Virus record (IMG/VR): IMGVR_UViG_3300025168_000078
Span: 1 to 64,000 of that record
Strand: one strand, 5' to 3'
Length of the DNA: 64,000 bases
Source: a virus
This document shows positions 1-64,000 of the stretch, one piece after another. Positions within the stretch are counted from its first letter, which is position 1; each line of letters begins with the position of its first letter. Position numbers and translations under genes: made by a program. The notes beneath the pieces were generated by a model. The model searched no databases. It had not been told where the DNA came from and saw nothing but the letters and a program-made list of their open reading frames with translations.

Positions 1-43
1 CTTCTAAAATGAATAATGCTATTAAGAGTCTTGTATCTGTCAT
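1..43 (-). CDS. Partial gene, N-terminus only
   Basis: An ATG at 43 opens a minus-strand frame that runs off the window edge after 14 codons (MTDTRLLIALFILE). It begins six bases after the stop codon of the lipoprotein gene, the tight spacing typical of this genome. The visible residues are hydrophobic after position 5, so a membrane or signal segment is possible. Nothing can be said about function. Confidence 0.4.
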   Translation of the reverse strand, partial: MTDTRLLIALFILE

Positions 44-49
44 ATTATC

Positions 50-1051
50 TTACCAATTTCTTACTAGTGTTCTAGTATCCCACACACCAACATTAATAGT
101 CGAAGTGGTGTGAGGTTTTAAGGTATTCTCGAAAGAAGAAAGGAAATACATAAAGTCTTTCTCATCCCAAACCAACTTATTCTCACCAAACTGAGGAGAG
201 TTATAATTAGGGCATTTTTTATTAGGAGCAAAAGAAAAGATAAAATAGACTCCATCCTTATTAATCATCTCAGAGTTATTAACATTCATAATAGCATTGA
301 CAAAATAAGGAACAATCGTATCGGCTCTACCCGTCCTACCGGGATTAGCACCACAGAGAGAAGGCATACCTCCAGTCTCCAAAGGGTAACACATATCGTA
401 CATCTGAGCGTAATAGTAGTTTACACCCCAAGTTTTCCATTTGGCATGCCAGTCAGAAGTTGCCGACAACATAATACTAGAATCCTTAATCTTAGCTCTA
501 ATCTTATCGAACAAAGGTTTCTGGTCAATTGATTTGGCACTCATCATAGAGTTCTCAGTCTCAATCAACAACTCAGTAAACGGAGAGATACCGTGAGACT
601 TAAGAGAATCATTAAGAAGAAGAAAGTAATCAACGTAAGCAGCCCAAGGCATAGTATCGTACACACCACCAATATTCCAATCTCTCTTAAAGTCTCCAAG
701 AGAACAATCAGGATGCATAGCCAAAGTCCCAGTCCAATATTTACTAAGAGAATCTAAAAAGATAATCAAGTCCTTAGCATGTGGACCAGTATGTTTATTT
801 GTATCATTAGAACCAGGTCCATCTACATTGATGATAAACTTATCTGGGTTTACCTTTGCGACAAGTTTAATAGTAGAATCTCCCCAAGAAGAACCATTCT
901 GCCATAGAACATTAACTTTAGTTGGTATTACACTTAATTCTTTTTTATTTTCTGTTTCTGGACTACAGGCTGGTAGTAGAAACACTGTTAGTACTGTTAT
1001 CACTAACAATATTAAAATTTTTTGTAGTGTTATGTCGTTATTATCTTTCAT
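50..1051 (-). CDS. Predicted lipoprotein of unknown function
   Basis: The N-terminus has a charged start, a long hydrophobic segment (about residues 12-27) and a lipobox-like LLPAC with the cysteine near residue 29, so the product should be a lipidated envelope protein. The mature part is about 300 residues, rich in Trp, Tyr and Asp, with alternating patches (for example FIINVDGPGS and FTELLIETE) that recall barrel-type glycoside hydrolases, but I cannot name a family or catalytic pair. By eye the mature-domain DNA is richer in G and C than neighbouring genes, while the signal-peptide part is AT-rich like the rest. That suggests a host-derived cargo gene. A host surface lipoprotein expressed during infection is an inference. 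Confidence 0.65.
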   Translation of the reverse strand: MKDNNDITLQKILILLVITVLTVFLLPACSPETENKKELSVIPTKVNVLWQNGSSWGDSTIKLVAKVNPDKFIINVDGPGSNDTNKHTGPHAKDLIIFLDSLSKYWTGTLAMHPDCSLGDFKRDWNIGGVYDTMPWAAYVDYFLLLNDSLKSHGISPFTELLIETENSMMSAKSIDQKPLFDKIRAKIKDSSIMLSATSDWHAKWKTWGVNYYYAQMYDMCYPLETGGMPSLCGANPGRTGRADTIVPYFVNAIMNVNNSEMINKDGVYFIFSFAPNKKCPNYNSPQFGENKLVWDEKDFMYFLSSFENTLKPHTTSTINVGVWDTRTLVRNW

Positions 1052-1052
1052 T

Positions 1053-1154
1053 TTACTGATTTTCTTTTATTGTTTGTTTTATTAATTTTACTAATTGTTC
1101 CATTGCTTTGGCCAGTCGTTTAATGTCCTTTGCAAGGTCTTGGTCTACTTTCAT
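1053..1154 (-). CDS. Small 33-residue helical protein
   Basis: A short frame starts at ATG 1154 and stops one base before the lipoprotein start codon. The translation begins MKVDQDLAKDIKRLAKAMEQ and is highly charged, with a heptad-like spacing of Leu/Ile that suggests one amphipathic helix. It fills the otherwise empty space between the DruA-like gene (stop at 1165) and the lipoprotein, with start and stop codons packed as in the rest of the operon. No family is recognised. Such short frames can occur by chance in AT-rich DNA, so this is a moderate call. Confidence 0.45.
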   Translation of the reverse strand: MKVDQDLAKDIKRLAKAMEQLVKLIKQTIKENQ

Positions 1155-1164
1155 ATCTATTATT

Positions 1165-2340
1165 TTATCTTCCAACTTCTTTCATGTATTTTTCTTGTGT
1201 TTCTTCCCAGGTTAATCCAATAACATCCCAATAGAATAACATTTCTGGTTTGATTCTGTCTTGTTCATGCATACTTTTATATCTTCTAATCGCTTTTTTC
1301 TTCCACCATTTATCTGTATATGGAATGTCGTCTTGGAATTTCTTCTTCATCTTTAGGTCTTTTTCTTCTATTTCACCCCTTAAGAACTCACAACCATTAT
1401 CATACATCATTGCAAGATAGACACCTCTCTTAAACCCGTGGTCGTATGCTGACCCCTTTATCCCACAATGTTTAAAAACTTTGTTAAGTATGTTCTGTTT
1501 AGGTCCTGTAGCACTTATAGCTTTCGCGTGTTCTTCTGGGTGGTTTTCCTTTAACCATTTGTTCCATGGTAGGTATGCACTATCATCAGGTTTTAACCTA
1601 ACTTTACCTGAGGTTTCCCCCATTGTTTTAAAGTGTGGCATTCCATTGTACATTGAGTTGATTCCATACAGTGCTGTCGTTCCTACAGCAATTAACTTAT
1701 CACCGTATTTTTCTTCCCAAGCATCTCTAATTGTTTTACAAGTAGTTAATGCTGCTATCAATTTACCCATTAACATATTATACCCACCTGGTTGTGTGGA
1801 ACATATCGTTGTAGCTATAGCTGTGTTGTTTAACTTATGTTGGTCAAACTTATTAGTTTTATCCCAACCTATATAAGCGTCTCTAACTTTAATACTTGTA
1901 ACGTCAGACCCTAAACATATCAAACCAAGGACTTTATCTGTTTTCCTATCTCTTACCCAGAATTTCATATTACGTCCAGGGTTTGCAACCCATTCCATTG
2001 TGTGTATAAGTTTTCGGTAGTTTACCCATTCTGTAACACCTTTTCCTGGTGTTGCCATAACAACATAAGGTTCTAAATCTTCAATTTGTCTTATAGTGTG
2101 TTCTACATCATCTAAATCTGATGGTGCAAATAGATTCGTTCGGTAGTCATACAATTTATTTTTTACCTTTTCCATCTTACCACCCTTATTCATTTCTTGC
2201 CACTTTTTATAAAGTGTTTGTTCTTCTACAGACATTTCTTTAAGCATGTCTAGATTATCTATAAGGTTTTGTTTGTTTTCTTCGAAGTTAAAAGAATCCT
2301 CAGCCTCTATAATGTCAAATATTGTTGTTTGTTCTCCCAT
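1165..2340 (-). CDS. DruA-like (DUF4338-type) protein
   Basis: The central part (about residues 130-270) shows the pattern of the DUF4338 family that includes DruA of the Druantia anti-phage system. It has RDAYIGW, a run of conserved Asn (LNNTAIATTI), a GKLIAALTTCKTIRDAWEEK stretch followed by YGDKL, and a closing G-x-T-x-G (MGETSGK). The family's biochemical role is not settled. I chose the ATG at 2340 (391 residues) over the one at 2400 because the extra 20 residues are low-complexity and the fold begins MGEQTTIFDI. The C-terminal 90 residues are Lys/Trp/Tyr-rich and not assigned. It stands alone, without DruB-E type partners, so a whole Druantia system is not implied; a phage-borne nucleic-acid-related function is more likely. 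Confidence 0.6.
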   Translation of the reverse strand: MGEQTTIFDIIEAEDSFNFEENKQNLIDNLDMLKEMSVEEQTLYKKWQEMNKGGKMEKVKNKLYDYRTNLFAPSDLDDVEHTIRQIEDLEPYVVMATPGKGVTEWVNYRKLIHTMEWVANPGRNMKFWVRDRKTDKVLGLICLGSDVTSIKVRDAYIGWDKTNKFDQHKLNNTAIATTICSTQPGGYNMLMGKLIAALTTCKTIRDAWEEKYGDKLIAVGTTALYGINSMYNGMPHFKTMGETSGKVRLKPDDSAYLPWNKWLKENHPEEHAKAISATGPKQNILNKVFKHCGIKGSAYDHGFKRGVYLAMMYDNGCEFLRGEIEEKDLKMKKKFQDDIPYTDKWWKKKAIRRYKSMHEQDRIKPEMLFYWDVIGLTWEETQEKYMKEVGR

Positions 2341-2400
2341 ATTATAATAATAATATATTTTAAGTGATATTTCAAGTTTTGTTGACTTGTTAATTACCAA

Positions 2401-2407
2401 TATTTAT
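2401..2407 (+). promoter_or_regulatory. TATTTAT start-site motif before the 76-residue gene
   Basis: TATTTATATTTAAA lies 16 bases before the ATG at 2424 and reads in the direction of this plus-strand gene. The first 14 bases are identical to the motif ahead of the plus-strand gene at 3667. It belongs to the recurring R-TATTTAT-N-A-T-W-AAA element described in the findings. Confidence 0.5.
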
Positions 2408-2423
2408 ATTTAAATAAAAAATT

Positions 2424-2654
2424 ATGGCTTGTAAAAATTGTAAATCCAGTAAGGTGTCCCAAATGTTTAATAATGGAATTAATTCCGTAAAAGGTAACCC
2501 TCAATATGACGAATCTGAATTAAGAAATAGATTGTGGGATGATAGTATGGGTAAATTAAATAAAAAAGAAACTTACCTAATGTGGTTTTTTGGTTGGTTC
2601 CCTTTAATTGTAGGTTATTATACCATTATTAGATTTTTGATATCTATCTTTTAA
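2424..2654 (+). CDS. Small membrane protein with CxxC
   Basis: The 76-residue product starts MACKNCKSSK, with a Cys-Lys-Asn-Cys pair that could bind a metal or form a disulfide. It ends in one long hydrophobic stretch (about residues 52-75, WFFGWFPLIVGYYTIIRFL) predicted to span the membrane. It is one of only three plus-strand genes, is divergent from the DruA-like gene, and its 3' end overlaps the end of dnaJ by 11 bases. The motif at 2401 supports expression from its own start site. Function unknown. Confidence 0.6.
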   Translation: MACKNCKSSKVSQMFNNGINSVKGNPQYDESELRNRLWDDSMGKLNKKETYLMWFFGWFPLIVGYYTIIRFLISIF

Positions 2655-3666
2655 AATTTTCTTCTTCTTTTAAGGAGTTAAGTAATTCACTTTCCCTATC
2701 ATTTAGTTTTTTTGGTGTTTTTATTATCGGTTGGACTACGATATTCCCATCTGTTTCATTACTTCTAGGCATCCCTTTACCACGAACTGTAAAATTCTGA
2801 CCTACCTCACTGAAAGGTGGCATTTCCACATTTAAATTAGTATTAAAATATGGTATAACTATGTTACCACCTAATATTACATCAACAAAATTTATTTCTG
2901 GTTCATATATTAAATCTTTACCATTTAATTTAAATACCTTATGCGGTTCCACCATAACTTGTACGGTAAGATGCCCCGCTGGTGATTTAGGAGCTTCATC
3001 ACCCATATTTCTAAATGTGAATGATTGTCCAGGCATTAGATTTGTTGGTATAGCGAAGTCTATATAGGAATCTCGTTGATTCTGGGCTTTACCATTACAC
3101 GCGTTACAAGTAGTAACTACCATATTACCCGCTCCCGCACAAGTATTACACATTTCTTTTCTTATTTGTCTAATAAAAGCATTACCCACCATTCGTTCAT
3201 GAAATCCCCTACCAGCACATGCTGGACAAATTTGTGTTGTTCCACCAAACCCATGACAAGATAAACAATTAATATTTCTACTATATTTTAATCTTTTTGT
3301 GGCCCCAAAAAAAACATCGTCTAATGTAACAGAAAGAGGAATGTTCAAACTCCTGCCAATATTATCTTGTTGTCTAGATTGGTTTGGTTGGTTTCTAAAA
3401 AACTGATTGAATAGGTCGTCCATATTGGACCCTCCCCCACCACCTCCACCGTGATGGTGAAATGGGTTTTGCCCTCTAGTGTCATATTCCCTACGTTTAT
3501 TGTCATTGCTCAAAACATCATAGGCTTCGGACATTTGTTTAAATAGATTTTCATCACCACCCTTATCTGGGTGATGTTGTTTGGATAGGGTTCTAAATGA
3601 TTTTTTTACTTCATCTTTAGTTGCCCCTCTATTTATATTTAAAATTTTATAATAATCTTTATTCAT
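2644..3666 (-). CDS. dnaJ: DnaJ-type co-chaperone
   Basis: The product is a type I J-protein that would stimulate the ATPase of an Hsp70 and deliver substrates to it. Residues 1-65 form the J domain with the HPD triad at 32-34, followed by a His/Gly-rich linker (about 68-82). A zinc-binding domain (about 134-205) has four CxxCxGxG-type motifs: CLSCHGFG, CPACAGRG, CNTCAGAG and a degenerate CNACNGKA. The C-terminal substrate-binding beta domains follow. At 340 residues it is slightly shorter than the usual 370-380. No DnaK gene is in the window, so it probably works with host DnaK. Its start codon abuts that of the plus-strand gene at 3667. Confidence 0.95.
   Translation of the reverse strand: MNKDYYKILNINRGATKDEVKKSFRTLSKQHHPDKGGDENLFKQMSEAYDVLSNDNKRREYDTRGQNPFHHHGGGGGGGSNMDDLFNQFFRNQPNQSRQQDNIGRSLNIPLSVTLDDVFFGATKRLKYSRNINCLSCHGFGGTTQICPACAGRGFHERMVGNAFIRQIRKEMCNTCAGAGNMVVTTCNACNGKAQNQRDSYIDFAIPTNLMPGQSFTFRNMGDEAPKSPAGHLTVQVMVEPHKVFKLNGKDLIYEPEINFVDVILGGNIVIPYFNTNLNVEMPPFSEVGQNFTVRGKGMPRSNETDGNIVVQPIIKTPKKLNDRESELLNSLKEEENFKR
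3630..3636 (+). promoter_or_regulatory. TATTTAT motif inside dnaJ, serving the 211-residue gene
   Basis: TATTTATATTTAAA reads on the plus strand 30 bases before the ATG at 3667, within the first codons of dnaJ on the other strand. The same 14 bases precede the plus-strand gene at 2424. Confidence 0.45.
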
Positions 3667-4302
3667 ATGGTTTATAATAGAAATAAATACAAAATTGTCT
3701 TATTTAGAAATGGTGAAAGAAATAAAGTTTTCTTTTCTTCTAATAACAAAAAAAGTATCTTAACTAAGTATAGTAAATTTATAGAAGAAAAAAAGCCTAA
3801 ATTCATAACAGAATATATTTCTCGTAAGAAGGTTATGTTTGAGTTGGCAATTATTACTACTGAGGACTCAGATGACGTATTACATGTAAAGGATAATATC
3901 GGTAGAAGTCGAAAACTGTCTCTGGGGAACTCTGAGTATAGTATAATTAAAATATTACCTTACTGGAAAGAGGAATATATCTACGACCATAATACCAAAA
4001 CAAAGATTACTTTTTCCGAGTTTTTTAAGGTATACTTATCCAGTAACCCTTTTAAACAAGTTTTTACTTTAAATAATAAGTTGGTGATTCACCAAGATGA
4101 TTCTTTAAACGTATTTAGTCTTAAAACAGTATCAGACTCTATTAGGTTGTTAAGGGTGATTGAGGTGGGATTTTTAGATATCGGTAGGTATGACTGTTTA
4201 TTTGTTGTTGATAGTGATACCGTTCAACGTAAACAATTATATGATTTACTGGAGTCTAAGGGGTATAAGAGAAGTTTTTTACAAAAACAATATACTTATT
4301 AA
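3667..4302 (+). CDS. Hypothetical protein, 211 residues
   Basis: A basic, Lys/Ser/Phe-rich N-terminal half (KYKIVLFRNGERNKVFFSS) leads into a more regular alpha/beta region ending in a helical segment (LYDLLESKGYKRSFLQKQYTY). No family, signal peptide or membrane segment is recognised. The start codon directly abuts that of dnaJ at a shared CATATG, and the 3' end overlaps the converging gene at 4299 by four bases. That both its expression signal and its end are embedded in opposite-strand genes suggests it was fitted into an existing minus-strand operon. Confidence 0.7.
   Translation: MVYNRNKYKIVLFRNGERNKVFFSSNNKKSILTKYSKFIEEKKPKFITEYISRKKVMFELAIITTEDSDDVLHVKDNIGRSRKLSLGNSEYSIIKILPYWKEEYIYDHNTKTKITFSEFFKVYLSSNPFKQVFTLNNKLVIHQDDSLNVFSLKTVSDSIRLLRVIEVGFLDIGRYDCLFVVDSDTVQRKQLYDLLESKGYKRSFLQKQYTY
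3683..3689 (-). promoter_or_regulatory. TATTTAT motif serving dnaJ, inside the opposite gene
   Basis: Read on the minus strand the sequence is GTATTTATTTCTATTATAAA, with the core 16 bases before the dnaJ ATG. It lies within the coding start of the plus-strand gene at 3667, mirroring the motif at 3630. Confidence 0.45.
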
Positions 4303-4532
4303 TTTTTTAAAAATATAAATTCAACATCACCTATATTAAGAGATATTTTATCTTGGTTTCTATCGACCCTAACCCTAACAAATTCTTCTATTTCAAGTAG
4401 TACCTCGTCAAATTTACCAGATTCTATATTTAATTCTATTTTTTGATTAACTAGGTATGGGTTATTTTTAATCTTTTCCGCTATTTCAGCACAATCTTCT
4501 AAAACTTTAGAAATTTTTTGATTTTCTTCCAT
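4299..4532 (-). CDS. Hypothetical acidic protein, 77 residues
   Basis: The product is mostly helical and acidic (MEENQKISKVLEDCAEIAEK), then a beta-rich end (ISLNIGDVEFIFLKN). No family is recognised. It is the last of three minus-strand frames that overlap in series (34 bases with the 66-residue gene upstream) and converges on the plus-strand gene ending at 4302. The regular mix of charged and hydrophobic residues makes it look coding. Confidence 0.6.
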   Translation of the reverse strand: MEENQKISKVLEDCAEIAEKIKNNPYLVNQKIELNIESGKFDEVLLEIEEFVRVRVDRNQDKISLNIGDVEFIFLKN

Positions 4533-4699
4533 ATTCCTGTACCTCCTTGGGGTTTTTGTTTAATTTCTCTTTTATTTATAAACTCCTGGATTGTGCTATT
4601 CTTTATTTCTTTTATTACTCTTTTTTTATGTTGCAAGATTTCCTGGTGGTCCTTCAATACTTCCTTTTCCAACCAGGTCTTCAGTTGTTTTTTCTCCAT
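4499..4699 (-). CDS. Hypothetical basic helical protein, 66 residues
   Basis: The frame encodes a strongly basic, helix-forming peptide (LEKEVLKDHQEILQHKKRVI) ending in a Lys/Trp/Phe cluster (IWKKIKKFLKF) that looks amphipathic. It overlaps the upstream 153-residue gene by 74 bases and the downstream gene by 34 bases, each in another frame, which is longer than usual here. A later non-ATG start, or a frameshift linking it to the upstream gene, cannot be excluded. Confidence 0.45.
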   Translation of the reverse strand: MEKKQLKTWLEKEVLKDHQEILQHKKRVIKEIKNSTIQEFINKREIKQKPQGGTGIWKKIKKFLKF

Positions 4700-5087
4700 T
4701 TAATTCTATATTATTTTTTTCAAAATTAAAATTTAGCTGTCTCAAAGAATCTACATTGTTTTCCTCAAACATTTTTTTCAATTCTATCATTTTTAAAGAT
4801 AATAGACTATTTTTCTCTTCCACATCTTTGTTCCATTTAATTATAGCTTTTATTTCATCAATTAATATATCACAACTTTCTCCATTAAACATATGAAAAA
4901 AAGATACTAGTTTTGAGTCGTTTTGGGTAACCCCCACTTTAATTTGTACTTTACCACCTCTACTCTCTAAAACTCTTTTATCTTCCCAACTTAAAGGTAG
5001 TTTTAAATCAATAACTATAAACTCTTCATGTTTTCTAATACTATGAAAATAGACTCCAAATTCTAATATTTCGCTATATAGTGACAT
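4626..5087 (-). CDS. Hypothetical protein, 153 residues
   Basis: An N-terminal alpha/beta region (residues 1-80, with FIVIDLKLPLSWEDKRVLES) is followed by a charged helical stretch (about 85-130, IKWNKDVEEKNSLLSLKMIE) with coiled-coil character and a Gly-rich tail (GKGSIEGPPGNLAT). Its start codon directly follows the stop of the 59-residue membrane protein gene. No family is recognised. The tail region is shared in another frame with the 66-residue gene. Confidence 0.6.
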   Translation of the reverse strand: MSLYSEILEFGVYFHSIRKHEEFIVIDLKLPLSWEDKRVLESRGGKVQIKVGVTQNDSKLVSFFHMFNGESCDILIDEIKAIIKWNKDVEEKNSLLSLKMIELKKMFEENNVDSLRQLNFNFEKNNIELNGEKTTEDLVGKGSIEGPPGNLAT

Positions 5088-5267
5088 TTAATAAATCAAA
5101 TAAGTAAGTGTGTAGGATATTGCAATACCTAATAAAATTAATTCTTCTTTAACTAGGGTGTATCTATCGGGGTCTGTTGATAGTAACTTTGTTACGAATA
5201 AAAAAGCACTCCTACCTAGGTGTAGTAAAAAAAATATAAATATTAATGTGTATACCCAACCAGCCAT
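5088..5267 (-). CDS. Small two-helix membrane protein, 59 residues
   Basis: The frame starts at ATG 5267 and stops at 5088, exactly abutting the genes on both sides. Two hydrophobic segments (about residues 5-26, WVYTLIFIFFLLHLGRSAFL, and 43-58, LILLGIAISYTLTYLI) are separated by a short polar loop (STDPDRYTLVKEE). That suggests a small inner-membrane hairpin protein. A holin or a small envelope modifier is possible but nothing specific points to it. It is co-directional with the histone H1-like gene directly upstream. Confidence 0.6.
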   Translation of the reverse strand: MAGWVYTLIFIFFLLHLGRSAFLFVTKLLSTDPDRYTLVKEELILLGIAISYTLTYLIY

Positions 5268-5441
5268 CTATTTTCTACTTTCTTCTAATATTTCTTTTCT
5301 TAGGTCCTGTAGAACACTTTTCAGTTGTTGTGCTGATTTTCTAGCACGTATCCCAGCACTTTTATTTTTTTTATCAAAAAATTTTTCAGCATCTACTTTT
5401 ACTGCTGTTACCAATGTTTCTAATTTTGTTAATGTCTCCAT
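5268..5441 (-). CDS. Histone H1-like DNA-binding protein (Bacteroidota type)
   Basis: This 57-residue basic protein begins METLTKLETLVTAVKVDAEK and continues KFFDKKNKSAGIRARK, then QQLKSVLQDLRKEILEESRK. It matches the layout of the small histone H1-like (Hc1-related) proteins common in Bacteroidota: an N-terminal helix, a K-F-(Y/F)-x-K-x-N-K-x-A-G-x-R-A-R-K core and a C-terminal helix. Family members are thought to bind DNA non-specifically and shape the nucleoid. The gene sits between the 68-residue gene (one-base gap) and the membrane protein gene (no gap). In a phage it could compact phage DNA, displace host H1 or alter transcription; that is inference. Confidence 0.8.
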   Translation of the reverse strand: METLTKLETLVTAVKVDAEKFFDKKNKSAGIRARKSAQQLKSVLQDLRKEILEESRK

Positions 5442-5442
5442 G

Positions 5443-5649
5443 TTATTTATTTTCTTTTTCTTTATTTATATAAGTTTCCCAAGTACCAATATTTGCATTA
5501 GCCTGGGTTAATTTATTAATTAGTTTCATACTTAACTCTAACTTTTCTTCAGTTGTGTCCGTGGTTAGATTGAGTACTCTTTCTAATTCGTGTTCTAACT
5601 TTTGTTTATCTGTTATAAGCTCGTTACTAATAATATTTAATATTCTCAT
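5443..5649 (-). CDS. Hypothetical helical protein, 68 residues
   Basis: The product is almost entirely helix-forming with Leu/Ile at heptad spacing (LITDKQKLEHELERVLNLTT, then KLELSMKLINKLTQANANIG), so a small coiled-coil dimer is likely. No family is recognised. It lies one base upstream of the histone H1-like gene and 17 bases downstream of the 158-residue gene. Confidence 0.6.
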   Translation of the reverse strand: MRILNIISNELITDKQKLEHELERVLNLTTDTTEEKLELSMKLINKLTQANANIGTWETYINKEKENK

Positions 5650-5666
5650 AGGTTAAACTTAATTAA

Positions 5667-6143
5667 TTATTTAGCCACAGTCAAGCTGTCATCTAGAATT
5701 TTATATATTTCATTAAACATATCTAATTCTGATTTAGTTTTATTAATATATAACGTAAATAATGTACTTAAAAATGACCTAAGTTTTGTAATGTGTTCTT
5801 CGTTATTAGTGTGTTGGTAGTAAGACTCGTCAAAAAAATTCCATAAATAAACATAGTGTTTACCTTCTTTTCTAAATAGGATATTCTCTTTTTTAAAGTT
5901 ATTTATTGTCTTCTCCCAACACCAATTAAAATGACCTTTTTTTTCACTTTCACTTTTTATAATATCTTCACCTAAATAGGTATCAATAATTACCCCATAT
6001 AGTGAATCCAAATAATCACAAAAAAGTTCAGATTTTTCTGCATTTATATTATTAACTTTAACCCATAGATTCATTTCGTCACTACTAATAGGTTCAGTTA
6101 TATAATTTAAAAATTCTTCAGGTAGTAATCTTCTTCTTTCCAT
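5667..6143 (-). CDS. Hypothetical protein, 158 residues
   Basis: A soluble, acidic, Tyr/Trp-rich protein (for example HYVYLWNFFDESYYQHTNNE) with mixed alpha and beta tendency and no signal peptide or membrane segment. It ends with a helical stretch (KSELDMFNEIYKILDDSLTV). No family is recognised. The 52-base gap before its start holds no clear motif; TATCTTTA there is one base off the Bacteroidota -7 box but no matching upstream box is seen. Confidence 0.6.
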   Translation of the reverse strand: MERRRLLPEEFLNYITEPISSDEMNLWVKVNNINAEKSELFCDYLDSLYGVIIDTYLGEDIIKSESEKKGHFNWCWEKTINNFKKENILFRKEGKHYVYLWNFFDESYYQHTNNEEHITKLRSFLSTLFTLYINKTKSELDMFNEIYKILDDSLTVAK

Positions 6144-6195
6144 ATCTTTTTGTTAATATAAAGATAGGTGATGTATAGGGGTGAGGTAAATAGAA

Positions 6196-7137
6196 TTACT
6201 GAGTATTTTTATTATAAACCCATAATCTTTTCATACTTTCAACATCAATTCCAACACCTTCTTTTACTTGTAGCACTTTTTGTACATCTGGTGTGATACC
6301 TTTTAGGTTTGTCATGGATGCTTTCTGAGTGGCTATTTTTTCTTTTCTACGTTCAGCTGACTTTTTTATTTTTTCCCCTAAATTACTTTTATAACCAACA
6401 TTACCTAACAATTCCCCGTCTTCATCTTCTTGAGCATTTCCTGTTTCTGAAGAACCTTCTAGGTAATCGGTTAGTTTTTCCATATTTAAGTTATTAATAT
6501 CAAAGTCGGCTAATCCTGGATGAGCAAAATCATCTATAAATTCTTGGTCGTCGTCATTATTTCTATAGTATTGATATCCTATATTTTCTGGGTCTGTTTT
6601 TGAGTCTTCCTGGTGGGGGAACTCTGGATTTGTGTTACCTTCAAAAGTCTCATAGTCTTTAAACTTCTTTTTTGTATCTTTTAGATATTTTTTACTTTCA
6701 CTACCACTAGTTTTATGTGCTCTTTCATACTCTCGCATTCCCGGGTCTTTTTTTGCTTCCTTTAATTTTTTTCTCACTAATTTTTTAATAGTGTCTGTGG
6801 TAGATTCACTAATTCTAGATTCTTTTGTATCCCCTGTTGGTGACTCTTCATAGTTTGGGTCATATTTCTTTTTTACTTTGTCTAGGAATTCTTTTGTATC
6901 CCCTGACCCTTGTTCAGACATAACCTCTTTAACCATACCATCAATTGTATTTTCTAATACCATTTTTTCTGCCATTTCATCAGCGACAGCTTTTAAAGCC
7001 TCTTCAATTACTTGAGTTTCTGACGCTTTGATTTCTAAACCTTTATGGTCACGTGCTAATGCATGATTTTCACCTATTCGGTCTACAGCTTTTCTTATAA
7101 TTTGTGTTAAATCTGGACTTTTTGCTAGTATTGACAT
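6196..7137 (-). CDS. Hypothetical hydrophilic protein, 313 residues
   Basis: A highly charged protein without membrane segments. The N-terminal 100 residues are helical (MSILAKSPDLTQIIRKAVDR). The middle (about 100-230) is a Lys/Asp/Ser-rich, probably disordered region, and the C-terminal 60 residues are again helical and basic. The profile fits an internal virion, scaffold-like or assembly protein, but no family is recognised. It follows the 237-residue gene, which has a similar low-complexity character. The start is supported by the TATTTAT motif at 7152. Confidence 0.65.
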   Translation of the reverse strand: MSILAKSPDLTQIIRKAVDRIGENHALARDHKGLEIKASETQVIEEALKAVADEMAEKMVLENTIDGMVKEVMSEQGSGDTKEFLDKVKKKYDPNYEESPTGDTKESRISESTTDTIKKLVRKKLKEAKKDPGMREYERAHKTSGSESKKYLKDTKKKFKDYETFEGNTNPEFPHQEDSKTDPENIGYQYYRNNDDDQEFIDDFAHPGLADFDINNLNMEKLTDYLEGSSETGNAQEDEDGELLGNVGYKSNLGEKIKKSAERRKEKIATQKASMTNLKGITPDVQKVLQVKEGVGIDVESMKRLWVYNKNTQ

Positions 7138-7151
7138 AATTTCTTTTTATT

Positions 7152-7158
7152 ATAAATA
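7152..7158 (-). promoter_or_regulatory. TATTTAT start-site motif before the 313-residue gene
   Basis: On the minus strand ATATTTATAATAAAA lies in the 26-base gap between two genes, its core 14 bases before the ATG at 7137. Confidence 0.5.
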
Positions 7159-7163
7159 TCTAT

Positions 7164-7877
7164 TTATTCGTATTTCCCCCCTACGTTTGACCCCATTGTA
7201 GAAATTTTACCTATTGGGGTGTTCATTTTTGCTTTACCTACAAGACTAGTTATTGGTGACTTATAGAAACTTCTACTTATAATCTCTTCTATTTCTTTTT
7301 TTACCAAATTTTTAATATAGTCTTTATCTTTACCGGTTTTCTTAGAAACTTCATTAATTGCTTTTTTAATTTTATTGTTTTCTGTTAGGTCTAAAGCGTT
7401 TATATCTCCTTGATTACAGTATGGGAACTTTTTACATTTGTCTTTTATTTTAACAAATTTACCTCCTGGCCATTGTGTTTTTGCCGCTCCTCTCCAATTT
7501 TTTTTGTCTTTAGCCCACATTTGTGGTGTTTCATATGACCCTGAACTTGCAGCTGTAGTTTGTTCACCCACCTCTTCTTGTTTTTCTTTCTTTTTCTTTT
7601 TAAATCTTGGGTCAAACCCTAAAGGAGCCGAAAAAGCTCCTGAACTTGCAGAAGTTGTTTGTTCACCCACTTCCTCTTCCTTATCCCCCTTTACCCATTC
7701 AGAGTGTAAAATTCCAGGGTGTATCTCAGCACATTTTTTACCTTTATGTGTTCTCACTTCTTCTTTTACTTCCTCCATATCTTTTTGATTTTTTAATAAG
7801 CTTTTAAAAAACATTTTATCCGGACCCTCAATTGCTTTATTTATAGCGGCATCAAAATTATTTTGTAATTGTCCCAT
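7164..7877 (-). CDS. Hypothetical phage protein with repeated EEVGEQTT-ASSG segments
   Basis: The 237-residue product has a helical N-terminus, then two copies of a short segment (EEVGEQTTSASSGAF and EEVGEQTTAASSGSY), a Lys-rich stretch between them, and a motif-rich part (NWRGAAKTQWPGGKF, then CKKFPYCNQGDINAL). From memory, similar WRG-xxKTQ-x-PGGK and FPYCNQGDI stretches occur in other marine T4-like phages, so it is probably a conserved phage protein, perhaps virion-associated. That recollection is not checked here. The C-terminal half is helical and basic. Confidence 0.65.
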   Translation of the reverse strand: MGQLQNNFDAAINKAIEGPDKMFFKSLLKNQKDMEEVKEEVRTHKGKKCAEIHPGILHSEWVKGDKEEEVGEQTTSASSGAFSAPLGFDPRFKKKKKEKQEEVGEQTTAASSGSYETPQMWAKDKKNWRGAAKTQWPGGKFVKIKDKCKKFPYCNQGDINALDLTENNKIKKAINEVSKKTGKDKDYIKNLVKKEIEEIISRSFYKSPITSLVGKAKMNTPIGKISTMGSNVGGKYE

Positions 7878-7878
7878 T

Positions 7879-8121
7879 TTATCTAACTCTTTTTAATTCT
7901 GATTGCCACATACTACGTCTAAACCAAAATGTTTTATATAACTCTAACATAACCTTACTAACAATATCTACAATTTCTGCCCTAGTATTTCTTCCTTTTT
8001 TAATCTCATTAGCCACAACTTTTTCTACCTCATTCTTAAATTGTGGTTTAGTCATGAAGTCTTTCATTTCTTTTCTAGCGATTCTTGCTATCTCGTCTCT
8101 ATCTGTTTTTGTTAATGCCAT
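7879..8121 (-). CDS. Small conserved phage protein, 80 residues
   Basis: A basic helical protein starting MALTKTDRDEIARIARKEMK and ending with an aromatic/basic cluster (LYKTFWFRRSMWQSELKRVR). Proteins of this size and layout are, as I recall, common near tail and lysis genes in marine T4-like phages, without known function. It is separated by one base from the downstream gene, and the TATTTAT motif at 8127 lies in the 12-base gap upstream. Confidence 0.65.
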   Translation of the reverse strand: MALTKTDRDEIARIARKEMKDFMTKPQFKNEVEKVVANEIKKGRNTRAEIVDIVSKVMLELYKTFWFRRSMWQSELKRVR

Positions 8122-8126
8122 TACTT

Positions 8127-8133
8127 ATAAATA
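8127..8133 (-). promoter_or_regulatory. TATTTAT start-site motif before the 80-residue gene
   Basis: On the minus strand GATATTTATAAGTA fills the whole 12-base gap between the preceding stop codon and the ATG at 8121, leaving five bases between core and start. That very short spacing is informative about whether the element acts in transcription or translation. Confidence 0.5.
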
Positions 8134-8508
8134 TCAGTTAACGTTAGATACTACCCAAGATGATGTAATAATTGTTGCTGCACCTAAAACGAAGTGTATA
8201 ACTGGTTTATTATACCACTTTGGTCTCAGTTCTTTTGTTAAATCCATATATAAATCTATTCTCTGATTTAGTAGGTCAGTTTTCTCACCCATAAAAGCTA
8301 TATGAAGACTATCTTGTGTGTGTAATGTTTTGTAGTTGGTGATTTGTGTGTTTAATAAATTAATCTCTAGTTTTTGCAAACTATCATTTTGTTCATACAC
8401 TTGAAATAGTGAGTCTATTTTAACTACCTCCTGTTCGGTAAAAGTATTTGTTTGAGTAAAGGCCCATACTGGGGTAATCAATAATAATATTAGTACTAGT
8501 TTTTTCAT
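8134..8508 (-). CDS. Exported protein with C-terminal membrane segment
   Basis: The product has an N-terminal signal sequence (MKKLVLILLLITPVWAFTQT), a helical periplasmic part with coiled-coil spacing (about 25-90) and a hydrophobic segment near the C-terminus (about 102-118, VIHFVLGAATIITSSWVV). An N-terminal export signal, a coiled-coil body and a C-terminal membrane anchor resemble the layout of unimolecular spanins. There is no lipobox cysteine, however, so that assignment is only a possibility. An amidase-like gene and a conserved membrane protein lie upstream in the same operon, which fits a host-envelope role. Confidence 0.6.
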   Translation of the reverse strand: MKKLVLILLLITPVWAFTQTNTFTEQEVVKIDSLFQVYEQNDSLQKLEINLLNTQITNYKTLHTQDSLHIAFMGEKTDLLNQRIDLYMDLTKELRPKWYNKPVIHFVLGAATIITSSWVVSNVN

Positions 8509-8517
8509 AGTTTTATT

Positions 8518-8524
8518 ATAAATA
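8518..8524 (-). promoter_or_regulatory. TATTTAT start-site motif before the exported protein gene
   Basis: On the minus strand ATATTTATAATAAAA lies in the 28-base gap upstream, its core nine bases before the ATG at 8508. The 15 bases equal those before the gene at 7137. Confidence 0.5.
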
Positions 8525-8536
8525 TAAGGGAGTGTA

Positions 8537-8863
8537 TTAGTTATCGCTATTTTTTAAAGCATTTGTATTAAAAGCCGCGACGCACGCATTTAACCTACAA
8601 CTCCATTTACCACCATCACTAACACCACCTGTTATGACACTCGATTTTGTTTCCCAGTCTCGCCAATTAGTCTCTATATTACAATATTGCCCATCATAGT
8701 GTCCCATTTTAAGTGTGGACCCCTTACAATACTTCTTTTTATCCCTAGCTTTCTTTTGGTTTTGCCAAGTATCTGATGAATGCTCCCAATCCGAATGTTG
8801 TTCCTTAATAATGTTTTTAATTATTTTTGTTAAATCTTTTTCGGTTAGTTTAATTTTTTTCAT
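8537..8863 (-). CDS. Hypothetical protein with processed-type N-terminus
   Basis: The 108-residue product opens with KLTEKDLTKIIKNIIKEQ, an amphipathic helix ending in I-K-E followed by a polar domain with four cysteines (KKYC, GQYC, KWSC, LNAC). The N-terminus resembles the M23 peptidase at 15938 (VIKEEQ near its start) and the capsid-targeting peptides of T4 internal proteins, which the prohead protease cuts after (I/L)-x-E. An internal or processed virion protein is therefore a reasonable guess, not shown. It overlaps the upstream gene by four bases (ATGA). Confidence 0.55.
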   Translation of the reverse strand: MKKIKLTEKDLTKIIKNIIKEQHSDWEHSSDTWQNQKKARDKKKYCKGSTLKMGHYDGQYCNIETNWRDWETKSSVITGGVSDGGKWSCRLNACVAAFNTNALKNSDN

Positions 8864-9165
8864 AATCTATTTTTTATTGAGTTGGTTGCTTGTTTAGGTG
8901 TTTTCTTTTTTGCCTTAGGTTTTTTTGTTTTAAGTTCTTTTAATTCCTTATCGGTATCATCGATTTTCTTTTTTGTAACTTTCTTTTTCTTTTTAATATA
9001 CTTTATCTTACCAGTAACCTCACTAGTTTTATTTTCGTTACCTCTAATATTCTTTTTAATCTTCTTAACCTTTCTACTGGAGTTGGTGTTCATCATCCAT
9101 ACAAGCCCTATAAAGAATCCTATGACCCCTAATACCCATTTCCACGATTTTTTTAAAAATTCCAT
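8860..9165 (-). CDS. Membrane-anchored Lys-rich protein
   Basis: A single hydrophobic segment near the N-terminus (about residues 9-25, WKWVLGVIGFFIGLVWM) anchors an approximately 70-residue tail dominated by lysine, with helical, coiled-coil-like spacing (KKKIDDTDKELKELKTKKPK). The positively charged tail should stay in the cytoplasm by the positive-inside rule. No family is recognised. It is translationally coupled to the 108-residue gene. Confidence 0.6.
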   Translation of the reverse strand: MEFLKKSWKWVLGVIGFFIGLVWMMNTNSSRKVKKIKKNIRGNENKTSEVTGKIKYIKKKKKVTKKKIDDTDKELKELKTKKPKAKKKTPKQATNSIKNRL

Positions 9166-9166
9166 A

Positions 9167-9712
9167 TTATTCTTCTTCTTCTATTGCTGTTGTAGATTTT
9201 CTATCAGCTAATACCCCCGCCCATTTTGCTGAAAACACCTGATAGTAATCTTTTAGTTTATTAATCATGTCGGTAAACTCTTCATCTACCTTAATCATAC
9301 TTCCTATTATATATACACCATTTTTTTCACCTACACTATAAAAAAATTCAGTATCAAATTTAACTAGTTTTCCAGACCACTCAACATTATTACGATACAT
9401 AGTTAACGGTCCATAATCTACCAAATCAGACACTTGTTCTATAAAGTCGTCCATAGTTTCTTGGTATGTGTTTTTTTCTTCGTCTGTTAGTGTTATATCT
9501 GGGGTTGTATAACCACGAACTATCATTTTACCACTAGACACATCATACTCTTTTACTTTTTCCTCATCCCTATCTAAAGTTACGTTTTCTAAGTCTACTG
9601 GTGTCTTAGTATTTGGAGCTGTAATCTGTTCAAATATATACCTAGACTTATTAAGTAAGTTCTTCATCTCATCGTAACGTGTATCGTTATATTCTTCTCT
9701 ATTTTTTCTCAT
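9167..9712 (-). CDS. Hypothetical protein, 181 residues
   Basis: An acidic soluble protein with an N-terminal helix (YDEMKNLLNKSRYIFEQITA) and a Glu-rich end (TTAIEEEE). The middle holds alternating hydrophobic residues (EFFYSVGEKNGVYIIGSMIK). No family is recognised. Its start overlaps the end of the amidase-like gene by four bases, so the two are probably translated together. Confidence 0.6.
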   Translation of the reverse strand: MRKNREEYNDTRYDEMKNLLNKSRYIFEQITAPNTKTPVDLENVTLDRDEEKVKEYDVSSGKMIVRGYTTPDITLTDEEKNTYQETMDDFIEQVSDLVDYGPLTMYRNNVEWSGKLVKFDTEFFYSVGEKNGVYIIGSMIKVDEEFTDMINKLKDYYQVFSAKWAGVLADRKSTTAIEEEE

Positions 9713-10287
9713 AAAACATTAAAGTTAAAAGATGGGTTAATGTCTGTCCAGTATTCACTATAATTACTTCTAGACGTAACCCCTCTAAAGTTTTCAATAC
9801 CTTCTACTAGGACATTATGTCCTATAAAATTATTAGGTATATCATTTTTATTGCAAACTTCTTTAATTAATTTAGCTGTCTCATTTATCTGAACCGAACT
9901 ATATTCATCCCAAAAAAGTTTACCTCTCCATTTTTTTTCATGGACTTTACTATTATAAATATCACCTAGCCAATCAACATACCTACCATCAGAGCTTCTT
10001 CTAGTTAACCAGCCAACATTTTCTAAACAAACCACAATAACCCCACTGTCATGATATCCCTTAAAATACAATTTGGTTACATCTTTTTTATTTAAAGTAT
10101 GTACTTTTCCATTTTTTTCAATGAAGTAATTAGGTATTTTTTCATACTTCCCGTTTACACGTAATTTTAAGCTTTTTAAAAAATCTTTAGCATTTCTATT
10201 ACTATTACATAATATAACCTGGTTACTACCTTCCTTTATAGGTAAGTTTTTGTTTAGTATTGGTTTTATTGGGATGTTGAGTGTCAT
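9709..10287 (-). CDS. Divergent N-acetylmuramoyl-L-alanine amidase-like protein
   Basis: The 192-residue product has the plan of the Amidase_2/PGRP fold found in phages. A fold core strand VIVVCLENVGWL is followed by WLGDIYN, a KKWRGKLFWDEY block, IPNNFIGHNVLVEG and a closing VTSRSNYSEYWTDINPSF. GHN supplies one expected zinc ligand. The first ligand, normally a His in a strand near the N-terminus, is not seen: the matching stretch reads VILCNSN. It may use Cys, bind zinc differently, or be inactive. It overlaps the upstream membrane protein gene by 62 bases. Cleavage of peptidoglycan during lysis or entry is the likely role if active. Confidence 0.7.
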   Translation of the reverse strand: MTLNIPIKPILNKNLPIKEGSNQVILCNSNRNAKDFLKSLKLRVNGKYEKIPNYFIEKNGKVHTLNKKDVTKLYFKGYHDSGVIVVCLENVGWLTRRSSDGRYVDWLGDIYNSKVHEKKWRGKLFWDEYSSVQINETAKLIKEVCNKNDIPNNFIGHNVLVEGIENFRGVTSRSNYSEYWTDINPSFNFNVL

Positions 10288-11680
10288 CTATTATTGTTTG
10301 TGTTGTGTCAGTTAATCTATCAAGTGGTATATTATCTTCATTATAAGTAATGTTAGGTATTTTTGCTAAATTTTCAAGGACTTCCGGCTTAGGTTGTTGT
10401 TTTATAATTTTTAAGATTTCCTCTTGGGTACGGAATAACACCTTTGTTTCTATATGGTCTATGTTCTTTTTCTCCTGCTCATAGTGTAACCCATCATTAC
10501 CATTTTGTCCTATTATGTTCATTCGCTTTTCTGCCTCTAGCATTAGCTCATCTTCTTTATTCTTTATATCCTCTGGAATGTTATCAAATTCTTCTAGTGG
10601 GTTTTCTTCACCTGTTAGTTCTTTGTAATATGGATTTAATTCACCTGTTTGTGGGTCGTGTGTTGGTATGTCTATTTGAGTTTTAGGGTAATGTTTATCA
10701 ACGAATTGTGGGTAGGTTAAATCGTCTAGTGGTTCTTCTTTAATAAATTCAATATACTCCTGTAAATCACTAAAGTACTCTTCGTTAACTTCTTCCTCAA
10801 CTTCTTTATATTTTTCCACATCCTTTTTTAGTTTGTCGTTTGGTGGTTGTGGGTTGTCTAAATCAAAATCTATTTCTGGTTTTCTTATTTGAGCGAATGC
10901 CATATTGGCGGCTACAACTAGTGCGATTGCTAGTGGGTCAAATACAAATATAATAAGTAATAAGAACCAGTTAACAACTTGATTCATTGGGTACCCGGTT
11001 GTCTCAGCTAAATATTTTAATGGTCCTAATTCACTTTCAGCTTCATTAGATACTTCTTTGTCTAATAAAGTTATGTCAGTTTTATTAATAGAATCCATTA
11101 CAGCTTCTATTTTAATATTGATGTTGTCTCTATCGGTAATTGTGGTTTTTAATTCTGCTTGTAGTGCTCTTCTAGCTGAACTAGATGTTGATGTGATAAC
11201 TGTTTCAGAATTTTTATCATACCATGATACTTGTTGTGGGTTAGATAATGATATTCTTAAATCTGAAATAGATTTGTTTATTTGATTTTTCTCAATAGTT
11301 AAGTCTTCTTTTGTTTCTTCAAACCTATCTTGTTTCTGTTCTAGAATTAGAAGTGATTTATCTAATAGCTCTGATTGGGTTGCTGTTGATTGGTAAGCTC
11401 CTGATAAGAATCCATATATACCTCCTGATGTAATTATCATAAGAACAAAACAAGCAATCGCTAAATAAGTTCTTAACCATTTATTTATAGTGTCCCAGTA
11501 TTGGTATAGTAGGGAAGCTACTACTAGTTTAGCAAACTCTAATGAACCTGCCATAATAATTACTTGTGTACTCGCTCCCGCGAATAACTTACTTAATCCG
11601 AATACCGAATAGAACGCTGCACTACCTGAAACAGCTAACGCGGATAGTGCTATTAATAGTGGAAATAATCTTTTTTTCAT
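10226..11680 (-). CDS. Conserved phage multi-pass membrane protein with coiled coil
   Basis: Three N-terminal hydrophobic segments (about residues 5-27, 38-58, 72-92; for example ALSALAVSGSAAFYSVFGLS and ASTQVIIMAGSLEFAKLVVA) precede a long cytoplasmic or periplasmic coiled coil (about 100-225). A fourth membrane segment follows (about 235-262, NWFLLLIIFVFDPLAIALVV), then an acidic, Pro-rich disordered tail of about 220 residues. From memory this layout, with the GAST-x-VIIMAGSLEFAKL stretch, recurs in T4-like phages of marine Bacteroidota and their relatives, function unknown. Remodelling of the host inner membrane or a superinfection role are possibilities. The last 62 bases overlap the amidase-like gene. 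Confidence 0.75.
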   Translation of the reverse strand: MKKRLFPLLIALSALAVSGSAAFYSVFGLSKLFAGASTQVIIMAGSLEFAKLVVASLLYQYWDTINKWLRTYLAIACFVLMIITSGGIYGFLSGAYQSTATQSELLDKSLLILEQKQDRFEETKEDLTIEKNQINKSISDLRISLSNPQQVSWYDKNSETVITSTSSSARRALQAELKTTITDRDNINIKIEAVMDSINKTDITLLDKEVSNEAESELGPLKYLAETTGYPMNQVVNWFLLLIIFVFDPLAIALVVAANMAFAQIRKPEIDFDLDNPQPPNDKLKKDVEKYKEVEEEVNEEYFSDLQEYIEFIKEEPLDDLTYPQFVDKHYPKTQIDIPTHDPQTGELNPYYKELTGEENPLEEFDNIPEDIKNKEDELMLEAEKRMNIIGQNGNDGLHYEQEKKNIDHIETKVLFRTQEEILKIIKQQPKPEVLENLAKIPNITYNEDNIPLDRLTDTTQTIIDDTQHPNKTNTKQKLTYKGR

Positions 11681-11693
11681 TTATCTTTTAATG

Positions 11694-11700
11694 ATAAATA
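11694..11700 (-). promoter_or_regulatory. TATTTAT start-site motif before the membrane protein gene
   Basis: On the minus strand ATATTTATCATTAAAAG occupies the 20-base gap after the sigma factor stop codon; the core ends 13 bases before the ATG at 11680. Confidence 0.5.
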
Positions 11701-12501
11701 TTAATCAGTAAGGTATTCTAACAGCTGGTAGCTCTCATTTCTTAATTTTCTTAAGGCTTTTTCTTTAATTTGTCTTACTCTTTCTTTAGTTAGACTCAGT
11801 TCATCACCAATATCTTGTAGTGTCATCGGTGGTGTCCCATGTATGCCATAATAATCAATAACTATATTTCTTTCCCTTTCATCTAAATTACTCATTAATT
11901 TAAATAATTCGTCTTTAAGACTTACCTCGTCAGCAAAAATATCTTCAGGGTTATCAGCATTTTTATTCTCAAGAATGTCAACTAATGTATCACCTTCATC
12001 ATTAATTGGTTTGTCGTAGTTGAATGTTTTTGGTAGTAAAGCTAGTTTACTTGACATCACCTCTATTTCTTCACCAATTTTCTTTTTTTCTCTATGTAGT
12101 TCTTGAATTATATTTACCGGTAACCTGATTGTTCTTGCGTTCTCATTTAAACATTGTAATATGGATTGTTTAACCCACCAAACAGCGTAAGATATAAACC
12201 TAAATCCTTTATCCCAATCAAAATTCTTAATTGCTTTTAACAAACCTAAGTTTCCTTCCGCTATCAAATCACTCAATTCAATTCCTTGTCCTTGGTATTC
12301 TTTTGCGACACTAATTACAAATCTAAGGTTGCCTTCTAACAATTCTTTATTAATATCATCAATGACTTCTACTGGGGTTTCCTTGTTTGCTATTAATTTA
12401 GCTAATTCTTTTTCTCTAGCGGGTGTTAAAACTTTTATTTTTCTAACATCTTTTAGGTAGTGAGATATTTCTTGTTGGTTTATGAATGTATTTTTTGCCA
12501 T
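11701..12501 (-). CDS. RNA polymerase sigma-70 family factor, primary type
   Basis: The 266-residue factor lacks region 1.1. It has a region 1.2-like start (ISHYLKDVRKIKVLTPAREK), a full region 2 (about 58-118, with NLRFVISVAKEYQGQGIEL, GNLGLLKAIKNFD and the -10 recognition helix SYAVWWVKQSI), region 3 (about 119-180) and region 4 with a helix-turn-helix (about 226-254, LQDIGDELSLTKERVRQIKE). The sequence is close in style to Bacteroidota RpoD rather than to T4 gp55. It should redirect host RNA polymerase, perhaps to the phage TATTTAT motifs. It has a leader of about 80 bases and its own host-type promoter, so it is probably expressed before the genes it controls. Confidence 0.92.
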   Translation of the reverse strand: MAKNTFINQQEISHYLKDVRKIKVLTPAREKELAKLIANKETPVEVIDDINKELLEGNLRFVISVAKEYQGQGIELSDLIAEGNLGLLKAIKNFDWDKGFRFISYAVWWVKQSILQCLNENARTIRLPVNIIQELHREKKKIGEEIEVMSSKLALLPKTFNYDKPINDEGDTLVDILENKNADNPEDIFADEVSLKDELFKLMSNLDERERNIVIDYYGIHGTPPMTLQDIGDELSLTKERVRQIKEKALRKLRNESYQLLEYLTD

Positions 12502-12552
12502 TTATTATTCTTTTAATTATTAATACTACAATTAGTGTACCATGACATATTA

Positions 12553-12569
12553 ACTGACTTTTTGTCAGT
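12553..12569. promoter_or_regulatory. Perfect inverted repeat in the sigma factor leader
   Basis: ACTGAC-N5-GTCAGT is a perfect six-base inverted repeat with a five-T loop on the plus strand. It lies between the predicted transcription start and the sigma factor ATG. It lacks the T-run on the minus strand expected of a terminator for that transcript, so an operator or a leader hairpin is more likely. Confidence 0.4.
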
Positions 12570-12586
12570 ATATTGTCTTTACGGCA

Positions 12587-12618
12587 CAAAGATAATAAAT
12601 AACTTTTAAACTAACAAA
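12587..12618 (-). promoter_or_regulatory. Bacteroidota-type promoter of the sigma factor gene
   Basis: On the minus strand TTTG (12615-12618) is followed after exactly 20 bases by TATCTTTG (12587-12594). Bacteroidota primary sigma factors recognise TTTG around -33 and TAnnTTTG around -7 with this spacing. Transcription would start near 12580, giving a leader of about 80 bases. This is the clearest host-type promoter in the window. Confidence 0.7.
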
Positions 12619-12625
12619 TAATTTA

Positions 12626-13003
12626 CTAGGAAATAAGGTAAGGTTTTAAGGCTTTTAAAGCTTCTTCTGAATTATCAAAAAAGTATTCTTTTAATTCTTC
12701 TGGGATTACTAGGTCTGGGATAGCTAAACTTCTATATATTTTCACACCAACATTGTCCTCTATTTCAATCAAAGGAACATACCCAATTGCTGGTATGTCT
12801 TTTGATATATCTAGGAACTCCCATCTATTATCGGCTTCTTCTGACGTTCTCTTGGGTCTACCGTTTTCATCATTTTCTACTGTTATAGATTTGACCATAA
12901 AAGGTATTTTATTTTCGGATAATATTTTTTTTAACTCATCACAGTCAGGACACCCATCTTCACTGAATACCGTTAATTTATATTTTTGACTATCTAATTT
13001 CAT
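12626..13003 (-). CDS. Glutaredoxin-like protein
   Basis: The 125-residue protein has a thioredoxin-fold start (KYKLTVFSEDGCPDCDELKK) with the redox pair C18-P-D-C21, a following helix, and a cis-Pro-like segment (IGYVPLIEIED). It should act as a dithiol oxidoreductase, for example supplying electrons to the phage ribonucleotide reductase or repairing thiols. The inserted region around residues 40-65 is longer than in classical glutaredoxins. It lies six bases from the 181-residue gene upstream. Confidence 0.75.
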   Translation of the reverse strand: MKLDSQKYKLTVFSEDGCPDCDELKKILSENKIPFMVKSITVENDENGRPKRTSEEADNRWEFLDISKDIPAIGYVPLIEIEDNVGVKIYRSLAIPDLVIPEELKEYFFDNSEEALKALKPYLIS

Positions 13004-13009
13004 ATTATT

Positions 13010-13555
13010 TTATTTATTAAATTTATTTAAGAATTCTTTTTCTTCTATTGTTAAACTACCCATTCCTTCATCAATAATTTTATCTAAAAGACAATCTAAA
13101 GTAAATGGTCGTAGTATTTTAGATGGTTGTGGGTTCGTGTTTTTTACCATTTTATTTACTTTTGACTCTACTATCATTCTTAGTTGTTTAGATATTTTTT
13201 CTGCCAAAGCTGGGTCTATGTTGTGAGGTGGCCTCATCTTACCTGTGTTACCAAAAAGATGTTGTTCTAAAATACCGTCTAGTCTATAAGCTAACTTTCT
13301 TGGTTTAGGCATTAAAAAAAATGTACTAATATAAGGTGTTAGGAATTCTTTAAGCATGTCATCAATCTCTTCAAACGACATTTTAGATTTTATACACATT
13401 ATCATTACATGGTCCCCAGTTATAAAACTAAATTCATCATGTAATACTATGCTTTCCATTAAATCCTTAATGTTGTTAAATATATCTGAATTTTTTTCTA
13501 CTTTGGTCCAATTACCAAACATAAATAAAAGATATTTTTTAATGTTGTTTCCCAT
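13010..13555 (-). CDS. Hypothetical protein, 181 residues, with DKI-x-SL-x-EEKEFL tail
   Basis: The first 130 residues form a soluble alpha/beta-like domain (KKYLLFMFGNWTKVEK; DHVMIMCIKSKMSFEEID) of unknown family. The last 30 residues (LDCLLDKIIDEGMGSLTIEE, then KEFLNKF) match the short C-terminal tail seen on many Bacteroidota rhomboid proteases and related proteins, which may be a protein-binding motif. The gene lies between gp46 and the glutaredoxin, so a link to recombination or DNA handling is possible by position only. Confidence 0.6.
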   Translation of the reverse strand: MGNNIKKYLLFMFGNWTKVEKNSDIFNNIKDLMESIVLHDEFSFITGDHVMIMCIKSKMSFEEIDDMLKEFLTPYISTFFLMPKPRKLAYRLDGILEQHLFGNTGKMRPPHNIDPALAEKISKQLRMIVESKVNKMVKNTNPQPSKILRPFTLDCLLDKIIDEGMGSLTIEEKEFLNKFNK

Positions 13556-13560
13556 ATACT

Positions 13561-13567
13561 ATAAATA
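13561..13567 (-). promoter_or_regulatory. TATTTAT start-site motif before the 181-residue gene
   Basis: On the minus strand AATATTTATAGTAT lies in the 16-base gap after the gp46 stop codon, its core five bases before the ATG at 13555. Confidence 0.45.
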
Positions 13568-13571
13568 TTTA

Positions 13572-15896
13572 TTAAATTGTAGAAATATTTTTTTCTTTAT
13601 TTATTGTTATTATGTTGTCTGACCATTCCCTAACTAAGGGATTGTGTGTGATTAAGAATATATTTTCAAAATAATCTTTAACTCTACTAAAGAAAAGCCC
13701 AACCTGGTCTAAATTTTCATTACTTACTTTACCTAAAACCTCATCAAATACTGTTATATTAGGTCTGGGTAAACAAGATACTTTGGTTAGGACGGTTCTA
13801 ATAGCCAATGAAGCTAAGGTTTTTTCAAAACCACTACCAGTAGAAAGAAGTTTTTCTACACCACTGTCATTATCTACCATCCAAAACTCCACCTCATTTT
13901 TATCGTTTACTCTTATTTCTACCATAAAGTTAGTTACATCCGACAAAAGTCTCATTAGTTCAGAATTAAGTTTGGGTACTACACTTTTTACTATTGTTTT
14001 TATTATTCCATTTTTACCAAATACTGTTAAATAAGCTCTGAAAATTTCTTCTACTTCATTTTCTTTTTTAATTTTATCTATTTTATTTTTATCTTCTAGA
14101 ATTATTAACTCACAATTACTTATGTTGTTATTATTTCCCTCTATGGACCTAACTAGATTATCTTTATCGTTGATTGATTTGTCTATGGTGGAGTTTATGG
14201 TTAGTATTTCTTTTTCTAACCTACTGTTGTTTTCTAGTCTTTCTTTATTTTCTTTCCACTTACTTAATTTATTTTTTAGTTTTTCCACCACAAGTTCTTT
14301 TTGTCCAACTTCCAGAGTCAGTCTTTCTTTTTTTAGTATTTCTTTTTCATACTCATCAAATACTATTTTTTTTGTGGTTAGTTCTTCTATTTTATTATTA
14401 AATAATTTTAATTTTTCTTTATCTTGTTTTATGTCATTCTTTAAAAAATTATTTTCTTTTTCTAGTTTTTTTATTTCTTTAGTGTGGTCTACATCTTTAA
14501 TTGTTTGTTTACATAGTGGACAGATTTCAGACTCTTTTAGGTTTTCTAGAGTTTTTTCTAAATTTTTTAAATTTATTTTATCTTTAATGTGTTTAGTATT
14601 TAAGTCGTCCCTCTCTAATGTATCCCCCCTTAGTAATTCTAGGTCTACTTCTACAGGAATTTCTCTATCCCCATAAACTTTTAATTTTAGATTTAAAGTG
14701 TCTAATAATGATTTTTCAGACACTATAGTTTCTTCAATAAGTCTGGGGTTAACATTTTGAATCTCTGTATCAATGTCAGTTATTTTCTGACTCATTAAAG
14801 TATCCCTTAAATTATTATTATTTTTTAATTCTTGGGTGATTATTTTTAACTTATCTTTATTATCAATATTTTTTTCTAGAAGGTTGGTTTTCTCTTCGTT
14901 CTGTCTTTTTATATTCTGTTTTAAATCCTCAACGTTATAAACATTGGAAATTAGCTTCTTGGACCATTCAGAATACATTTTTTTACATTTAACTTCTTTT
15001 TCTTTTAGTATTTCTAGCCCTATAAATCTACTTAGGATATCACCTCTTTCTGTGGGTTTGGAGTCTATTAAGGATTCTAGGTTTCCGGCGGTGGTCAGTA
15101 CTGTTAATAAGAAATCATTCATAGTACCTATAGACTCTTTTATAAATTTTTCGGTTTCTCGTCTTTGCTCTCCAGTAAAATTTTGTAAAGACCCGTCTTT
15201 TTTTCTTTCTAAAAATTCTAGGCTTGTACTAACAGACCAGTCCCCCTTTTTTGTTTTCTTCCTTTTAATTTTTCTAAGTATTATATAATCAGCACCATCT
15301 ATCTCTACCTCACCTTGTACTAACACTTCATTAACTTTTTTAAATCTATTAAATATTTCACTAGCTTTTGTAGTTCTAGTGGTAGAGTTAAAAAATAAGA
15401 ATAGTATAAGGTCTACCGCTAAAACTGTCTTACCACCAAAGTTTGATGGGTTTGAGTCAACTACTGTTATTCCCCCTAGTTTATCAAAATCTATCCTGTT
15501 ATTCTCCCCAAATGATAGAAAATTAGAAAATTTTATATTTTTTATGTATACTCTTTTGTACTTGGTGTCATTTTCCACTTCATCCGCTATTTTTGCGTTT
15601 ACCTTATCATCTAATCTCTTTAATAGGTCAAGGTTTACCATAATATCATTTGCCATAACAAATTGTGACATTAGGTTTCTTTGGTAGGACATGTCCATAA
15701 CATTTTGTTCTAAATCAATGTCTAGTTCTTCACCAGATTTTCTATCTATGGTTCTAGTAAGAACTGTTACGTTTTTAGAATTGTATTTATTTTGGAAGTA
15801 ACTTCTTACTCGTTTAATCCTTTCTTGTGTAAAATTTTCTGGTGCATCGTCCCATGTTACCTTAATAAAGGGATTTTCTAATTTATCTATTTCCAT
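13572..15896 (-). CDS. gp46-like recombination nuclease subunit (Rad50/SbcC type)
   Basis: This 774-residue SMC-like ATPase should pair with the gp47-like nuclease to process DNA ends for recombination-dependent replication. The ATPase domain starts near residue 118 (IKNIKFSNFLSFG). The Walker A is unusual, DSNPSNFGGKTVL (about 147-159), in place of GxNGxGKS. Long coiled coils flank a zinc hook CPLC near residue 460. The signature region (LLSTGSGFEKTLASLAIRTV) and Walker B/D-loop (ITVFDEVLGKV, near 717) close the C-terminal lobe. An N-terminal extension of about 115 residues (VTWDDAPENFTQERIKRVRS) is absent from T4 gp46. In T4 genes 47 and 46 are neighbours; here they are 3.9 kb apart. Confidence 0.9.
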   Translation of the reverse strand: MEIDKLENPFIKVTWDDAPENFTQERIKRVRSYFQNKYNSKNVTVLTRTIDRKSGEELDIDLEQNVMDMSYQRNLMSQFVMANDIMVNLDLLKRLDDKVNAKIADEVENDTKYKRVYIKNIKFSNFLSFGENNRIDFDKLGGITVVDSNPSNFGGKTVLAVDLILFLFFNSTTRTTKASEIFNRFKKVNEVLVQGEVEIDGADYIILRKIKRKKTKKGDWSVSTSLEFLERKKDGSLQNFTGEQRRETEKFIKESIGTMNDFLLTVLTTAGNLESLIDSKPTERGDILSRFIGLEILKEKEVKCKKMYSEWSKKLISNVYNVEDLKQNIKRQNEEKTNLLEKNIDNKDKLKIITQELKNNNNLRDTLMSQKITDIDTEIQNVNPRLIEETIVSEKSLLDTLNLKLKVYGDREIPVEVDLELLRGDTLERDDLNTKHIKDKINLKNLEKTLENLKESEICPLCKQTIKDVDHTKEIKKLEKENNFLKNDIKQDKEKLKLFNNKIEELTTKKIVFDEYEKEILKKERLTLEVGQKELVVEKLKNKLSKWKENKERLENNSRLEKEILTINSTIDKSINDKDNLVRSIEGNNNNISNCELIILEDKNKIDKIKKENEVEEIFRAYLTVFGKNGIIKTIVKSVVPKLNSELMRLLSDVTNFMVEIRVNDKNEVEFWMVDNDSGVEKLLSTGSGFEKTLASLAIRTVLTKVSCLPRPNITVFDEVLGKVSNENLDQVGLFFSRVKDYFENIFLITHNPLVREWSDNIITINKEKNISTI

Positions 15897-15911
15897 ATGT
15901 TAAATATCGTA

Positions 15912-15918
15912 TATTTAT
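15912..15918 (+). promoter_or_regulatory. TATTTAT start-site motif before the M23 peptidase gene
   Basis: On the plus strand GTATATTTATTAATATAAAT lies in the 41-base divergent gap, its core 19 bases before the GTG start at 15938. It reads in the direction of this plus-strand gene. Confidence 0.45.
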
Positions 15919-15937
15919 TAATATAAATCAATATGAA

Positions 15938-16753
15938 GTGAAGATAGTAATTAAAGAAGAACAATATAAGTTTCTAGTTGAGTCTAGTAGATTATGGCCT
16001 ACGGGAGAGATGGATATCGATGTGGAAACCTTACCTAATTCCCCCGTAGTTCCTGGTGGCAACCCATTCACCCGTTTTTTATCTAATACCGTACCTGAAG
16101 TAGTAGAGTGGTTTAGAAAATTGGAGATGGATGAATTAGATAAGGCCTCATTATCTTACCTTAGTCGTACTAATATTAAATTATTTATAAAAGGTTTTAA
16201 TTTATTCCAAAAATATAATTCAAAAGCAAAATATAAGCAAGTATCTGGTGAACCTAATATTACACCATTACCAACCTCTAGTATATATACTGGTAGTGAT
16301 GGTATAATTAATAGTTACTACCAAGCAAAAAGATTCGGGAGAAAACATCATGGTGTCGACCTTAATACACAAGGAGATGTTAACCGTCAACCTATTGTTG
16401 CGACATGTAGTGGTGTTGTAACACAATCAAAGTATGGTGTTGGTGCTTGTGGTGGGATGGTAACTATGATGTGTGATGGTGGTAAATTCGTACAGTATTG
16501 TCATTTAGGTTATGTAATACCGGCACGGGTTATTAGAGGAGTGTCCGTCCCTCAAGGATTCCCATTAGGTATTAGTGGTGGTGAAGGACATGTAGACGGT
16601 GAGGGCAAGGCTGGTAGAAGTAGTGGTGCACACCTACATTATTCGATATTAGATGGTTCTGGTAATTCTCTTAACCCACATAATTTATACCCAAAATTAT
16701 TCCCTGGACCTACAACACCAAAAAGTATGAGTGGTGGGCCTAAGGGTCACTAG
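15938..16753 (+). CDS. M23-family peptidase (LytM-type endopeptidase)
   Basis: The 271-residue product carries the M23 zinc site: H-H-G-V-D (His138 and Asp142 as the HxxxD pair, with His137 adjacent) and H232-L-H234 of the HxH motif, within a beta-rich domain (about 125-255) typical of peptidoglycan endopeptidases. Translation starts at GTG. The nearby ATG at 15933 reads only Met-Lys-stop, and the GTG frame yields VIKEEQYKFLVES, which resembles the start of the 108-residue protein at 8863 and ends in (I/L)-x-E type sites like T4 prohead protease targets. There is no signal peptide. It may be a virion enzyme for entry or an endolysin; its plus-strand position sets it apart. It shares a CTAG with the converging glycosyltransferase stop. 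Confidence 0.85.
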   Translation: MKIVIKEEQYKFLVESSRLWPTGEMDIDVETLPNSPVVPGGNPFTRFLSNTVPEVVEWFRKLEMDELDKASLSYLSRTNIKLFIKGFNLFQKYNSKAKYKQVSGEPNITPLPTSSIYTGSDGIINSYYQAKRFGRKHHGVDLNTQGDVNRQPIVATCSGVVTQSKYGVGACGGMVTMMCDGGKFVQYCHLGYVIPARVIRGVSVPQGFPLGISGGEGHVDGEGKAGRSSGAHLHYSILDGSGNSLNPHNLYPKLFPGPTTPKSMSGGPKGH

Positions 16754-17748
16754 TTAAAGTACTTTTTAAAGTGTTTGTTTTTATATTTTTCTAATTTACT
16801 ATATAGTTTACCATTTTTACTACCTTTTATATCATCCATTAAACTTTTTAATTCTTGTTTAGTTCGTGGCATTAAACTATTCATTATTTCGGTGGGTATT
16901 GTGGTTGTCCCCCAATATGTAAATGTTTGGATATACCCTAGATTTACCCCTATATCTTTATTAATGAGTGTGTATGTGGATTTATTCTTTAAAAACATCA
17001 ATACTCTAACAAAAAACGAATCTATTATACTTTTAGTTTTTACCTTAATATAAGTGGTGTTTTCATCTTTAAATTTGGTGAACTCTTCTATCGTTTTCAT
17101 TTCTAAAAACTTATTTTTAATCTCTCTTAGTCTTTTCTTAGTTATCTCTTTATCATTTTCTAATTGTAGTATCATGGTTGACATGCCATTAAAATGAAGA
17201 TAGTTTAAAGGTGTTTGTTTAATTGTTTTACCTTTTTTAAATATATTAGATGAAAAAATAACGTCCTCAAACCCCCAATAATAAGTTTCATCATAACCGC
17301 CAATCTCATTAAATTTACTCCTCTCCATAACTAACGGAACTTCCTTTAGGTAATCTGTGTGTGATACAACTTTATATGGTTTTGCGTTGGTGTATAATTC
17401 TGGACTAGTAGCGTATACGTGGTCGTTTAACTGGTTGGTGGTTTTTATTACCCAATTATAATCTAACATCTCACAATCGTCATGAAATATAGCAATATAT
17501 TTATATTTTGCGTGTTTCACCCCACAATTAAAGGCTTTGGGTAGGTGGTATGGTTCTGATTTTATTACTTTTATATTGTCAGTTTCATTAATTTTAAATT
17601 TGTTATTTGGGTTATTGTCAACTACTATAATTTCCACGTCCCACCCATTTAATGTTTTAGTGGTGTTTATAATACTTGGGATTGTTCTTTTTTTAACGAA
17701 CTCGTTATTAAATGTGTTTATTATAATACAGGAAATAGTTTTATCCAT
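16750..17748 (-). CDS. Family 2 glycosyltransferase
   Basis: The N-terminal 200 residues have the GT-A fold of GT2 enzymes: SCIIINTFNNEFVKK, EIIVVDNNPNN, a nucleotide-sugar binding stretch HLPKAFNCGVKHAKYKYIAI and the metal-binding FHDDCEM (DxD-like). ETYYWGFEDVIFSS is the usual acceptor-side E-D motif. The last 130 residues are basic and helical. No membrane segment is seen. The start codon abuts the stop of the aminotransferase gene, so the two probably form a unit that adds an amino sugar to a phage or host surface structure; the acceptor is unknown. Confidence 0.85.
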   Translation of the reverse strand: MDKTISCIIINTFNNEFVKKRTIPSIINTTKTLNGWDVEIIVVDNNPNNKFKINETDNIKVIKSEPYHLPKAFNCGVKHAKYKYIAIFHDDCEMLDYNWVIKTTNQLNDHVYATSPELYTNAKPYKVVSHTDYLKEVPLVMERSKFNEIGGYDETYYWGFEDVIFSSNIFKKGKTIKQTPLNYLHFNGMSTMILQLENDKEITKKRLREIKNKFLEMKTIEEFTKFKDENTTYIKVKTKSIIDSFFVRVLMFLKNKSTYTLINKDIGVNLGYIQTFTYWGTTTIPTEIMNSLMPRTKQELKSLMDDIKGSKNGKLYSKLEKYKNKHFKKYFN

Positions 17749-18972
17749 TTACCAACCCTCCTTAATAGATTCTACAATATACTCTCTTTCTTCTTTGGTT
17801 AACCACCACCCAACAGGAATGGAGACCATCTTATTAACTAGTTTGTCAATATTAGGTAAGTTTACTTTATATTGACTAACACATGAGTGTTTATCATTCC
17901 TTTCGTGAATCCTACTTACCATAATTTCTTTTCTTTTCATTAACTCTATAAAACTTTTTTGCCTTTCTACTTTTATTGTGTAAACCCAATGTGAAGAACT
18001 GTTATTACCATTCTCGAATACTTCAACATCTTTTATATTTTTTAATTCTTCAGTGTAGTATGACGCATTTTGTCTATGTTTTTCTATAATAGTCTCTATA
18101 TGGGGTAAATTACTTAAACCTATAGTTGCACAAACATCATTCATATGAAATTTAAACCCCCACTCTTCTATATTATTTTCACACCTAAAATCTTTAGTGT
18201 TTTCTTCTCTATCAATACCATACCACCTTAACAGTTTAGCTCTTTTTAGTGACCTGTTATCTGGTAAAATTAAACACCCACCATCTACTGATGTTAGATG
18301 TTTAATAGCTTGGAAGCTGTACACAACAAAATTATCGTGGTTAGTACTACCTAATTTTCTACCTTTGTAAGTTGACCCAAAAGCATGTGCAGCATCTTCA
18401 ATAACTACCGGTCTAAATCCGTACTTTTCTTTACAAACATCCTTTATTCGTTCAACACTATCTAAATCTATTGGGCTTCCACCCCAATGCACTAACATTA
18501 TAATTTTAGTCTTTGGGGATAGTTTGTGTTCTAAATCTTCTAAGCACATATTACATGTGTCGAGGTTAGCGTCTACCCATTTTATCTCCAAACCATTAGC
18601 TAGAATTGGCCAATTTGTGGCGGTACAAGTTAATGGACACGTTAACACTTCATCACCAGGATTTAATCCAGGCCATTCACTTAATTGTGGTGCGTGTTTA
18701 TATGTATTTTCAATAAGATTATTGGGTTTTTTTAGCATGTGTATCGCTAAATGTAAGGCTGACGTTGCTGAATTTAAAACTACTAGATTTTTGTTCCCAA
18801 AATATATTTTTAATTTATCTTCAAAGTCTTTTACTTTTTTACCTTCCCCCACAAACCCAGACATTAAAACCTCTCCCACATTTTTAGGTGCGGTATTAGA
18901 CATGAAAACTTTAAATAGTGGTATTGGTTTATGTATAGATATTAATTGACTCATGTATAAAGTATAAACCAT
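17749..18972 (-). CDS. DegT/DnrJ/EryC1/StrS-type sugar aminotransferase
   Basis: A PLP-dependent enzyme of the nucleotide-sugar aminotransferase family, which aminates keto-sugar nucleotides using an amino acid donor. Visible features are LVVLNSATSALHLAIHML (cofactor-phosphate region), VVIEDAAHAFGSTYKGRKLG with the Asp that contacts the PLP ring, and SFQAIKHLTSVDGG with the Schiff-base Lys near residue 220. The length fits the family. The start is ambiguous: ATG 18972 gives six extra residues, ATG 18954 gives MSQLISIHKPIP, closer to family N-termini. No sugar-nucleotide synthase or dehydratase is nearby, so the substrate must come from the host. Confidence 0.88.
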   Translation of the reverse strand: MVYTLYMSQLISIHKPIPLFKVFMSNTAPKNVGEVLMSGFVGEGKKVKDFEDKLKIYFGNKNLVVLNSATSALHLAIHMLKKPNNLIENTYKHAPQLSEWPGLNPGDEVLTCPLTCTATNWPILANGLEIKWVDANLDTCNMCLEDLEHKLSPKTKIIMLVHWGGSPIDLDSVERIKDVCKEKYGFRPVVIEDAAHAFGSTYKGRKLGSTNHDNFVVYSFQAIKHLTSVDGGCLILPDNRSLKRAKLLRWYGIDREENTKDFRCENNIEEWGFKFHMNDVCATIGLSNLPHIETIIEKHRQNASYYTEELKNIKDVEVFENGNNSSSHWVYTIKVERQKSFIELMKRKEIMVSRIHERNDKHSCVSQYKVNLPNIDKLVNKMVSIPVGWWLTKEEREYIVESIKEGW

Positions 18973-18998
18973 TATAAAACATAAATCAAATTTTATCT

Positions 18999-19310
18999 TT
19001 AGTCCTTTGGTGGTCTGTTCTCTTCAAACCACTCAATTATTGCGTTTAGTGCCCATACTGACCCTGAAGCTAACATACCATCAAAAAATATATTTGTGTA
19101 TGGTATTGTAATCATTGTTATTGTTGGTGAGTAGAATGCTATAGCAAAGAAAAACCCTACCCATGTAGAGGTACACATCATACACCCCAGTAGGTCACCA
19201 AAAAAAGTAGAATGTCTAGTTATCCAATCTCTCGGTGTGTCGAATATTGACCCAAATACCAAAATTTGAGACATTCCATAAGCTGCTAAAATCCATATAA
19301 TTGTTTCCAT
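18999..19310 (-). CDS. DUF1360-like small membrane protein
   Basis: The 103-residue product has about three hydrophobic segments (residues 4-20, 46-66 and 70-92) and the C-x-x-C-x-x-x-W-V-G pattern (CMMCTSTWVGFFFA) seen in DUF1360 membrane proteins found in phages and Bacillus. Function is unknown. It lies four bases after the coiled-coil gene and 26 bases before the aminotransferase. Confidence 0.7.
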   Translation of the reverse strand: METIIWILAAYGMSQILVFGSIFDTPRDWITRHSTFFGDLLGCMMCTSTWVGFFFAIAFYSPTITMITIPYTNIFFDGMLASGSVWALNAIIEWFEENRPPKD

Positions 19311-19314
19311 AATA

Positions 19315-19761
19315 TTAATCTAAATAGGGGTCTTGTAAGTTAGATGATTTTAAATGAGTTGTTCTTCTATTTACTGTAACATTTTTAAAATGTTCTAGGA
19401 CATCATCTTGTTCTTTTATTTTATTTTTTTGTTTTTTATTTATCACTTCTTGTTCACGTAATTGTTCTTTTAAAATTTTTAACTCTGAAATTAACTGTTC
19501 ATTATCTACTTCCCTAGTTATTATTTTTTCTACTATAACTTCTTTTTCTACTATAACTTCTTTTATTACTTCTTTTATTACTTCCTTTTCTACGGGTACT
19601 TCTTGAATTTGTGATTTTGGTAGGAAGGGTGACACACCGTATTTATCTAAGGTTAGTCCGTCCTTGGTACATTTAACAATAAATTCATCGATTTCTTCAA
19701 TGCCATTCAATTTACAGTATTCTGTAAATTCCTTTTTTAATTTATTATTAATCTCAACCAT
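19315..19761 (-). CDS. Hypothetical coiled-coil protein with VEKEV-I repeats
   Basis: The N-terminal 55 residues form a small helical domain (EFTEYCKLNGIEEIDEFIVK; KDGLTLDKYG). A Val/Glu/Lys/Ile repeat tract follows (residues 55-85, VEKEVIKEVIKEV, then EKEVIVEKII), then a classical coiled coil to about residue 125 and a Thr/Ser-rich end. Similar proteins with this repeat are, as I recall, common in marine phages, function unknown. Its end overlaps gp47 by eight bases. Confidence 0.6.
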   Translation of the reverse strand: MVEINNKLKKEFTEYCKLNGIEEIDEFIVKCTKDGLTLDKYGVSPFLPKSQIQEVPVEKEVIKEVIKEVIVEKEVIVEKIITREVDNEQLISELKILKEQLREQEVINKKQKNKIKEQDDVLEHFKNVTVNRRTTHLKSSNLQDPYLD

Positions 19762-20539
19762 TTATTAAAATCTCTTTTTCATTCTCTAAATCTTCTATAT
19801 CAGTTATTCTAAAGTTAAGATATGGTTGTGTATTATCAAGATTAAAAAACTTATATTTTTCTGTGGTTATGTCGTATACACCGTACCCATGATTTTTAAT
19901 ACTTTCTCCAAAGTTTTGAATTATCATTGAACCTACCATATACGCTTTTTTATTACCTGGAATCTTGAATGTTTGTTTTTTATGAATGTCCCCAGCTAAT
20001 ACAACATCACAACCAGTAAACCTGTCAACACTGTAACCATCAGTAAATACAAACCCAAAATCATTAGAAGCTCCTTCAATGGGTCCATGAAAAAGACCTA
20101 TTTTATATAACGGACTGTCTTGGGGTATGTCAGGACTTACATTGTGGTTTCTTAGTGAGTAAACACACCACAATACATTGTTATCCTCATAGCACCCTTT
20201 TTCTTTATAATAAACTATATTTTCGTTATTTAGACTGTCTATAATTGGTGAGATTGCATCTAGTCTATCCATGTTGTTTTCTAAAAAATCATGATTACCA
20301 ATAAGATATATACATTTACAGATTTTTGCGGTTTCTTTCATAAACCAAGACATTAAACTTATCAATTCTGGTGTCATTTGGTTTTTGGAATGTACGAAAT
20401 CTCCAGTAAAAACTATTCTATCTGGTTTTAAATCTTTCCATTTAGTTAATGCTAAGTCTAGAACTTTTTTATCTCTATTATGTTGTTTGTATAATTTAAG
20501 ATGTAGGTCCGAATAATGTATTATTTTATTTATTTCCAT
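19754..20539 (-). CDS. gp47-like recombination nuclease subunit (Mre11/SbcD type)
   Basis: A calcineurin-like metallophosphoesterase with the full set of metal-binding motifs: HYSDLH (D11, H13), TGDFVHSK (D47), GNHDFLEN (N82, H83, D84), GLFHGP (His near 150) and AGDIHKKQ (His near 175). It should form the nuclease of a complex with the gp46-like ATPase, resecting DNA ends. At 261 residues it is shorter than T4 gp47 (about 340), lacking most of the C-terminal capping part. It overlaps its neighbours by about nine bases on each side, which suggests tight translational coupling. Confidence 0.9.
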   Translation of the reverse strand: MEINKIIHYSDLHLKLYKQHNRDKKVLDLALTKWKDLKPDRIVFTGDFVHSKNQMTPELISLMSWFMKETAKICKCIYLIGNHDFLENNMDRLDAISPIIDSLNNENIVYYKEKGCYEDNNVLWCVYSLRNHNVSPDIPQDSPLYKIGLFHGPIEGASNDFGFVFTDGYSVDRFTGCDVVLAGDIHKKQTFKIPGNKKAYMVGSMIIQNFGESIKNHGYGVYDITTEKYKFFNLDNTQPYLNFRITDIEDLENEKEILING

Positions 20540-21231
20540 AGGTCTTTTATAGATTTTGTGTGTATCCCGAAAAACCTGAATACTAAAAGTAATATTATAT
20601 TAAAACAAGTAAATATTAATATTTCCAGCCAATACCAATGAAACAAGTAGATAATATAAACTAAAAATAACATTCCACATAAAATAGACTGAGCGTTGTA
20701 GTATAACATTATTACCATATCATATAACTTTTTACTGGTCTTATATAACCAGGTTAAACCCGTTAGTGGGTGTGTGTCTGTTTGTGCCCTATATTTAACA
20801 TCTTTAACCAATACCAGTACCATATATAGAATTACAGATATACAAATTAAAGGTAACAATGCGTAATAAATAAAAAATGCTAGTGTTGGTATGTACATTA
20901 TTTTTAAGTCTGTGAATGTGTCGGCCTCATCAGATTTTAGTTCGGGTAATTCTACCCATATATCCTCTTCTTCACCATATATTTTTTTAAGTAGTTCTAC
21001 CCTATGATTCCCATCTAAAATTTCATACCTACCTAATTTATTTCTAGATGGTCTTACTTTTATAAATCCGTATTTTTCTGTGTCGTAACCTTTTTTAATT
21101 ATACTATTCTCCAATCCACCCCAACCATACGGAAGTGCAATTTTTTTAATTCTTTGTATCCAATTGGTGGAGTCAAACCTACCGTCTATTTGGTTTAATT
21201 TTACCTTAACTATATCTCCTAAGTTATTCAT
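20530..21231 (-). CDS. ParB-like N-terminal domain fused to a membrane domain
   Basis: The first 95 residues look like the ParB/Srx nucleotide-binding domain: VKVKLNQIDGR, then a region leading to GFIKVRPSRNKLGRYEILDG and NHRVELLKKIYG, with the family motif D-G-N-H-R near residue 72. The remaining 135 residues carry about four hydrophobic segments (roughly 110-200, for example YYALLPLICISVILYMVLVL and IIYLFHWYWLEILIFTCF). A ParB-like domain tied to the membrane is unusual; it could anchor DNA or sense a nucleotide at the membrane. It overlaps gp47 and the PD-(D/E)XK nuclease gene by a few bases. Confidence 0.7.
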   Translation of the reverse strand: MNNLGDIVKVKLNQIDGRFDSTNWIQRIKKIALPYGWGGLENSIIKKGYDTEKYGFIKVRPSRNKLGRYEILDGNHRVELLKKIYGEEEDIWVELPELKSDEADTFTDLKIMYIPTLAFFIYYALLPLICISVILYMVLVLVKDVKYRAQTDTHPLTGLTWLYKTSKKLYDMVIMLYYNAQSILCGMLFLVYIIYLFHWYWLEILIFTCFNIILLLVFRFFGIHTKSIKDLWK

Positions 21232-21995
21232 TTTTTCATTATTTTTAGTATTTCTTCACTAAAATCATAACATTTTATAATTTTGTACGTGTCATTATTC
21301 TCATTAAACCAAACTATATAGTTATCACCTAACTGTAATTCAGTATTTCGTTCTACTATTAATTTATAAAACGATAGTTGGAGTGAGTATGTATTTAATT
21401 CGCAGACGTCAAGGTGTGATAGTGGTTCTTTAAATTGTTGCCATTTATTTTTATCTTTTATAGCTTTATTGGTTTTCCAATCCCATATTTCTAATTTCTT
21501 AGATTTTTCATTGTAGAATAGTTGGTCAATCATTCCCGTAACACCCCATTCAACATCACCAACCACTACCTCCGCTCTAACAGGTATTAACCTACCAAAT
21601 GATTTGTCATAAAATTCTTTAAACATTACTTGTAGGGTTGTGACAGCTTCCTTACAGGTTAACATATTCTCTACACTACCTAACATTTCGGTTATTTTAT
21701 GTTCTGGGAATGGGAATAATTTATTAGTTAAAAAATTTTCTGCATATTCATGAAAAGCGGAGCCTTTTTCACATGAAAAGTCTGCTTTATATTTCCATTC
21801 TTTTAATATTTCTTCTTTAGTAATTCCTCTTTCATCTGCTTTTTTTTGTGACCAATATTCCTTATCAAAAGGATGTTTATAGTCAGATAAGATTCCTGTT
21901 ACTGATTTTGTTTTAACCCCATCTAAATAATAGATATGTTCTTTATCATGAAACTTAATATTATTAAATTTAGCTAATTCTTTTGTTATCTTCAT
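21228..21995 (-). CDS. PD-(D/E)XK family nuclease (RecB/Cas4-like)
   Basis: The 255-residue product carries the RecB-type nuclease motifs: GSAFHEY (His82), E142 in VRAEVVVG, D157 in GVTGMIDQLF, and LEIWDWKTNK with D172-x-K174, followed by a conserved Q-x-x-x-Y (LQLSFYK). It should cut DNA in a metal-dependent way, with a probable role in recombination or end processing. No Cys cluster for an iron-sulfur site is seen, unlike Cas4. It overlaps the primase gene by four bases. Confidence 0.85.
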   Translation of the reverse strand: MKITKELAKFNNIKFHDKEHIYYLDGVKTKSVTGILSDYKHPFDKEYWSQKKADERGITKEEILKEWKYKADFSCEKGSAFHEYAENFLTNKLFPFPEHKITEMLGSVENMLTCKEAVTTLQVMFKEFYDKSFGRLIPVRAEVVVGDVEWGVTGMIDQLFYNEKSKKLEIWDWKTNKAIKDKNKWQQFKEPLSHLDVCELNTYSLQLSFYKLIVERNTELQLGDNYIVWFNENNDTYKIIKCYDFSEEILKIMKK

Positions 21996-22906
21996 AATAG
22001 TTGTATTTTTTTTAAACTTTCTACCCCACCTAAGTCACCAATATCTTTATCTTTGGGTGGTTTAGTTAACCATATTTTATTTGTGAGTCTTCCTCCGTCT
22101 AACTTTCTATATAGTTTCCTAGCGTCTTCCCAAGCATCCCCATCTAAACATATTATAATATTTTTTTTAGCGTTGTCATATAATTTACCCCATAATTTAT
22201 CACTAACACTTTTACCTAAAACTGGGATAGAATTATCAACAAATACCATATCAAAAACCCCTTCGACCAAATATATGTCTTTTTCCCAATCTATTAAATG
22301 TTCATTAAAAATTATTTTATCTTTTTCAGCTTCTGGATTTTTATACTTATTTTTATGTCCAACATACGACCTAGAAACAAAATAATTAATTTCACCTTTA
22401 TCATCAAAAGATGGTACTATTATCCTACCCCTATATTTTCCTTCTGTGGTATAACCAATGGAGTGTTTTATAATCATTTCATTAGTTATATTCCTTTTTA
22501 GGAGGTAGTTGTAGGCTTCTTTGTACGGTATTGTCAATTTATTTGCTTTGGTGAATGAAATGTATTCTTTTGGTAGTTTTACATCTTCGTACTTTCTAAT
22601 AGTTTTTTTTATAAAGTCCCCACCTATTAGTTCCCAAGTAGATTTATGCCTTTTGTTACCCCACTTTAAAAATAATTTATTTAAAGACCCGTGAGTATTG
22701 TAAACTTCTGAACAAGCCCAACACTTATAAACACCCTGTGCGTAATTAACTTCAAAATTACCCTTACCATCCCCCTTATCCAAACCCTTAATGTCATAAG
22801 AACAAACTGGACAATCAAATGATATTTGAGAGTTATTTGGGTAGTGTGAATTTATTTCACCTAAAACTTCTTGTAATAATTCTAATAATAGTGGGGAGTC
22901 ATCCAT
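21992..22906 (-). CDS. DnaG-type DNA primase
   Basis: This 304-residue primase has an N-terminal zinc-binding domain with C32-P-V-C35 and C62-W-A-C65. A TOPRIM domain follows, with the catalytic Glu in IYLVEGVFDMVF (near 214) and the D-x-D motif in IIICLDGDAWEDA (near 257). It should lay RNA primers for lagging-strand synthesis with the DnaB-like helicase encoded at 61792. At about half the length of DnaG it lacks the C-terminal helicase-binding domain, as in T4 gp61-sized primases. Confidence 0.9.
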   Translation of the reverse strand: MDDSPLLLELLQEVLGEINSHYPNNSQISFDCPVCSYDIKGLDKGDGKGNFEVNYAQGVYKCWACSEVYNTHGSLNKLFLKWGNKRHKSTWELIGGDFIKKTIRKYEDVKLPKEYISFTKANKLTIPYKEAYNYLLKRNITNEMIIKHSIGYTTEGKYRGRIIVPSFDDKGEINYFVSRSYVGHKNKYKNPEAEKDKIIFNEHLIDWEKDIYLVEGVFDMVFVDNSIPVLGKSVSDKLWGKLYDNAKKNIIICLDGDAWEDARKLYRKLDGGRLTNKIWLTKPPKDKDIGDLGGVESLKKIQLL

Positions 22907-22942
22907 GAATATAAAGGTATGGAATTTTTAAATACTAGTCAA

Positions 22943-23539
22943 TTACCAAATTGTTTTTTGTTTCATTTGACCTAGAACACATGTGTAAGCATCTGACATG
23001 TCGTAATTTTCTTTTTTTAATGTATTGTTTCTAGTATAAACCCAAGTAAGGTGAGACTCTTTATCGGAAACTTTTTGCCATATAATATGTTTTTTATCAC
23101 AACCCTTACTATACCCCCCAAATAAAACTTTTTTACCTTTTTTATTTTCAGTGTATAGGTCTGGAAAAGCAAATTTTCTAGAATCGTATGTAGATATAAA
23201 TTCTGGTATGATACCTAAAACTTCATATATAACTCTAGTTATTAAAGAATTATACCTAATTAAAGTTGCTACTGTTCTAACATTATTAGAACTGATTAAT
23301 GGTTCTTCAATTATTACTTTAGTGATTCCAAATTTTTGGTAGTCGGTAAGTTTCTCTTTAAACTGATTTGCTTTGGCCATCATCTCCTCAATTTTATTTT
23401 CTGGCTTGGGTTTAATTTTTGGTGAGAAGTGGGTCAACTCTAAAAGTTCCTGTTTCTCGATGTCAAAAAGTGCCCATCCTATAGTTTTAGTAGATATGTC
23501 TAAACCAAGTACCTTTGGTCTTTTTCCAATTTTAGTCAT
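22943..23539 (-). CDS. RuvC-like Holliday-junction resolvase
   Basis: An RNase H-fold protein of 198 residues with acidic motifs in the expected order: GLDISTKTIGWA (D14), VIIEEPLI (E78/E79) and DMSDAYTCVL (D180, D183). It probably resolves branched DNA before packaging, replacing T4 endonuclease VII, or may have another nuclease role. It is the first gene of the replication/recombination block after the tail-fibre genes and lies ten bases from the fibre gene stop-side boundary. Confidence 0.82.
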   Translation of the reverse strand: MTKIGKRPKVLGLDISTKTIGWALFDIEKQELLELTHFSPKIKPKPENKIEEMMAKANQFKEKLTDYQKFGITKVIIEEPLISSNNVRTVATLIRYNSLITRVIYEVLGIIPEFISTYDSRKFAFPDLYTENKKGKKVLFGGYSKGCDKKHIIWQKVSDKESHLTWVYTRNNTLKKENYDMSDAYTCVLGQMKQKTIW

Positions 23540-23549
23540 GTACTAAATA

Positions 23550-24737
23550 TTAGAATTTTAATTTTAAAGTCAAGTTTACTGGTGTATTTTTTGTCTTTTT
23601 TATAGGTCTATCTGGTTTAGCTATGGCTAATAATCTATCTTGCCCATCATATAATCCTATTTCAGTTATATATGATGAAGATATATCTGATAGGTCCCAT
23701 ATTTGATTAACATCACCAAAAGGTGTTTTAAATTGTATACCACTGTCTTCACCACCAGCCCCATAGTATGGTGATTCAGAACTTGCTGCGGTTTGATTTT
23801 CTGTTATATAGAATTCTCCAGAATCAGCAACCACATTAATTGACATAATCCATTCTTTTTCGAAAGAGTAGTAACTACAGGAAGCGGAAGTAGCACCAGT
23901 AAAATGTACCTGTGTGAAGGCTGAAGAGTTACCACCATATGTCTGAGACCCACCACTTGATGCTCCTGAAAACATAAACCCTGGTAATGCAACATTATTA
24001 GTTGTTAAAGCAGAACTACTTAAAACTATAAATCCTTTATCTAGATAACAAATACCTACTGGTTTATCGTTAGTTTGTGCGTAAGCTTTTGGTGTGTTAC
24101 TACTAGATATGGTATTACCAAACCTAAAGTTATCCGTACCCCCACCTACGTAACCGTTAGGTGTTAAACCTTCTTGCCATCCGTTTGCCCAACTAGTAAT
24201 TGTGGAATTAGAAGCCGATAAGGTTGGGCCCCCCATTTCATCACAAAATAGAAAAGCTATATTAGACGATGGTATTCCAGGTCTACCAACCAAACTTCCG
24301 GATATTATTGGATTTCCAAAATATTCTGCTTGACTGGAGTTGTCTGAAGATGTGGGAATTGGTTCGTAATAAGAACTATACATGTCATATGTACCACCAC
24401 TGTTGTTTGGGATTACTAATTTTATAGTTCTACCGTCTATTAGTTCCCCATAGGTGTTATTAGGTATATCTACAACTATAATATCAGCAACATTTAACCC
24501 ACTCATACCGGTATTTACCCAACTAGAAGTATAATTAGTTGTCTGTGCGGAATTAGTTGGTAGGTTAAATGAAGTGTATAGATTAGAGAATGCTCTACCA
24601 TTAGTTGCACTTCTTTGTACCGAGGTAAATGTTAAATTTGTACCACTTATTGTATTCCATCCGGTGCCTGCACTGAAAGGAACTAGAACAGCTTCTATAG
24701 TTTTTTGATTTGTTTGTATTTTCTTTAATTTTCCCAT
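23550..24737 (-). CDS. Tail fibre-type structural protein, 395 residues
   Basis: A Gly/Ser/Thr/Asn-rich beta protein ending in ITEIGLYDGQDRLLAIAKPD and LTLKLKF. The E-x-G-L-(Y/F)-D-x-x-x-x-L-(L/M)-A-I-A-K ending is shared with the 802-residue protein (EVGLFDNENGFPDLMAIAKF) and is typical of phage fibre and tail-collar proteins. It probably forms part of a receptor-binding fibre or its tip. It is the last structural gene of the block. Confidence 0.7.
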   Translation of the reverse strand: MGKLKKIQTNQKTIEAVLVPFSAGTGWNTISGTNLTFTSVQRSATNGRAFSNLYTSFNLPTNSAQTTNYTSSWVNTGMSGLNVADIIVVDIPNNTYGELIDGRTIKLVIPNNSGGTYDMYSSYYEPIPTSSDNSSQAEYFGNPIISGSLVGRPGIPSSNIAFLFCDEMGGPTLSASNSTITSWANGWQEGLTPNGYVGGGTDNFRFGNTISSSNTPKAYAQTNDKPVGICYLDKGFIVLSSSALTTNNVALPGFMFSGASSGGSQTYGGNSSAFTQVHFTGATSASCSYYSFEKEWIMSINVVADSGEFYITENQTAASSESPYYGAGGEDSGIQFKTPFGDVNQIWDLSDISSSYITEIGLYDGQDRLLAIAKPDRPIKKTKNTPVNLTLKLKF

Positions 24738-24738
24738 T

Positions 24739-25170
24739 TTAATACCATTGTTTATAATTATTTGAGTTAGGACGTACGTCTAAACTTAAGGACGCTCTAC
24801 CAACAAAGTAAAGTTTTACCATATGAAAAGGGCTAGCGTCAGTTGTAGCGTTATCATTTTGTTGGGTCCCTGGAAAAACTTTTGTAGCTGTGAGTTGCGT
24901 ATTTCCTGGATAATCTGTAAACATAATCTTTCCTTTGTCTGGTGGACTCACCACAGATATATATTTAGATGCTTTGTATTGTGCTCCATATTCACCAGGT
25001 GTACCAAAAAACTCTAGACCACTTTTTGCTTTTACAAAATCCACAAATCTATTTCTTCCACCAGGTACATTTTGTGTATCAAAATAAAGTAATGGAACTC
25101 TTTGTGCATTCTTACTATTCTCAGTAAAATTACTGTGTTTTCTATACCAATTTAATGCATTTATATTCAT
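24739..25170 (-). CDS. Small structural protein, 143 residues
   Basis: A soluble, beta-rich protein rich in Asn, Tyr and Phe (ALNWYRKHSNFTENSKNAQR; MVKLYFVGRASLSLDVRP) with no recognised family. It lies one base from the 395-residue fibre protein and six from the 627-residue tail protein, which suggests a virion role, perhaps a fibre adaptor or chaperone. Confidence 0.55.
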   Translation of the reverse strand: MNINALNWYRKHSNFTENSKNAQRVPLLYFDTQNVPGGRNRFVDFVKAKSGLEFFGTPGEYGAQYKASKYISVVSPPDKGKIMFTDYPGNTQLTATKVFPGTQQNDNATTDASPFHMVKLYFVGRASLSLDVRPNSNNYKQWY

Positions 25171-25176
25171 AATTTT

Positions 25177-27060
25177 TTATATTTGTTGACCACTTATTAA
25201 TTTTCTAAATAGAGCTTTTCCACCACTAGTTTGCCACGCATATGTGGATGCACTAACAAACCCATACCCTCTTGGGTCTTGTGAGTACGAACTTTGGTCG
25301 GCTCCTGCTTCACCATAAAATCTAATTGTCGAGTTATCAAAAACCCTATAATAGTTTTGGGACATTAGGTTATTATAGGATATGGATTGTTTTACAGCAT
25401 CTTTATTAAATTTAAACCTTACTGTTACTTTACATGGGGTTGCGTTAGGTGAATCTAACGAATGTACATTCCAAGTAATAGGTATTGATATGTTATAAGA
25501 ACTTATACCTGTACCACTTAACCCTCCTTTGAATCCACCAGTGTATGTATCTGTTTTCCAAAAGCTATTTAGTTGTCCTGCGACATTAAGAAAAATATCA
25601 TCACTCATTTTCATCATTCTAGTACCTAAAGTATAATATGGTTCTTGTTGTGCAACAACTTTATTAGCTTCTATTCTGTTACCATTATCACGTGATGGAT
25701 AAATATTAAAATAAGGTGCTCCTGATTTATATCCTTGTTGGGATTGTACCCAATTAGATGTATATTCTAGTCCACCCACTAAAAGACCATATGTGTCTGA
25801 TGGGTGTGTTGTTGTGGTTATATTTATCCCCTTTGCTTCTTGGTTATTAATATTAACATACTCTCCTTGATTCTTTGTTAATCTTTTAAGTTTTATTGGG
25901 TAGTATGTCGGACTTAACTCACTTGTTGCTACATTTAGTACTAGTCTTGCGGATGTAATAGTTGTGTTTATGTTGGAGTATCCATTTGCCCCTAGTTGTG
26001 CGGTGTCGGTAGTTAAACTACTTTCCATATCTACAGATGTTACGAACCCAACAAACACATTTTTAATATTATCGACTTGTGTGGACCATCCATCCATCAT
26101 ACTAGTCATATTAAAGATTGGGTAGGATTCCCCATTTTGATTCCATACATTTATCCCTCCACTATTTAAATAACCAACATCAAACGCGGCAAATCCTATC
26201 CCAGCATTCCCAGCTCCCTTAACATATCTAGTATTCGTTGCGTTAATTCCTGGTGAAAATACCATTGAGAACGGAGAAGCTATTTTTGTACCTTTTAGGT
26301 TGGTTTGCGAGAAGTCTATCCCGGTGTGTTCTCCTCTACCCATAAATGCTCCACCAGCTAAAGCCAACGCATTATAGTACGAATCGTCTTTTTGTGGAAC
26401 TAATTTAACATTTTCACTTTTTAATGTTGTTCCATTATATACTTTAACACTATCCCAAAAATCTAAATACTGACCTATCCCGTGTTCACTTAAATCATTT
26501 AATAAAGTTAAATATTCATTATTACTTTTTACGTTTAAAACGTCATTATAATAATTAGTTACTGAGTCACTTATTCCTGTAGGGTCACTTGAGAGTATGT
26601 CTTTGTGGTCATCCACATATCTTAGACTTAACAGTTTATTTAGTACAAAATAGTCATGTAGGTAAACATCTATCTCTACATTATCTCTATAGTGTTTTAC
26701 TAAGTTATCACTCCCTCTAAATCCTATAGCGACATAGGTTTTTGGGCTCGCAATAATTTTATTGTTTTGTGGTGTACTCCAAACAAAGTTATTTAACTTG
26801 TATCCGTTATTTACGGCTTGTCTAAAGTTTGTTAGATTACCCGTTACATTTGGTAGGTAACCTAATTGTGCCGAATCATTACTGGTATTTGTACTATCTG
26901 CATGTATTTGTGTATTCCTATAATCTATATCCCCATCAGAAATACCAAATTTATCAAATAAATCCATAACCTGAGTTCCAGAGTTTAGCATTTTATTACG
27001 CCCCTCATCAGTTAGAGTTAACCTCAATGTTATAGTGGTTGCACTATCTATATATCCCAT
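25177..27060 (-). CDS. Tail/fibre protein with shared N-terminal anchor domain, 627 residues
   Basis: The N-terminus (TITLRLTLTDEGRNKMLNSG, then LFDKFGISDGDIDYRN) belongs to the same family as the starts of the 258- and 802-residue proteins: L-T/S-D-x-G-R/K, then F-x-(L/I)-x-D-S/G-D/E-x-x-Y. I read this as a virion-attachment domain. The rest is Asn/Ser/Thr-rich beta structure of unknown fold, with an Arg/Tyr-rich end. It is probably a receptor-binding or surface-exposed tail protein. Confidence 0.68.
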   Translation of the reverse strand: MGYIDSATTITLRLTLTDEGRNKMLNSGTQVMDLFDKFGISDGDIDYRNTQIHADSTNTSNDSAQLGYLPNVTGNLTNFRQAVNNGYKLNNFVWSTPQNNKIIASPKTYVAIGFRGSDNLVKHYRDNVEIDVYLHDYFVLNKLLSLRYVDDHKDILSSDPTGISDSVTNYYNDVLNVKSNNEYLTLLNDLSEHGIGQYLDFWDSVKVYNGTTLKSENVKLVPQKDDSYYNALALAGGAFMGRGEHTGIDFSQTNLKGTKIASPFSMVFSPGINATNTRYVKGAGNAGIGFAAFDVGYLNSGGINVWNQNGESYPIFNMTSMMDGWSTQVDNIKNVFVGFVTSVDMESSLTTDTAQLGANGYSNINTTITSARLVLNVATSELSPTYYPIKLKRLTKNQGEYVNINNQEAKGINITTTTHPSDTYGLLVGGLEYTSNWVQSQQGYKSGAPYFNIYPSRDNGNRIEANKVVAQQEPYYTLGTRMMKMSDDIFLNVAGQLNSFWKTDTYTGGFKGGLSGTGISSYNISIPITWNVHSLDSPNATPCKVTVRFKFNKDAVKQSISYNNLMSQNYYRVFDNSTIRFYGEAGADQSSYSQDPRGYGFVSASTYAWQTSGGKALFRKLISGQQI

Positions 27061-27112
27061 ATTATTATCCTATTATTATATAATTATCTTGTTATTTGAT
27101 TTCTGTTATATT

Positions 27113-27889
27113 TTAAACACATTTTAAACAGTCCCCGTTACAAGGTGATTTATTTCCTAAATGTTCACAAAGCAAACAAAAAACTTCTTTATCTGAACAA
27201 AAATTATTTATGTCTACATTATTAAATTTCATACATTCCATAAAACTAGTTAAATCTAATATATCTACCTTACCATCACCATTAAAATCTCCCATTAACT
27301 CCTCACCCTCATAATTGTTTGCTCCTACAAAATTTAACATGGTTTTTAAATCCGTAATATCTATCTGACCATCAGTATTGAAGTCTGCACATGTTATACA
27401 ATATGATGGGTAATAGTTAGTTACATTTTTACCTAGTGTCCAACAACTACTCTCCATTCCACTTTCGGGGTTATCTATTTCCCCGTATTTCGGTTGTGGT
27501 GTGTACGTATGCCATAAAGTAGAGTTTACTGGATTTACTCCATAACATGTTTCATGTAATCTAACCGCCCCATTTTTTACATCACATCGTGGACCTACCA
27601 TTACCGAAGTTGTAGTTCCATATGTTGTTGATAGTGTTGTCGGTTCTCCACCTCTTAAATCCGGTAAATCATAAAAACAAGAACCTGTAAGTGCACTTAA
27701 TGTTAGTTGATTAACACAATTACCGTCACCTACAAATCTTCTATAGTCTATATCAGAATCCGACAACCCAAATTTATCTAACGCACTAAAAAACCCACCA
27801 GTACTTAACACACTTTTGCCATAATCTGACAAATACATTCTAAATGTATTGCCCGATAAAGTATTATTATGTATATTTAAATAACCCAT
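27113..27889 (-). CDS. Tail protein with dockerin-like calcium repeats
   Basis: The N-terminal about 60 residues share the anchor domain of the neighbouring tail proteins (MYLSDYGKSVLSTGGFFSAL, then DKFGLSDSDIDYRR). About residues 163-225 hold two dockerin-type F-hand repeats, DFNTDGQIDITDL and DFNGDGKVDILDL, spaced as in type I dockerins, which bind two calcium ions and dock to cohesins. The C-terminal 30 residues are Cys-rich (VFCLLCEHLGNKSPCNGDCL). It could link to a host surface cohesin-like domain or to another virion protein. Its end and start abut neighbouring structural genes. Confidence 0.75.
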   Translation of the reverse strand: MGYLNIHNNTLSGNTFRMYLSDYGKSVLSTGGFFSALDKFGLSDSDIDYRRFVGDGNCVNQLTLSALTGSCFYDLPDLRGGEPTTLSTTYGTTTSVMVGPRCDVKNGAVRLHETCYGVNPVNSTLWHTYTPQPKYGEIDNPESGMESSCWTLGKNVTNYYPSYCITCADFNTDGQIDITDLKTMLNFVGANNYEGEELMGDFNGDGKVDILDLTSFMECMKFNNVDINNFCSDKEVFCLLCEHLGNKSPCNGDCLKCV

Positions 27890-30297
27890 TAAAAATCAAT
27901 AGCTATTACAAATTGTTGGGTCCCAGTACGTTGGACTGGATTTTGAAATTTTGCTATAGCCATTAAGTCTGGGAATCCATTTTCATTATCAAATAACCCA
28001 ACCTCAGTTAGTAGGGGCGTGGTTATAGTGTTGTTATTATTATTATAGTTTGTCCATGTTGGGTTAGTTGATGTTACAAATTCATTAGTACCTAACTGTA
28101 CCACATGTTTCATCTCATAGATAGTTGCCATTATATCTGTTTCTATTGTCCCATATAAAAAGTATTCGTCACCAAATTGTAATTTTTCACTATCGATACC
28201 TGTTTGTGGTATAGTAATAAAAGTATTTAGTGTATAAGCTGTAAGTGCTGAATAGCAACATAAACAACTAGCGTCAAAATCGTTACCTGTTAAATTAAAA
28301 GTCTTATTGATTAGGTTAGGTGCTTGTATTTTACCACCAACAACATGATTTGGTATTTCATTGGTTACGGTTTTATATTTCCAAGCGGTTGGTTGGAGGA
28401 CTCCTCCGTTTGGCACCACCTGTGTAAGTAGGTGTAGTCCATCCGCTTCAAATCCAGTACCTCCAGCTGTAAAGTCTCTTAAATATGGAAATTCCGGACC
28501 AAAAGTTACCGATAAGTCAAATGAATCTTCACCTGGAGATAATGTTTCATGAACATAGTAGTTACAATGTAACCCGGTTGTCATCCCCGTACCGTTTGTA
28601 AAGAAATAAGTAACATATAATGTATCACCCACAGCTTGTAGAACACCACTGGTACATCCTGTACTGTCACAGGTACCAGCAGGTAATTTATTTGTTTTAG
28701 GTGCTGGTAGTGTCCAACTTCTATTAGATTTGTATGACATTGCTGTTAATAATTCTTCATCATCAATAACCAACATTTTGTAATCTGGAAATACTTTACC
28801 CACTCTGTTTGGTGTGGTTCCACTTCCTGCGTTATCATCCCATAGTGTGTAATACCTAAGACCATCATCATTCATATTAATATTCAAGTTAGATTGCATA
28901 ATATTAGGTTGTGTTGGGAAAACATTATACCCCGGTGGGTCCACATAAAACGTTTGTCCCAATTCAGTTTCATTACCAGCTCCAGTACCGGTACCTGAAC
29001 CATTAGAACTCTTTTTATGCCACATTAACCACGGTAGATGTAATTTAAAGTTTTTAGCTTCACCTATAGTGGTTAGTGGGTTATATCCTTGTTGTTTTAA
29101 TGCAAATTTTTCTCCGTAAAAATCAGTTGTAGTGTTATTAGTGTAGTGAATGAATCCTGCACATTTTTGTTGGGATGGTAGTACTGTTCTAACATTATCG
29201 AAGGAGTCATAGTACCAAGTACCCCAACTAACCCCGTGATATGTGTCAGTTTTAACATCACCAAAGAAAGTTTGTCCGTTATCACTTTCTAACCCAAAAT
29301 ATTCTTTTGACCCACAATAACCACTAGACCCGTAATATTGAGCGCTTTCATATGTAGGTGTGGTCACCCCAGCTACTGTATGTGTCCAATTAATATTCAT
29401 ATTCCATATTTTTACATCCGTAGCGGAAGCACTTGAACAATTGTTAAACGATAGTGTGTCGTCACACCAATCAGAAGTAGTGGCTGCTGTATTGTAAATA
29501 CTAGAAGTGGTTAATGGGTTTGCTGAAAAAGAAGGGTATACTTTAACATACATACAAGTACCAGTAAAAGCAGAATATGTAGTTGTATCCGAAGAATAAT
29601 TAGGTAGAACCCTATCAACAGTTAAAGTTAAAGAAACATTTGTTTGTGCACTATTACTATTACCACCAAGTACTTGATAAAACAGTGTTTGGGATGCGGC
29701 AGTATAATTTAATTCTGAACAATTAGTTCCACTATAACCATAAGTAATAGAAAGTAGGTCACCCACCACTGGTGTATAATTTTGTGTACTACAGGTTGCA
29801 CTTACTATAGCTAAGGTGGTAGTTCCAGTTAAAGCTGAAAAACAGGTTGTCCAATTAGACGATAATGTATAACTACTACCAGTATTTGCTGAAAAAGATG
29901 TGTATGCCCCAACTAAAGCTTCCGCTGGAGTTTGTGTGGGAACCTCAAAAAATCCTCTTGCCGTAGCGGTATTAAATACTTCTTCGTATGTATGTTGGGC
30001 TATGGTTGGTCCAAAGGTGTCTCCAGTAGCGATACCACCATTTAATGGGTATTTAACATGACCTTTATTTTTTTCTGGTAATGGTGTTAAATTTTGTGCG
30101 TTATGTTCAGCTTGTAATATATTAATACCACTACTTAATTGTGTTGGTAGAGTGCTATAACAATCATAGCACATTTCACTATCTCCTAGTTGGAATAGAC
30201 TTATGTTTAGTTTTCCTTCGGATAGTTTTTTTCTACCAGCGTCTGTTAATCGAGCGACAATAGCTCCTTGTGTACTGTTTTTAATTATATAACTCAT
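27889..30297 (-). CDS. Large tail fibre protein with shared N-terminal anchor, 802 residues
   Basis: It begins with the shared anchor domain (VARLTDAGRKKLSEGKLNIS, then LFQLGDSEMCYD) and ends with the fibre-type motif EVGLFDNENGFPDLMAIAKF. The body is Thr/Ser/Asn/Gly-rich beta structure with scattered cysteines. The two ends place it as a virion-attached fibre whose C-terminal part resembles fibre trimer ends. It shares one base with the 258-residue dockerin-like protein gene. Confidence 0.72.
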   Translation of the reverse strand: MSYIIKNSTQGAIVARLTDAGRKKLSEGKLNISLFQLGDSEMCYDCYSTLPTQLSSGINILQAEHNAQNLTPLPEKNKGHVKYPLNGGIATGDTFGPTIAQHTYEEVFNTATARGFFEVPTQTPAEALVGAYTSFSANTGSSYTLSSNWTTCFSALTGTTTLAIVSATCSTQNYTPVVGDLLSITYGYSGTNCSELNYTAASQTLFYQVLGGNSNSAQTNVSLTLTVDRVLPNYSSDTTTYSAFTGTCMYVKVYPSFSANPLTTSSIYNTAATTSDWCDDTLSFNNCSSASATDVKIWNMNINWTHTVAGVTTPTYESAQYYGSSGYCGSKEYFGLESDNGQTFFGDVKTDTYHGVSWGTWYYDSFDNVRTVLPSQQKCAGFIHYTNNTTTDFYGEKFALKQQGYNPLTTIGEAKNFKLHLPWLMWHKKSSNGSGTGTGAGNETELGQTFYVDPPGYNVFPTQPNIMQSNLNINMNDDGLRYYTLWDDNAGSGTTPNRVGKVFPDYKMLVIDDEELLTAMSYKSNRSWTLPAPKTNKLPAGTCDSTGCTSGVLQAVGDTLYVTYFFTNGTGMTTGLHCNYYVHETLSPGEDSFDLSVTFGPEFPYLRDFTAGGTGFEADGLHLLTQVVPNGGVLQPTAWKYKTVTNEIPNHVVGGKIQAPNLINKTFNLTGNDFDASCLCCYSALTAYTLNTFITIPQTGIDSEKLQFGDEYFLYGTIETDIMATIYEMKHVVQLGTNEFVTSTNPTWTNYNNNNNTITTPLLTEVGLFDNENGFPDLMAIAKFQNPVQRTGTQQFVIAIDF

Positions 30298-30311
30298 ATT
30301 TTTCTTTATTT

Positions 30312-30318
30312 ATAAATA
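30312..30318 (-). promoter_or_regulatory. TATTTAT start-site motif before the 802-residue fibre gene
   Basis: On the minus strand TGTATTTATAAATAAAG lies in the 35-base gap, its core 14 bases before the ATG at 30297. It splits the fibre genes from the upstream adhesin group. Confidence 0.5.
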
Positions 30319-30332
30319 CATTTTATCTCACT

Positions 30333-33300
30333 TTAAGAAGTAACCAAACCAATACCATTTATATTTTTGTTATTGGATGGTGAAAAGAACACATCATTAG
30401 TTATTTCAAACCCGACAAGGTCTGTTGATGACTCTGTGATTGTGTTTTCTCCATTCATAAGTGGGTAGTATCTTCTTATCAATACTTTATAGGAATAGTT
30501 TCCTGGTGCGGGTGGGTTTAACTGAAAGCTGTTTAATAATGTTCCAGTAACCTCCATATCATTTATTTGTTGTAATTGTTCTATATTATTCCCTTCACTG
30601 TCAAACATCTGTATAATAACTTCATCTTTTAGGTTATTTCCTTTGTAGTATGACACAGGCACTACTGGGTTTTTAGTTGTGGAAAATTGTATTACTTGAT
30701 AGATGGTCCTATAAAAAAGACTTATTGTATCACCGGATTGATAGTTAGAGGTACCTAATCGTAGTTGTATTTTTGTATCTCCAGCTTTTCTATAATCTGT
30801 GTCATTTACTTGGGTTATTCCATTTATAGCAACTACGACAGCCCCCACAGATTGTTTATCTAAATTAATATAATAGTACCCATTTTCTGAATATATTGTT
30901 TCAGCACTAGATGCAGAAACTGAGTTAGGAATTATTAGATTCTGAGTATACGACCCTCCAGCAGCATCATACACAAATTGTAGTGTATCCCCATTTCTTA
31001 CTGTCTCAGGAAAAAATACACAAGCTCTAGACGTTGTTAAATATCTATAATCACCTGTAGGTCCAGTAGATGTGGAAGCACTAACTCCTGGTGTCAAAAT
31101 AACACCATTTGCTGTTACTAGTGGCCTAGAAGCACTATTTGTTTGTAGTGTATATATAAAAGTATAAGCACTGTAAGTACTAGCAGTTATGTCTGGCATA
31201 TCTGATATGGTAATTCTTTCAGTTTTTAGTGATGGGGAATATGTTGGTGTTGCGAATGTTCCGTCATCAAATTTTAAATTTGGTACCGGTGGGTTGGATA
31301 ATAGTACCATATAAAAATCTTTGTTATTATTTACTTGACTATTAGGTGGGTATTGAGCTGTATCAATCCAAACATCCGAATTTTTATCTTTAAATAAATA
31401 ACTTAATCGTACTATATATTGCCACGATATATCAATATCAAAACCATTAAAAGGTAAATAAGTTTGTGCACTAAAAACAAGGCTTTTAATTCCTGGGTCT
31501 ACATAGGATGGTAACGTATCAAAAAGTGCTTCATAAACAGGTACGGTAGCCACTTCATCAGTTTCTTGTAAATAAGGATATATCCTAAATTTTGGATACA
31601 TGTTTCCAAATGCTATATCTGAGTTATCCCCGCCAAAATAAAAATCCACATTTTTACCAAACCCACATGGGTCACCATCACAAATACTAAAACAGCCACC
31701 ATCCACACATAACCTTCTATCATAATCCGCTGTATTATAAATTTGTAATCTAGGTTGCCCACCTTTAGTTTGTGTTAGTTTATCTTTTGGTGAACTTAGT
31801 CCAGCTATAGTAACTGATGGTTCAGGCATAGTTTGTAAACTAACTTTAACCCTAGGTGATACTTGTGGCACTCCTGGTTCACTACTAACATATTGTGTTG
31901 TTGGTTTATTTTTTATAATGTTGATTGTGGTTCCAGTAGTTGCAGTAATTTCTATAGTCTTACTAGGTCCGTCTTCTTGACCACACCTAGGCGTGGTTAT
32001 AACGGACTCAACTGGGTCACCACTAAATTGCATATGATACCATCCTGATTCTGGTACCGACGTTTCTTCAAACCCTATATTTTTAGACCCTAAATATTTA
32101 CATAAACTATATTCATCCGCCCAAATTGGGGCACTCGCTGTATTTCCGGACCATGTAGTTTTATCTAGTAAGTTAAACTCTATATCGTAAGCTGGGTTAT
32201 ACGGGTTAGAGTCTGTCAATCCTTTTGTTTTACCCGCAGTAACACTTGTTCCCATAGTATCAGTTATTTGTATATTGAACTGTTCACCTACAGTACCGGA
32301 ACGAATTACTTTAACTCTTATAGCCCCAACATTATTCCATTGGGTCTGCCCACTAAATGGGGACTTTGTACCACTATTCTTAATTACTGTGGTGTACCCA
32401 TAATTAGGGTTAGAGATACTACTACAACCGTTATTGGTTATCCCACTTAACCCATCATCCCAACAATCCATAAACTCACTTATAGGTGTTTTATTAAATC
32501 CGTAAGCACTCTGATTTTTGTTATTGTTTACAAATATACTACCACTTGGGGCGAACTGGATTGATAGTGTGTGGGTCACACCTGTTGGTCCGTATTTACC
32601 ATATGTATCTCTAAAAGATGCTAAAATTAAAGACATGCTTGAGGTGTCATTAGATAAAGATGAAAGAGATGTTTGCCAAGTATAGTTGTTGTAAGAACAT
32701 AAACTAACCATACCTATTGCTTGGGTTCCGTTTGCTCCTGTACCACAGAAAAACTTATCTTGGGACCCGGTTAGTATTGAGTTGGCCGCAATTACAACAT
32801 TACTTTCATTTATTGTAATATCCGTACTTAGTACATTAGTTGTCGTTACCCCATATGTAGCACCAGTTAGTGTTGATGTGGCTATAGGACTACCTTCATG
32901 ACCATAATCTTCTCTGGGGTCATAGGTAACCCAAGCTATATTAGAATCTCTGGTTGGGTAATTTATTACCATTTTATTAATTACTGTATTATAATAAAAA
33001 CATCCTATGTTTACGTTAAGAGCTGGATTTATACTGTCAGGACCTAGATTGGTTCCTTCGGTCATAGTCATTGCTGTTGCACCTAAGTACCAAGTATTAC
33101 TAGAGTTGGTTTTCCTAGTGTCGGTCGCTCCAGTATAAAACCAACAATAGGGGTCGTCAACATAAATTTCTCCGTTACCCCCTAAACCACTTTCAAAATA
33201 TCTAGTACCACCACCATATGGTGCAGGTCCCCAACCAGCTTGAAAAAATATAGTGCTATTCGCATTTGGTATATATTTCTTCCACTTATTAAATAGACTT

Positions 33301-33881
33301 GTTGCGTTTATTGTCCACCCTCTATAAACACCACCATCATTATAATCGTAAGAAGTACACCCAGTATTATCAGGTGAAGTGGTGGTATTTAATGGTGAAT
33401 CTTCAACAACACTTAAAGAATACATACCATTTTTTATATCTGTAAAAGTATGTTGTGTATCCGCACTAGTACCGTAATGAGTATCAATTAATGCACCGTC
33501 TTTACGTAATTCATATTTATAACTTAAGGTTTTAGTTTCAGAAGAAACAACAGTTATTTCTCCTAGTTTGTTTGGGTCTAGGATACAACTACTGTCAGTT
33601 AGTGAAGCTGAAATTTGCGGTACTGTAAAAGCACTTAAAGAAATAAGTGTACTACCTGTACCACCATTAACATCCGTTATTGATGCCAAGTAGTCACCAC
33701 TACACAAATTTATAATGTCCCAAGTAGTAGCACTAAAACCAGTGTCTGCTGACCAATTAACAATATATGGGGCTGTACCACCAGAAACTTGTGTATTTAA
33801 GATGGCACCACTACAAGTACCACTTAACGTACTCGTTAATATAAACCCACTCATATGTATACTACCTTGATATACTGCCAT
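30333..33881 (-). CDS. Large tail adhesin with SprB-like repeat, 1182 residues
   Basis: Residues about 10-75 match the SprB repeat of Bacteroidota gliding adhesins: CSGAILNTQVSGGTAPYIVN, then a Trp and the closing NLCSGDYLASITDVNGG. The remaining length is Thr/Ser/Asn/Gly-rich and beta-structured, with several Ig-like-looking segments toward the C-terminus (ITVNG-type strands and VVVAINGITQVNDTDY). No signal peptide is present, consistent with a virion protein. It is probably a host-recognition or tail-surface protein that borrowed an adhesin module. Confidence 0.75.
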   Translation of the reverse strand: MAVYQGSIHMSGFILTSTLSGTCSGAILNTQVSGGTAPYIVNWSADTGFSATTWDIINLCSGDYLASITDVNGGTGSTLISLSAFTVPQISASLTDSSCILDPNKLGEITVVSSETKTLSYKYELRKDGALIDTHYGTSADTQHTFTDIKNGMYSLSVVEDSPLNTTTSPDNTGCTSYDYNDGGVYRGWTINATSLFNKWKKYIPNANSTIFFQAGWGPAPYGGGTRYFESGLGGNGEIYVDDPYCWFYTGATDTRKTNSSNTWYLGATAMTMTEGTNLGPDSINPALNVNIGCFYYNTVINKMVINYPTRDSNIAWVTYDPREDYGHEGSPIATSTLTGATYGVTTTNVLSTDITINESNVVIAANSILTGSQDKFFCGTGANGTQAIGMVSLCSYNNYTWQTSLSSLSNDTSSMSLILASFRDTYGKYGPTGVTHTLSIQFAPSGSIFVNNNKNQSAYGFNKTPISEFMDCWDDGLSGITNNGCSSISNPNYGYTTVIKNSGTKSPFSGQTQWNNVGAIRVKVIRSGTVGEQFNIQITDTMGTSVTAGKTKGLTDSNPYNPAYDIEFNLLDKTTWSGNTASAPIWADEYSLCKYLGSKNIGFEETSVPESGWYHMQFSGDPVESVITTPRCGQEDGPSKTIEITATTGTTINIIKNKPTTQYVSSEPGVPQVSPRVKVSLQTMPEPSVTIAGLSSPKDKLTQTKGGQPRLQIYNTADYDRRLCVDGGCFSICDGDPCGFGKNVDFYFGGDNSDIAFGNMYPKFRIYPYLQETDEVATVPVYEALFDTLPSYVDPGIKSLVFSAQTYLPFNGFDIDISWQYIVRLSYLFKDKNSDVWIDTAQYPPNSQVNNNKDFYMVLLSNPPVPNLKFDDGTFATPTYSPSLKTERITISDMPDITASTYSAYTFIYTLQTNSASRPLVTANGVILTPGVSASTSTGPTGDYRYLTTSRACVFFPETVRNGDTLQFVYDAAGGSYTQNLIIPNSVSASSAETIYSENGYYYINLDKQSVGAVVVAINGITQVNDTDYRKAGDTKIQLRLGTSNYQSGDTISLFYRTIYQVIQFSTTKNPVVPVSYYKGNNLKDEVIIQMFDSEGNNIEQLQQINDMEVTGTLLNSFQLNPPAPGNYSYKVLIRRYYPLMNGENTITESSTDLVGFEITNDVFFSPSNNKNINGIGLVTS

Positions 33882-36800
33882 TTATTTTAATTCTATTTTT
33901 CCACATGTTATGTCATCAGGGATACATCTACCGAATTCCTGACACCAATAAAAACCTTTCTTACATATACCCCCTTTTTCTTCCTCAGCAGGTTTAATTG
34001 ACCCATCTTTTTCTATTGTTTTTTCTTCATCATACCCTTTTATTACCATATCCTCCACCTCTTCTGGTTTTTTTGGTTCTACAGGTTTTCCTTCGTCTAC
34101 TATCACCTTTGTACACCTTTTTTCACATTCTTCTATTGTCTTATATTCCCCCCTATCAGATAGTCTACATATACCCTCAATACAAGAATATAACATATTT
34201 ACTGGTGGTGGTGGTGGCGGTGGTCCTACTGGTGGTACTATTGGTGTTTCGCAACATTCTATCGAATATGTTTCTGGAATTCTACCAATAACTGAACCGT
34301 CACCACACGGACACCCCTCAAATGTTGTTTGAGTTGAAGTAAATCCTGCTCCTCCACCCATACTAGCTCCTCCACCTCTTGGTCCTCCACCTCCTCTTGG
34401 CCCTCTTGGTCCTCCTCTACCTTCTCCATCTACACCTCTACCTTCACCTTCAGGTGGGCTTGGTGGTGGACTTGGTGGTCTTGTCCCACTATCATTTCCT
34501 TTGTCTATAGGTTCTGGCACATTTCCTTTAGTTTTAGTTATAATACCAGTATCTACTTGTGGTAAATAGGCATTTTGACCTTTACAATCGCCTAACACTA
34601 CTGGTGTACAATTAGTGTGTAAACTTTTACAATAATTATTTGCCTTTTCTATACATCCTTGACAATTACTAACCTCTAAATCAGTTAATTCGTTAGTTAT
34701 CCCATATATGGGGTCTAGTTTTAATTGTTCCGCTAATAGTTGTCCACACTTACAATAGTACTGACATTTATCAGTTTGTGTAGCAACTTTGGCTGGTTTA
34801 CTTCTATTAGTTACACCACCCAAAATTGTAACTTCTTTACCACCTATACTTATTTTTGACCCATCGTTAGTTAATTTCCATTTATCTGGGGTTGTTTTAT
34901 GTAAAATATCATAGGCAGAAAGTACTTGGGTTGTTGAACAAGGCATGTGAAAATCGCAGTCTGTCGTAACAATTATATAATTACTAACCTCACCACCAAA
35001 ATAATTTTTAAATACATTTTTAATAACGTACGATTGAGCTAATTGTGGAAATTTATATATACACGTAGCTCTATCATCATTATTATACGTTGGTAAGTAA
35101 AAGCAGAATACACCATCTTTTTTCATTGTGGTCATTTTACCATTACTTTGTGGTGCTAATGTATAATCTTTTATGGTATTAGACTCTATTAATCTTTGCC
35201 ATTTATTAGTTATTTTATTACTTTTAATATTCCATATTAACTTTTGGTCTTTCCCATCAGAGTCTATAAACATCTGGTTTTTAAATGTAGTATCATCTAT
35301 GGTCGGTGGTTGTATATTCCCACATCTCTTGTCAGACAAATATAATGAACCGTTTAATGTAACTACGCCCCCTATATCACTATTTGTCATCTTAAATGGT
35401 TTTGATGTCTTTGTTTGGTCAAAAAATAAATTTTTCTCGACAACCTCGTCCGCTAATTTAATCCCTCTAAACCAAGGTGATTCTACTGGGCTTCCACTGA
35501 AGTTTAATTTACTCCCAAGATTTGCATCTATGTTTGTTTCACCCACTAAAGAGTAGTGTCCTCCCTTTGAGGTTGTCGACCAACTTCCCTCATATAGTAG
35601 TTGGATTGTATCTCCACTCGCTAGGTTTATAAATCCAGTGTCCACTGTAACCGGGATAGATTTGTGGAAAATAGTTGATGAGGATACACCACTTAAAATA
35701 CATGAGTTAGCCCCACTAGTAGTCACATCATTAGGGCTTACTTCTAATGTTAAGTAATCATCCGCAGAACCATCACCCTCACACCTTAAAACCTCAAAAC
35801 TTTTCAAAATTGTTTTTGTTGCTCCAGTACCTGAAGTTTTTACTATTTTTGTAATGAATGAAAAATCTAATACACCAGTATTGTCTGGAACATCGTATTC
35901 ATCACCAATTTTATATCTTACACCTGGATTGTACTTAAATCCAGTATCTTGTAATACTGTGGTAGTTTCTCCATCACCGGCTTTTATTATCGAAGTATTT
36001 ATTAACCTTTTAATTTCGTAATCGTTAGTTGGGTAATTGGTAGTAAACGCTGATGGGAATGCATTTGTAATATATTGACACCATTTGGTGTCTGTATATT
36101 TGATATCTAGATAGGCTTTATACGTAAATCTGTATACTCCGGAACTCCTAGCGGAAAACGTCATATAGTTATCTGGGTCTGTATTATCTAACCCAACACT
36201 ACCACCATTTTCACTATAAACCTCGGAAAAAGCGTAAGGGGCATAATTTTCTGTTAAGTCACCTATTAATGTTAAATTCTGAGCCCTAACTATATTACTA
36301 ATAGGTATTATAGTTTCAGCTGAAAATGAAGAGGCACTTATATGTAAATCATAAGTCTTATTTGGTTCGTTTTCACTAGTAGAAGTGGCAGAAAAAGCAG
36401 AATATTGTGGTACGGTATTATTAAATGTGGTGAAACAAAAATCAGTACTACTATTTTTAGCGATAGGTGCGTACTGATATAATGGAGTTAATAATATCTG
36501 TTCTGTACTTTTTTTATCCTTTCCTGTTATAAACCCTATTTTAGGGTCAGAGTGAAAGTATCCACTATAATAACCCCCTCCAGGCAACACATAAGATTTG
36601 TCGTTAGTATATAAAGAATTTTGTGTACCTTCATATTTTGACCCTAGTTTTGACCTCTTTTTAGGGCATATTGTTATTGTATTTATATATAAATTTGTGT
36701 CGTAGGTAAATCTAACATCATTATATTGGTCTATTGTTGTTCTTTCTATCCATTGGGAGATTTTGGTGTATGTTCTTTTTACCGGTTCTTTTATGCCGTT

Positions 36801-37919
36801 AGGGTTCATTACTAGGTATCCCTCAACATTTCCTATTTGTTGTTTCTTTAAACTATCTGTAAAGGCTAATAATTGTTCTCTACTTGAGAATCTCAGTGTT
36901 AAACATTTGTTGGCAGAAGAAAAGAGGTCGTTATCTCTAATTTCATTCACCCAATTTAGTGGGTATACCTTTTTACCATTTTTCTTTACTCCTCTAGATG
37001 GTGTAATATTACCATCATTATCCACCTCTCTAGAAACATTATAAGGTATTTCTATAATATTATTAGCACTTAAATTAAATGAAGATAAATTAACATTATT
37101 ATAATTCTTGTTCTGTACCGCATAAACCTCACTACTTATTAATTGTAGACTTTCAGTTTCCACATTTTGTTTTAATAACTGATTTTTATAATCATACAAT
37201 ACTTCTTGAGACGCTAAATCAGATTTAGTTAAACTTATATATACATTATTTAATTTAATGTTTTGTGGTTTATTAATAATTGGACATACTGGTTTAATAG
37301 TTATAACATCACCCTCTATAATACGTGTTTCATCTATACCAATCTTAAATCCTAGTGATTTGGTGTACTGTCCTCCAGTTTCCATATACATATCCATATC
37401 AAAAGATATGTTACTATTCTTATTTTTATTTATTCGAACTTTTGGTAGTATCATTTGTATCGCATGATTTTTACCGTTTATAGTTTTACCAAAATGTCTG
37501 ATGGCTCCTTGCCCCTCGTTTATACTTCTACCCACACTAGCGTTAAAGTAATTTTTATGAGATAAAAAAGCTCCAAAGCTTCTATCTTTAATTTCTTCAA
37601 AACCAAACACACCATTACTATTTTTAAAGACCTCCAAAATGATATCAGTACTACCAATACTTAAATTCTGAAAATGATTTTCTAGGGTTAGACTACTAGA
37701 ATCAAACATTAAAAATAATCTGGTGTTATTATTATCATCAACTTGTAATACTGCGTCCACCGCTTTAGTATTATTGTAAGTTATGGTATAACATCTACTT
37801 TTATTACAATTTTTATTAACACTATAGTATTGTAAATTACCAGACACAAAGAATTCAAAAACTAGTTTGTCTGATAATTCTCTAAAATCTATTTTAGTTC
37901 TATATATTTTATTCTCCAT
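33882..37919 (-). CDS. Large structural protein with Pro/Gly-rich hinge and Cys modules, 1345 residues
   Basis: The first 1130 residues are a beta-rich structural region of unknown family. A low-complexity hinge follows (about 1145-1190: Pro/Ser tracts, then Gly/Arg-rich GPRGPRGGGGPRGGG). The C-terminal 120 residues include a poly-Pro run and two Cys modules, YSCIEGICRLSDRGEYKTIE with ECEKRC, and GFYWCQEFGRCIPDDITCG. The first matches the repeat unit of the giant 2837-residue protein. It directly abuts the SprB-like adhesin gene. A tail appendage is the likely role. Confidence 0.7.
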   Translation of the reverse strand: MENKIYRTKIDFRELSDKLVFEFFVSGNLQYYSVNKNCNKSRCYTITYNNTKAVDAVLQVDDNNNTRLFLMFDSSSLTLENHFQNLSIGSTDIILEVFKNSNGVFGFEEIKDRSFGAFLSHKNYFNASVGRSINEGQGAIRHFGKTINGKNHAIQMILPKVRINKNKNSNISFDMDMYMETGGQYTKSLGFKIGIDETRIIEGDVITIKPVCPIINKPQNIKLNNVYISLTKSDLASQEVLYDYKNQLLKQNVETESLQLISSEVYAVQNKNYNNVNLSSFNLSANNIIEIPYNVSREVDNDGNITPSRGVKKNGKKVYPLNWVNEIRDNDLFSSANKCLTLRFSSREQLLAFTDSLKKQQIGNVEGYLVMNPNGIKEPVKRTYTKISQWIERTTIDQYNDVRFTYDTNLYINTITICPKKRSKLGSKYEGTQNSLYTNDKSYVLPGGGYYSGYFHSDPKIGFITGKDKKSTEQILLTPLYQYAPIAKNSSTDFCFTTFNNTVPQYSAFSATSTSENEPNKTYDLHISASSFSAETIIPISNIVRAQNLTLIGDLTENYAPYAFSEVYSENGGSVGLDNTDPDNYMTFSARSSGVYRFTYKAYLDIKYTDTKWCQYITNAFPSAFTTNYPTNDYEIKRLINTSIIKAGDGETTTVLQDTGFKYNPGVRYKIGDEYDVPDNTGVLDFSFITKIVKTSGTGATKTILKSFEVLRCEGDGSADDYLTLEVSPNDVTTSGANSCILSGVSSSTIFHKSIPVTVDTGFINLASGDTIQLLYEGSWSTTSKGGHYSLVGETNIDANLGSKLNFSGSPVESPWFRGIKLADEVVEKNLFFDQTKTSKPFKMTNSDIGGVVTLNGSLYLSDKRCGNIQPPTIDDTTFKNQMFIDSDGKDQKLIWNIKSNKITNKWQRLIESNTIKDYTLAPQSNGKMTTMKKDGVFCFYLPTYNNDDRATCIYKFPQLAQSYVIKNVFKNYFGGEVSNYIIVTTDCDFHMPCSTTQVLSAYDILHKTTPDKWKLTNDGSKISIGGKEVTILGGVTNRSKPAKVATQTDKCQYYCKCGQLLAEQLKLDPIYGITNELTDLEVSNCQGCIEKANNYCKSLHTNCTPVVLGDCKGQNAYLPQVDTGIITKTKGNVPEPIDKGNDSGTRPPSPPPSPPEGEGRGVDGEGRGGPRGPRGGGGPRGGGASMGGGAGFTSTQTTFEGCPCGDGSVIGRIPETYSIECCETPIVPPVGPPPPPPPVNMLYSCIEGICRLSDRGEYKTIEECEKRCTKVIVDEGKPVEPKKPEEVEDMVIKGYDEEKTIEKDGSIKPAEEEKGGICKKGFYWCQEFGRCIPDDITCGKIELK
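34196..34490 (-). repeat. Low-complexity Pro/Gly coding tract
   Basis: On the plus strand the region is made of short GGTGGT/TCCTCC-type runs encoding a poly-Pro segment (near 34200-34240) and a Gly/Pro/Arg-rich segment (34360-34480) in the 1345-residue protein. The tract keeps the frame open and is probably an expandable hinge. Confidence 0.6.
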
Positions 37920-37921
37920 AA

Positions 37922-40900
37922 TTAATATGCTGACGTACTACCCACATTTATTCTTCCACCACTATTAGGTGTTTGAGTTCTATTTCCACCATTAGGGGTT
38001 TGGGTTGGGGATATTCCTCGTGTAGGAACATCTGTGGGTCCTGAATTATTACTATTACCTAAGGTATATGTATTTACCCACTCAACACCAGATGCGCCCA
38101 ATTCTCTAAAACCATCAACACATACAAAATTATCAGTTCCACCTTGTTTTGTAAATATCTGTTGTGATGTATACTTTTTTTTATTAGTGTGAAATTCATT
38201 CGCTAAAAGATTTGTGACGTAACTAACTATTTCACTACCAAATAACTCTCCTTGATTATCAATAGTGTAGCTATTGGAGTAGGAGGATGTGGGGTTTACT
38301 GTTACCCCACTAATAATATTATTATAATATTCTGTACCAACTAAAGGATTGGCGGGGGGTGGGAACGATATAGGCATAGTTGAAAATTGTGGGTTATTTG
38401 TTCCTGTGTACCCACTTAATGCTATATTTAATGCTCCTGTTGTCGCACTTTGACTTACAGTCCCTGATAAACTAAAACATCTATATACAAATTTATCTCT
38501 ATGAAATACTGAATTTTGTACTTTTACACCACTTGTCCATAAAGTAGTCGCGGGGACCATTTGTTCTATAATTTTAATCCAGTAATCACCCATTGCTTGA
38601 GCATACTCTATCATTTTATTATACGTATATTGATTATTACCACCACAATTTTTAGTTAAGTAATCAATATACATTTGTTGTAGGGTTGGGTATCCACCAG
38701 TTCTTCCATCATTTATAGTCATCCTATTCTTGGTGTCGATAAAAAGTCTCCAAAAATACCTATTAAATGTCTTAAAATCATATTTTTTAGCGTCTATTTG
38801 TGGGTTTGTTGAATCCCAGATACCACCAAAATTAGGGTATGGTGGTGGTAACGAACCACCACTAAACATACAATTACTTTTTACTGATTGTTGCCAAACA
38901 TCATAAACTAACGCCTGACCCACATTTAAACTTAAATCAACATTTTTTACATTTATAACCAATCTTTCATCTGTGGTTTGGTAGTAGGCATCTCTATTTT
39001 TAAATGTAAAGTCTCTAGTTTGTAGTCCTGGGTCTTGGTGCACCCACGATTTCTTATCGTCTATAACCCTATTTAAACCAAATCCGAAAGGCATATGTGG
39101 AAATCTCCAAAATCTATCTAAATAAGGTGATTTTACATCGTTAGAGTATTTTCCAGCGGTCCAAAATCCCCCCCACGTAAAATCTACAAACTTTTGTACT
39201 ATGGTTGGGTTACACCCACTTATGGTTGAGTTGTCATTATCTATAACCAGCTCTGATTGGTGGTCTTCCGTTCTTTCAAACCAACCGGCTCCTCTTTGGA
39301 AAAAATAGTTGTTTGTTACTCTAGGTTGTGTAGGGTACCCATCTTTAGTTACTGGGTAATCACCTTGCTCCCCATTTATATCATATAATTTAAATGGGTT
39401 TTGTGTTGTAGCTGTCGCTATATACCACCCAGGTAGTCCTTGGTTGACCAGGACTGGACTATATTTAATCTTACCACTTGTGTATGACCCACCGGATATT
39501 GTTGACCATATGTAGTCAAATTTATCCATATTAAATTTTGTGTCAGCTATAACCACATATTCATTAAATTCTATTAAAGCTTCTGGTGCCCCTAATAAGC
39601 CCAATAAAAATTCTATAGATTTTCTTGTACCTTTGGACTTAAATAAATAAGACGTATTCATTAGTATTCTTCTATATAATTCAACGTCTAATTCGGCTGG
39701 TGTTTTTCCTATGCTGGAACCAGAATATTGTGGTGTGGATACACCTAAAACACTATTCAAAAAAGTATCATTGTCTAGTGTGGATGGGGTTGCCCACCCT
39801 AAAGTTTGTGCAAAATTCTTAATTAATTTATTAGGTATATTATTAGTACCTTCATAGGTAACGTTAGTCATATAAGCAATACCGTCTACATAGGTTTTTA
39901 TATCATCAAAACTTCTTCCATATATCTGAAGTGTTTTTTCTACTTTTTGTCCTGATGTGTCAAATTCTTTTAGTATCGGGGAAGTTAAAAATCTAGATAC
40001 CAGGTTAGTTTTTTCCATGTCTAGTTCATCACCTATATTAGATAGTTCGGTTAAGTAGTCGGTATATTTAGTGGTTGTTACATCTATATTTATATCATCT
40101 TGTAACGGCCATGTCTTATCTACGTAATTATAAAAAGTTTTTCCGAAAGTATTTTCCCCAATAGTGGTAAATGTTGAAGTATATATAGGTCTTATGTCTC
40201 TATTCATTAAAAACCCTTCAACTCCTTTGAACAGTTTAAATTGTTCTTCCGATTTTTCTATATTTGGTTTTATATAAAATGGTGTAGTTGTTGTCGTCGC
40301 TGTCCCAAATGGTTTACCTTTAATGACTAATTCGATATATGTTGTTGATGTGTTTTGGGGTGTTAGTTCTATAATTTTATATTCTTTAGCGTTTACCGTC
40401 CCCGTAAAACTTATTGCGTAATTTTTAAATTCTTTTGTTAGATTTCTTAGTTTAGCTACGGTACCATCAGCGACATTCACTAACGTATTAGCGGTATAAC
40501 CAAACATATCCAAATTATTAATAATTTGTTCTTTAGTAACATTGTCTTTTATTAGATTTCCGTTTGTGGTAAACTCTATGTCGAATGGGTTAGATAGGTA
40601 GTTAACATTTACTTTAAGTGTTGTTTCTTGTGTCTCACTATCATAAACAATATTAGTAGCTGTCGTATATCCTGATACATTATTTACATCTATACCATCT
40701 ACAAAGATTGCTCCTGGAAAAAAATTAACAATACTTTGTGTAGCGACTGATAACCTTTTTTTAAGAGACCCATATAAAACAAGTTTTTTTATGTCATTAG
40801 TATCATTATTTATAAAAACTTCTAAATTACTATTAAGTAATAATTTAGCATTTTCAGTACTAGAAATATTTAAAGACTCTAGTGTTATTGGAGCGGAAAA

Positions 40901-41077
40901 AGATTCTAATGAGTCCGTCAGAGCAGAACTAGTAATACTTAAGTTTTGTTGTGAGGAAAAAGTACCCATAGTCATCTGGGATGTACCATCGGTAAATTGT
41001 AACCCTACTAAACTATCACTAAAAGTGTCTGTTCCTTTATTAGGTGCGGGAGGATATCTGAATCTATTACTAGCCAT
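37922..41077 (-). CDS. Large baseplate/tail protein, 1051 residues
   Basis: A large structural protein starting MASNRFRYPPAPNKGTDTFS. The middle (about 390-520) has a pattern I associate with phage baseplate or tail proteins of this group: a helix-turn segment with IKTYVDGIAYMTNVTYEG, NIPNKLIKNFAQTLGWATPS and FKSKGTRKSIEFLLGLLGAP. The C-terminal quarter is Tyr/Asn-rich with a Thr/Pro tail. No enzymatic motif is seen. By position after the wedge genes it could play the part of T4 gp7 or a similar large wedge protein, which is inference. Confidence 0.65.
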   Translation of the reverse strand: MASNRFRYPPAPNKGTDTFSDSLVGLQFTDGTSQMTMGTFSSQQNLSITSSALTDSLESFSAPITLESLNISSTENAKLLLNSNLEVFINNDTNDIKKLVLYGSLKKRLSVATQSIVNFFPGAIFVDGIDVNNVSGYTTATNIVYDSETQETTLKVNVNYLSNPFDIEFTTNGNLIKDNVTKEQIINNLDMFGYTANTLVNVADGTVAKLRNLTKEFKNYAISFTGTVNAKEYKIIELTPQNTSTTYIELVIKGKPFGTATTTTTPFYIKPNIEKSEEQFKLFKGVEGFLMNRDIRPIYTSTFTTIGENTFGKTFYNYVDKTWPLQDDINIDVTTTKYTDYLTELSNIGDELDMEKTNLVSRFLTSPILKEFDTSGQKVEKTLQIYGRSFDDIKTYVDGIAYMTNVTYEGTNNIPNKLIKNFAQTLGWATPSTLDNDTFLNSVLGVSTPQYSGSSIGKTPAELDVELYRRILMNTSYLFKSKGTRKSIEFLLGLLGAPEALIEFNEYVVIADTKFNMDKFDYIWSTISGGSYTSGKIKYSPVLVNQGLPGWYIATATTQNPFKLYDINGEQGDYPVTKDGYPTQPRVTNNYFFQRGAGWFERTEDHQSELVIDNDNSTISGCNPTIVQKFVDFTWGGFWTAGKYSNDVKSPYLDRFWRFPHMPFGFGLNRVIDDKKSWVHQDPGLQTRDFTFKNRDAYYQTTDERLVINVKNVDLSLNVGQALVYDVWQQSVKSNCMFSGGSLPPPYPNFGGIWDSTNPQIDAKKYDFKTFNRYFWRLFIDTKNRMTINDGRTGGYPTLQQMYIDYLTKNCGGNNQYTYNKMIEYAQAMGDYWIKIIEQMVPATTLWTSGVKVQNSVFHRDKFVYRCFSLSGTVSQSATTGALNIALSGYTGTNNPQFSTMPISFPPPANPLVGTEYYNNIISGVTVNPTSSYSNSYTIDNQGELFGSEIVSYVTNLLANEFHTNKKKYTSQQIFTKQGGTDNFVCVDGFRELGASGVEWVNTYTLGNSNNSGPTDVPTRGISPTQTPNGGNRTQTPNSGGRINVGSTSAY

Positions 41078-41085
41078 AATCCTTA

Positions 41086-42006
41086 TTAAACTATTATTTG
41101 ATTAAATGCTTTACTAAAATCAATATTATTTCCTCTATTTTGTCTCACTTCATATAATTGGTCGTTAAACTCATCTCTGACTTCATATAAATCATATTGC
41201 ATATAGAGGTTATTTAATCCAGATAAGTCATATAGGGTGTATATACCATCATCAATTGACTTGGTTTGGTTACCATATAAAGCTATGGCTAGTGTATCAA
41301 AGTCATGGTCAACCATTTCTATATCTAGGACTGTTGGATTAAAGAATGTGTTAGTTATAATAACGTTTTGTCCTGGTGCACCAATAAAAGGTATTGCGTT
41401 TGGATTATTTGTTGGTGAACTAGTTGGCGTTAGAGTACAAAATATTAAATTGGTTTCGGAATTAGTATATGTATACCTAGGTGATTGTTGATTAGGTTGT
41501 GAACTAGTTGCTGGTTCTGCTTGACAAAAAAAGTTAGATGTGACTATCCTAAAGAAGTTGGCCCTCTTTTTGGTTACGTCGTCTATTTCCATATATTCTA
41601 TTCTATACCCAACCAATCCTTGTGCCACAAATCTACCTCTAAATTGTGCTGGTATAGAATTTAAGTCAAAAACTAACCCTTTTACGTTGGGTAGTGATGA
41701 TAGTATCCCACAGTCTACAATACTTGTTCTAATTTCTATAGGTCTTATATACACCGTATATATACCTTTGTTAGAGAATACACTAGATGGTAAATTTAGA
41801 TTGTATAAACCACCTAATACTTCTGTACCACTTACACCACCTGTTGCTAGTCCGTGCGTTATAGGTGATAGTACAGCGGTAGAGGGAAGCTCATTAACTG
41901 AAAATGGTTGTGTAGCGTCCCTACTAGGTGTATAGTGATAGATTATCTGTATATCTTGTACTGATACATCTGCGGGTCTTTTTATTCCATATGCTCCTAA
42001 TGCCAT
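41086..42006 (-). CDS. Structural protein, 306 residues
   Basis: A beta-rich protein without signal or membrane segment (MALGAYGIKRPADVSVQDIQ; YTVYIRPIEIRTSIVDCG; the end is NNIDFSKAFNQIIV). No family is recognised. It lies next to the 73-residue gene (no gap) and eight bases from the 1051-residue tail protein, inside the structural block, so a baseplate or tail role is likely. Confidence 0.6.
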   Translation of the reverse strand: MALGAYGIKRPADVSVQDIQIIYHYTPSRDATQPFSVNELPSTAVLSPITHGLATGGVSGTEVLGGLYNLNLPSSVFSNKGIYTVYIRPIEIRTSIVDCGILSSLPNVKGLVFDLNSIPAQFRGRFVAQGLVGYRIEYMEIDDVTKKRANFFRIVTSNFFCQAEPATSSQPNQQSPRYTYTNSETNLIFCTLTPTSSPTNNPNAIPFIGAPGQNVIITNTFFNPTVLDIEMVDHDFDTLAIALYGNQTKSIDDGIYTLYDLSGLNNLYMQYDLYEVRDEFNDQLYEVRQNRGNNIDFSKAFNQIIV

Positions 42007-42228
42007 CTATATTTGTTTTTCTATTTTATAATACCCGTGTCCATGATACTCTAATTCTCCCATGTTAGGGGTTTGTCCTAATCTTTGTGGTCTTTCAAAT
42101 ACACTAATAACACCTCTTTCAATAAATATATTTGACCTTGTTTCTGGACGTGTACATACATTCATTAACACTTCTTCTTTTGTCAACGGTACTATACAAC
42201 CAGTTACTTTTACAATATTAAATGCCAT
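42007..42228 (-). CDS. Small structural protein, 73 residues
   Basis: A compact basic protein (MAFNIVKVTGCIVPLTKEEV; ISVFERPQRLGQTPNMGELE) ending in a His/Tyr-rich stretch. No family is recognised. It is the first gene after the giant cysteine-rich gene, has its own TATTTAT motif at 42242, and abuts the 306-residue structural gene. Confidence 0.6.
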   Translation of the reverse strand: MAFNIVKVTGCIVPLTKEEVLMNVCTRPETRSNIFIERGVISVFERPQRLGQTPNMGELEYHGHGYYKIEKQI

Positions 42229-42241
42229 AAGTTATTTTATA

Positions 42242-42248
42242 ATAAATA
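42242..42248 (-). promoter_or_regulatory. TATTTAT start-site motif before the 73-residue gene
   Basis: On the minus strand ATATTTATTATAAAATAAC lies in the 50-base gap after the giant gene, its core 13 bases before the ATG at 42228. Confidence 0.5.
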
Positions 42249-42278
42249 TCGGACTCTTAATTTATATTATTCATTTTA

Positions 42279-45200
42279 TTAACCTTCATTTAAATTTATT
42301 CTACTTGCTACGCACTTACACTGACTCCAACTCCATTGGTACCCCATTGCACACGATTCTGTTTGTATACAAGGAGCTTCTATTAACTCCATTGGCTCAT
42401 GGTCATGGTCATGTGGGTCACTAGGCCCTCCAGTACAACAATGACCCCATTGTTGACAAAATAAATAACAATCGTGGTTAATGTTTAGTGCCGCACCACT
42501 TGCACAGTGAACACAACAATTACTAAGTGGCATAGACTTACATGGGTCATTTGGGTGACAGTTAACTTCTGTTTCATCTGGCTTACACTCACACGTTGGG
42601 TGGTTTTGGATAAGGTAAACTACGTTACCTGCACTATCCATACAGCATTTTTTACAAATATCTACCGGTCCCCCCGTACAATCTTGCCAGTTACCTGAAC
42701 TATCGTAACCACAATTTTTCCATGCATATCCTTGGGAATTTATAATTAAGACGTCATTGATAATTTGGCATGGTATAACACTTGTCCTAGACTCTTTTAT
42801 CCCCAAAGGACCCACTACTGGGTTACTGTCCAATACACAACAATGACAACACTGTTCATTTGCTGTGTTTGGTATACAGTCATTCTCAAAATAATTCCCA
42901 TAGACCCCATTGTATGGTACGTAATTTATAGGTCCTGTTAAATCACTAGCTAAAGTAATGGCACATTCACCACACTCACCAACAGTAGGGTTACAAGGGT
43001 CACCATTATCATTAAACCCACAATCCATCCACATACCACCACCAATGTTTTGACCTATGCTTACTGATGGTTGATTCCCCAGTGCACATCTAGGTGGTGC
43101 ACTCATTTTAGCTTGTAATGTAGCGTCTTGTGGGTCAGATGGGTCTACCCACTTAACACAACAGTAACAACACTCATCATCTGGGTCCACCACACAATTA
43201 TTTAGTGGGTAATTAAGTGGTGATGTCCAATTCCCTAAAAATGTAATTGGTGCGGTTAAATATAAACCTAGTGTAAGAGCACAATCCTCACAACCGATAA
43301 GTGGTGGTGAACAAGCTGCTACACACATTGGGTAACTCGCGTATTGTCCTAATCCCGTTCCTGGGTCATAGCAAGTTCCCTGGTCACAATCCCATGACTG
43401 TACCATAACATTTGGACTACAACAATTTTGTCCATAGTGGTTTTGGCAATCACTAAGGTTAGCGTAACAACCATTACCTACTGTAAAACATGTTGGGTCT
43501 ACTAAACATTCACATTCATCGTCACCCCAATCAAAACATCTATAATATGTCTGTGGGCCACAACACGTATTTGGGTCCGTTTGACAGTCTAATAGTGATA
43601 AGCTACCACTTAGTGCTGTTGCGTCAAAAACACAATTACAAATCAATTGTTGTTGTGGGCTTAATGTTTGTTCACACACCCAAAACCCTGAAGGGGGTAA
43701 AAAACAACATGTAGTTTGACTTGCTTGACATGAAGGTAGGTTTGGAAAACCAATAGTGGCCGCTGGGTCCCATACACAGTTACAATTACCATCACACACA
43801 AATGCTCCCGGTACTGGTGGTTCAGAACAACAGTTATTTGGGTAATCGTTTTCACAATCAAGTTTATTGTCATAAATCCCAGTTCCACTTGGTAGACATT
43901 CACATTCATCATCACCCCAATCAAAACATTCCCATTTTTGTAGTGGTTGGGTATAACAACAGAAATTAGGGTCGTTTTCACAACTAATAGCGTCAATAAA
44001 TGAGTTCGGGGCAACAGCGGCTGCATTTTGTACACACGTACAATCGGATATACAACATGGTTCTGCAATAAATCTATCACAATTAATAAATGAAAGTAAC
44101 CCACCAGCTTCAGCGTTACACCCATTAGGCATTGAAGCAGTTGCTCCTAAAGAATTCCCGATAATATGAGCTATAACACTATAATCACATTGATACCCTT
44201 GGTACACCCCATAGGCTCCTACATTTAGTCCTGTATTTAACTGAACTGCTGGAGCTCCCAATGCAACCGCAGTATCAACATAATCTTTAAGTGTGTAGAA
44301 CATTTGGACTGACCCGGCTATAGCGTCTAATATTAAATTATGCATACCATTTCCTTTGACGTATTGATAGTCATTGTTTGGGGCTCTACAACATGTAGTT
44401 CCTTGTAACGCTGGAGGACATGCTAACGTCCATTTTGCCCATCTATAAGCACTAAAGTCCGCACTTATACCATATGACGCTATAATAGTTTCATAACTCC
44501 ATATATCAGTAGGATAAAGGAAACTATTATTTGCCATTTCGTCGTTAATATCTTGTGAGTCCCAACCTAAATTTACTAGATTCGAAGATTCGTTTGAATC
44601 CAGTATTGGGGTATTCACACAATGGTCAGTGTAATTACTAGGTGTAAAACTTTGGACACATTCCCAAGGTACCGGAATATAACAACAAGTTGTAGTATCG
44701 TTTTCACACGCTGTTTGGTTTGGATACCCGGAAAGTGCTGCTGGGTCAAATATACAACTACAAACTGCTCCTACATCACATACATAATATCCTGTAGTAG
44801 CAGATTCACAACATGGGTGAGCACCAGGACCAAAGGAATCAATAACATCTTGACAATCTTGTTCTGTATTATACTGACCTCCATTTCCAATCACACTGTT
44901 ACAATAACACGGTGATGTTGTGCAAATACATAAATTAGGGTCTGCGTAGTCGTACCCACTAACATTTAGACTATTGTTAGGTATACCGTATGTTGCGGCC
45001 CATGTAGAGTCATTTCCAGATTCATTATTTGCTTGACCACAATGTATCTGAAAAGCTGCCCAATTTTCTGGGTGTGTGTTGGATAGGCTTAGTCCTAGTA
45101 TCCCCAACATTGTTGCTTGGTTCACAAAATCAGCGTAGGAAGTTGTGGATAGGCCTCCTCCAGGAATTGCTGCGTCCACTACTGGGTCAGCATTACAACT

Positions 45201-48200
45201 TTTTATCTTTAACCCAACACTCATCCATTGTCCACCATACGATGTATCACAAGCACTATTACCAGCAGTTTCAACTCTAATTCCACTATGTGGTGTTGAC
45301 TGTAGTCCGTTTGATGCGATGGCTATGTACTGCATGTACTCACTAAAGTTTGGTATCAACCCCCCAGCCCACGGTAAAGTAGGGTCTGTAGCACCATCCA
45401 AATATACGACTCCGTTACAACTGTTTGTTTGTGTACCTTCTATACAATTCCAACTAATAACGTTAACTGGTCCGATACATCCAGTATCACATGGTATCCA
45501 TATTAAATTTCCAGTACCACCACCATTTTCCCATACTGGTGTATTGGTTTGGTAGTCATTCCAATATGCTTCATACCAGTCGAATGGTGTTAAAGCTCCA
45601 TGGGTAGGTTGTGTGTAACTATCAGTAACACACACGTAACAACATGTGGTACTACTATAGGAAGGTGGACCAAATGTTTGTGTAAATAACACTACGTCAC
45701 CTAACTGGTATAGTGTGGTATTATCCCATATAGAACCTAGTGTAGATGGGGTAGGTGGTATTGACATAGTAGTATTGGATAAAATCCAATTGCTATTTAT
45801 ATTATCCCACGAATAGTAATTAACACTACCTATTTGTATACATTCATAACAGTTACAGCAATTGTCTGTTGGTGAATTTGTATATGGTCCGTTATTAACA
45901 CTAAACGTACACCCTGTCATACTATCAAATACTGGGGTACAGGTGGTTGTTTGATTTAAAAACACACATACACACCCATTTATACAATCACCACATAAAA
46001 AATTACATTCTGCTTGACATAAGGCCATAGAAGGGTATGGTCCAGAAGCAAATGTTAAAGGTGGATTGGTGGCTAGGTACCCAGTACAACCGTCTAAATC
46101 ATCACAATAATATTCTGTGGTAGCTGCTGAACAAGGATAATAACCAATTGTTGATGTTGTTGTTATCTGACAGTCTGAAGGGTTAAGTTGTGGGACGGCA
46201 CCAGTACAACACAAAGTTTGCCCCCATTCCAACTCACAGAACCCACTACCAGGTGGTGAACATTGACAGCAAAATACACATTGGTCTTCACAATCTTGAA
46301 GACTAGCAAACCCAGTACCCCCGTTAGTATAACTAACTTGACCTATCCCCCACGCTTGTGCCTGTACACTTGGAGACGCACCATTAATGTAGGATGATGA
46401 TACACAAGCCGAAACTCCTGGTGTCCCATACAACCCATTTATCGCACCATTTTGGTCACAAAAATAAGTAGTTGCTACACAACAATCACAATTATTAGTA
46501 TGCATCCAACAATCAAACGCCGACACATATGTTGGTACTGGTGGTGAAGCTGGGTTGGAGAGAAATGTACAGGAGCATCCCGCAAAACTTAGTGGGTCTG
46601 GATTACAAGTCCACGTACACCACTCTTGACAGGCAGCTATACTAGTAAATTGTCCTGGGTATGAACCGTGTCCAGGTGGTATAGGTATACACCCTAACCC
46701 CGCTGTATTTGACATTGGTTCACAATTAGAAGAATCATCACAATTAAACGTCACACCTGAAGTATCACAACAATCTAAGGCTCCTGTTGGTGCTGCTATA
46801 GCTAAACAATCATTGAATGTAGTTAACGGAAATGTAGGTGCGAATAACCCTGGTGGTACAGTAGGTGGGTAATTAGGATACATAATACTAGCTGTTGATA
46901 GTTGTAGTATGGTATCTGTTTGAGTTATCCAATCATATTGGGATACACATCCGGTTTCATCTATTCCTCCTATTATTTCCTCACAAAAACAACTTGCCCC
47001 ACATTCATTATCACATGTCCCTATATCACCATAACAATTTTGTGATGTCTGAGTGAAGTTTACATCTATTACACATGAGGAGACAATACACCCAGCTGGG
47101 GTACACTCAAATGTATCACCGCTGTCACCACAACATGGTCCACAAGGTTCACCACATATAGGAGAAGGTACTGTACCTCCTGCTGTATGGTCACAAGCTA
47201 ACCAACAATTAGGTGTTCCATCCGTTGCTGGACCATCATCTGGAGTAAAAACAGTGCAATCATAAACAATACCGGTACCAAGAGGGTCTGTTCCCGCTGT
47301 ACCCACCCCTAACCAAGGACAAGCACAAAGATAACAACAAGGGTTGTCCATTGTACCTGGTGAATTAGGGTCCCAATAAGAAACTATATCACCTTCACCA
47401 TAAAATAAATTATTATCCCAGTACCCTTTATCTGTAAATACGGGGTTACCTGGGTCTGGTTCTAACCAATTACAAGCACACATACAACTATCAGCATCAG
47501 GACAACACTCATACTCGTCTGGTGTAGTATTGGGTATAACACATAGGTCTGTGGTACATTCAATTATATCACAATAAGGTAGTCCATACAGACCTTGTGT
47601 CACAATTGTATTCCCAGCAGCATTTGGTCCACCATGAGAACACATCTCAACATTACCAAGTGGTAAAAACCAGTAACATGGATAATATCCTGCTGGGAAC
47701 ATTTGGGTTGTACCTGTTCCAGCTATAAAGTCATCGTCATTACAAGCTGCGTGACAACATCTAGTTGCTTCACAACATTCGCCAGATGTAGCATACCCAG
47801 TAAATGGTGGTGGTTGAGAAAACGTTACCCCTAGTTGTGCCATAACATAAGCACTCGGGTATTGTGTGCACCCTTCCGAGGTTGGTGTTCCATCGTCATT
47901 AAGAACACAATCCCAACCTACGTCACATTCACAATATTCGTCACATTGTGTGTAAGAGGTAAAGGTTGGTGGAACTCCGAATGGGTCTGGTGGCCAATAA
48001 GGACACCCTGGTTGACCATTATTGTTTGGGTCTGCGTACATTGAGCAAGGTGTTTGACTTGTACAATCACAAACTATACAAGTTGTTAAAGCGGTACAGT
48101 TTTGGTTACATAAATCTTCGTTAGGTACTGGCCACCCACAACCTAAAGTCCAACACGGAATACATGGTGAATTCATTGTCTCACAACTCCAACCACATTG

Positions 48201-50792
48201 AGTTATTCCAGCTGGATTAGCTGTTTGACAGGAATATTGGGTTGAGTAACTACCCCCTATTGTAACTTCATAACACCCTTGTTCACAATCATAATTCCAC
48301 CCTGTATACTCACAACATGTATCTGATATTAAGGGTACCCCGTGATTACATGCCCATTGTGCTGTTGGTAGCCATGGACCATCCTCAAAATATAATTGGT
48401 GTATATTCGCTATATACTCTGCTTGACTAAAAGGTGGTGGTATTGGAGAAGGTAATGTATTTATCACATTAGTTATCAAACTCGTATATACTGGTATTCC
48501 TGTTAGAAAATCTTCAGCACAGGATATTAGACTACAACATTCTCCAGCCGGACCTGTAGCTGTGGTACATGACCAAGCTGGTGGTTCACACCAATCCATA
48601 CAATCATCAGGGTTTTGAAAAACTGGTCCAGCATAAGGGTCGGCTGGGTCAAAATTAGTATATTGTGGGTTATTTGTTGTTATTTCTATACATCCATTAC
48701 AACTATATTGTGTGATATTACCCAGTTCATCCCCACATAACCATCTATCCGGATAACATTCACCGTCATTATAATCATCAATACAGTCACCATAAAATGG
48801 GTAACCATTTAATGTAAAAGGTCCTTGTGGTGTTGTTACCGTTAATGCTGAAGAATTTATAAAATCACAACTAGTAGTACTAACACTTGTTAAGTCCTGA
48901 GGACATATCCAAGAACCACAACCTATATAGTCCCATTCATTACTATTAGTAAATGCACTTGGGGAACCTAAATTACCTGTTGCTAAAGCTTGGTAACAAT
49001 TACTATCTAACCCAGTAACATATTGTCCTGTAGTATAACTATTACCGTTCGCGTATACACCACCTAAAAGTGGGACACCCAAAGATATTTCTGGAGCAAG
49101 TTGTACTATAGTTGGGTCTTCACATGGTACTGTGGTACCTGGAGGGCATACTAAACAAGACTGGTCACACGCTTCCCAAATATGTTTAGTTGGTAATCCA
49201 TTATCGTACCAAACTCCTTGATATGTCTCTGTTGGTGGTACGAATGCCCATGGTGATGGTGAACTAGTTTGGTTTATATCTTCAACGGCCATATAACAAC
49301 AACATTGTCCGTAGTTTTCATCAAAAATTATATCACCACGAACATAATCTACACTGGAACTCCACACACCTTTCTGAAAAGATGGTCCTGACAAGATGCT
49401 CATCGGTACTCCAGTTATTCTATCAGTATATTCGTCTTTGGTCTCACAAAAAGCACAATCTTCTAATAAACATTTAAAACAATCGTACGCTCCAAAAGCT
49501 AAAGAATTTAACCCACAACTGGTTGCGTTATAGAGGGTTATCCCATTAGAAAAGTCATATAATTCTACTGTCGCAGCGTTATTCACACCAGAACTAATAG
49601 TATATGCTGTATAACCGTTAGTCGCTTGTGTTATTTGACCAATCATAGCTGGTACTATTTCATCCGTTACTGGGTTGACTACATCAGAACCTAACTCTGT
49701 TGGTACGAGTTCAAAATATCCAGGAGGTAAGAAAGGACTCCCTGATGGTGTTGAGGAATATGTTTGGAATAGACTTAGCATACTTTCTGTTACACCTGAA
49801 ACATCGAAGCATGCAGTTGGACTTAACGCACTGTACTGCATGATATCGGTACCAGAATCCCATGGTGTTCCTGGTGATATCTCATGGAACCCACTTGAAA
49901 TTTGTGTTCCTAGGTGGTTATAGATTGGATATTCTTGTGGTGGAATTCCCACAACCGGACCTAGTGCTTTTAATTGTGGGTAAGACATAAATGGAACCCA
50001 AATAGTTTGACTTACTGACATAGGACCCCAGGGTGTTTCTTGTGTTATGGTAATTTTTTTCTGCATGGGTGTAGTATTGGTATACGTATGTGCAGTACTT
50101 AAATTAGGGTATTGTAGTATAGCTTGTTGAGCGCCCCCAAAACTAATAGTATATGGGGATTCTTGTAGTGACTTGTAGTAAGAAAAATCTGTAGTGTTAT
50201 ATACCCGTATTTTCATAGGGTTATTGGTGTCTGCGGTAACTATAAAATTACTAAATATTTCTTTTTGACTTATGTTTCCGTCCCAAATAGAATAATGACC
50301 TATATCATTAAAATCTTGGGTTAGTTTTAATGTTATTTGACTTAAATTTTCCTCTAGTGGGTCGACACAAAAGCAACCTCCCACATTTTGAGTAAAGGTG
50401 TATTGGTTTGCGTTGGTTAGGTCTTTAAGATGGATTAGTTCGTCATAACTCCCGTTTTGTATGAATGTACCACTAAATATTGCTTTAAGTCCCATAAACT
50501 TAACATACCCGAACTGACCTATATTTGTGCATTGAGCTAGATTTGTGGATGTAAACTGGTCATTAAGTAACACACAAGGGTTAGATATGGAACACCCCCT
50601 TAACTCTTCTGGAAATGTGGTCACATCCCCACTCAAACTTAATTGTACCTGACTAGTTGTGGAATTGTACATAGTAACTCCCGAACAGTTAGTACTGTAA
50701 TTTATAGGCCAGTAGTCGGTGCCTCCCGAACAGGGGATACTCCAATAACTGGGTGCATTTTTTCTTGTTATTCTAAACTTTTGTACTTCCAT
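42279..50792 (-). CDS. Giant cysteine-rich repeat protein, 2837 residues
   Basis: One continuous frame of 8.5 kb. The first approximately 460 residues are ordinary beta-rich sequence. The rest is a long series of short cysteine modules of the type (W/Y/F)-x-C-x(4-8)-C-x-C-x(5-15)-G-x-(Y/F)-x(3-6)-C-x(5-8)-CC, with frequent CC pairs, Gly, Pro, Trp and Asp. Examples are WNYDCEQGCYEVTIGGSYST and WECFDWGDDECECLPSGTG. Such a protein should be held by many disulfides and be extended and protease-resistant. It has no signal peptide and lies inside the tail gene block, so I infer a virion fibre, whisker or adhesion protein folded after lysis or by a dedicated oxidant. The C-terminal 180 residues include a His/Asp-rich stretch (SDPHDHDHEPMELIEAPC). 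Confidence 0.8.
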   Translation of the reverse strand: MEVQKFRITRKNAPSYWSIPCSGGTDYWPINYSTNCSGVTMYNSTTSQVQLSLSGDVTTFPEELRGCSISNPCVLLNDQFTSTNLAQCTNIGQFGYVKFMGLKAIFSGTFIQNGSYDELIHLKDLTNANQYTFTQNVGGCFCVDPLEENLSQITLKLTQDFNDIGHYSIWDGNISQKEIFSNFIVTADTNNPMKIRVYNTTDFSYYKSLQESPYTISFGGAQQAILQYPNLSTAHTYTNTTPMQKKITITQETPWGPMSVSQTIWVPFMSYPQLKALGPVVGIPPQEYPIYNHLGTQISSGFHEISPGTPWDSGTDIMQYSALSPTACFDVSGVTESMLSLFQTYSSTPSGSPFLPPGYFELVPTELGSDVVNPVTDEIVPAMIGQITQATNGYTAYTISSGVNNAATVELYDFSNGITLYNATSCGLNSLAFGAYDCFKCLLEDCAFCETKDEYTDRITGVPMSILSGPSFQKGVWSSSVDYVRGDIIFDENYGQCCCYMAVEDINQTSSPSPWAFVPPTETYQGVWYDNGLPTKHIWEACDQSCLVCPPGTTVPCEDPTIVQLAPEISLGVPLLGGVYANGNSYTTGQYVTGLDSNCYQALATGNLGSPSAFTNSNEWDYIGCGSWICPQDLTSVSTTSCDFINSSALTVTTPQGPFTLNGYPFYGDCIDDYNDGECYPDRWLCGDELGNITQYSCNGCIEITTNNPQYTNFDPADPYAGPVFQNPDDCMDWCEPPAWSCTTATGPAGECCSLISCAEDFLTGIPVYTSLITNVINTLPSPIPPPFSQAEYIANIHQLYFEDGPWLPTAQWACNHGVPLISDTCCEYTGWNYDCEQGCYEVTIGGSYSTQYSCQTANPAGITQCGWSCETMNSPCIPCWTLGCGWPVPNEDLCNQNCTALTTCIVCDCTSQTPCSMYADPNNNGQPGCPYWPPDPFGVPPTFTSYTQCDEYCECDVGWDCVLNDDGTPTSEGCTQYPSAYVMAQLGVTFSQPPPFTGYATSGECCEATRCCHAACNDDDFIAGTGTTQMFPAGYYPCYWFLPLGNVEMCSHGGPNAAGNTIVTQGLYGLPYCDIIECTTDLCVIPNTTPDEYECCPDADSCMCACNWLEPDPGNPVFTDKGYWDNNLFYGEGDIVSYWDPNSPGTMDNPCCYLCACPWLGVGTAGTDPLGTGIVYDCTVFTPDDGPATDGTPNCWLACDHTAGGTVPSPICGEPCGPCCGDSGDTFECTPAGCIVSSCVIDVNFTQTSQNCYGDIGTCDNECGASCFCEEIIGGIDETGCVSQYDWITQTDTILQLSTASIMYPNYPPTVPPGLFAPTFPLTTFNDCLAIAAPTGALDCCDTSGVTFNCDDSSNCEPMSNTAGLGCIPIPPGHGSYPGQFTSIAACQEWCTWTCNPDPLSFAGCSCTFLSNPASPPVPTYVSAFDCWMHTNNCDCCVATTYFCDQNGAINGLYGTPGVSACVSSSYINGASPSVQAQAWGIGQVSYTNGGTGFASLQDCEDQCVFCCQCSPPGSGFCELEWGQTLCCTGAVPQLNPSDCQITTTSTIGYYPCSAATTEYYCDDLDGCTGYLATNPPLTFASGPYPSMALCQAECNFLCGDCINGCVCVFLNQTTTCTPVFDSMTGCTFSVNNGPYTNSPTDNCCNCYECIQIGSVNYYSWDNINSNWILSNTTMSIPPTPSTLGSIWDNTTLYQLGDVVLFTQTFGPPSYSSTTCCYVCVTDSYTQPTHGALTPFDWYEAYWNDYQTNTPVWENGGGTGNLIWIPCDTGCIGPVNVISWNCIEGTQTNSCNGVVYLDGATDPTLPWAGGLIPNFSEYMQYIAIASNGLQSTPHSGIRVETAGNSACDTSYGGQWMSVGLKIKSCNADPVVDAAIPGGGLSTTSYADFVNQATMLGILGLSLSNTHPENWAAFQIHCGQANNESGNDSTWAATYGIPNNSLNVSGYDYADPNLCICTTSPCYCNSVIGNGGQYNTEQDCQDVIDSFGPGAHPCCESATTGYYVCDVGAVCSCIFDPAALSGYPNQTACENDTTTCCYIPVPWECVQSFTPSNYTDHCVNTPILDSNESSNLVNLGWDSQDINDEMANNSFLYPTDIWSYETIIASYGISADFSAYRWAKWTLACPPALQGTTCCRAPNNDYQYVKGNGMHNLILDAIAGSVQMFYTLKDYVDTAVALGAPAVQLNTGLNVGAYGVYQGYQCDYSVIAHIIGNSLGATASMPNGCNAEAGGLLSFINCDRFIAEPCCISDCTCVQNAAAVAPNSFIDAISCENDPNFCCYTQPLQKWECFDWGDDECECLPSGTGIYDNKLDCENDYPNNCCSEPPVPGAFVCDGNCNCVWDPAATIGFPNLPSCQASQTTCCFLPPSGFWVCEQTLSPQQQLICNCVFDATALSGSLSLLDCQTDPNTCCGPQTYYRCFDWGDDECECLVDPTCFTVGNGCYANLSDCQNHYGQNCCSPNVMVQSWDCDQGTCYDPGTGLGQYASYPMCVAACSPPLIGCEDCALTLGLYLTAPITFLGNWTSPLNYPLNNCVVDPDDECCYCCVKWVDPSDPQDATLQAKMSAPPRCALGNQPSVSIGQNIGGGMWMDCGFNDNGDPCNPTVGECGECAITLASDLTGPINYVPYNGVYGNYFENDCIPNTANEQCCHCCVLDSNPVVGPLGIKESRTSVIPCQIINDVLIINSQGYAWKNCGYDSSGNWQDCTGGPVDICKKCCMDSAGNVVYLIQNHPTCECKPDETEVNCHPNDPCKSMPLSNCCVHCASGAALNINHDCYLFCQQWGHCCTGGPSDPHDHDHEPMELIEAPCIQTESCAMGYQWSWSQCKCVASRINLNEG
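43497..43940 (-). repeat. Two nearly identical cysteine modules in the giant gene
   Basis: CFDWGDDECECL occurs twice, coded near 43505-43545 and 43899-43940. The two DNA copies differ at only one base over about 30 (TCATCGTCACCCC against TCATCATCACCCC), while flanking modules are much more divergent. This points to recent duplication or gene conversion. Confidence 0.65.
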
Positions 50793-50795
50793 ATA

Positions 50796-51671
50796 TTAAG
50801 GGTTTATATATTCATAAAATCTTATAGGGTAACTGGTTGGCGGGTTGTCTTCCCTACCAACTATCTGACCTAAGACTCCGGTATTATAATTATTAATGTT
50901 AAAGGTTCTAACCTCATAATAATATTTAGGTCCTACTAACGCAGGATTTATATTAAGTTTAACTTGATAATAAAACCAATTCCTAAAATCGTATGCTTCT
51001 GGTAATGGGGTTGGTGGGCTTTCATTTATCATTTTTATTACTTTACCAGTTTTAGCGTTAAAAAATTTACAAGACATATAAAAAGTATCCATATCGTATA
51101 TATCTCTTTTTTTCAACCATTGTATGTAATAGTTTTCATTTATCCCTTTATTTGGGCCTAAAATCATTGTAGGACTGTAAACACCATATACTGGTGGGAT
51201 TATACCTTGTGCAATTTGGCTATAGTATTCATATGGGTCTTCCTCTGGTATTACTTGTCTTTCTACCTTTATACAATTATTTAAAGGCATAATAACAGAA
51301 AACATTAATTTCTGTTCTTCCCTTACTGGGGAATCGTAATAATCAAGTTTAAAAAAGCTTTTATTAACAGCACTACTCTTTTTTGCTAACTCTTTTTGTG
51401 TATACCCCAATAAAGTAAAGTCATCATTATAGGTTTGGGAATTATAGTCACGGAACTGGAATTTGTAATATATTTTATTGTCGGGTGGAAAAAGGTGTGA
51501 ATATCTGGTTGTTTCATAATCTATAATTGGATTTATATTATCCTGTAATTCCACTTCATCGTATATCTCTAAAAGTTGCTCTCTTCCTACTTCATCAAAA
51601 TTTTGACTTATAGGAATGGTAATATTCTTATCACCTAAAGAAGCTTTTATCTGTATTCTATTGACAGTCAT
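50796..51671 (-). CDS. Structural protein, 291 residues
   Basis: A beta-rich protein starting MTVNRIQIKASLGDKNITIP with Tyr/Phe-rich middle (FFKLDYYDSPVREEQKLMFS; NWFYYQVKLNINPALVGPKY). No family recognised. It overlaps the 592-residue gene by 14 bases and ends three bases before the giant cysteine-rich gene, so it is probably co-translated with both. A connector between baseplate and appendage is possible by position. Confidence 0.6.
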   Translation of the reverse strand: MTVNRIQIKASLGDKNITIPISQNFDEVGREQLLEIYDEVELQDNINPIIDYETTRYSHLFPPDNKIYYKFQFRDYNSQTYNDDFTLLGYTQKELAKKSSAVNKSFFKLDYYDSPVREEQKLMFSVIMPLNNCIKVERQVIPEEDPYEYYSQIAQGIIPPVYGVYSPTMILGPNKGINENYYIQWLKKRDIYDMDTFYMSCKFFNAKTGKVIKMINESPPTPLPEAYDFRNWFYYQVKLNINPALVGPKYYYEVRTFNINNYNTGVLGQIVGREDNPPTSYPIRFYEYINP

Positions 51672-53436
51672 CTACGTAATCGTTTATTATAGTTATTCCA
51701 GAATATAGAGTTCCATCTGGATAGGAAAATATAGGCTCTATATTAAAATTTAAATCTAAATGTGGGTAGTGTGCATCATTTAAATATGGATAATCAACAC
51801 CATGAACTTCGTCTTCGTAATACCCTATAGGTAAAATAGCTCTCCACCTAAACACACTTTCTGATAAAGAATATGTTGCATATTGAGGTGATGTAAATAG
51901 TGTATCGTTAGAACTTATACTGGTAGAAAATTTTCTAATAGGTATTCTATGGTGTGGTTCATACCTGTATATAGACTTTATAAAATCATTAGGTGTGTCG
52001 GGTTGTCGCATAACGTCCTTATTAAATTTAAGTGAGTGTCCTATTTCTGAAATTATAGTTTCTTTTAATTCGTATGGGTTATATTCTACAAACGCTCCTC
52101 TAAATGTTGTACCACTAGGTGGTAAGTTTACTGCGTTATTTGCAGTTTGTGTTAAATTTACCCAATTAGTATTATTATCTATAAATGGGTCTACATACCC
52201 ATTTTTTCTAAAATTCCAATCCCACCCGTACCCAGCTGGGGATTGGTGGCTCTGATAATTCCACATTAGATTTTTATTACTAGGTAGTATAGTTAGATAT
52301 AAGTCCCCTATTGGTCTATTTAAATTATCAAAATAGTCGGTCCTATCAATATCTAAATTAACATTCCATAAATAAGATTTAAATTCTTCTGTTATTACTG
52401 TTTTTTCCCCGTACCCTGGTGGTGTCTTTTTTTGTTTAAAGACTCTTCCTTTCCTATTAAATATCCCAGACTCAAACCCTGTCCTATCTAAAGAATAATC
52501 ATTAGGGTTTGTTATTAATTTATGTTTATGGGTATAATAGTTAGATGTAAACTCTATAGGGTTCCCTAAATTTATCATCCTTTTAAAGGTACCTACTGGG
52601 TTTGGTGGGAGTGTAGAACTATCTAAACTCCTTAGGTATATGTTTATTATGTATTTTTCAGTGCCGGCAATTTCACTACCTAGGGAATCTACCCTAAAAG
52701 TGTTTTGTATGGATGTGTAGGTAGCACCTTGTAAATCATATGATGTTGTTAAATATGTTGTTAGGTTTGTTGCGTTTGGGAAAGTACTTAATGTGGTCCC
52801 ACTCTGTAATACAATATACTCACCAACTTCTAAACCATGTGGTACTGGACTTGTAAATTGTGCAGCGTCTCTACCATCAATACTTATGATTTCTAGTTGG
52901 AATGGGATTCCATCTCCAGCTACAAAATTTAAGCCTTCTAGGTTGTTGGTGTCTGGATTAAAATAGAAAGTCATAGATTCATTTTCTTCTGAACCATGTA
53001 TGTAGGATATGTAAGTTAACCAATTGTCTTGATATGCGGTTAAGGAATTATATACACTAGTGTTGGATGACCCATAATTCTTTTGGGGAATAAAGTTAAA
53101 TGTGTCAGCTGGTGGTAACCCTGTGCAGGGTCCCCCATTGGGACATCCTAAATAAGCAGGTAAAAAAAACATGCTATTTAAAAATTCACTATCATCAGTA
53201 TCCCCACTTATAACATTATTATACAAAATAGAAACATTGCCATACATCCTATATATATCACAACTTTCTCTCTCTAGTTCAAATTGGGTTTGTAAGTTTA
53301 GTACTAGATTTCTATCACCTTCTATCATATTTCTTACATCAGATGATAGAAATGGTTGTAACCCTACATTTTTATCTTGTGCTCCAGCAAACCTGGAACT
53401 ACCCTTAACAATTCTTATATTTTTTCTATTACTCAT
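51658..53436 (-). CDS. Structural protein, 592 residues
   Basis: The start MSNRKNIRIVKGSSRFAGAQ is basic, followed by a beta-rich body with Asn/Tyr/Pro-rich loops (FNFIPQKNYGSSNTSVYNSL; LGHSLKF-type and YRYEPHHRIPIRKFSTS segments). No recognised family. One base is shared with the stop of the 1202-residue gene and 14 with the next gene, so the three form a tight translational unit in the structural block. Confidence 0.6.
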   Translation of the reverse strand: MSNRKNIRIVKGSSRFAGAQDKNVGLQPFLSSDVRNMIEGDRNLVLNLQTQFELERESCDIYRMYGNVSILYNNVISGDTDDSEFLNSMFFLPAYLGCPNGGPCTGLPPADTFNFIPQKNYGSSNTSVYNSLTAYQDNWLTYISYIHGSEENESMTFYFNPDTNNLEGLNFVAGDGIPFQLEIISIDGRDAAQFTSPVPHGLEVGEYIVLQSGTTLSTFPNATNLTTYLTTSYDLQGATYTSIQNTFRVDSLGSEIAGTEKYIINIYLRSLDSSTLPPNPVGTFKRMINLGNPIEFTSNYYTHKHKLITNPNDYSLDRTGFESGIFNRKGRVFKQKKTPPGYGEKTVITEEFKSYLWNVNLDIDRTDYFDNLNRPIGDLYLTILPSNKNLMWNYQSHQSPAGYGWDWNFRKNGYVDPFIDNNTNWVNLTQTANNAVNLPPSGTTFRGAFVEYNPYELKETIISEIGHSLKFNKDVMRQPDTPNDFIKSIYRYEPHHRIPIRKFSTSISSNDTLFTSPQYATYSLSESVFRWRAILPIGYYEDEVHGVDYPYLNDAHYPHLDLNFNIEPIFSYPDGTLYSGITIINDYVDDCQ

Positions 53437-56400
53437 TATATTACACCATCCGCTAATTCTTCATCTATATATTTTCTTACAAATATATTAAACGATGTAT
53501 TCCCAGGTCTTAAACCAAAATAAAAGAATAAGGGTTGTGAGAAAACCATTTGTTTATCACTCATACTGGTCATTACTGGATAGGAATTGGGGTGGGTAAA
53601 CCCTAATTCTTGACCTAAATCGTTTTGGAAAAACCCAGCACTTTGTATATACCCACCCGCGCCTGGACCTCCTGATGGCCATGAAAGATTTGGTACGTGA
53701 ATGTCACTTTGAAAACTGTAAAATAGTGATGGTACTGTTGACATACCAGGGGCATTCATTGAGTGTCTATGTACGTACTCACCTTTAGTGTACATCCAAT
53801 CGTTAAAATCACTACCAAAGCCAGGGGCTAGTGGATTAGCGTTATTACTAGAGGTTTCCCAAGCATAAAATGGTACTCGTTGTGTGGCCGCTGACAACTC
53901 TAAGGTAAGACATTCTATTAGATTTTCTGCGTCCATTATAGTTTCTGTTTGGCCTGTAAATAAAAGTGGTTCCCACTGAATTGGGTAATATTTATTACAG
54001 GATGCGTTTACTGCGTGGTCTACCCAAGTGGTTATATCAAAATTAGGTTCTGGGTATTCTAAACCACCTAACGCATCAGTATCATCATTTGGTAGCATGG
54101 TGTTATTATCATAGTCACATTTACACTGTGTATTACCTAAATTAGCTTCGTACCCATAGACCCCCAACATACAATTTTGCATTAATGCTTGTCCAACATC
54201 ACCACCAACAGACATTTCTGGTCTTGGGTAAAAGGTACTGATTGAGCTACTATCGTTTAGTAATTTTACGTTATATATGTCCATAACTAGGTCTGTTATG
54301 TCTTGGAATGTGGTACTCCCTATTTGGTCGGTAACTGAACAGTCTTCGGCAAAGTTAGTATCTAAACATATTTGTTGTATACATTGATTTCTAGAACCCA
54401 TGTCAACCATAGTTGTTGGAAATAGTATGTGTCGGTCCATGTCTCCATCTGCATGATTGTTGGATGACCCGTTACCATTAAACGACCACCATGGTGAATA
54501 TACACCATCTGTATCACCAATAAACTGTCCGTCGGTTTTTGAAGGTCCTATAGTCCTAAAAGGTGTAGACCTATAAAAGAAAGTATTATCGTCTGGATGT
54601 AGGTATGTTAATTTTTTACACCACCTTGATTTTGTAGCGTATGTACCTTCTGGGTATGCTGGGTTAGACTCATCAAATTCCAACTTAGCATTAAACTGAA
54701 ACATATATAAAAATCCACTTACCCAATTATTTTCCCAATAGTAATTCATAACACCATTACAAAGTGCTGACGCCATTTTTTCCCTTCTAGCCCATTGACG
54801 AAAAACAACCATATTTAAATTTTCAAATAGACAAGCTGGGTTAAAACATATAACCTTAATATAACATCCACCACCAGCAATACCAGCTGTTCCATCTGTT
54901 TCTGGTTGTGGTGCACATTGTCCGTCATAATACACAGCTGAATTATAACCATAGTTGTCATTACAACACACATAAGTATCGTCGGTAGGTTCACAACAAT
55001 CATGTTGGAAGTTTCCACCAATTGTAGTGTTTAGTGAACCGTTTCCTACTGGACATGGTGAACCATTATTTGTACCCCCAGTTGTTGGTGGGTCTCCAGG
55101 ACATGGGAAATTATTAGCTAGGTCAATCATTTGTGCGTTAGTGTTAGGTCTACACAAACATTTTTCACATTCTGGATACTTGGTTTGTCTAAGTTTAAAT
55201 AAAATGAATCCTAGTGGGATACCAAAATACTCACATTTTTCTCCACAACCAAAACCTGTTAAATTAATTTGACTACATAATTTAGGTGGTGTTGGTATAT
55301 AGTTTGACATATTTATGATTGTAACACCCCAAAGACTAATATTTATATCCCAAATAGCACACCACATTTTACATATAGCCCAAATGATAATTAATACCGG
55401 TGCCAGCATTGTACCAATTAGTACGGCTAGTATACTTACCACTAAATCTATAATCATAAAAAGCATACCTAAAAAACCTATTATAAAAGTATTTAAGAAA
55501 ATAATAAATTTAACTTGTCTTACAGCACTATTTATGGGGAAAAACATAGCTGAAGTGGAGCATTGTTGTTCTTGTTCAGGCAATATATTTTTTATCCCAA
55601 TAAATTGTCTTCTACCACCATGTTTTACATGGTCATGAAATTGGGAAAATGTATACACACGATTAAATGTCATTTCATAAAAATAGTCATCCGCTCCTGG
55701 TAATAAATTTCTTTGTGCCCAAGGATGGTAGTCTGCATAATCAGTAGAGAAAGCGTACGACCTTCTATCTATACCTGGCCAATCACCGTCATTATTGTCT
55801 TGGGTTGTAAACTCGTGTATATTTGGTACCAAGTAGGAACCTACCCGTCTAAATCTTGCACCACCAGTTGCTTTTTCTGGTCTAACCCTAAACCTATATC
55901 TTGCTCTTGTTGGTACACCAACATCTGGGTCACCAGATTTAACTAGGTCTCCAAATTCATCTGTAATTAAATGGTCTAAATTCATTGGCATATGAACAAG
56001 AAAAGCTCCATAACTATCTATAACTCTACCACCATTAGATAGGTAGTATCTTTCTAGTATTGGTACTGTTCCACCTATTGGGTTTGCGTAATCCCAACTT
56101 GATGTGCCGGCGTCCCAAGCTGGAAAAGCGTTTGGGTTTTCTTCAAGGAATGGGGTATATCTAATAGCATCAATCATTCCTGGTTTGGTTATTAAACTAC
56201 ACAATTCCCCCATACTAGCTCTTGGTCTACAGTTCATATTAACCGAATCCTTGTCTGTATCTTGACCCACACTACCCATAAACACAGCGTTAGGTTGTAA
56301 TTTAAATCCTGAGTTACCTAAATCAAAGTCTACCCTTGTAATTGAGGCTCTACAAAATTCTTCGTCACCCCAAAAAGGTCTAACATCTATAGCTTTTTGT

Positions 56401-57044
56401 TGATTTATAAGTTGGGGTAAAGCATCTATGGAATCATTTGTTTTAAATTTTGCTCCATCAAACTCACTAGGTGAATACCCCATATTCTTAAAGTCTTCTG
56501 GTAATAGAGAAAAACAACCAATATCACTTAAATCAATATCCATAACTACTGATTGTTGTCCGATGGGGACACCATATATCATGAAATCACCAGCTTCATT
56601 TGTTTTAGCGGTAAATTTATAGTATTTGTTAAATACGTATTCCACATCTTGGTCCGCAAGTATTCTTGGTAGAGATGGGAAACTTCCTATTGGTACGTGG
56701 CAATTAAAGTTAGGGTCTGAGCTTAATAAATTATATCTTTTACCATCATCATTTAAATCCCAAACTTCTTTGTATGGGTAGATTGCCCTTATAACTGGGT
56801 TATCTTCATCTATATCATCTAATGGTATGAATATAGATACTTTTGCGTTTGGTACTCCGTACCCACCGTTAGTTATGACTCTACCAACAACAACACCAAA
56901 ATCCGCACACATTCGTGTATAAACTTCTTGTTGTGTTAGGGATAGACTTAGTATCTCTAATAAATCAAAATCTTGTTTTAATTCAAAAGTTACTTTCTTA
57001 TCTTTACCTACTTGAGTTCTTACTCTAAACGATGACTGAGACAT
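53436..57044 (-). CDS. Large tail protein with internal membrane-like segment, 1202 residues
   Basis: The N-terminal domain includes a carboxypeptidase-regulatory-like/Ig-type beta unit (VVVGRVITNGGYGVPNAKVS, IFIPL, then FTAKTNEAGDFMIYGVPIGQ). Around residues 510-570 there is a strongly hydrophobic stretch with at least two potential membrane helices (KFIIFLNTFIIGFLGMLFMI; SILAVLIGTMLAPVLIIIWA). A Cys-rich region (about 590-720) and a long Asn/Tyr-rich C-terminal part follow. No signal peptide. Membrane segments inside a structural protein suggest insertion into the host membrane during genome entry. It heads the transcription unit after the terminator at 57122. Confidence 0.65.
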   Translation of the reverse strand: MSQSSFRVRTQVGKDKKVTFELKQDFDLLEILSLSLTQQEVYTRMCADFGVVVGRVITNGGYGVPNAKVSIFIPLDDIDEDNPVIRAIYPYKEVWDLNDDGKRYNLLSSDPNFNCHVPIGSFPSLPRILADQDVEYVFNKYYKFTAKTNEAGDFMIYGVPIGQQSVVMDIDLSDIGCFSLLPEDFKNMGYSPSEFDGAKFKTNDSIDALPQLINQQKAIDVRPFWGDEEFCRASITRVDFDLGNSGFKLQPNAVFMGSVGQDTDKDSVNMNCRPRASMGELCSLITKPGMIDAIRYTPFLEENPNAFPAWDAGTSSWDYANPIGGTVPILERYYLSNGGRVIDSYGAFLVHMPMNLDHLITDEFGDLVKSGDPDVGVPTRARYRFRVRPEKATGGARFRRVGSYLVPNIHEFTTQDNNDGDWPGIDRRSYAFSTDYADYHPWAQRNLLPGADDYFYEMTFNRVYTFSQFHDHVKHGGRRQFIGIKNILPEQEQQCSTSAMFFPINSAVRQVKFIIFLNTFIIGFLGMLFMIIDLVVSILAVLIGTMLAPVLIIIWAICKMWCAIWDINISLWGVTIINMSNYIPTPPKLCSQINLTGFGCGEKCEYFGIPLGFILFKLRQTKYPECEKCLCRPNTNAQMIDLANNFPCPGDPPTTGGTNNGSPCPVGNGSLNTTIGGNFQHDCCEPTDDTYVCCNDNYGYNSAVYYDGQCAPQPETDGTAGIAGGGCYIKVICFNPACLFENLNMVVFRQWARREKMASALCNGVMNYYWENNWVSGFLYMFQFNAKLEFDESNPAYPEGTYATKSRWCKKLTYLHPDDNTFFYRSTPFRTIGPSKTDGQFIGDTDGVYSPWWSFNGNGSSNNHADGDMDRHILFPTTMVDMGSRNQCIQQICLDTNFAEDCSVTDQIGSTTFQDITDLVMDIYNVKLLNDSSSISTFYPRPEMSVGGDVGQALMQNCMLGVYGYEANLGNTQCKCDYDNNTMLPNDDTDALGGLEYPEPNFDITTWVDHAVNASCNKYYPIQWEPLLFTGQTETIMDAENLIECLTLELSAATQRVPFYAWETSSNNANPLAPGFGSDFNDWMYTKGEYVHRHSMNAPGMSTVPSLFYSFQSDIHVPNLSWPSGGPGAGGYIQSAGFFQNDLGQELGFTHPNSYPVMTSMSDKQMVFSQPLFFYFGLRPGNTSFNIFVRKYIDEELADGVI

Positions 57045-57105
57045 ATCTATTTTTTACTGATTATTCTTTTAAATTTAAAGTTAAAAGTGTTATGGCATAT
57101 ATGAA

Positions 57106-57113
57106 ATAAATAG
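57106..57113 (-). promoter_or_regulatory. TATTTAT motif before the large tail gene cluster
   Basis: On the minus strand CTATTTATTTCATATATGCC lies about 60 bases before the ATG at 57044, between the terminator-like hairpin and the gene. It resembles the dnaJ motif (GTATTTATTTC). The longer distance makes a promoter reading easier than a translation signal here. Confidence 0.35.
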
Positions 57114-57121
57114 TTCTTCTA

Positions 57122-57148
57122 CCAAAAGTAAAAGTAACGTTGGTTACT
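57122..57148 (-). terminator. Weak Rho-independent terminator after the baseplate wedge genes
   Basis: On the minus strand AGTAAC-CAAC-GTTACT forms a perfect six-base stem with a four-base loop, followed by TTTACTTTTGG. It lies 14 bases after the stop codon of the gp6-like gene in the 117-base gap. The stem has few G-C pairs, so termination may be partial. Confidence 0.45.
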
Positions 57149-57161
57149 AAAATAGTAAAGT

Positions 57162-59003
57162 TTAGGTGTAAATAGGTTTAGTTGGTTTTTTAACTCTAAT
57201 AACTATATCTTTCTGTGGCATTCTTATTTGTAGTATCTCATCAGGTTGTGCGAATACTGTGTCGTCTATAAGACCAATCTCTCTAGTAGAAGGGTTAATG
57301 TATGGTTGTGATGTTACTGATTCAGAATATCCATCACCCACTTTATTATAGACTTTTAGGTCTACTACAGTTATTATCCCGATTTGTTTTTGGATGTTAC
57401 CTCTCAGTGCACTAACAGATAAGTCCTTACCCATTTCCATTTTATCAACAGAAAAATAATCACTTATTTTTGTTATTACGTTAGCAACAACTTCTCCTGG
57501 ATTTATAGAACTTTCTACAATAAGGGAAGTTTCTACGGACAAATCTATAACATTTGCAGAACCAACAACTATATAATCATTCATCATCCTATAATTAGAT
57601 AAATAATTAGCGATATTATCTTTAAGTGTTTTACTAACAAAACTTGTTAATTTACCATCTGGGGTATAAGATAATATATCTAAATTTACTTTATTTTCTA
57701 TTTCTTGTACACCCACTTTCGCGGCGGCTCCAAATGTCGCTGGCATCGTTCTTAACTCTGATATATAATCTTGTATGGTAACCGCTCTATTTTGTGCCGC
57801 AAAATTATATGATATATAATTTCGTATTTCTTCTGTTGTCATTGGGTTTGCTCCCCCTATAGCTGCGGTAGTGTTGGTTACCGCCAAACTTTGTTTTACC
57901 GACTCGTTTATCGTTTGGCTAGGACCTACAACCACAAAGTCTACAGTACCTAAATTAGTTATAGCTCCCGCTCCAATATTTGATGATTGACCTCCACCTA
58001 CTCTATATTGTATAAATAAGGTGGTGTTACCTTTAACCATAGTCCCTAAAGATATATTATTCATAAATTTAGACATATCTAGTTTAATACCTTTAGATGA
58101 AAAATCGTCTAGTAAACTTTGGGATGTGTTGTTCCCACTACCAAAGGTTAGGTGAAAAAATCCTTCTGGGGTAAACTCGGTTATAAATCTTTGGTCTGCT
58201 GTGATGTATTTCCCCACTTTAATTCCTGGTTTATCTGATGGGGAAGATGGGTCTTCCACAAAAACTTCATTTTGTGCTAACGCATCTACTTCATACCATC
58301 TATCACTTACTGGAGAATTAAAATCTAGGTTAGTTGGTAGTGTTTGGTACCCTAATCCTGGTTTTTGTATTACTGAAGTAACACCTATTACATTTTTTTC
58401 TGGTAAAAATAACTTATAGAAAGGTTTGTTTAGTGAGTCAGTAATTTCTTTCTTAAATATTCTAGTAATCCCATTAACCACAACTTCTTTTTTAATTATA
58501 GTATAATTTTGTATTATACCATTACCACTTCTGTTTGGTATCTTAGTTTGGTTTGGTATTCCTTCTGCACTATATTGTGAAGAGAAGTCACAATCATCAA
58601 TTAATTCGAATATTTGTCCTCCGCCCCTAAATTGTGAACCTTTCCTTAATAAACCCAAATACCTAAAATCTTCTTTATCACCCAATACTGGAACCACTAT
58701 AGATATTTCACAAACACTTACTGAAGGTCTATTTCCTGGTATTTTTAATGCGTAAGTTCTAGCTAAATTATATAAAGAACTTCTTTCTTGTGCGAATTGT
58801 AGTACTGTTTCTTGGAACGTTCTGTCTATTTGGAAATTTAGATTATCTGCTACTGCTGCGTTCAAATCTAAAAATACTGAATATATTGAAGCGTCATTAG
58901 CATTTTTTATTAAGTCTGGGTAGTAAGTGTTAGTTAACCTTAATAATTCATTCCTAATCCCTAGAAAATCCCTTTCTGTGTACGCTATTTTTTTATCTGC
59001 CAT
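57162..59003 (-). CDS. gp6-like baseplate wedge protein (baseplate J family)
   Basis: The 613-residue protein has the plan of T4 gp6/P2 J baseplate wedge proteins: an N-terminal helical part (YTERDFLGIRNELLRLTNTY), a central beta region and the family's conserved block near residue 385-410 (AIGGANPMTTEEIRNYISYN, then AQNRAVTIQDYISEL). C-terminal alpha/beta repeats of the J fold follow (MMNDYIVVGSANVIDLSVET). Together with gp25 it would build the wedge ring around the central hub. It lies two bases after gp25. T4 gp6 is of similar length (about 660). Confidence 0.88.
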   Translation of the reverse strand: MADKKIAYTERDFLGIRNELLRLTNTYYPDLIKNANDASIYSVFLDLNAAVADNLNFQIDRTFQETVLQFAQERSSLYNLARTYALKIPGNRPSVSVCEISIVVPVLGDKEDFRYLGLLRKGSQFRGGGQIFELIDDCDFSSQYSAEGIPNQTKIPNRSGNGIIQNYTIIKKEVVVNGITRIFKKEITDSLNKPFYKLFLPEKNVIGVTSVIQKPGLGYQTLPTNLDFNSPVSDRWYEVDALAQNEVFVEDPSSPSDKPGIKVGKYITADQRFITEFTPEGFFHLTFGSGNNTSQSLLDDFSSKGIKLDMSKFMNNISLGTMVKGNTTLFIQYRVGGGQSSNIGAGAITNLGTVDFVVVGPSQTINESVKQSLAVTNTTAAIGGANPMTTEEIRNYISYNFAAQNRAVTIQDYISELRTMPATFGAAAKVGVQEIENKVNLDILSYTPDGKLTSFVSKTLKDNIANYLSNYRMMNDYIVVGSANVIDLSVETSLIVESSINPGEVVANVITKISDYFSVDKMEMGKDLSVSALRGNIQKQIGIITVVDLKVYNKVGDGYSESVTSQPYINPSTREIGLIDDTVFAQPDEILQIRMPQKDIVIRVKKPTKPIYT

Positions 59004-59004
59004 A

Positions 59005-59463
59005 TTATAAATTTATTATTACAAAATCTTTAGTCCTAAAAACCCCATCACCAGCACTATAATCTATTCTAACTCGAATTGCGTACTCACTCTCTGATTC
59101 ACCTATAAAATTAAAACTATTTATGTCTGTTATAGGGTCAGTTGTCTCCTCTTCTTCTAACCTGACGTCATCAGCTGTTTTAACCTCAACATTATTTACC
59201 ACTAAATTAGGTATGTATTTACTTACCGCTTCTCTAATTTCACTGTCTATAGCTATTTTAGTTGTTGTATCCATTTGTTCAAAAACATACTTAACCAAGT
59301 TAGTACCAAAATCTGGTAAAAAGTACCGTGACCCTTTTACCGTCAATATAAGGTGTATTAAATTAGACCTAACTTCACTATCAGTAGTTTTGTTTAACCC
59401 TAGGAAAAATCCTTGGTCACTATCATTAAATGGAAATTTTATACCGTATCTTTGGTTAGGCAT
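59005..59463 (-). CDS. gp25-like baseplate wedge protein
   Basis: This 152-residue protein belongs to the GPW/gp25 family, the most conserved baseplate component of contractile tails and related to TssE and sheath-initiating proteins. It shows the expected start (YGIKFPFNDSDQGFFLGLNK), the core helix-turn (LIHLILTVKGSRYFLPDFGT, N-L-V) with the family's G-x-R/S-x(4)-P-x-F/Y-G-(T/S) pattern, and a strand pair near the end. It should bind the gp6-like wedge and start sheath polymerisation. A TATTTAT motif precedes it. Confidence 0.92.
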   Translation of the reverse strand: MPNQRYGIKFPFNDSDQGFFLGLNKTTDSEVRSNLIHLILTVKGSRYFLPDFGTNLVKYVFEQMDTTTKIAIDSEIREAVSKYIPNLVVNNVEVKTADDVRLEEEETTDPITDINSFNFIGESESEYAIRVRIDYSAGDGVFRTKDFVIINL

Positions 59464-59474
59464 TCTTTTTTATA

Positions 59475-59481
59475 ATAAATA
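59475..59481 (-). promoter_or_regulatory. TATTTAT start-site motif before gp25
   Basis: On the minus strand GTATTTATTATAAAAAAG lies in the 27-base gap before the ATG at 59463, its core 11 bases away. It marks the start of the structural block. Confidence 0.5.
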
Positions 59482-59490
59482 CTTGGAAAT

Positions 59491-59697
59491 TTAGTTTGTG
59501 TTTTTATTATCTTTTTTGTATCTGGGCCAAAAAGGACAGTGTTTACACCCACTACCACAACAACTCCCTCTTTTTTTATGATACTCTTCTGTCATTACCA
59601 TATTACCACCATCCCAATAAAAGTCTTGGGGTTGTAATTTAGGTTTAATAAATTCTTTATAGTGTAGTTCACTAATCCAATCGTCTCTTCTCGTCAT
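59491..59697 (-). CDS. DUF5522-type small zinc-binding-like protein
   Basis: The 68-residue product has the hallmark of the DUF5522 family, common in Bacteroidota: DFYWDGGNMVMTEEYHKKRG followed by SCCGSGCKHCPFWPRYKK. The C-C-G-x-G-C-x-H-C-P cluster suggests metal binding. The family has no established function. It overlaps the preceding small zinc-ribbon gene by 26 bases and leads into gp25, so its place between the reductase and baseplate genes is unusual. Confidence 0.75.
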   Translation of the reverse strand: MTRRDDWISELHYKEFIKPKLQPQDFYWDGGNMVMTEEYHKKRGSCCGSGCKHCPFWPRYKKDNKNTN

Positions 59698-59878
59698 TTT
59701 CTATTTCTTTTATTTCTTCATTATGTCCACAGTGGGGACATATTATTAAAATAGGTACCTTTTTTTCATTTTCTGGTACATTATTAGAAATTAAATGGTG
59801 GTCAGCAATTGACCACCATTTTTCACATGCACCACAATTAAAATGGTACAACACTTCTTTACTAACTTTATGCTTCAT
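59672..59878 (-). CDS. Small zinc-ribbon protein
   Basis: Two cysteine pairs, CGAC (near residue 15) and CPHC (near 47), in a 68-residue protein (YHFNCGACEKWWSIADHHLI; VPILIICPHCGHNEEI) make a classic zinc ribbon. Its start overlaps the end of the reductase gene by 11 bases and its end overlaps the DUF5522 gene. It could bind nucleic acid or act as a partner of the neighbouring enzymes; nothing more specific is seen. Confidence 0.65.
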   Translation of the reverse strand: MKHKVSKEVLYHFNCGACEKWWSIADHHLISNNVPENEKKVPILIICPHCGHNEEIKEIENDEKRRLD

Positions 59879-61778
59879 TTAATTCGTCAACTTTTTTTTT
59901 CTCAATACTTTCTAAATCAACATCTATTTCACAGGTTCCACCAGCACAAGCTAATTCACCAGATAAATTTGTATTGTCTTCTATTTCTATAACTTTTGAT
60001 AAATCCACATCTTTAAGTGTTTCTAACATTTTTTCATATGTCTCTTCATCTATATCTTCAAATGGAGCTTGTATATATGTCCCACCATTATAAGGTAATA
60101 CTGATAATCCATTATAGTATTTTCTATTTTCCCACATCCATTCACCTGCTGCATCCCATTCATGGTCTCTTAAAGAAATGGTTGCTGATACATTATGGGT
60201 GTTTGAACCTTTTCTATGTCCAGCTTTAACCCACTCTTGTGCTACTTTTTTAACTCTTTCAAGTAGTTGGAATGGTGATTCGGTTCTCATTATAGAACCT
60301 TCAGGTGCCTTTTGTGGTATACCTATTACTGCGGTATCATGAGGCCTGAAATATTCATCTTCGACTAATTCTGGGTGGTGGATAACTAAATGGTGGTATA
60401 TAGATTCATTCTTACCAACTCTAATTCTTCTAATGTAATAATCGTTATGCCACGCATGAATACCTGATGAAGTTCCTAATGTCAATGATGTTGTTCCTGC
60501 AGGTTTAACTGTGGTACATCTTGCTGATTGGTTTATCCCAATTAGTTTAGACACTCTAGTATTTTCTCTCTTTACCAAACTTGCTGACTTTGACATATCA
60601 TAGTCTAACACTTTACCAGAACCAATACCTGTCATTGACACACCAATTAAAGCATCTTTCTCTGTAGTCTCTTGCCATATTTCTCTTAGATAGTGGAAAT
60701 TAGTGTATCCAGCCTGAAGTGTACCTATAAACGCTGCTACTTTTACTCTTGTATTTAAGTCTTCTTGTGATTCTATATTAGATACATTTACCTCACATAA
60801 GTTACAGAATTGGTTTGGTCTTAGTGCAATTTCACAACATGGATTTGTTCCCCAATCTTTATCGTTGTTGAAATAAATTCCTGGTTCACCTGCTCCAGAT
60901 AATTCTACTCTTTTCCACAAATCCATAAAAAACTCTTTGGTGATTTTATGTCTCATTAGACACGCTGAGTTGTTCGCTCTACCACGTTGGGAATTTAGTT
61001 CCCACCAATTACCTGTTTTACATGAAATCATTTGTTCATCATCAGCAGAAAACAAACTAATTAGTGCTGCTCTTCTGATACCTCCAGCGAGTACAGCGTC
61101 TGCAATATAACAGACAATATCATGCACTTCTAGTGTTGTCAGTTGGTCTCCATTTTCTTTTTCGTCTAATATTCCTTTAATTTTTACTAAACACTCTTTT
61201 AATGGTTGTGGACCCGGAGCTTTTCCCCCTGAGGTCACAAGTCTCGCACCTTTTGCTCTAATATCTGAAAAATCAAATTCAATACTCGACCCACCACCAT
61301 TCATATAGGACTTCATAAGAACTTTAATTGAGTCTGCCCATCCTTCGATTGAGTCCCCGATTAGAAATCTTTTTTTTCTTTTCGAGTATGGTTTTTGGAT
61401 TACTGGTAGTTTTTCAACATGGTGTTTTTGAACGGAGTAACCCACACCTGTACCCCCCAATAGTAGGAACATTGTTTCACTAAAAGAATCAACAGCTTCA
61501 ATTGGTAGGTATGCACAATTATAAATTCTATTTGGGCTTATTTCAATTGGTTTACCACCGAATTGCATTGACCTCATTGATGGTAAAACTTTTTTATCGT
61601 ACACAAATTCATATTTTTCATTTATTTCATCCGTTAATTCTGGATATTTTTTAATATGCATATTTTTATTACGTGTTACTAATTCTTCCCATGTCTCTCT
61701 TCTGTTTAATTCTGGTAAGTATTTTGCATACTTCATATAAACTGTAATATCCGAAAGGATTCTATTTGATACCTCCAT
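59868..61778 (-). CDS. nrdJ: Class II (adenosylcobalamin-dependent) ribonucleoside-triphosphate reductase
   Basis: The enzyme makes deoxynucleotides by B12-based radical chemistry. Motifs are in the expected places: C88 in RIYNCAYLP (redox cysteine), the glycine-rich loop LLLGGTGVGYSV, GGIRRAALISL, and NPCCEIALRPNQFCNLCEVN near residues 311-330 with the thiyl-radical Cys, the second redox Cys and the catalytic Asn/Glu. The C-terminal CAGGTC (611-616) matches the mobile redox pair. At 636 residues it is shorter than the 739-residue Lactobacillus enzyme. It needs no separate small subunit and works with or without oxygen, which helps a phage. The cobalamin must come from the host. Confidence 0.92.
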   Translation of the reverse strand: MEVSNRILSDITVYMKYAKYLPELNRRETWEELVTRNKNMHIKKYPELTDEINEKYEFVYDKKVLPSMRSMQFGGKPIEISPNRIYNCAYLPIEAVDSFSETMFLLLGGTGVGYSVQKHHVEKLPVIQKPYSKRKKRFLIGDSIEGWADSIKVLMKSYMNGGGSSIEFDFSDIRAKGARLVTSGGKAPGPQPLKECLVKIKGILDEKENGDQLTTLEVHDIVCYIADAVLAGGIRRAALISLFSADDEQMISCKTGNWWELNSQRGRANNSACLMRHKITKEFFMDLWKRVELSGAGEPGIYFNNDKDWGTNPCCEIALRPNQFCNLCEVNVSNIESQEDLNTRVKVAAFIGTLQAGYTNFHYLREIWQETTEKDALIGVSMTGIGSGKVLDYDMSKSASLVKRENTRVSKLIGINQSARCTTVKPAGTTSLTLGTSSGIHAWHNDYYIRRIRVGKNESIYHHLVIHHPELVEDEYFRPHDTAVIGIPQKAPEGSIMRTESPFQLLERVKKVAQEWVKAGHRKGSNTHNVSATISLRDHEWDAAGEWMWENRKYYNGLSVLPYNGGTYIQAPFEDIDEETYEKMLETLKDVDLSKVIEIEDNTNLSGELACAGGTCEIDVDLESIEKKKVDELNEA

Positions 61779-61791
61779 ATTTTATTTTTTA

Positions 61792-63171
61792 TTAATTATT
61801 TTTATTTATTACTTGTTGTCTTCTCTGTAGTGCTTGAGTGACCCTTTCTCTGTTTCTTTGTGTTTTTTCTTCCTCGAAACCTAAGAATGTTTGTGTAGTT
61901 TCGGTATCGATTTCTAAAGTACCATTATCAAACTTACAGTTTTCAAATATGACCCCATCTCTACCTAATCGGGATTTTACTATAGCTATTGTAGCTAACC
62001 CCATCTCTTTTTGTTGTAATGTTTTTGCGACTGATATAATTACATGACCTACTTGAGCTTTTTTAATTGACCCACCCATCATATCAGTCGTTACGACCTC
62101 AGAACTTATAGAGGTTCTATTACCTTGTGTAGCTGTCCACCCCGCTAAGTTAAGTTCGTGACACATACCTTCAAATTTTCTCATAACAGAACCTTCACCT
62201 TTCCATTCATCATTAAAAGCTCTGTCTGGTAATATACAATCAATATAATCAATTAAAATCATATCTAATTTAACTCCATCCGCTTCAATTTTTCTTACTT
62301 GATTTTTAATCTGTAGTATAGTCATTTCATCTGATGGTAATTTTTTAAGTATTAGTCTACCACCAGTTTTTTTCATTTCGTCAGCTTTTTCTAAAACTGT
62401 TTCTTTATGGTCACTTAGTTCGTCGTTGACTATTCCGGTCCAACAAGTAAAATGTTTTCTCTGTATAATTTTTGGGTTATCTTCAAAAAATATTTGTAGT
62501 ACATTGTACCCCATATTAAAAGCTGTATTAGCAAATCTTGTTAACATTGTTGTTTTACCTACACCAGTAGGGGCTAATACAACACCAATCTCACCTTTAG
62601 CTAAACCACCATTTAGAATGTTATCTAAACCATCCACCCCTGTAGGTAGTGGGTGTCTATAGTCTTCATCTAGTAATTTATCCAATTCTGTAAAAATTTC
62701 AAAACTTCCATTATCACCGTCACCTATTATGATAGCTTTTCTAATGTATTCTTCGCATTTATCATAACTTTCGAAATCACCTTTCTCCATTATACTTTCT
62801 ACTTTACGAATAGCTTTTTTAAGTTCTTGTTGTTTACAAAATTTAATAGACTTTTCTTTAACGAATAAATGGTCTTCAAAAGAAGCTTCTTTAATCTCTT
62901 TTAACATATCAAATATGTTTTTTCTTGCCATTTCAGAAGAAATTTCTATCCTAGTTAGTTGGTCTAACGCATCAAATGATGGTGAGGTTTCGTATTTCTC
63001 ATAATATTCTTTAATTAATTGCATAATTAATTTAAAGTATTGGTTATCAAAATATTTAGCTAAAATAGCGTCTATTATAGACCTGAAGAAGTTATTATCA
63101 GTTATTATTAAATTTACTAGTTTGAGTTGAAAGTTATACCCTAGATAACCAAAATTTTTATTGTCATTCAT
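61792..63171 (-). CDS. Replicative DNA helicase (DnaB/gp41 type)
   Basis: This RecA-fold hexameric helicase has an N-terminal helical domain (about residues 1-150) and the ATPase domain: Walker A APTGVGKTT near 199-206, catalytic Glu in VLQIFFEDNPKIIQRKHF, Walker B MILIDYIDCILPD near 285-295, the H3-like TATQGNRTSI and the arginine-containing IVKSRLGRDG. It should unwind DNA ahead of the polymerase and work with the primase at 21992. A TATTTAT motif precedes it and the reductase gene follows after 13 bases. Confidence 0.93.
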   Translation of the reverse strand: MNDNKNFGYLGYNFQLKLVNLIITDNNFFRSIIDAILAKYFDNQYFKLIMQLIKEYYEKYETSPSFDALDQLTRIEISSEMARKNIFDMLKEIKEASFEDHLFVKEKSIKFCKQQELKKAIRKVESIMEKGDFESYDKCEEYIRKAIIIGDGDNGSFEIFTELDKLLDEDYRHPLPTGVDGLDNILNGGLAKGEIGVVLAPTGVGKTTMLTRFANTAFNMGYNVLQIFFEDNPKIIQRKHFTCWTGIVNDELSDHKETVLEKADEMKKTGGRLILKKLPSDEMTILQIKNQVRKIEADGVKLDMILIDYIDCILPDRAFNDEWKGEGSVMRKFEGMCHELNLAGWTATQGNRTSISSEVVTTDMMGGSIKKAQVGHVIISVAKTLQQKEMGLATIAIVKSRLGRDGVIFENCKFDNGTLEIDTETTQTFLGFEEEKTQRNRERVTQALQRRQQVINKNN

Positions 63172-63189
63172 ATATTAATTTCTTTATTA

Positions 63190-63196
63190 ATAAATA
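63190..63196 (-). promoter_or_regulatory. TATTTAT start-site motif before the helicase gene
   Basis: On the minus strand GTATTTATTAATAAAG lies in the 30-base gap before the ATG at 63171, its core 18 bases away. Confidence 0.5.
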
Positions 63197-63201
63197 CCTT
63201 A

Positions 63202-63651
63202 TTAATTATTAATTAAACTATAATCTTGGTAGTATGTTGTAACTTTCTTATCCGATAGTAAGTTGGTTAGTTCTCCCAATATGGTTGTCATTTTTGGTCT
63301 TATGTCCACCGTAAATCTAACCTTAGGGGGGTATACTTTAGCTAGAAAAATTCTAGTGTAGACCACTTGGTTACCTTTTTTAATTGTTAGAGCGAAGTAA
63401 TCTTCTTCTGTGTTGGTGTCTATATTATTATTTCTATAGTTACTGTCTAGTAAAAATAACGTTTTACGTTTTAATTCCTCTTCTAACTCATCTTTTAGAT
63501 TTGTAATATAGTGGTGTAGGTCTAGTGAGTGCGCAGCTGAGTAATTGAAGTCTCTAACTGTGAAATATCTTTGACATACTATATTCTTTCCTAATGTTAG
63601 TACAAATTCACATTTTTGTATATTTTCTGTTTTTTGTTTCATTTTATTCAT
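63202..63651 (-). CDS. Hypothetical protein, 149 residues
   Basis: A basic alpha/beta protein (KCEFVLTLGKNIVCQRYFTV; DRDFNYSAAH-like stretch; RIFLAKVYPPKVRFTVDIRP) with no recognised family. Start may be Met1 or Met4. Its ATG overlaps the last eight bases of the upstream partial gene, so it is probably translated with it. It sits directly upstream of the replicative helicase, which suggests a replication-linked role by position only. Confidence 0.6.
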   Translation of the reverse strand: MNKMKQKTENIQKCEFVLTLGKNIVCQRYFTVRDFNYSAAHSLDLHHYITNLKDELEEELKRKTLFLLDSNYRNNNIDTNTEEDYFALTIKKGNQVVYTRIFLAKVYPPKVRFTVDIRPKMTTILGELTNLLSDKKVTTYYQDYSLINN

Positions 63652-64000
63652 TTATTTTATTTTTATAAAAATCTTTTTCTATTCTTGTTAATCTTAAAAA
63701 TGGCCTTACAAAATCTACCCAAGCATCATCTTTCTTAGGTAAAATATTAAGAATTCCATCTGACATCATCAAGCCTAGAGCGTTTTTCCAGTGTCTTCCT
63801 GTTGGGTCTATGGCTTCTTTTGATAATCCTTTTATTCCTTCTATAGCTTCTTCTGTTAAAAATTGTTCACCAATACCTATAATAGTGTGGTTGATGTATA
63901 ATATGTTTTGTTGTTGTTTGTTTTGTGTTATACCATTTATGATATTTTTTTCTTTTTGTGTGGGTTTGTCTTTTTCGTTGATTGTGTCTATGACTTGTTT
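63644..64000 (-). CDS. Partial gene, C-terminal 118 residues
   Basis: An open frame enters from beyond the window edge and stops at 63644. The visible part reads KQVIDTINEKDKPTQKEKNI at the edge and ends LRLTRIEKDFYKNKINE. A middle stretch (ALGLMMSDGILNILPKKDDA, then WVDFVRPFLRL) looks globular and helical. It overlaps the 149-residue gene start by eight bases. The family cannot be assigned from this part. Confidence 0.6.
   Translation of the reverse strand, partial: KQVIDTINEKDKPTQKEKNIINGITQNKQQQNILYINHTIIGIGEQFLTEEAIEGIKGLSKEAIDPTGRHWKNALGLMMSDGILNILPKKDDAWVDFVRPFLRLTRIEKDFYKNKINE

Follow-up and report, generated by a model that had tools for sequence, protein, structure and literature searches.

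The window analysed here comprises 64,000 nucleotides (positions 1 to 64,000) of the IMG/VR virus record IMGVR_UViG_3300025168_000078, which has a total length of 65,948 bases (65.9 kb). The record belongs to a myovirus-like phage with genes for a baseplate wedge protein, a DnaB-like helicase, a primase, a ribonucleotide reductase, a sigma factor and an SbcC-like protein; an open reading frame for 2837 residues occupies window positions 42279-50792 (minus strand), within the structural region of the genome. A single gene for an Hc1 protein occurs in the whole record, and it is located within a tightly packed run of minus-strand genes. The features of this region are as follows:

2644..3666, minus strand: DnaJ-type chaperone gene; protein cluster 2, conserved in the same syntenic block; J domain with HPDKGG and CxxCxGxG repeats read from the sequence
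4626..5087, minus strand: downstream neighbour of 153 residues; cluster 4, at most three genes downstream of hc1 in 35/35 loci; no known function
5088..5267, minus strand: hydrophobic protein of 59 residues; cluster 10, called in 23/35 loci; no family
5268..5441, minus strand: hc1-like gene for 57 residues with an ATG start; PF07432; basis of the dN/dS estimates, alignments A1 and A2 and the AlphaFold2 model
5443..5649, minus strand: gene for 68 residues directly upstream of hc1, from the open reading frame list; cluster 31, in part of the related loci; no significant family
5667..6143, minus strand: upstream neighbour of 158 residues; cluster 3, at most three genes upstream of hc1 in 35/35 loci; no known function

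Because just one base separates hc1 from the stop of the 68-residue gene, and the 59-residue gene begins directly behind the hc1 stop, hc1 and its neighbours are probably translated from one message. Scans for promoters and terminators remained at or below background. The 59-residue product is a probable membrane protein, judging from its hydrophobic sequence. For the 158-residue neighbour AlphaFold2 predicted an all-alpha fold (pLDDT 90.6), and the fold search returned one structural match, the uncharacterised phage protein A0A6J5L4S3, which gives no function. The 153-residue neighbour produced only sub-threshold Pfam matches and no solved relative in the profile search, and profile searches of solved structures with the hc1 neighbours yielded no function. 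Two adjacent related proteins of 313 and 237 residues (6196-7877, minus strand; cluster 0), to which no function is assigned, occur in tandem in most window-type phages and are highly variable in length. Next to the chaperone gene, at 1165-2400 (minus strand), lies a homologue of DruA (Pfam DruA, E=2.7e-24; PADLOC DruA, E=3.7e-25; cluster 15), which adjoins DnaJ in most window-type phages and stands alone in the phage. DruA forms part of the anti-phage system Druantia.

The product of hc1, METLTKLETLVTAVKVDAEKFFDKKNKSAGIRARKSAQQLKSVLQDLRKEILEESRK, was assigned to the Hc1 family by its match to Pfam PF07432 (E=6.8e-19, 67.9 bits at a cut-off of 23.5), which extends over the full length of both partners, residues 1-57 aligning to profile positions 1-57 of 57. 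PF07432 also recognised every one of the 40 aligned members. The Hc1 core N-x-S/A-A-G-x-R-x-R-K is present in the window protein, and within alignment A2, which brings together 40 sequences of phage and cellular origin and spans several phyla, the residues N26, S28, A29, G30, R32, A33, R34 and K35 are invariant. The window protein carries a net charge of +5 (pI 9.8), and its relatives of 57-68 residues range from +1 to +5. Thus, the original prediction of a phage-encoded Hc1 protein was confirmed by a significant profile score, by the phage genes within the record and by the detection of Hc1 relatives at 78 IMG/VR loci in one scan. As PHROGs contains no model for the Hc1 family, phage annotation pipelines based on PHROGs would overlook the gene.

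Modelling by AlphaFold2 with 40 sequences yielded a two-helix hairpin (mean pLDDT 96.9, pTM 0.76), in which residues 2-24 form the first helix, residues 25-26 the turn and residues 27-56 the second helix. In the predicted structure, the invariant motif N26-x-S28-A29-G30-x-R32-A33-R34-K35 begins at the turn with N26 and continues along the start of helix 2. Sequence searches identified no PDB relative, and a fold search with the model returned generic helical hairpins only, none of them convincing; the small phage anti-activator Aqs1 was among these matches (E 4, not significant). Identity with eukaryotic linker histone H1 was considered and rejected, as a winged-helix globular domain is absent and a hairpin is predicted instead; eukaryotic H1 was also not among the fold matches listed for the model. 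The best viral structural match of the Hc1 model was BFVD A0A1V0SJN2, a protein of 131 residues from Klosneuvirus KNV1 (TM 0.90, 27% identity, E 0.019), which may represent a giant-virus protein with an Hc1 domain.

The conservation of the locus was determined on a window-type set consisting of the window and 34 IMG/VR loci that share one gene neighbourhood. The 158-residue family upstream and the 153-residue family downstream were found within three genes of hc1 at all 35 loci, and this fixed arrangement holds while Hc1 identity falls from 93% to about 54%. Comparison of hc1 with ten close relatives gave dN/dS values of 0.027-0.186, with changes mostly in third codon positions; hc1 is under purifying selection in this lineage. 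Taken together with the exact coordinates, the ATG start and the full-length profile match, this establishes that the predicted frame of 57 residues is a real gene, and the frame is conserved in related phages.

Outside the window-type set, Hc1 was encountered in several further phage groups. Overall, the phages with Hc1 are mainly those with large genomes (contigs of 155-270 kb, Lak phages of 540 kb). In the T4-like marine contigs L035-L077 the protein is 39-44% identical to that of the window, and hc1 occupies a T4-like replication block, in which the genes run from the gp45 clamp through the clamp loaders gp44 and gp62, regA and hsp20 to hc1 and then, after a few small genes, to DNA polymerase B and UvsX. 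The Prevotella phages Lak-A1 and Lak-B5 carry hc1 close to a gp44-like clamp loader gene (at about 4 kb and 0.4 kb, respectively), and uncultured phages of 462 and 635 kb also encode Hc1. The 'histone H1' of Synechococcus phage S-SRM01 (YP_010670256.1) is likewise phage-encoded, has 62 residues and reads N-N-A-A-G-T-R-A-R-K at the motif; it differs from the window protein in its cyanobacterial host and its neighbours and is nearer to the T4-like marine group. Within the window lineage, six long contigs were compared: five have hc1 and the gene for polymerase B tens of kb apart, the sixth having no polymerase match, so that the replication neighbourhood is confined to other phage groups.

Among cellular genomes, a scan with a single sequence found no relatives, whereas an alignment-based scan did. 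PF07432 was detected in 117 of 198 sampled Bacteroidota genomes (59%), in 55 of 61 sampled Fibrobacterota genomes (90%) and in a few metagenome-assembled genomes labelled Pseudomonadota, which may be mis-binned. These stand-alone chromosomal proteins resemble the phage protein in size (56-70 residues), domain and motif, the T of their N-K-S/A-A-G-T-R being usually I in phages, and nearly all lack a basic tail. In a sample skewed towards sequences containing the motif by which they were retrieved, such a tail was absent from 121 of 122 cellular copies; many Fibrobacter copies have short neutral or acidic C-terminal tails. The one exception is L196, a chromosomal Hc1 of the Bacteroidota genome G171, with a K/A/P-rich tail of 30 residues (AGDAAGAAKAAPAKKAAAPAAKKAAPAKKK) and thus an HctA-like architecture. 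The gene neighbourhoods of host Hc1 were not conserved across phyla and gave no functional hint.

In trees built on 60 columns, the window-type phages formed one cluster and the T4-like phages another, while the Lak proteins grouped with host proteins of Flavobacterium/Alistipes type and the protein of the 462-kb phage with the other Bacteroidota type. This grouping of phage and host proteins suggests that phages acquired Hc1 several times. The phage clade is separate from the chromosomal proteins and shows no stable nesting inside Bacteroidota; with 60 columns only, the base of the tree is unstable and the sister group of the window clade differs from tree to tree.

The original prediction had regarded the protein as Bacteroidota-type and as a strong host signature. 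The protein supports both only weakly: besides 59% of the Bacteroidota genomes, PF07432 occurs in a still higher share of Fibrobacterota, and Hc1 is also encoded by a Synechococcus phage and by T4-like marine phages employing Shine-Dalgarno sites, so that the family is no clean signature. Indications of the host were obtained elsewhere: among genes of at least 90 residues with ATG starts, a Shine-Dalgarno-like motif preceded 0 of 189 genes in 18 window-type loci (3.8% in shuffled leaders) and 0 of 14 in Lak phages, compared to 36 of 73 in T4-like loci (22% in shuffled leaders). Missing Shine-Dalgarno sites and A-rich leaders are typical of Bacteroidota. A Bacteroidota host is therefore likely for the window phage, given the lack of these motifs and a gene content resembling that of moraphages, the latter likeness being drawn from the description in PMC12619734.

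Moraphages are jumbo phages with mostly Bacteroidota hosts, and PF07432 has been reported from four complete moraphage genomes together with DnaJ and DnaK (PMC12619734, Arch Virol 2025). They share with the window phage the same Pfam family, the character of large tailed phages, predicted Bacteroidota hosts and DnaJ. That giant Bacteroidota phages carry Hc1 was hence already known before the present analysis, and genome compaction had been suggested for the protein; the same study equates it with the eukaryotic linker histone, which the hairpin predicted for the window Hc1 does not support. New in the present analysis are the occurrence across several phage groups, the position within the replication operon of the T4-like group and the selection data, as well as the finding that the tail is missing in phage Hc1 and nearly absent in cellular relatives.

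The significance of this tail follows from chlamydial HctA. The DNA-binding part of HctA is reported to be its C-terminal tail (PMC3469542 and its reference 30), and the N-terminal region of chlamydial Hc1 is cited there as a potential dimerisation site (Pedersen et al. 1996). Three relatives of the window protein, one from Flavobacteriaceae, one from another Bacteroidota and one from a T4-like phage, matched the NCBIfam HctA model NF051889 at about positions 3-61 of 121 with 17-30 bits, compared to a cut-off of 100, so that members from cells and from a T4-like phage align with the N-terminal half of HctA. For its part, the window protein gave no match to NF051889 at E<=0.1 and falls short of the equivalog cut-off of 100 bits for this model of 121 positions; it stops at residue 57, the end of the domain, and has no basic C-terminal tail. 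By this alignment, phage Hc1 corresponds to the half of HctA reported to dimerise and lacks the half reported to bind DNA. The earlier proposal that the protein packages or compacts phage DNA, or interferes with the host nucleoid, finds no support in the sequence, and the label 'histone H1-like' should be taken with caution as evidence for DNA compaction. The protein may still bind nucleic acid, as the retained half is basic (net +5) and three of the invariant residues are basic.

The reading we favour, albeit tentatively, is that Hc1 is a small nucleic-acid-associated accessory protein. The stand-alone domain would be a basic two-helix hairpin, probably self-associating, which would contact nucleic acid through the invariant N-x-S-A-G-x-R-A-R-K at the start of helix 2. 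In the infected cell it would most likely be an abundant small factor assisting DNA or RNA metabolism, acting much like a nucleoid-associated protein on phage DNA as this is replicated or expressed, rather than an H1-style compactor or packaging protein. This is suggested by the full-length PF07432 match, the invariant motif, the charge and pI and the confidently predicted hairpin, by the position of hc1 in the T4-like replication block and near the gp44-like clamp loader in Lak phages, and, with regard to self-association, by the potential dimerisation site in the homologous chlamydial region as cited in PMC3469542. Arguing against it are the distance between hc1 and polymerase B in the window lineage, where the link to replication fails, the modest net charge together with the loss of the only characterised DNA-binding part of HctA, and the lack of a PDB relative by sequence or a convincing one by fold. 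In the literature searched, neither functional studies nor binding measurements were encountered for a stand-alone Hc1 protein.

A more far-reaching version is, in our view, unlikely: that the stand-alone hairpin is a widespread, previously unrecognised replication accessory factor, which large phages with differing hosts (those of Bacteroidota, Lak and further huge phages, the T4-like marine group and a cyanophage) gained on several occasions and which became fixed in the T4-like replication operon. Its motif would contact nucleic acid or the replisome, as would that of a housekeeping protein in Bacteroidota and Fibrobacterota. The function of the stand-alone form matters, as the majority of the Bacteroidota genomes sampled and almost every Fibrobacterota genome encode it. 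That unrelated large phages keep the same hairpin of 57 residues under strong selection, one group within its replication operon, indicates that this small domain has a use of its own, and phages are a simple setting in which to learn what it does.

The main rival to a nucleic-acid-associated role, although somewhat less probable, is that of a protein-protein adaptor, in which the hairpin would bind a host or phage protein via the invariant motif with no direct contact to nucleic acid. The loss of the HctA DNA-binding tail, shared by almost all cellular relatives examined, the neutral or acidic tails of many Fibrobacter members, structural matches limited to generic hairpins including the non-significant Aqs1, and a chaperone gene nearby, which is DnaJ in the window and hsp20 in the T4-like group, would all suit an adaptor, but the invariant R32, R34 and K35 and the basic pI suit nucleic acid, and the family is annotated as a nucleoid protein. 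Interference with or replacement of host Hc1, by which the phage would remodel the host nucleoid, appears rather improbable. Competition or mixed dimers with the host protein could occur in those Bacteroidota with a chromosomal homologue, and over-expressed HctA condensed the E. coli nucleoid and stopped growth (PMC3469542, PMC13317200); however, it is for full-length HctA, basic tail included, that condensation has been documented, and the hosts of the T4-like marine and Synechococcus phages may have no Hc1, a Synechococcus control genome giving no PF07432 match. Even less credible is packing or condensing of phage DNA in the virion, as proposed by analogy for moraphages (PMC12619734) and in line with the preference of Hc1 for large genomes, since the basic tail is missing, the net charge reaches just +1 to +5 over 57-68 residues and hc1 of T4-like phages sits among replication genes in their operon rather than near those for the head. 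That hc1 is a functionless passenger recently copied from a host, where similar genes are common, is contradicted by dN/dS values of 0.03-0.19, the fixed neighbourhoods at 35/35 loci and the separate phage cluster, which point to long residence under selection and make this explanation barely conceivable.
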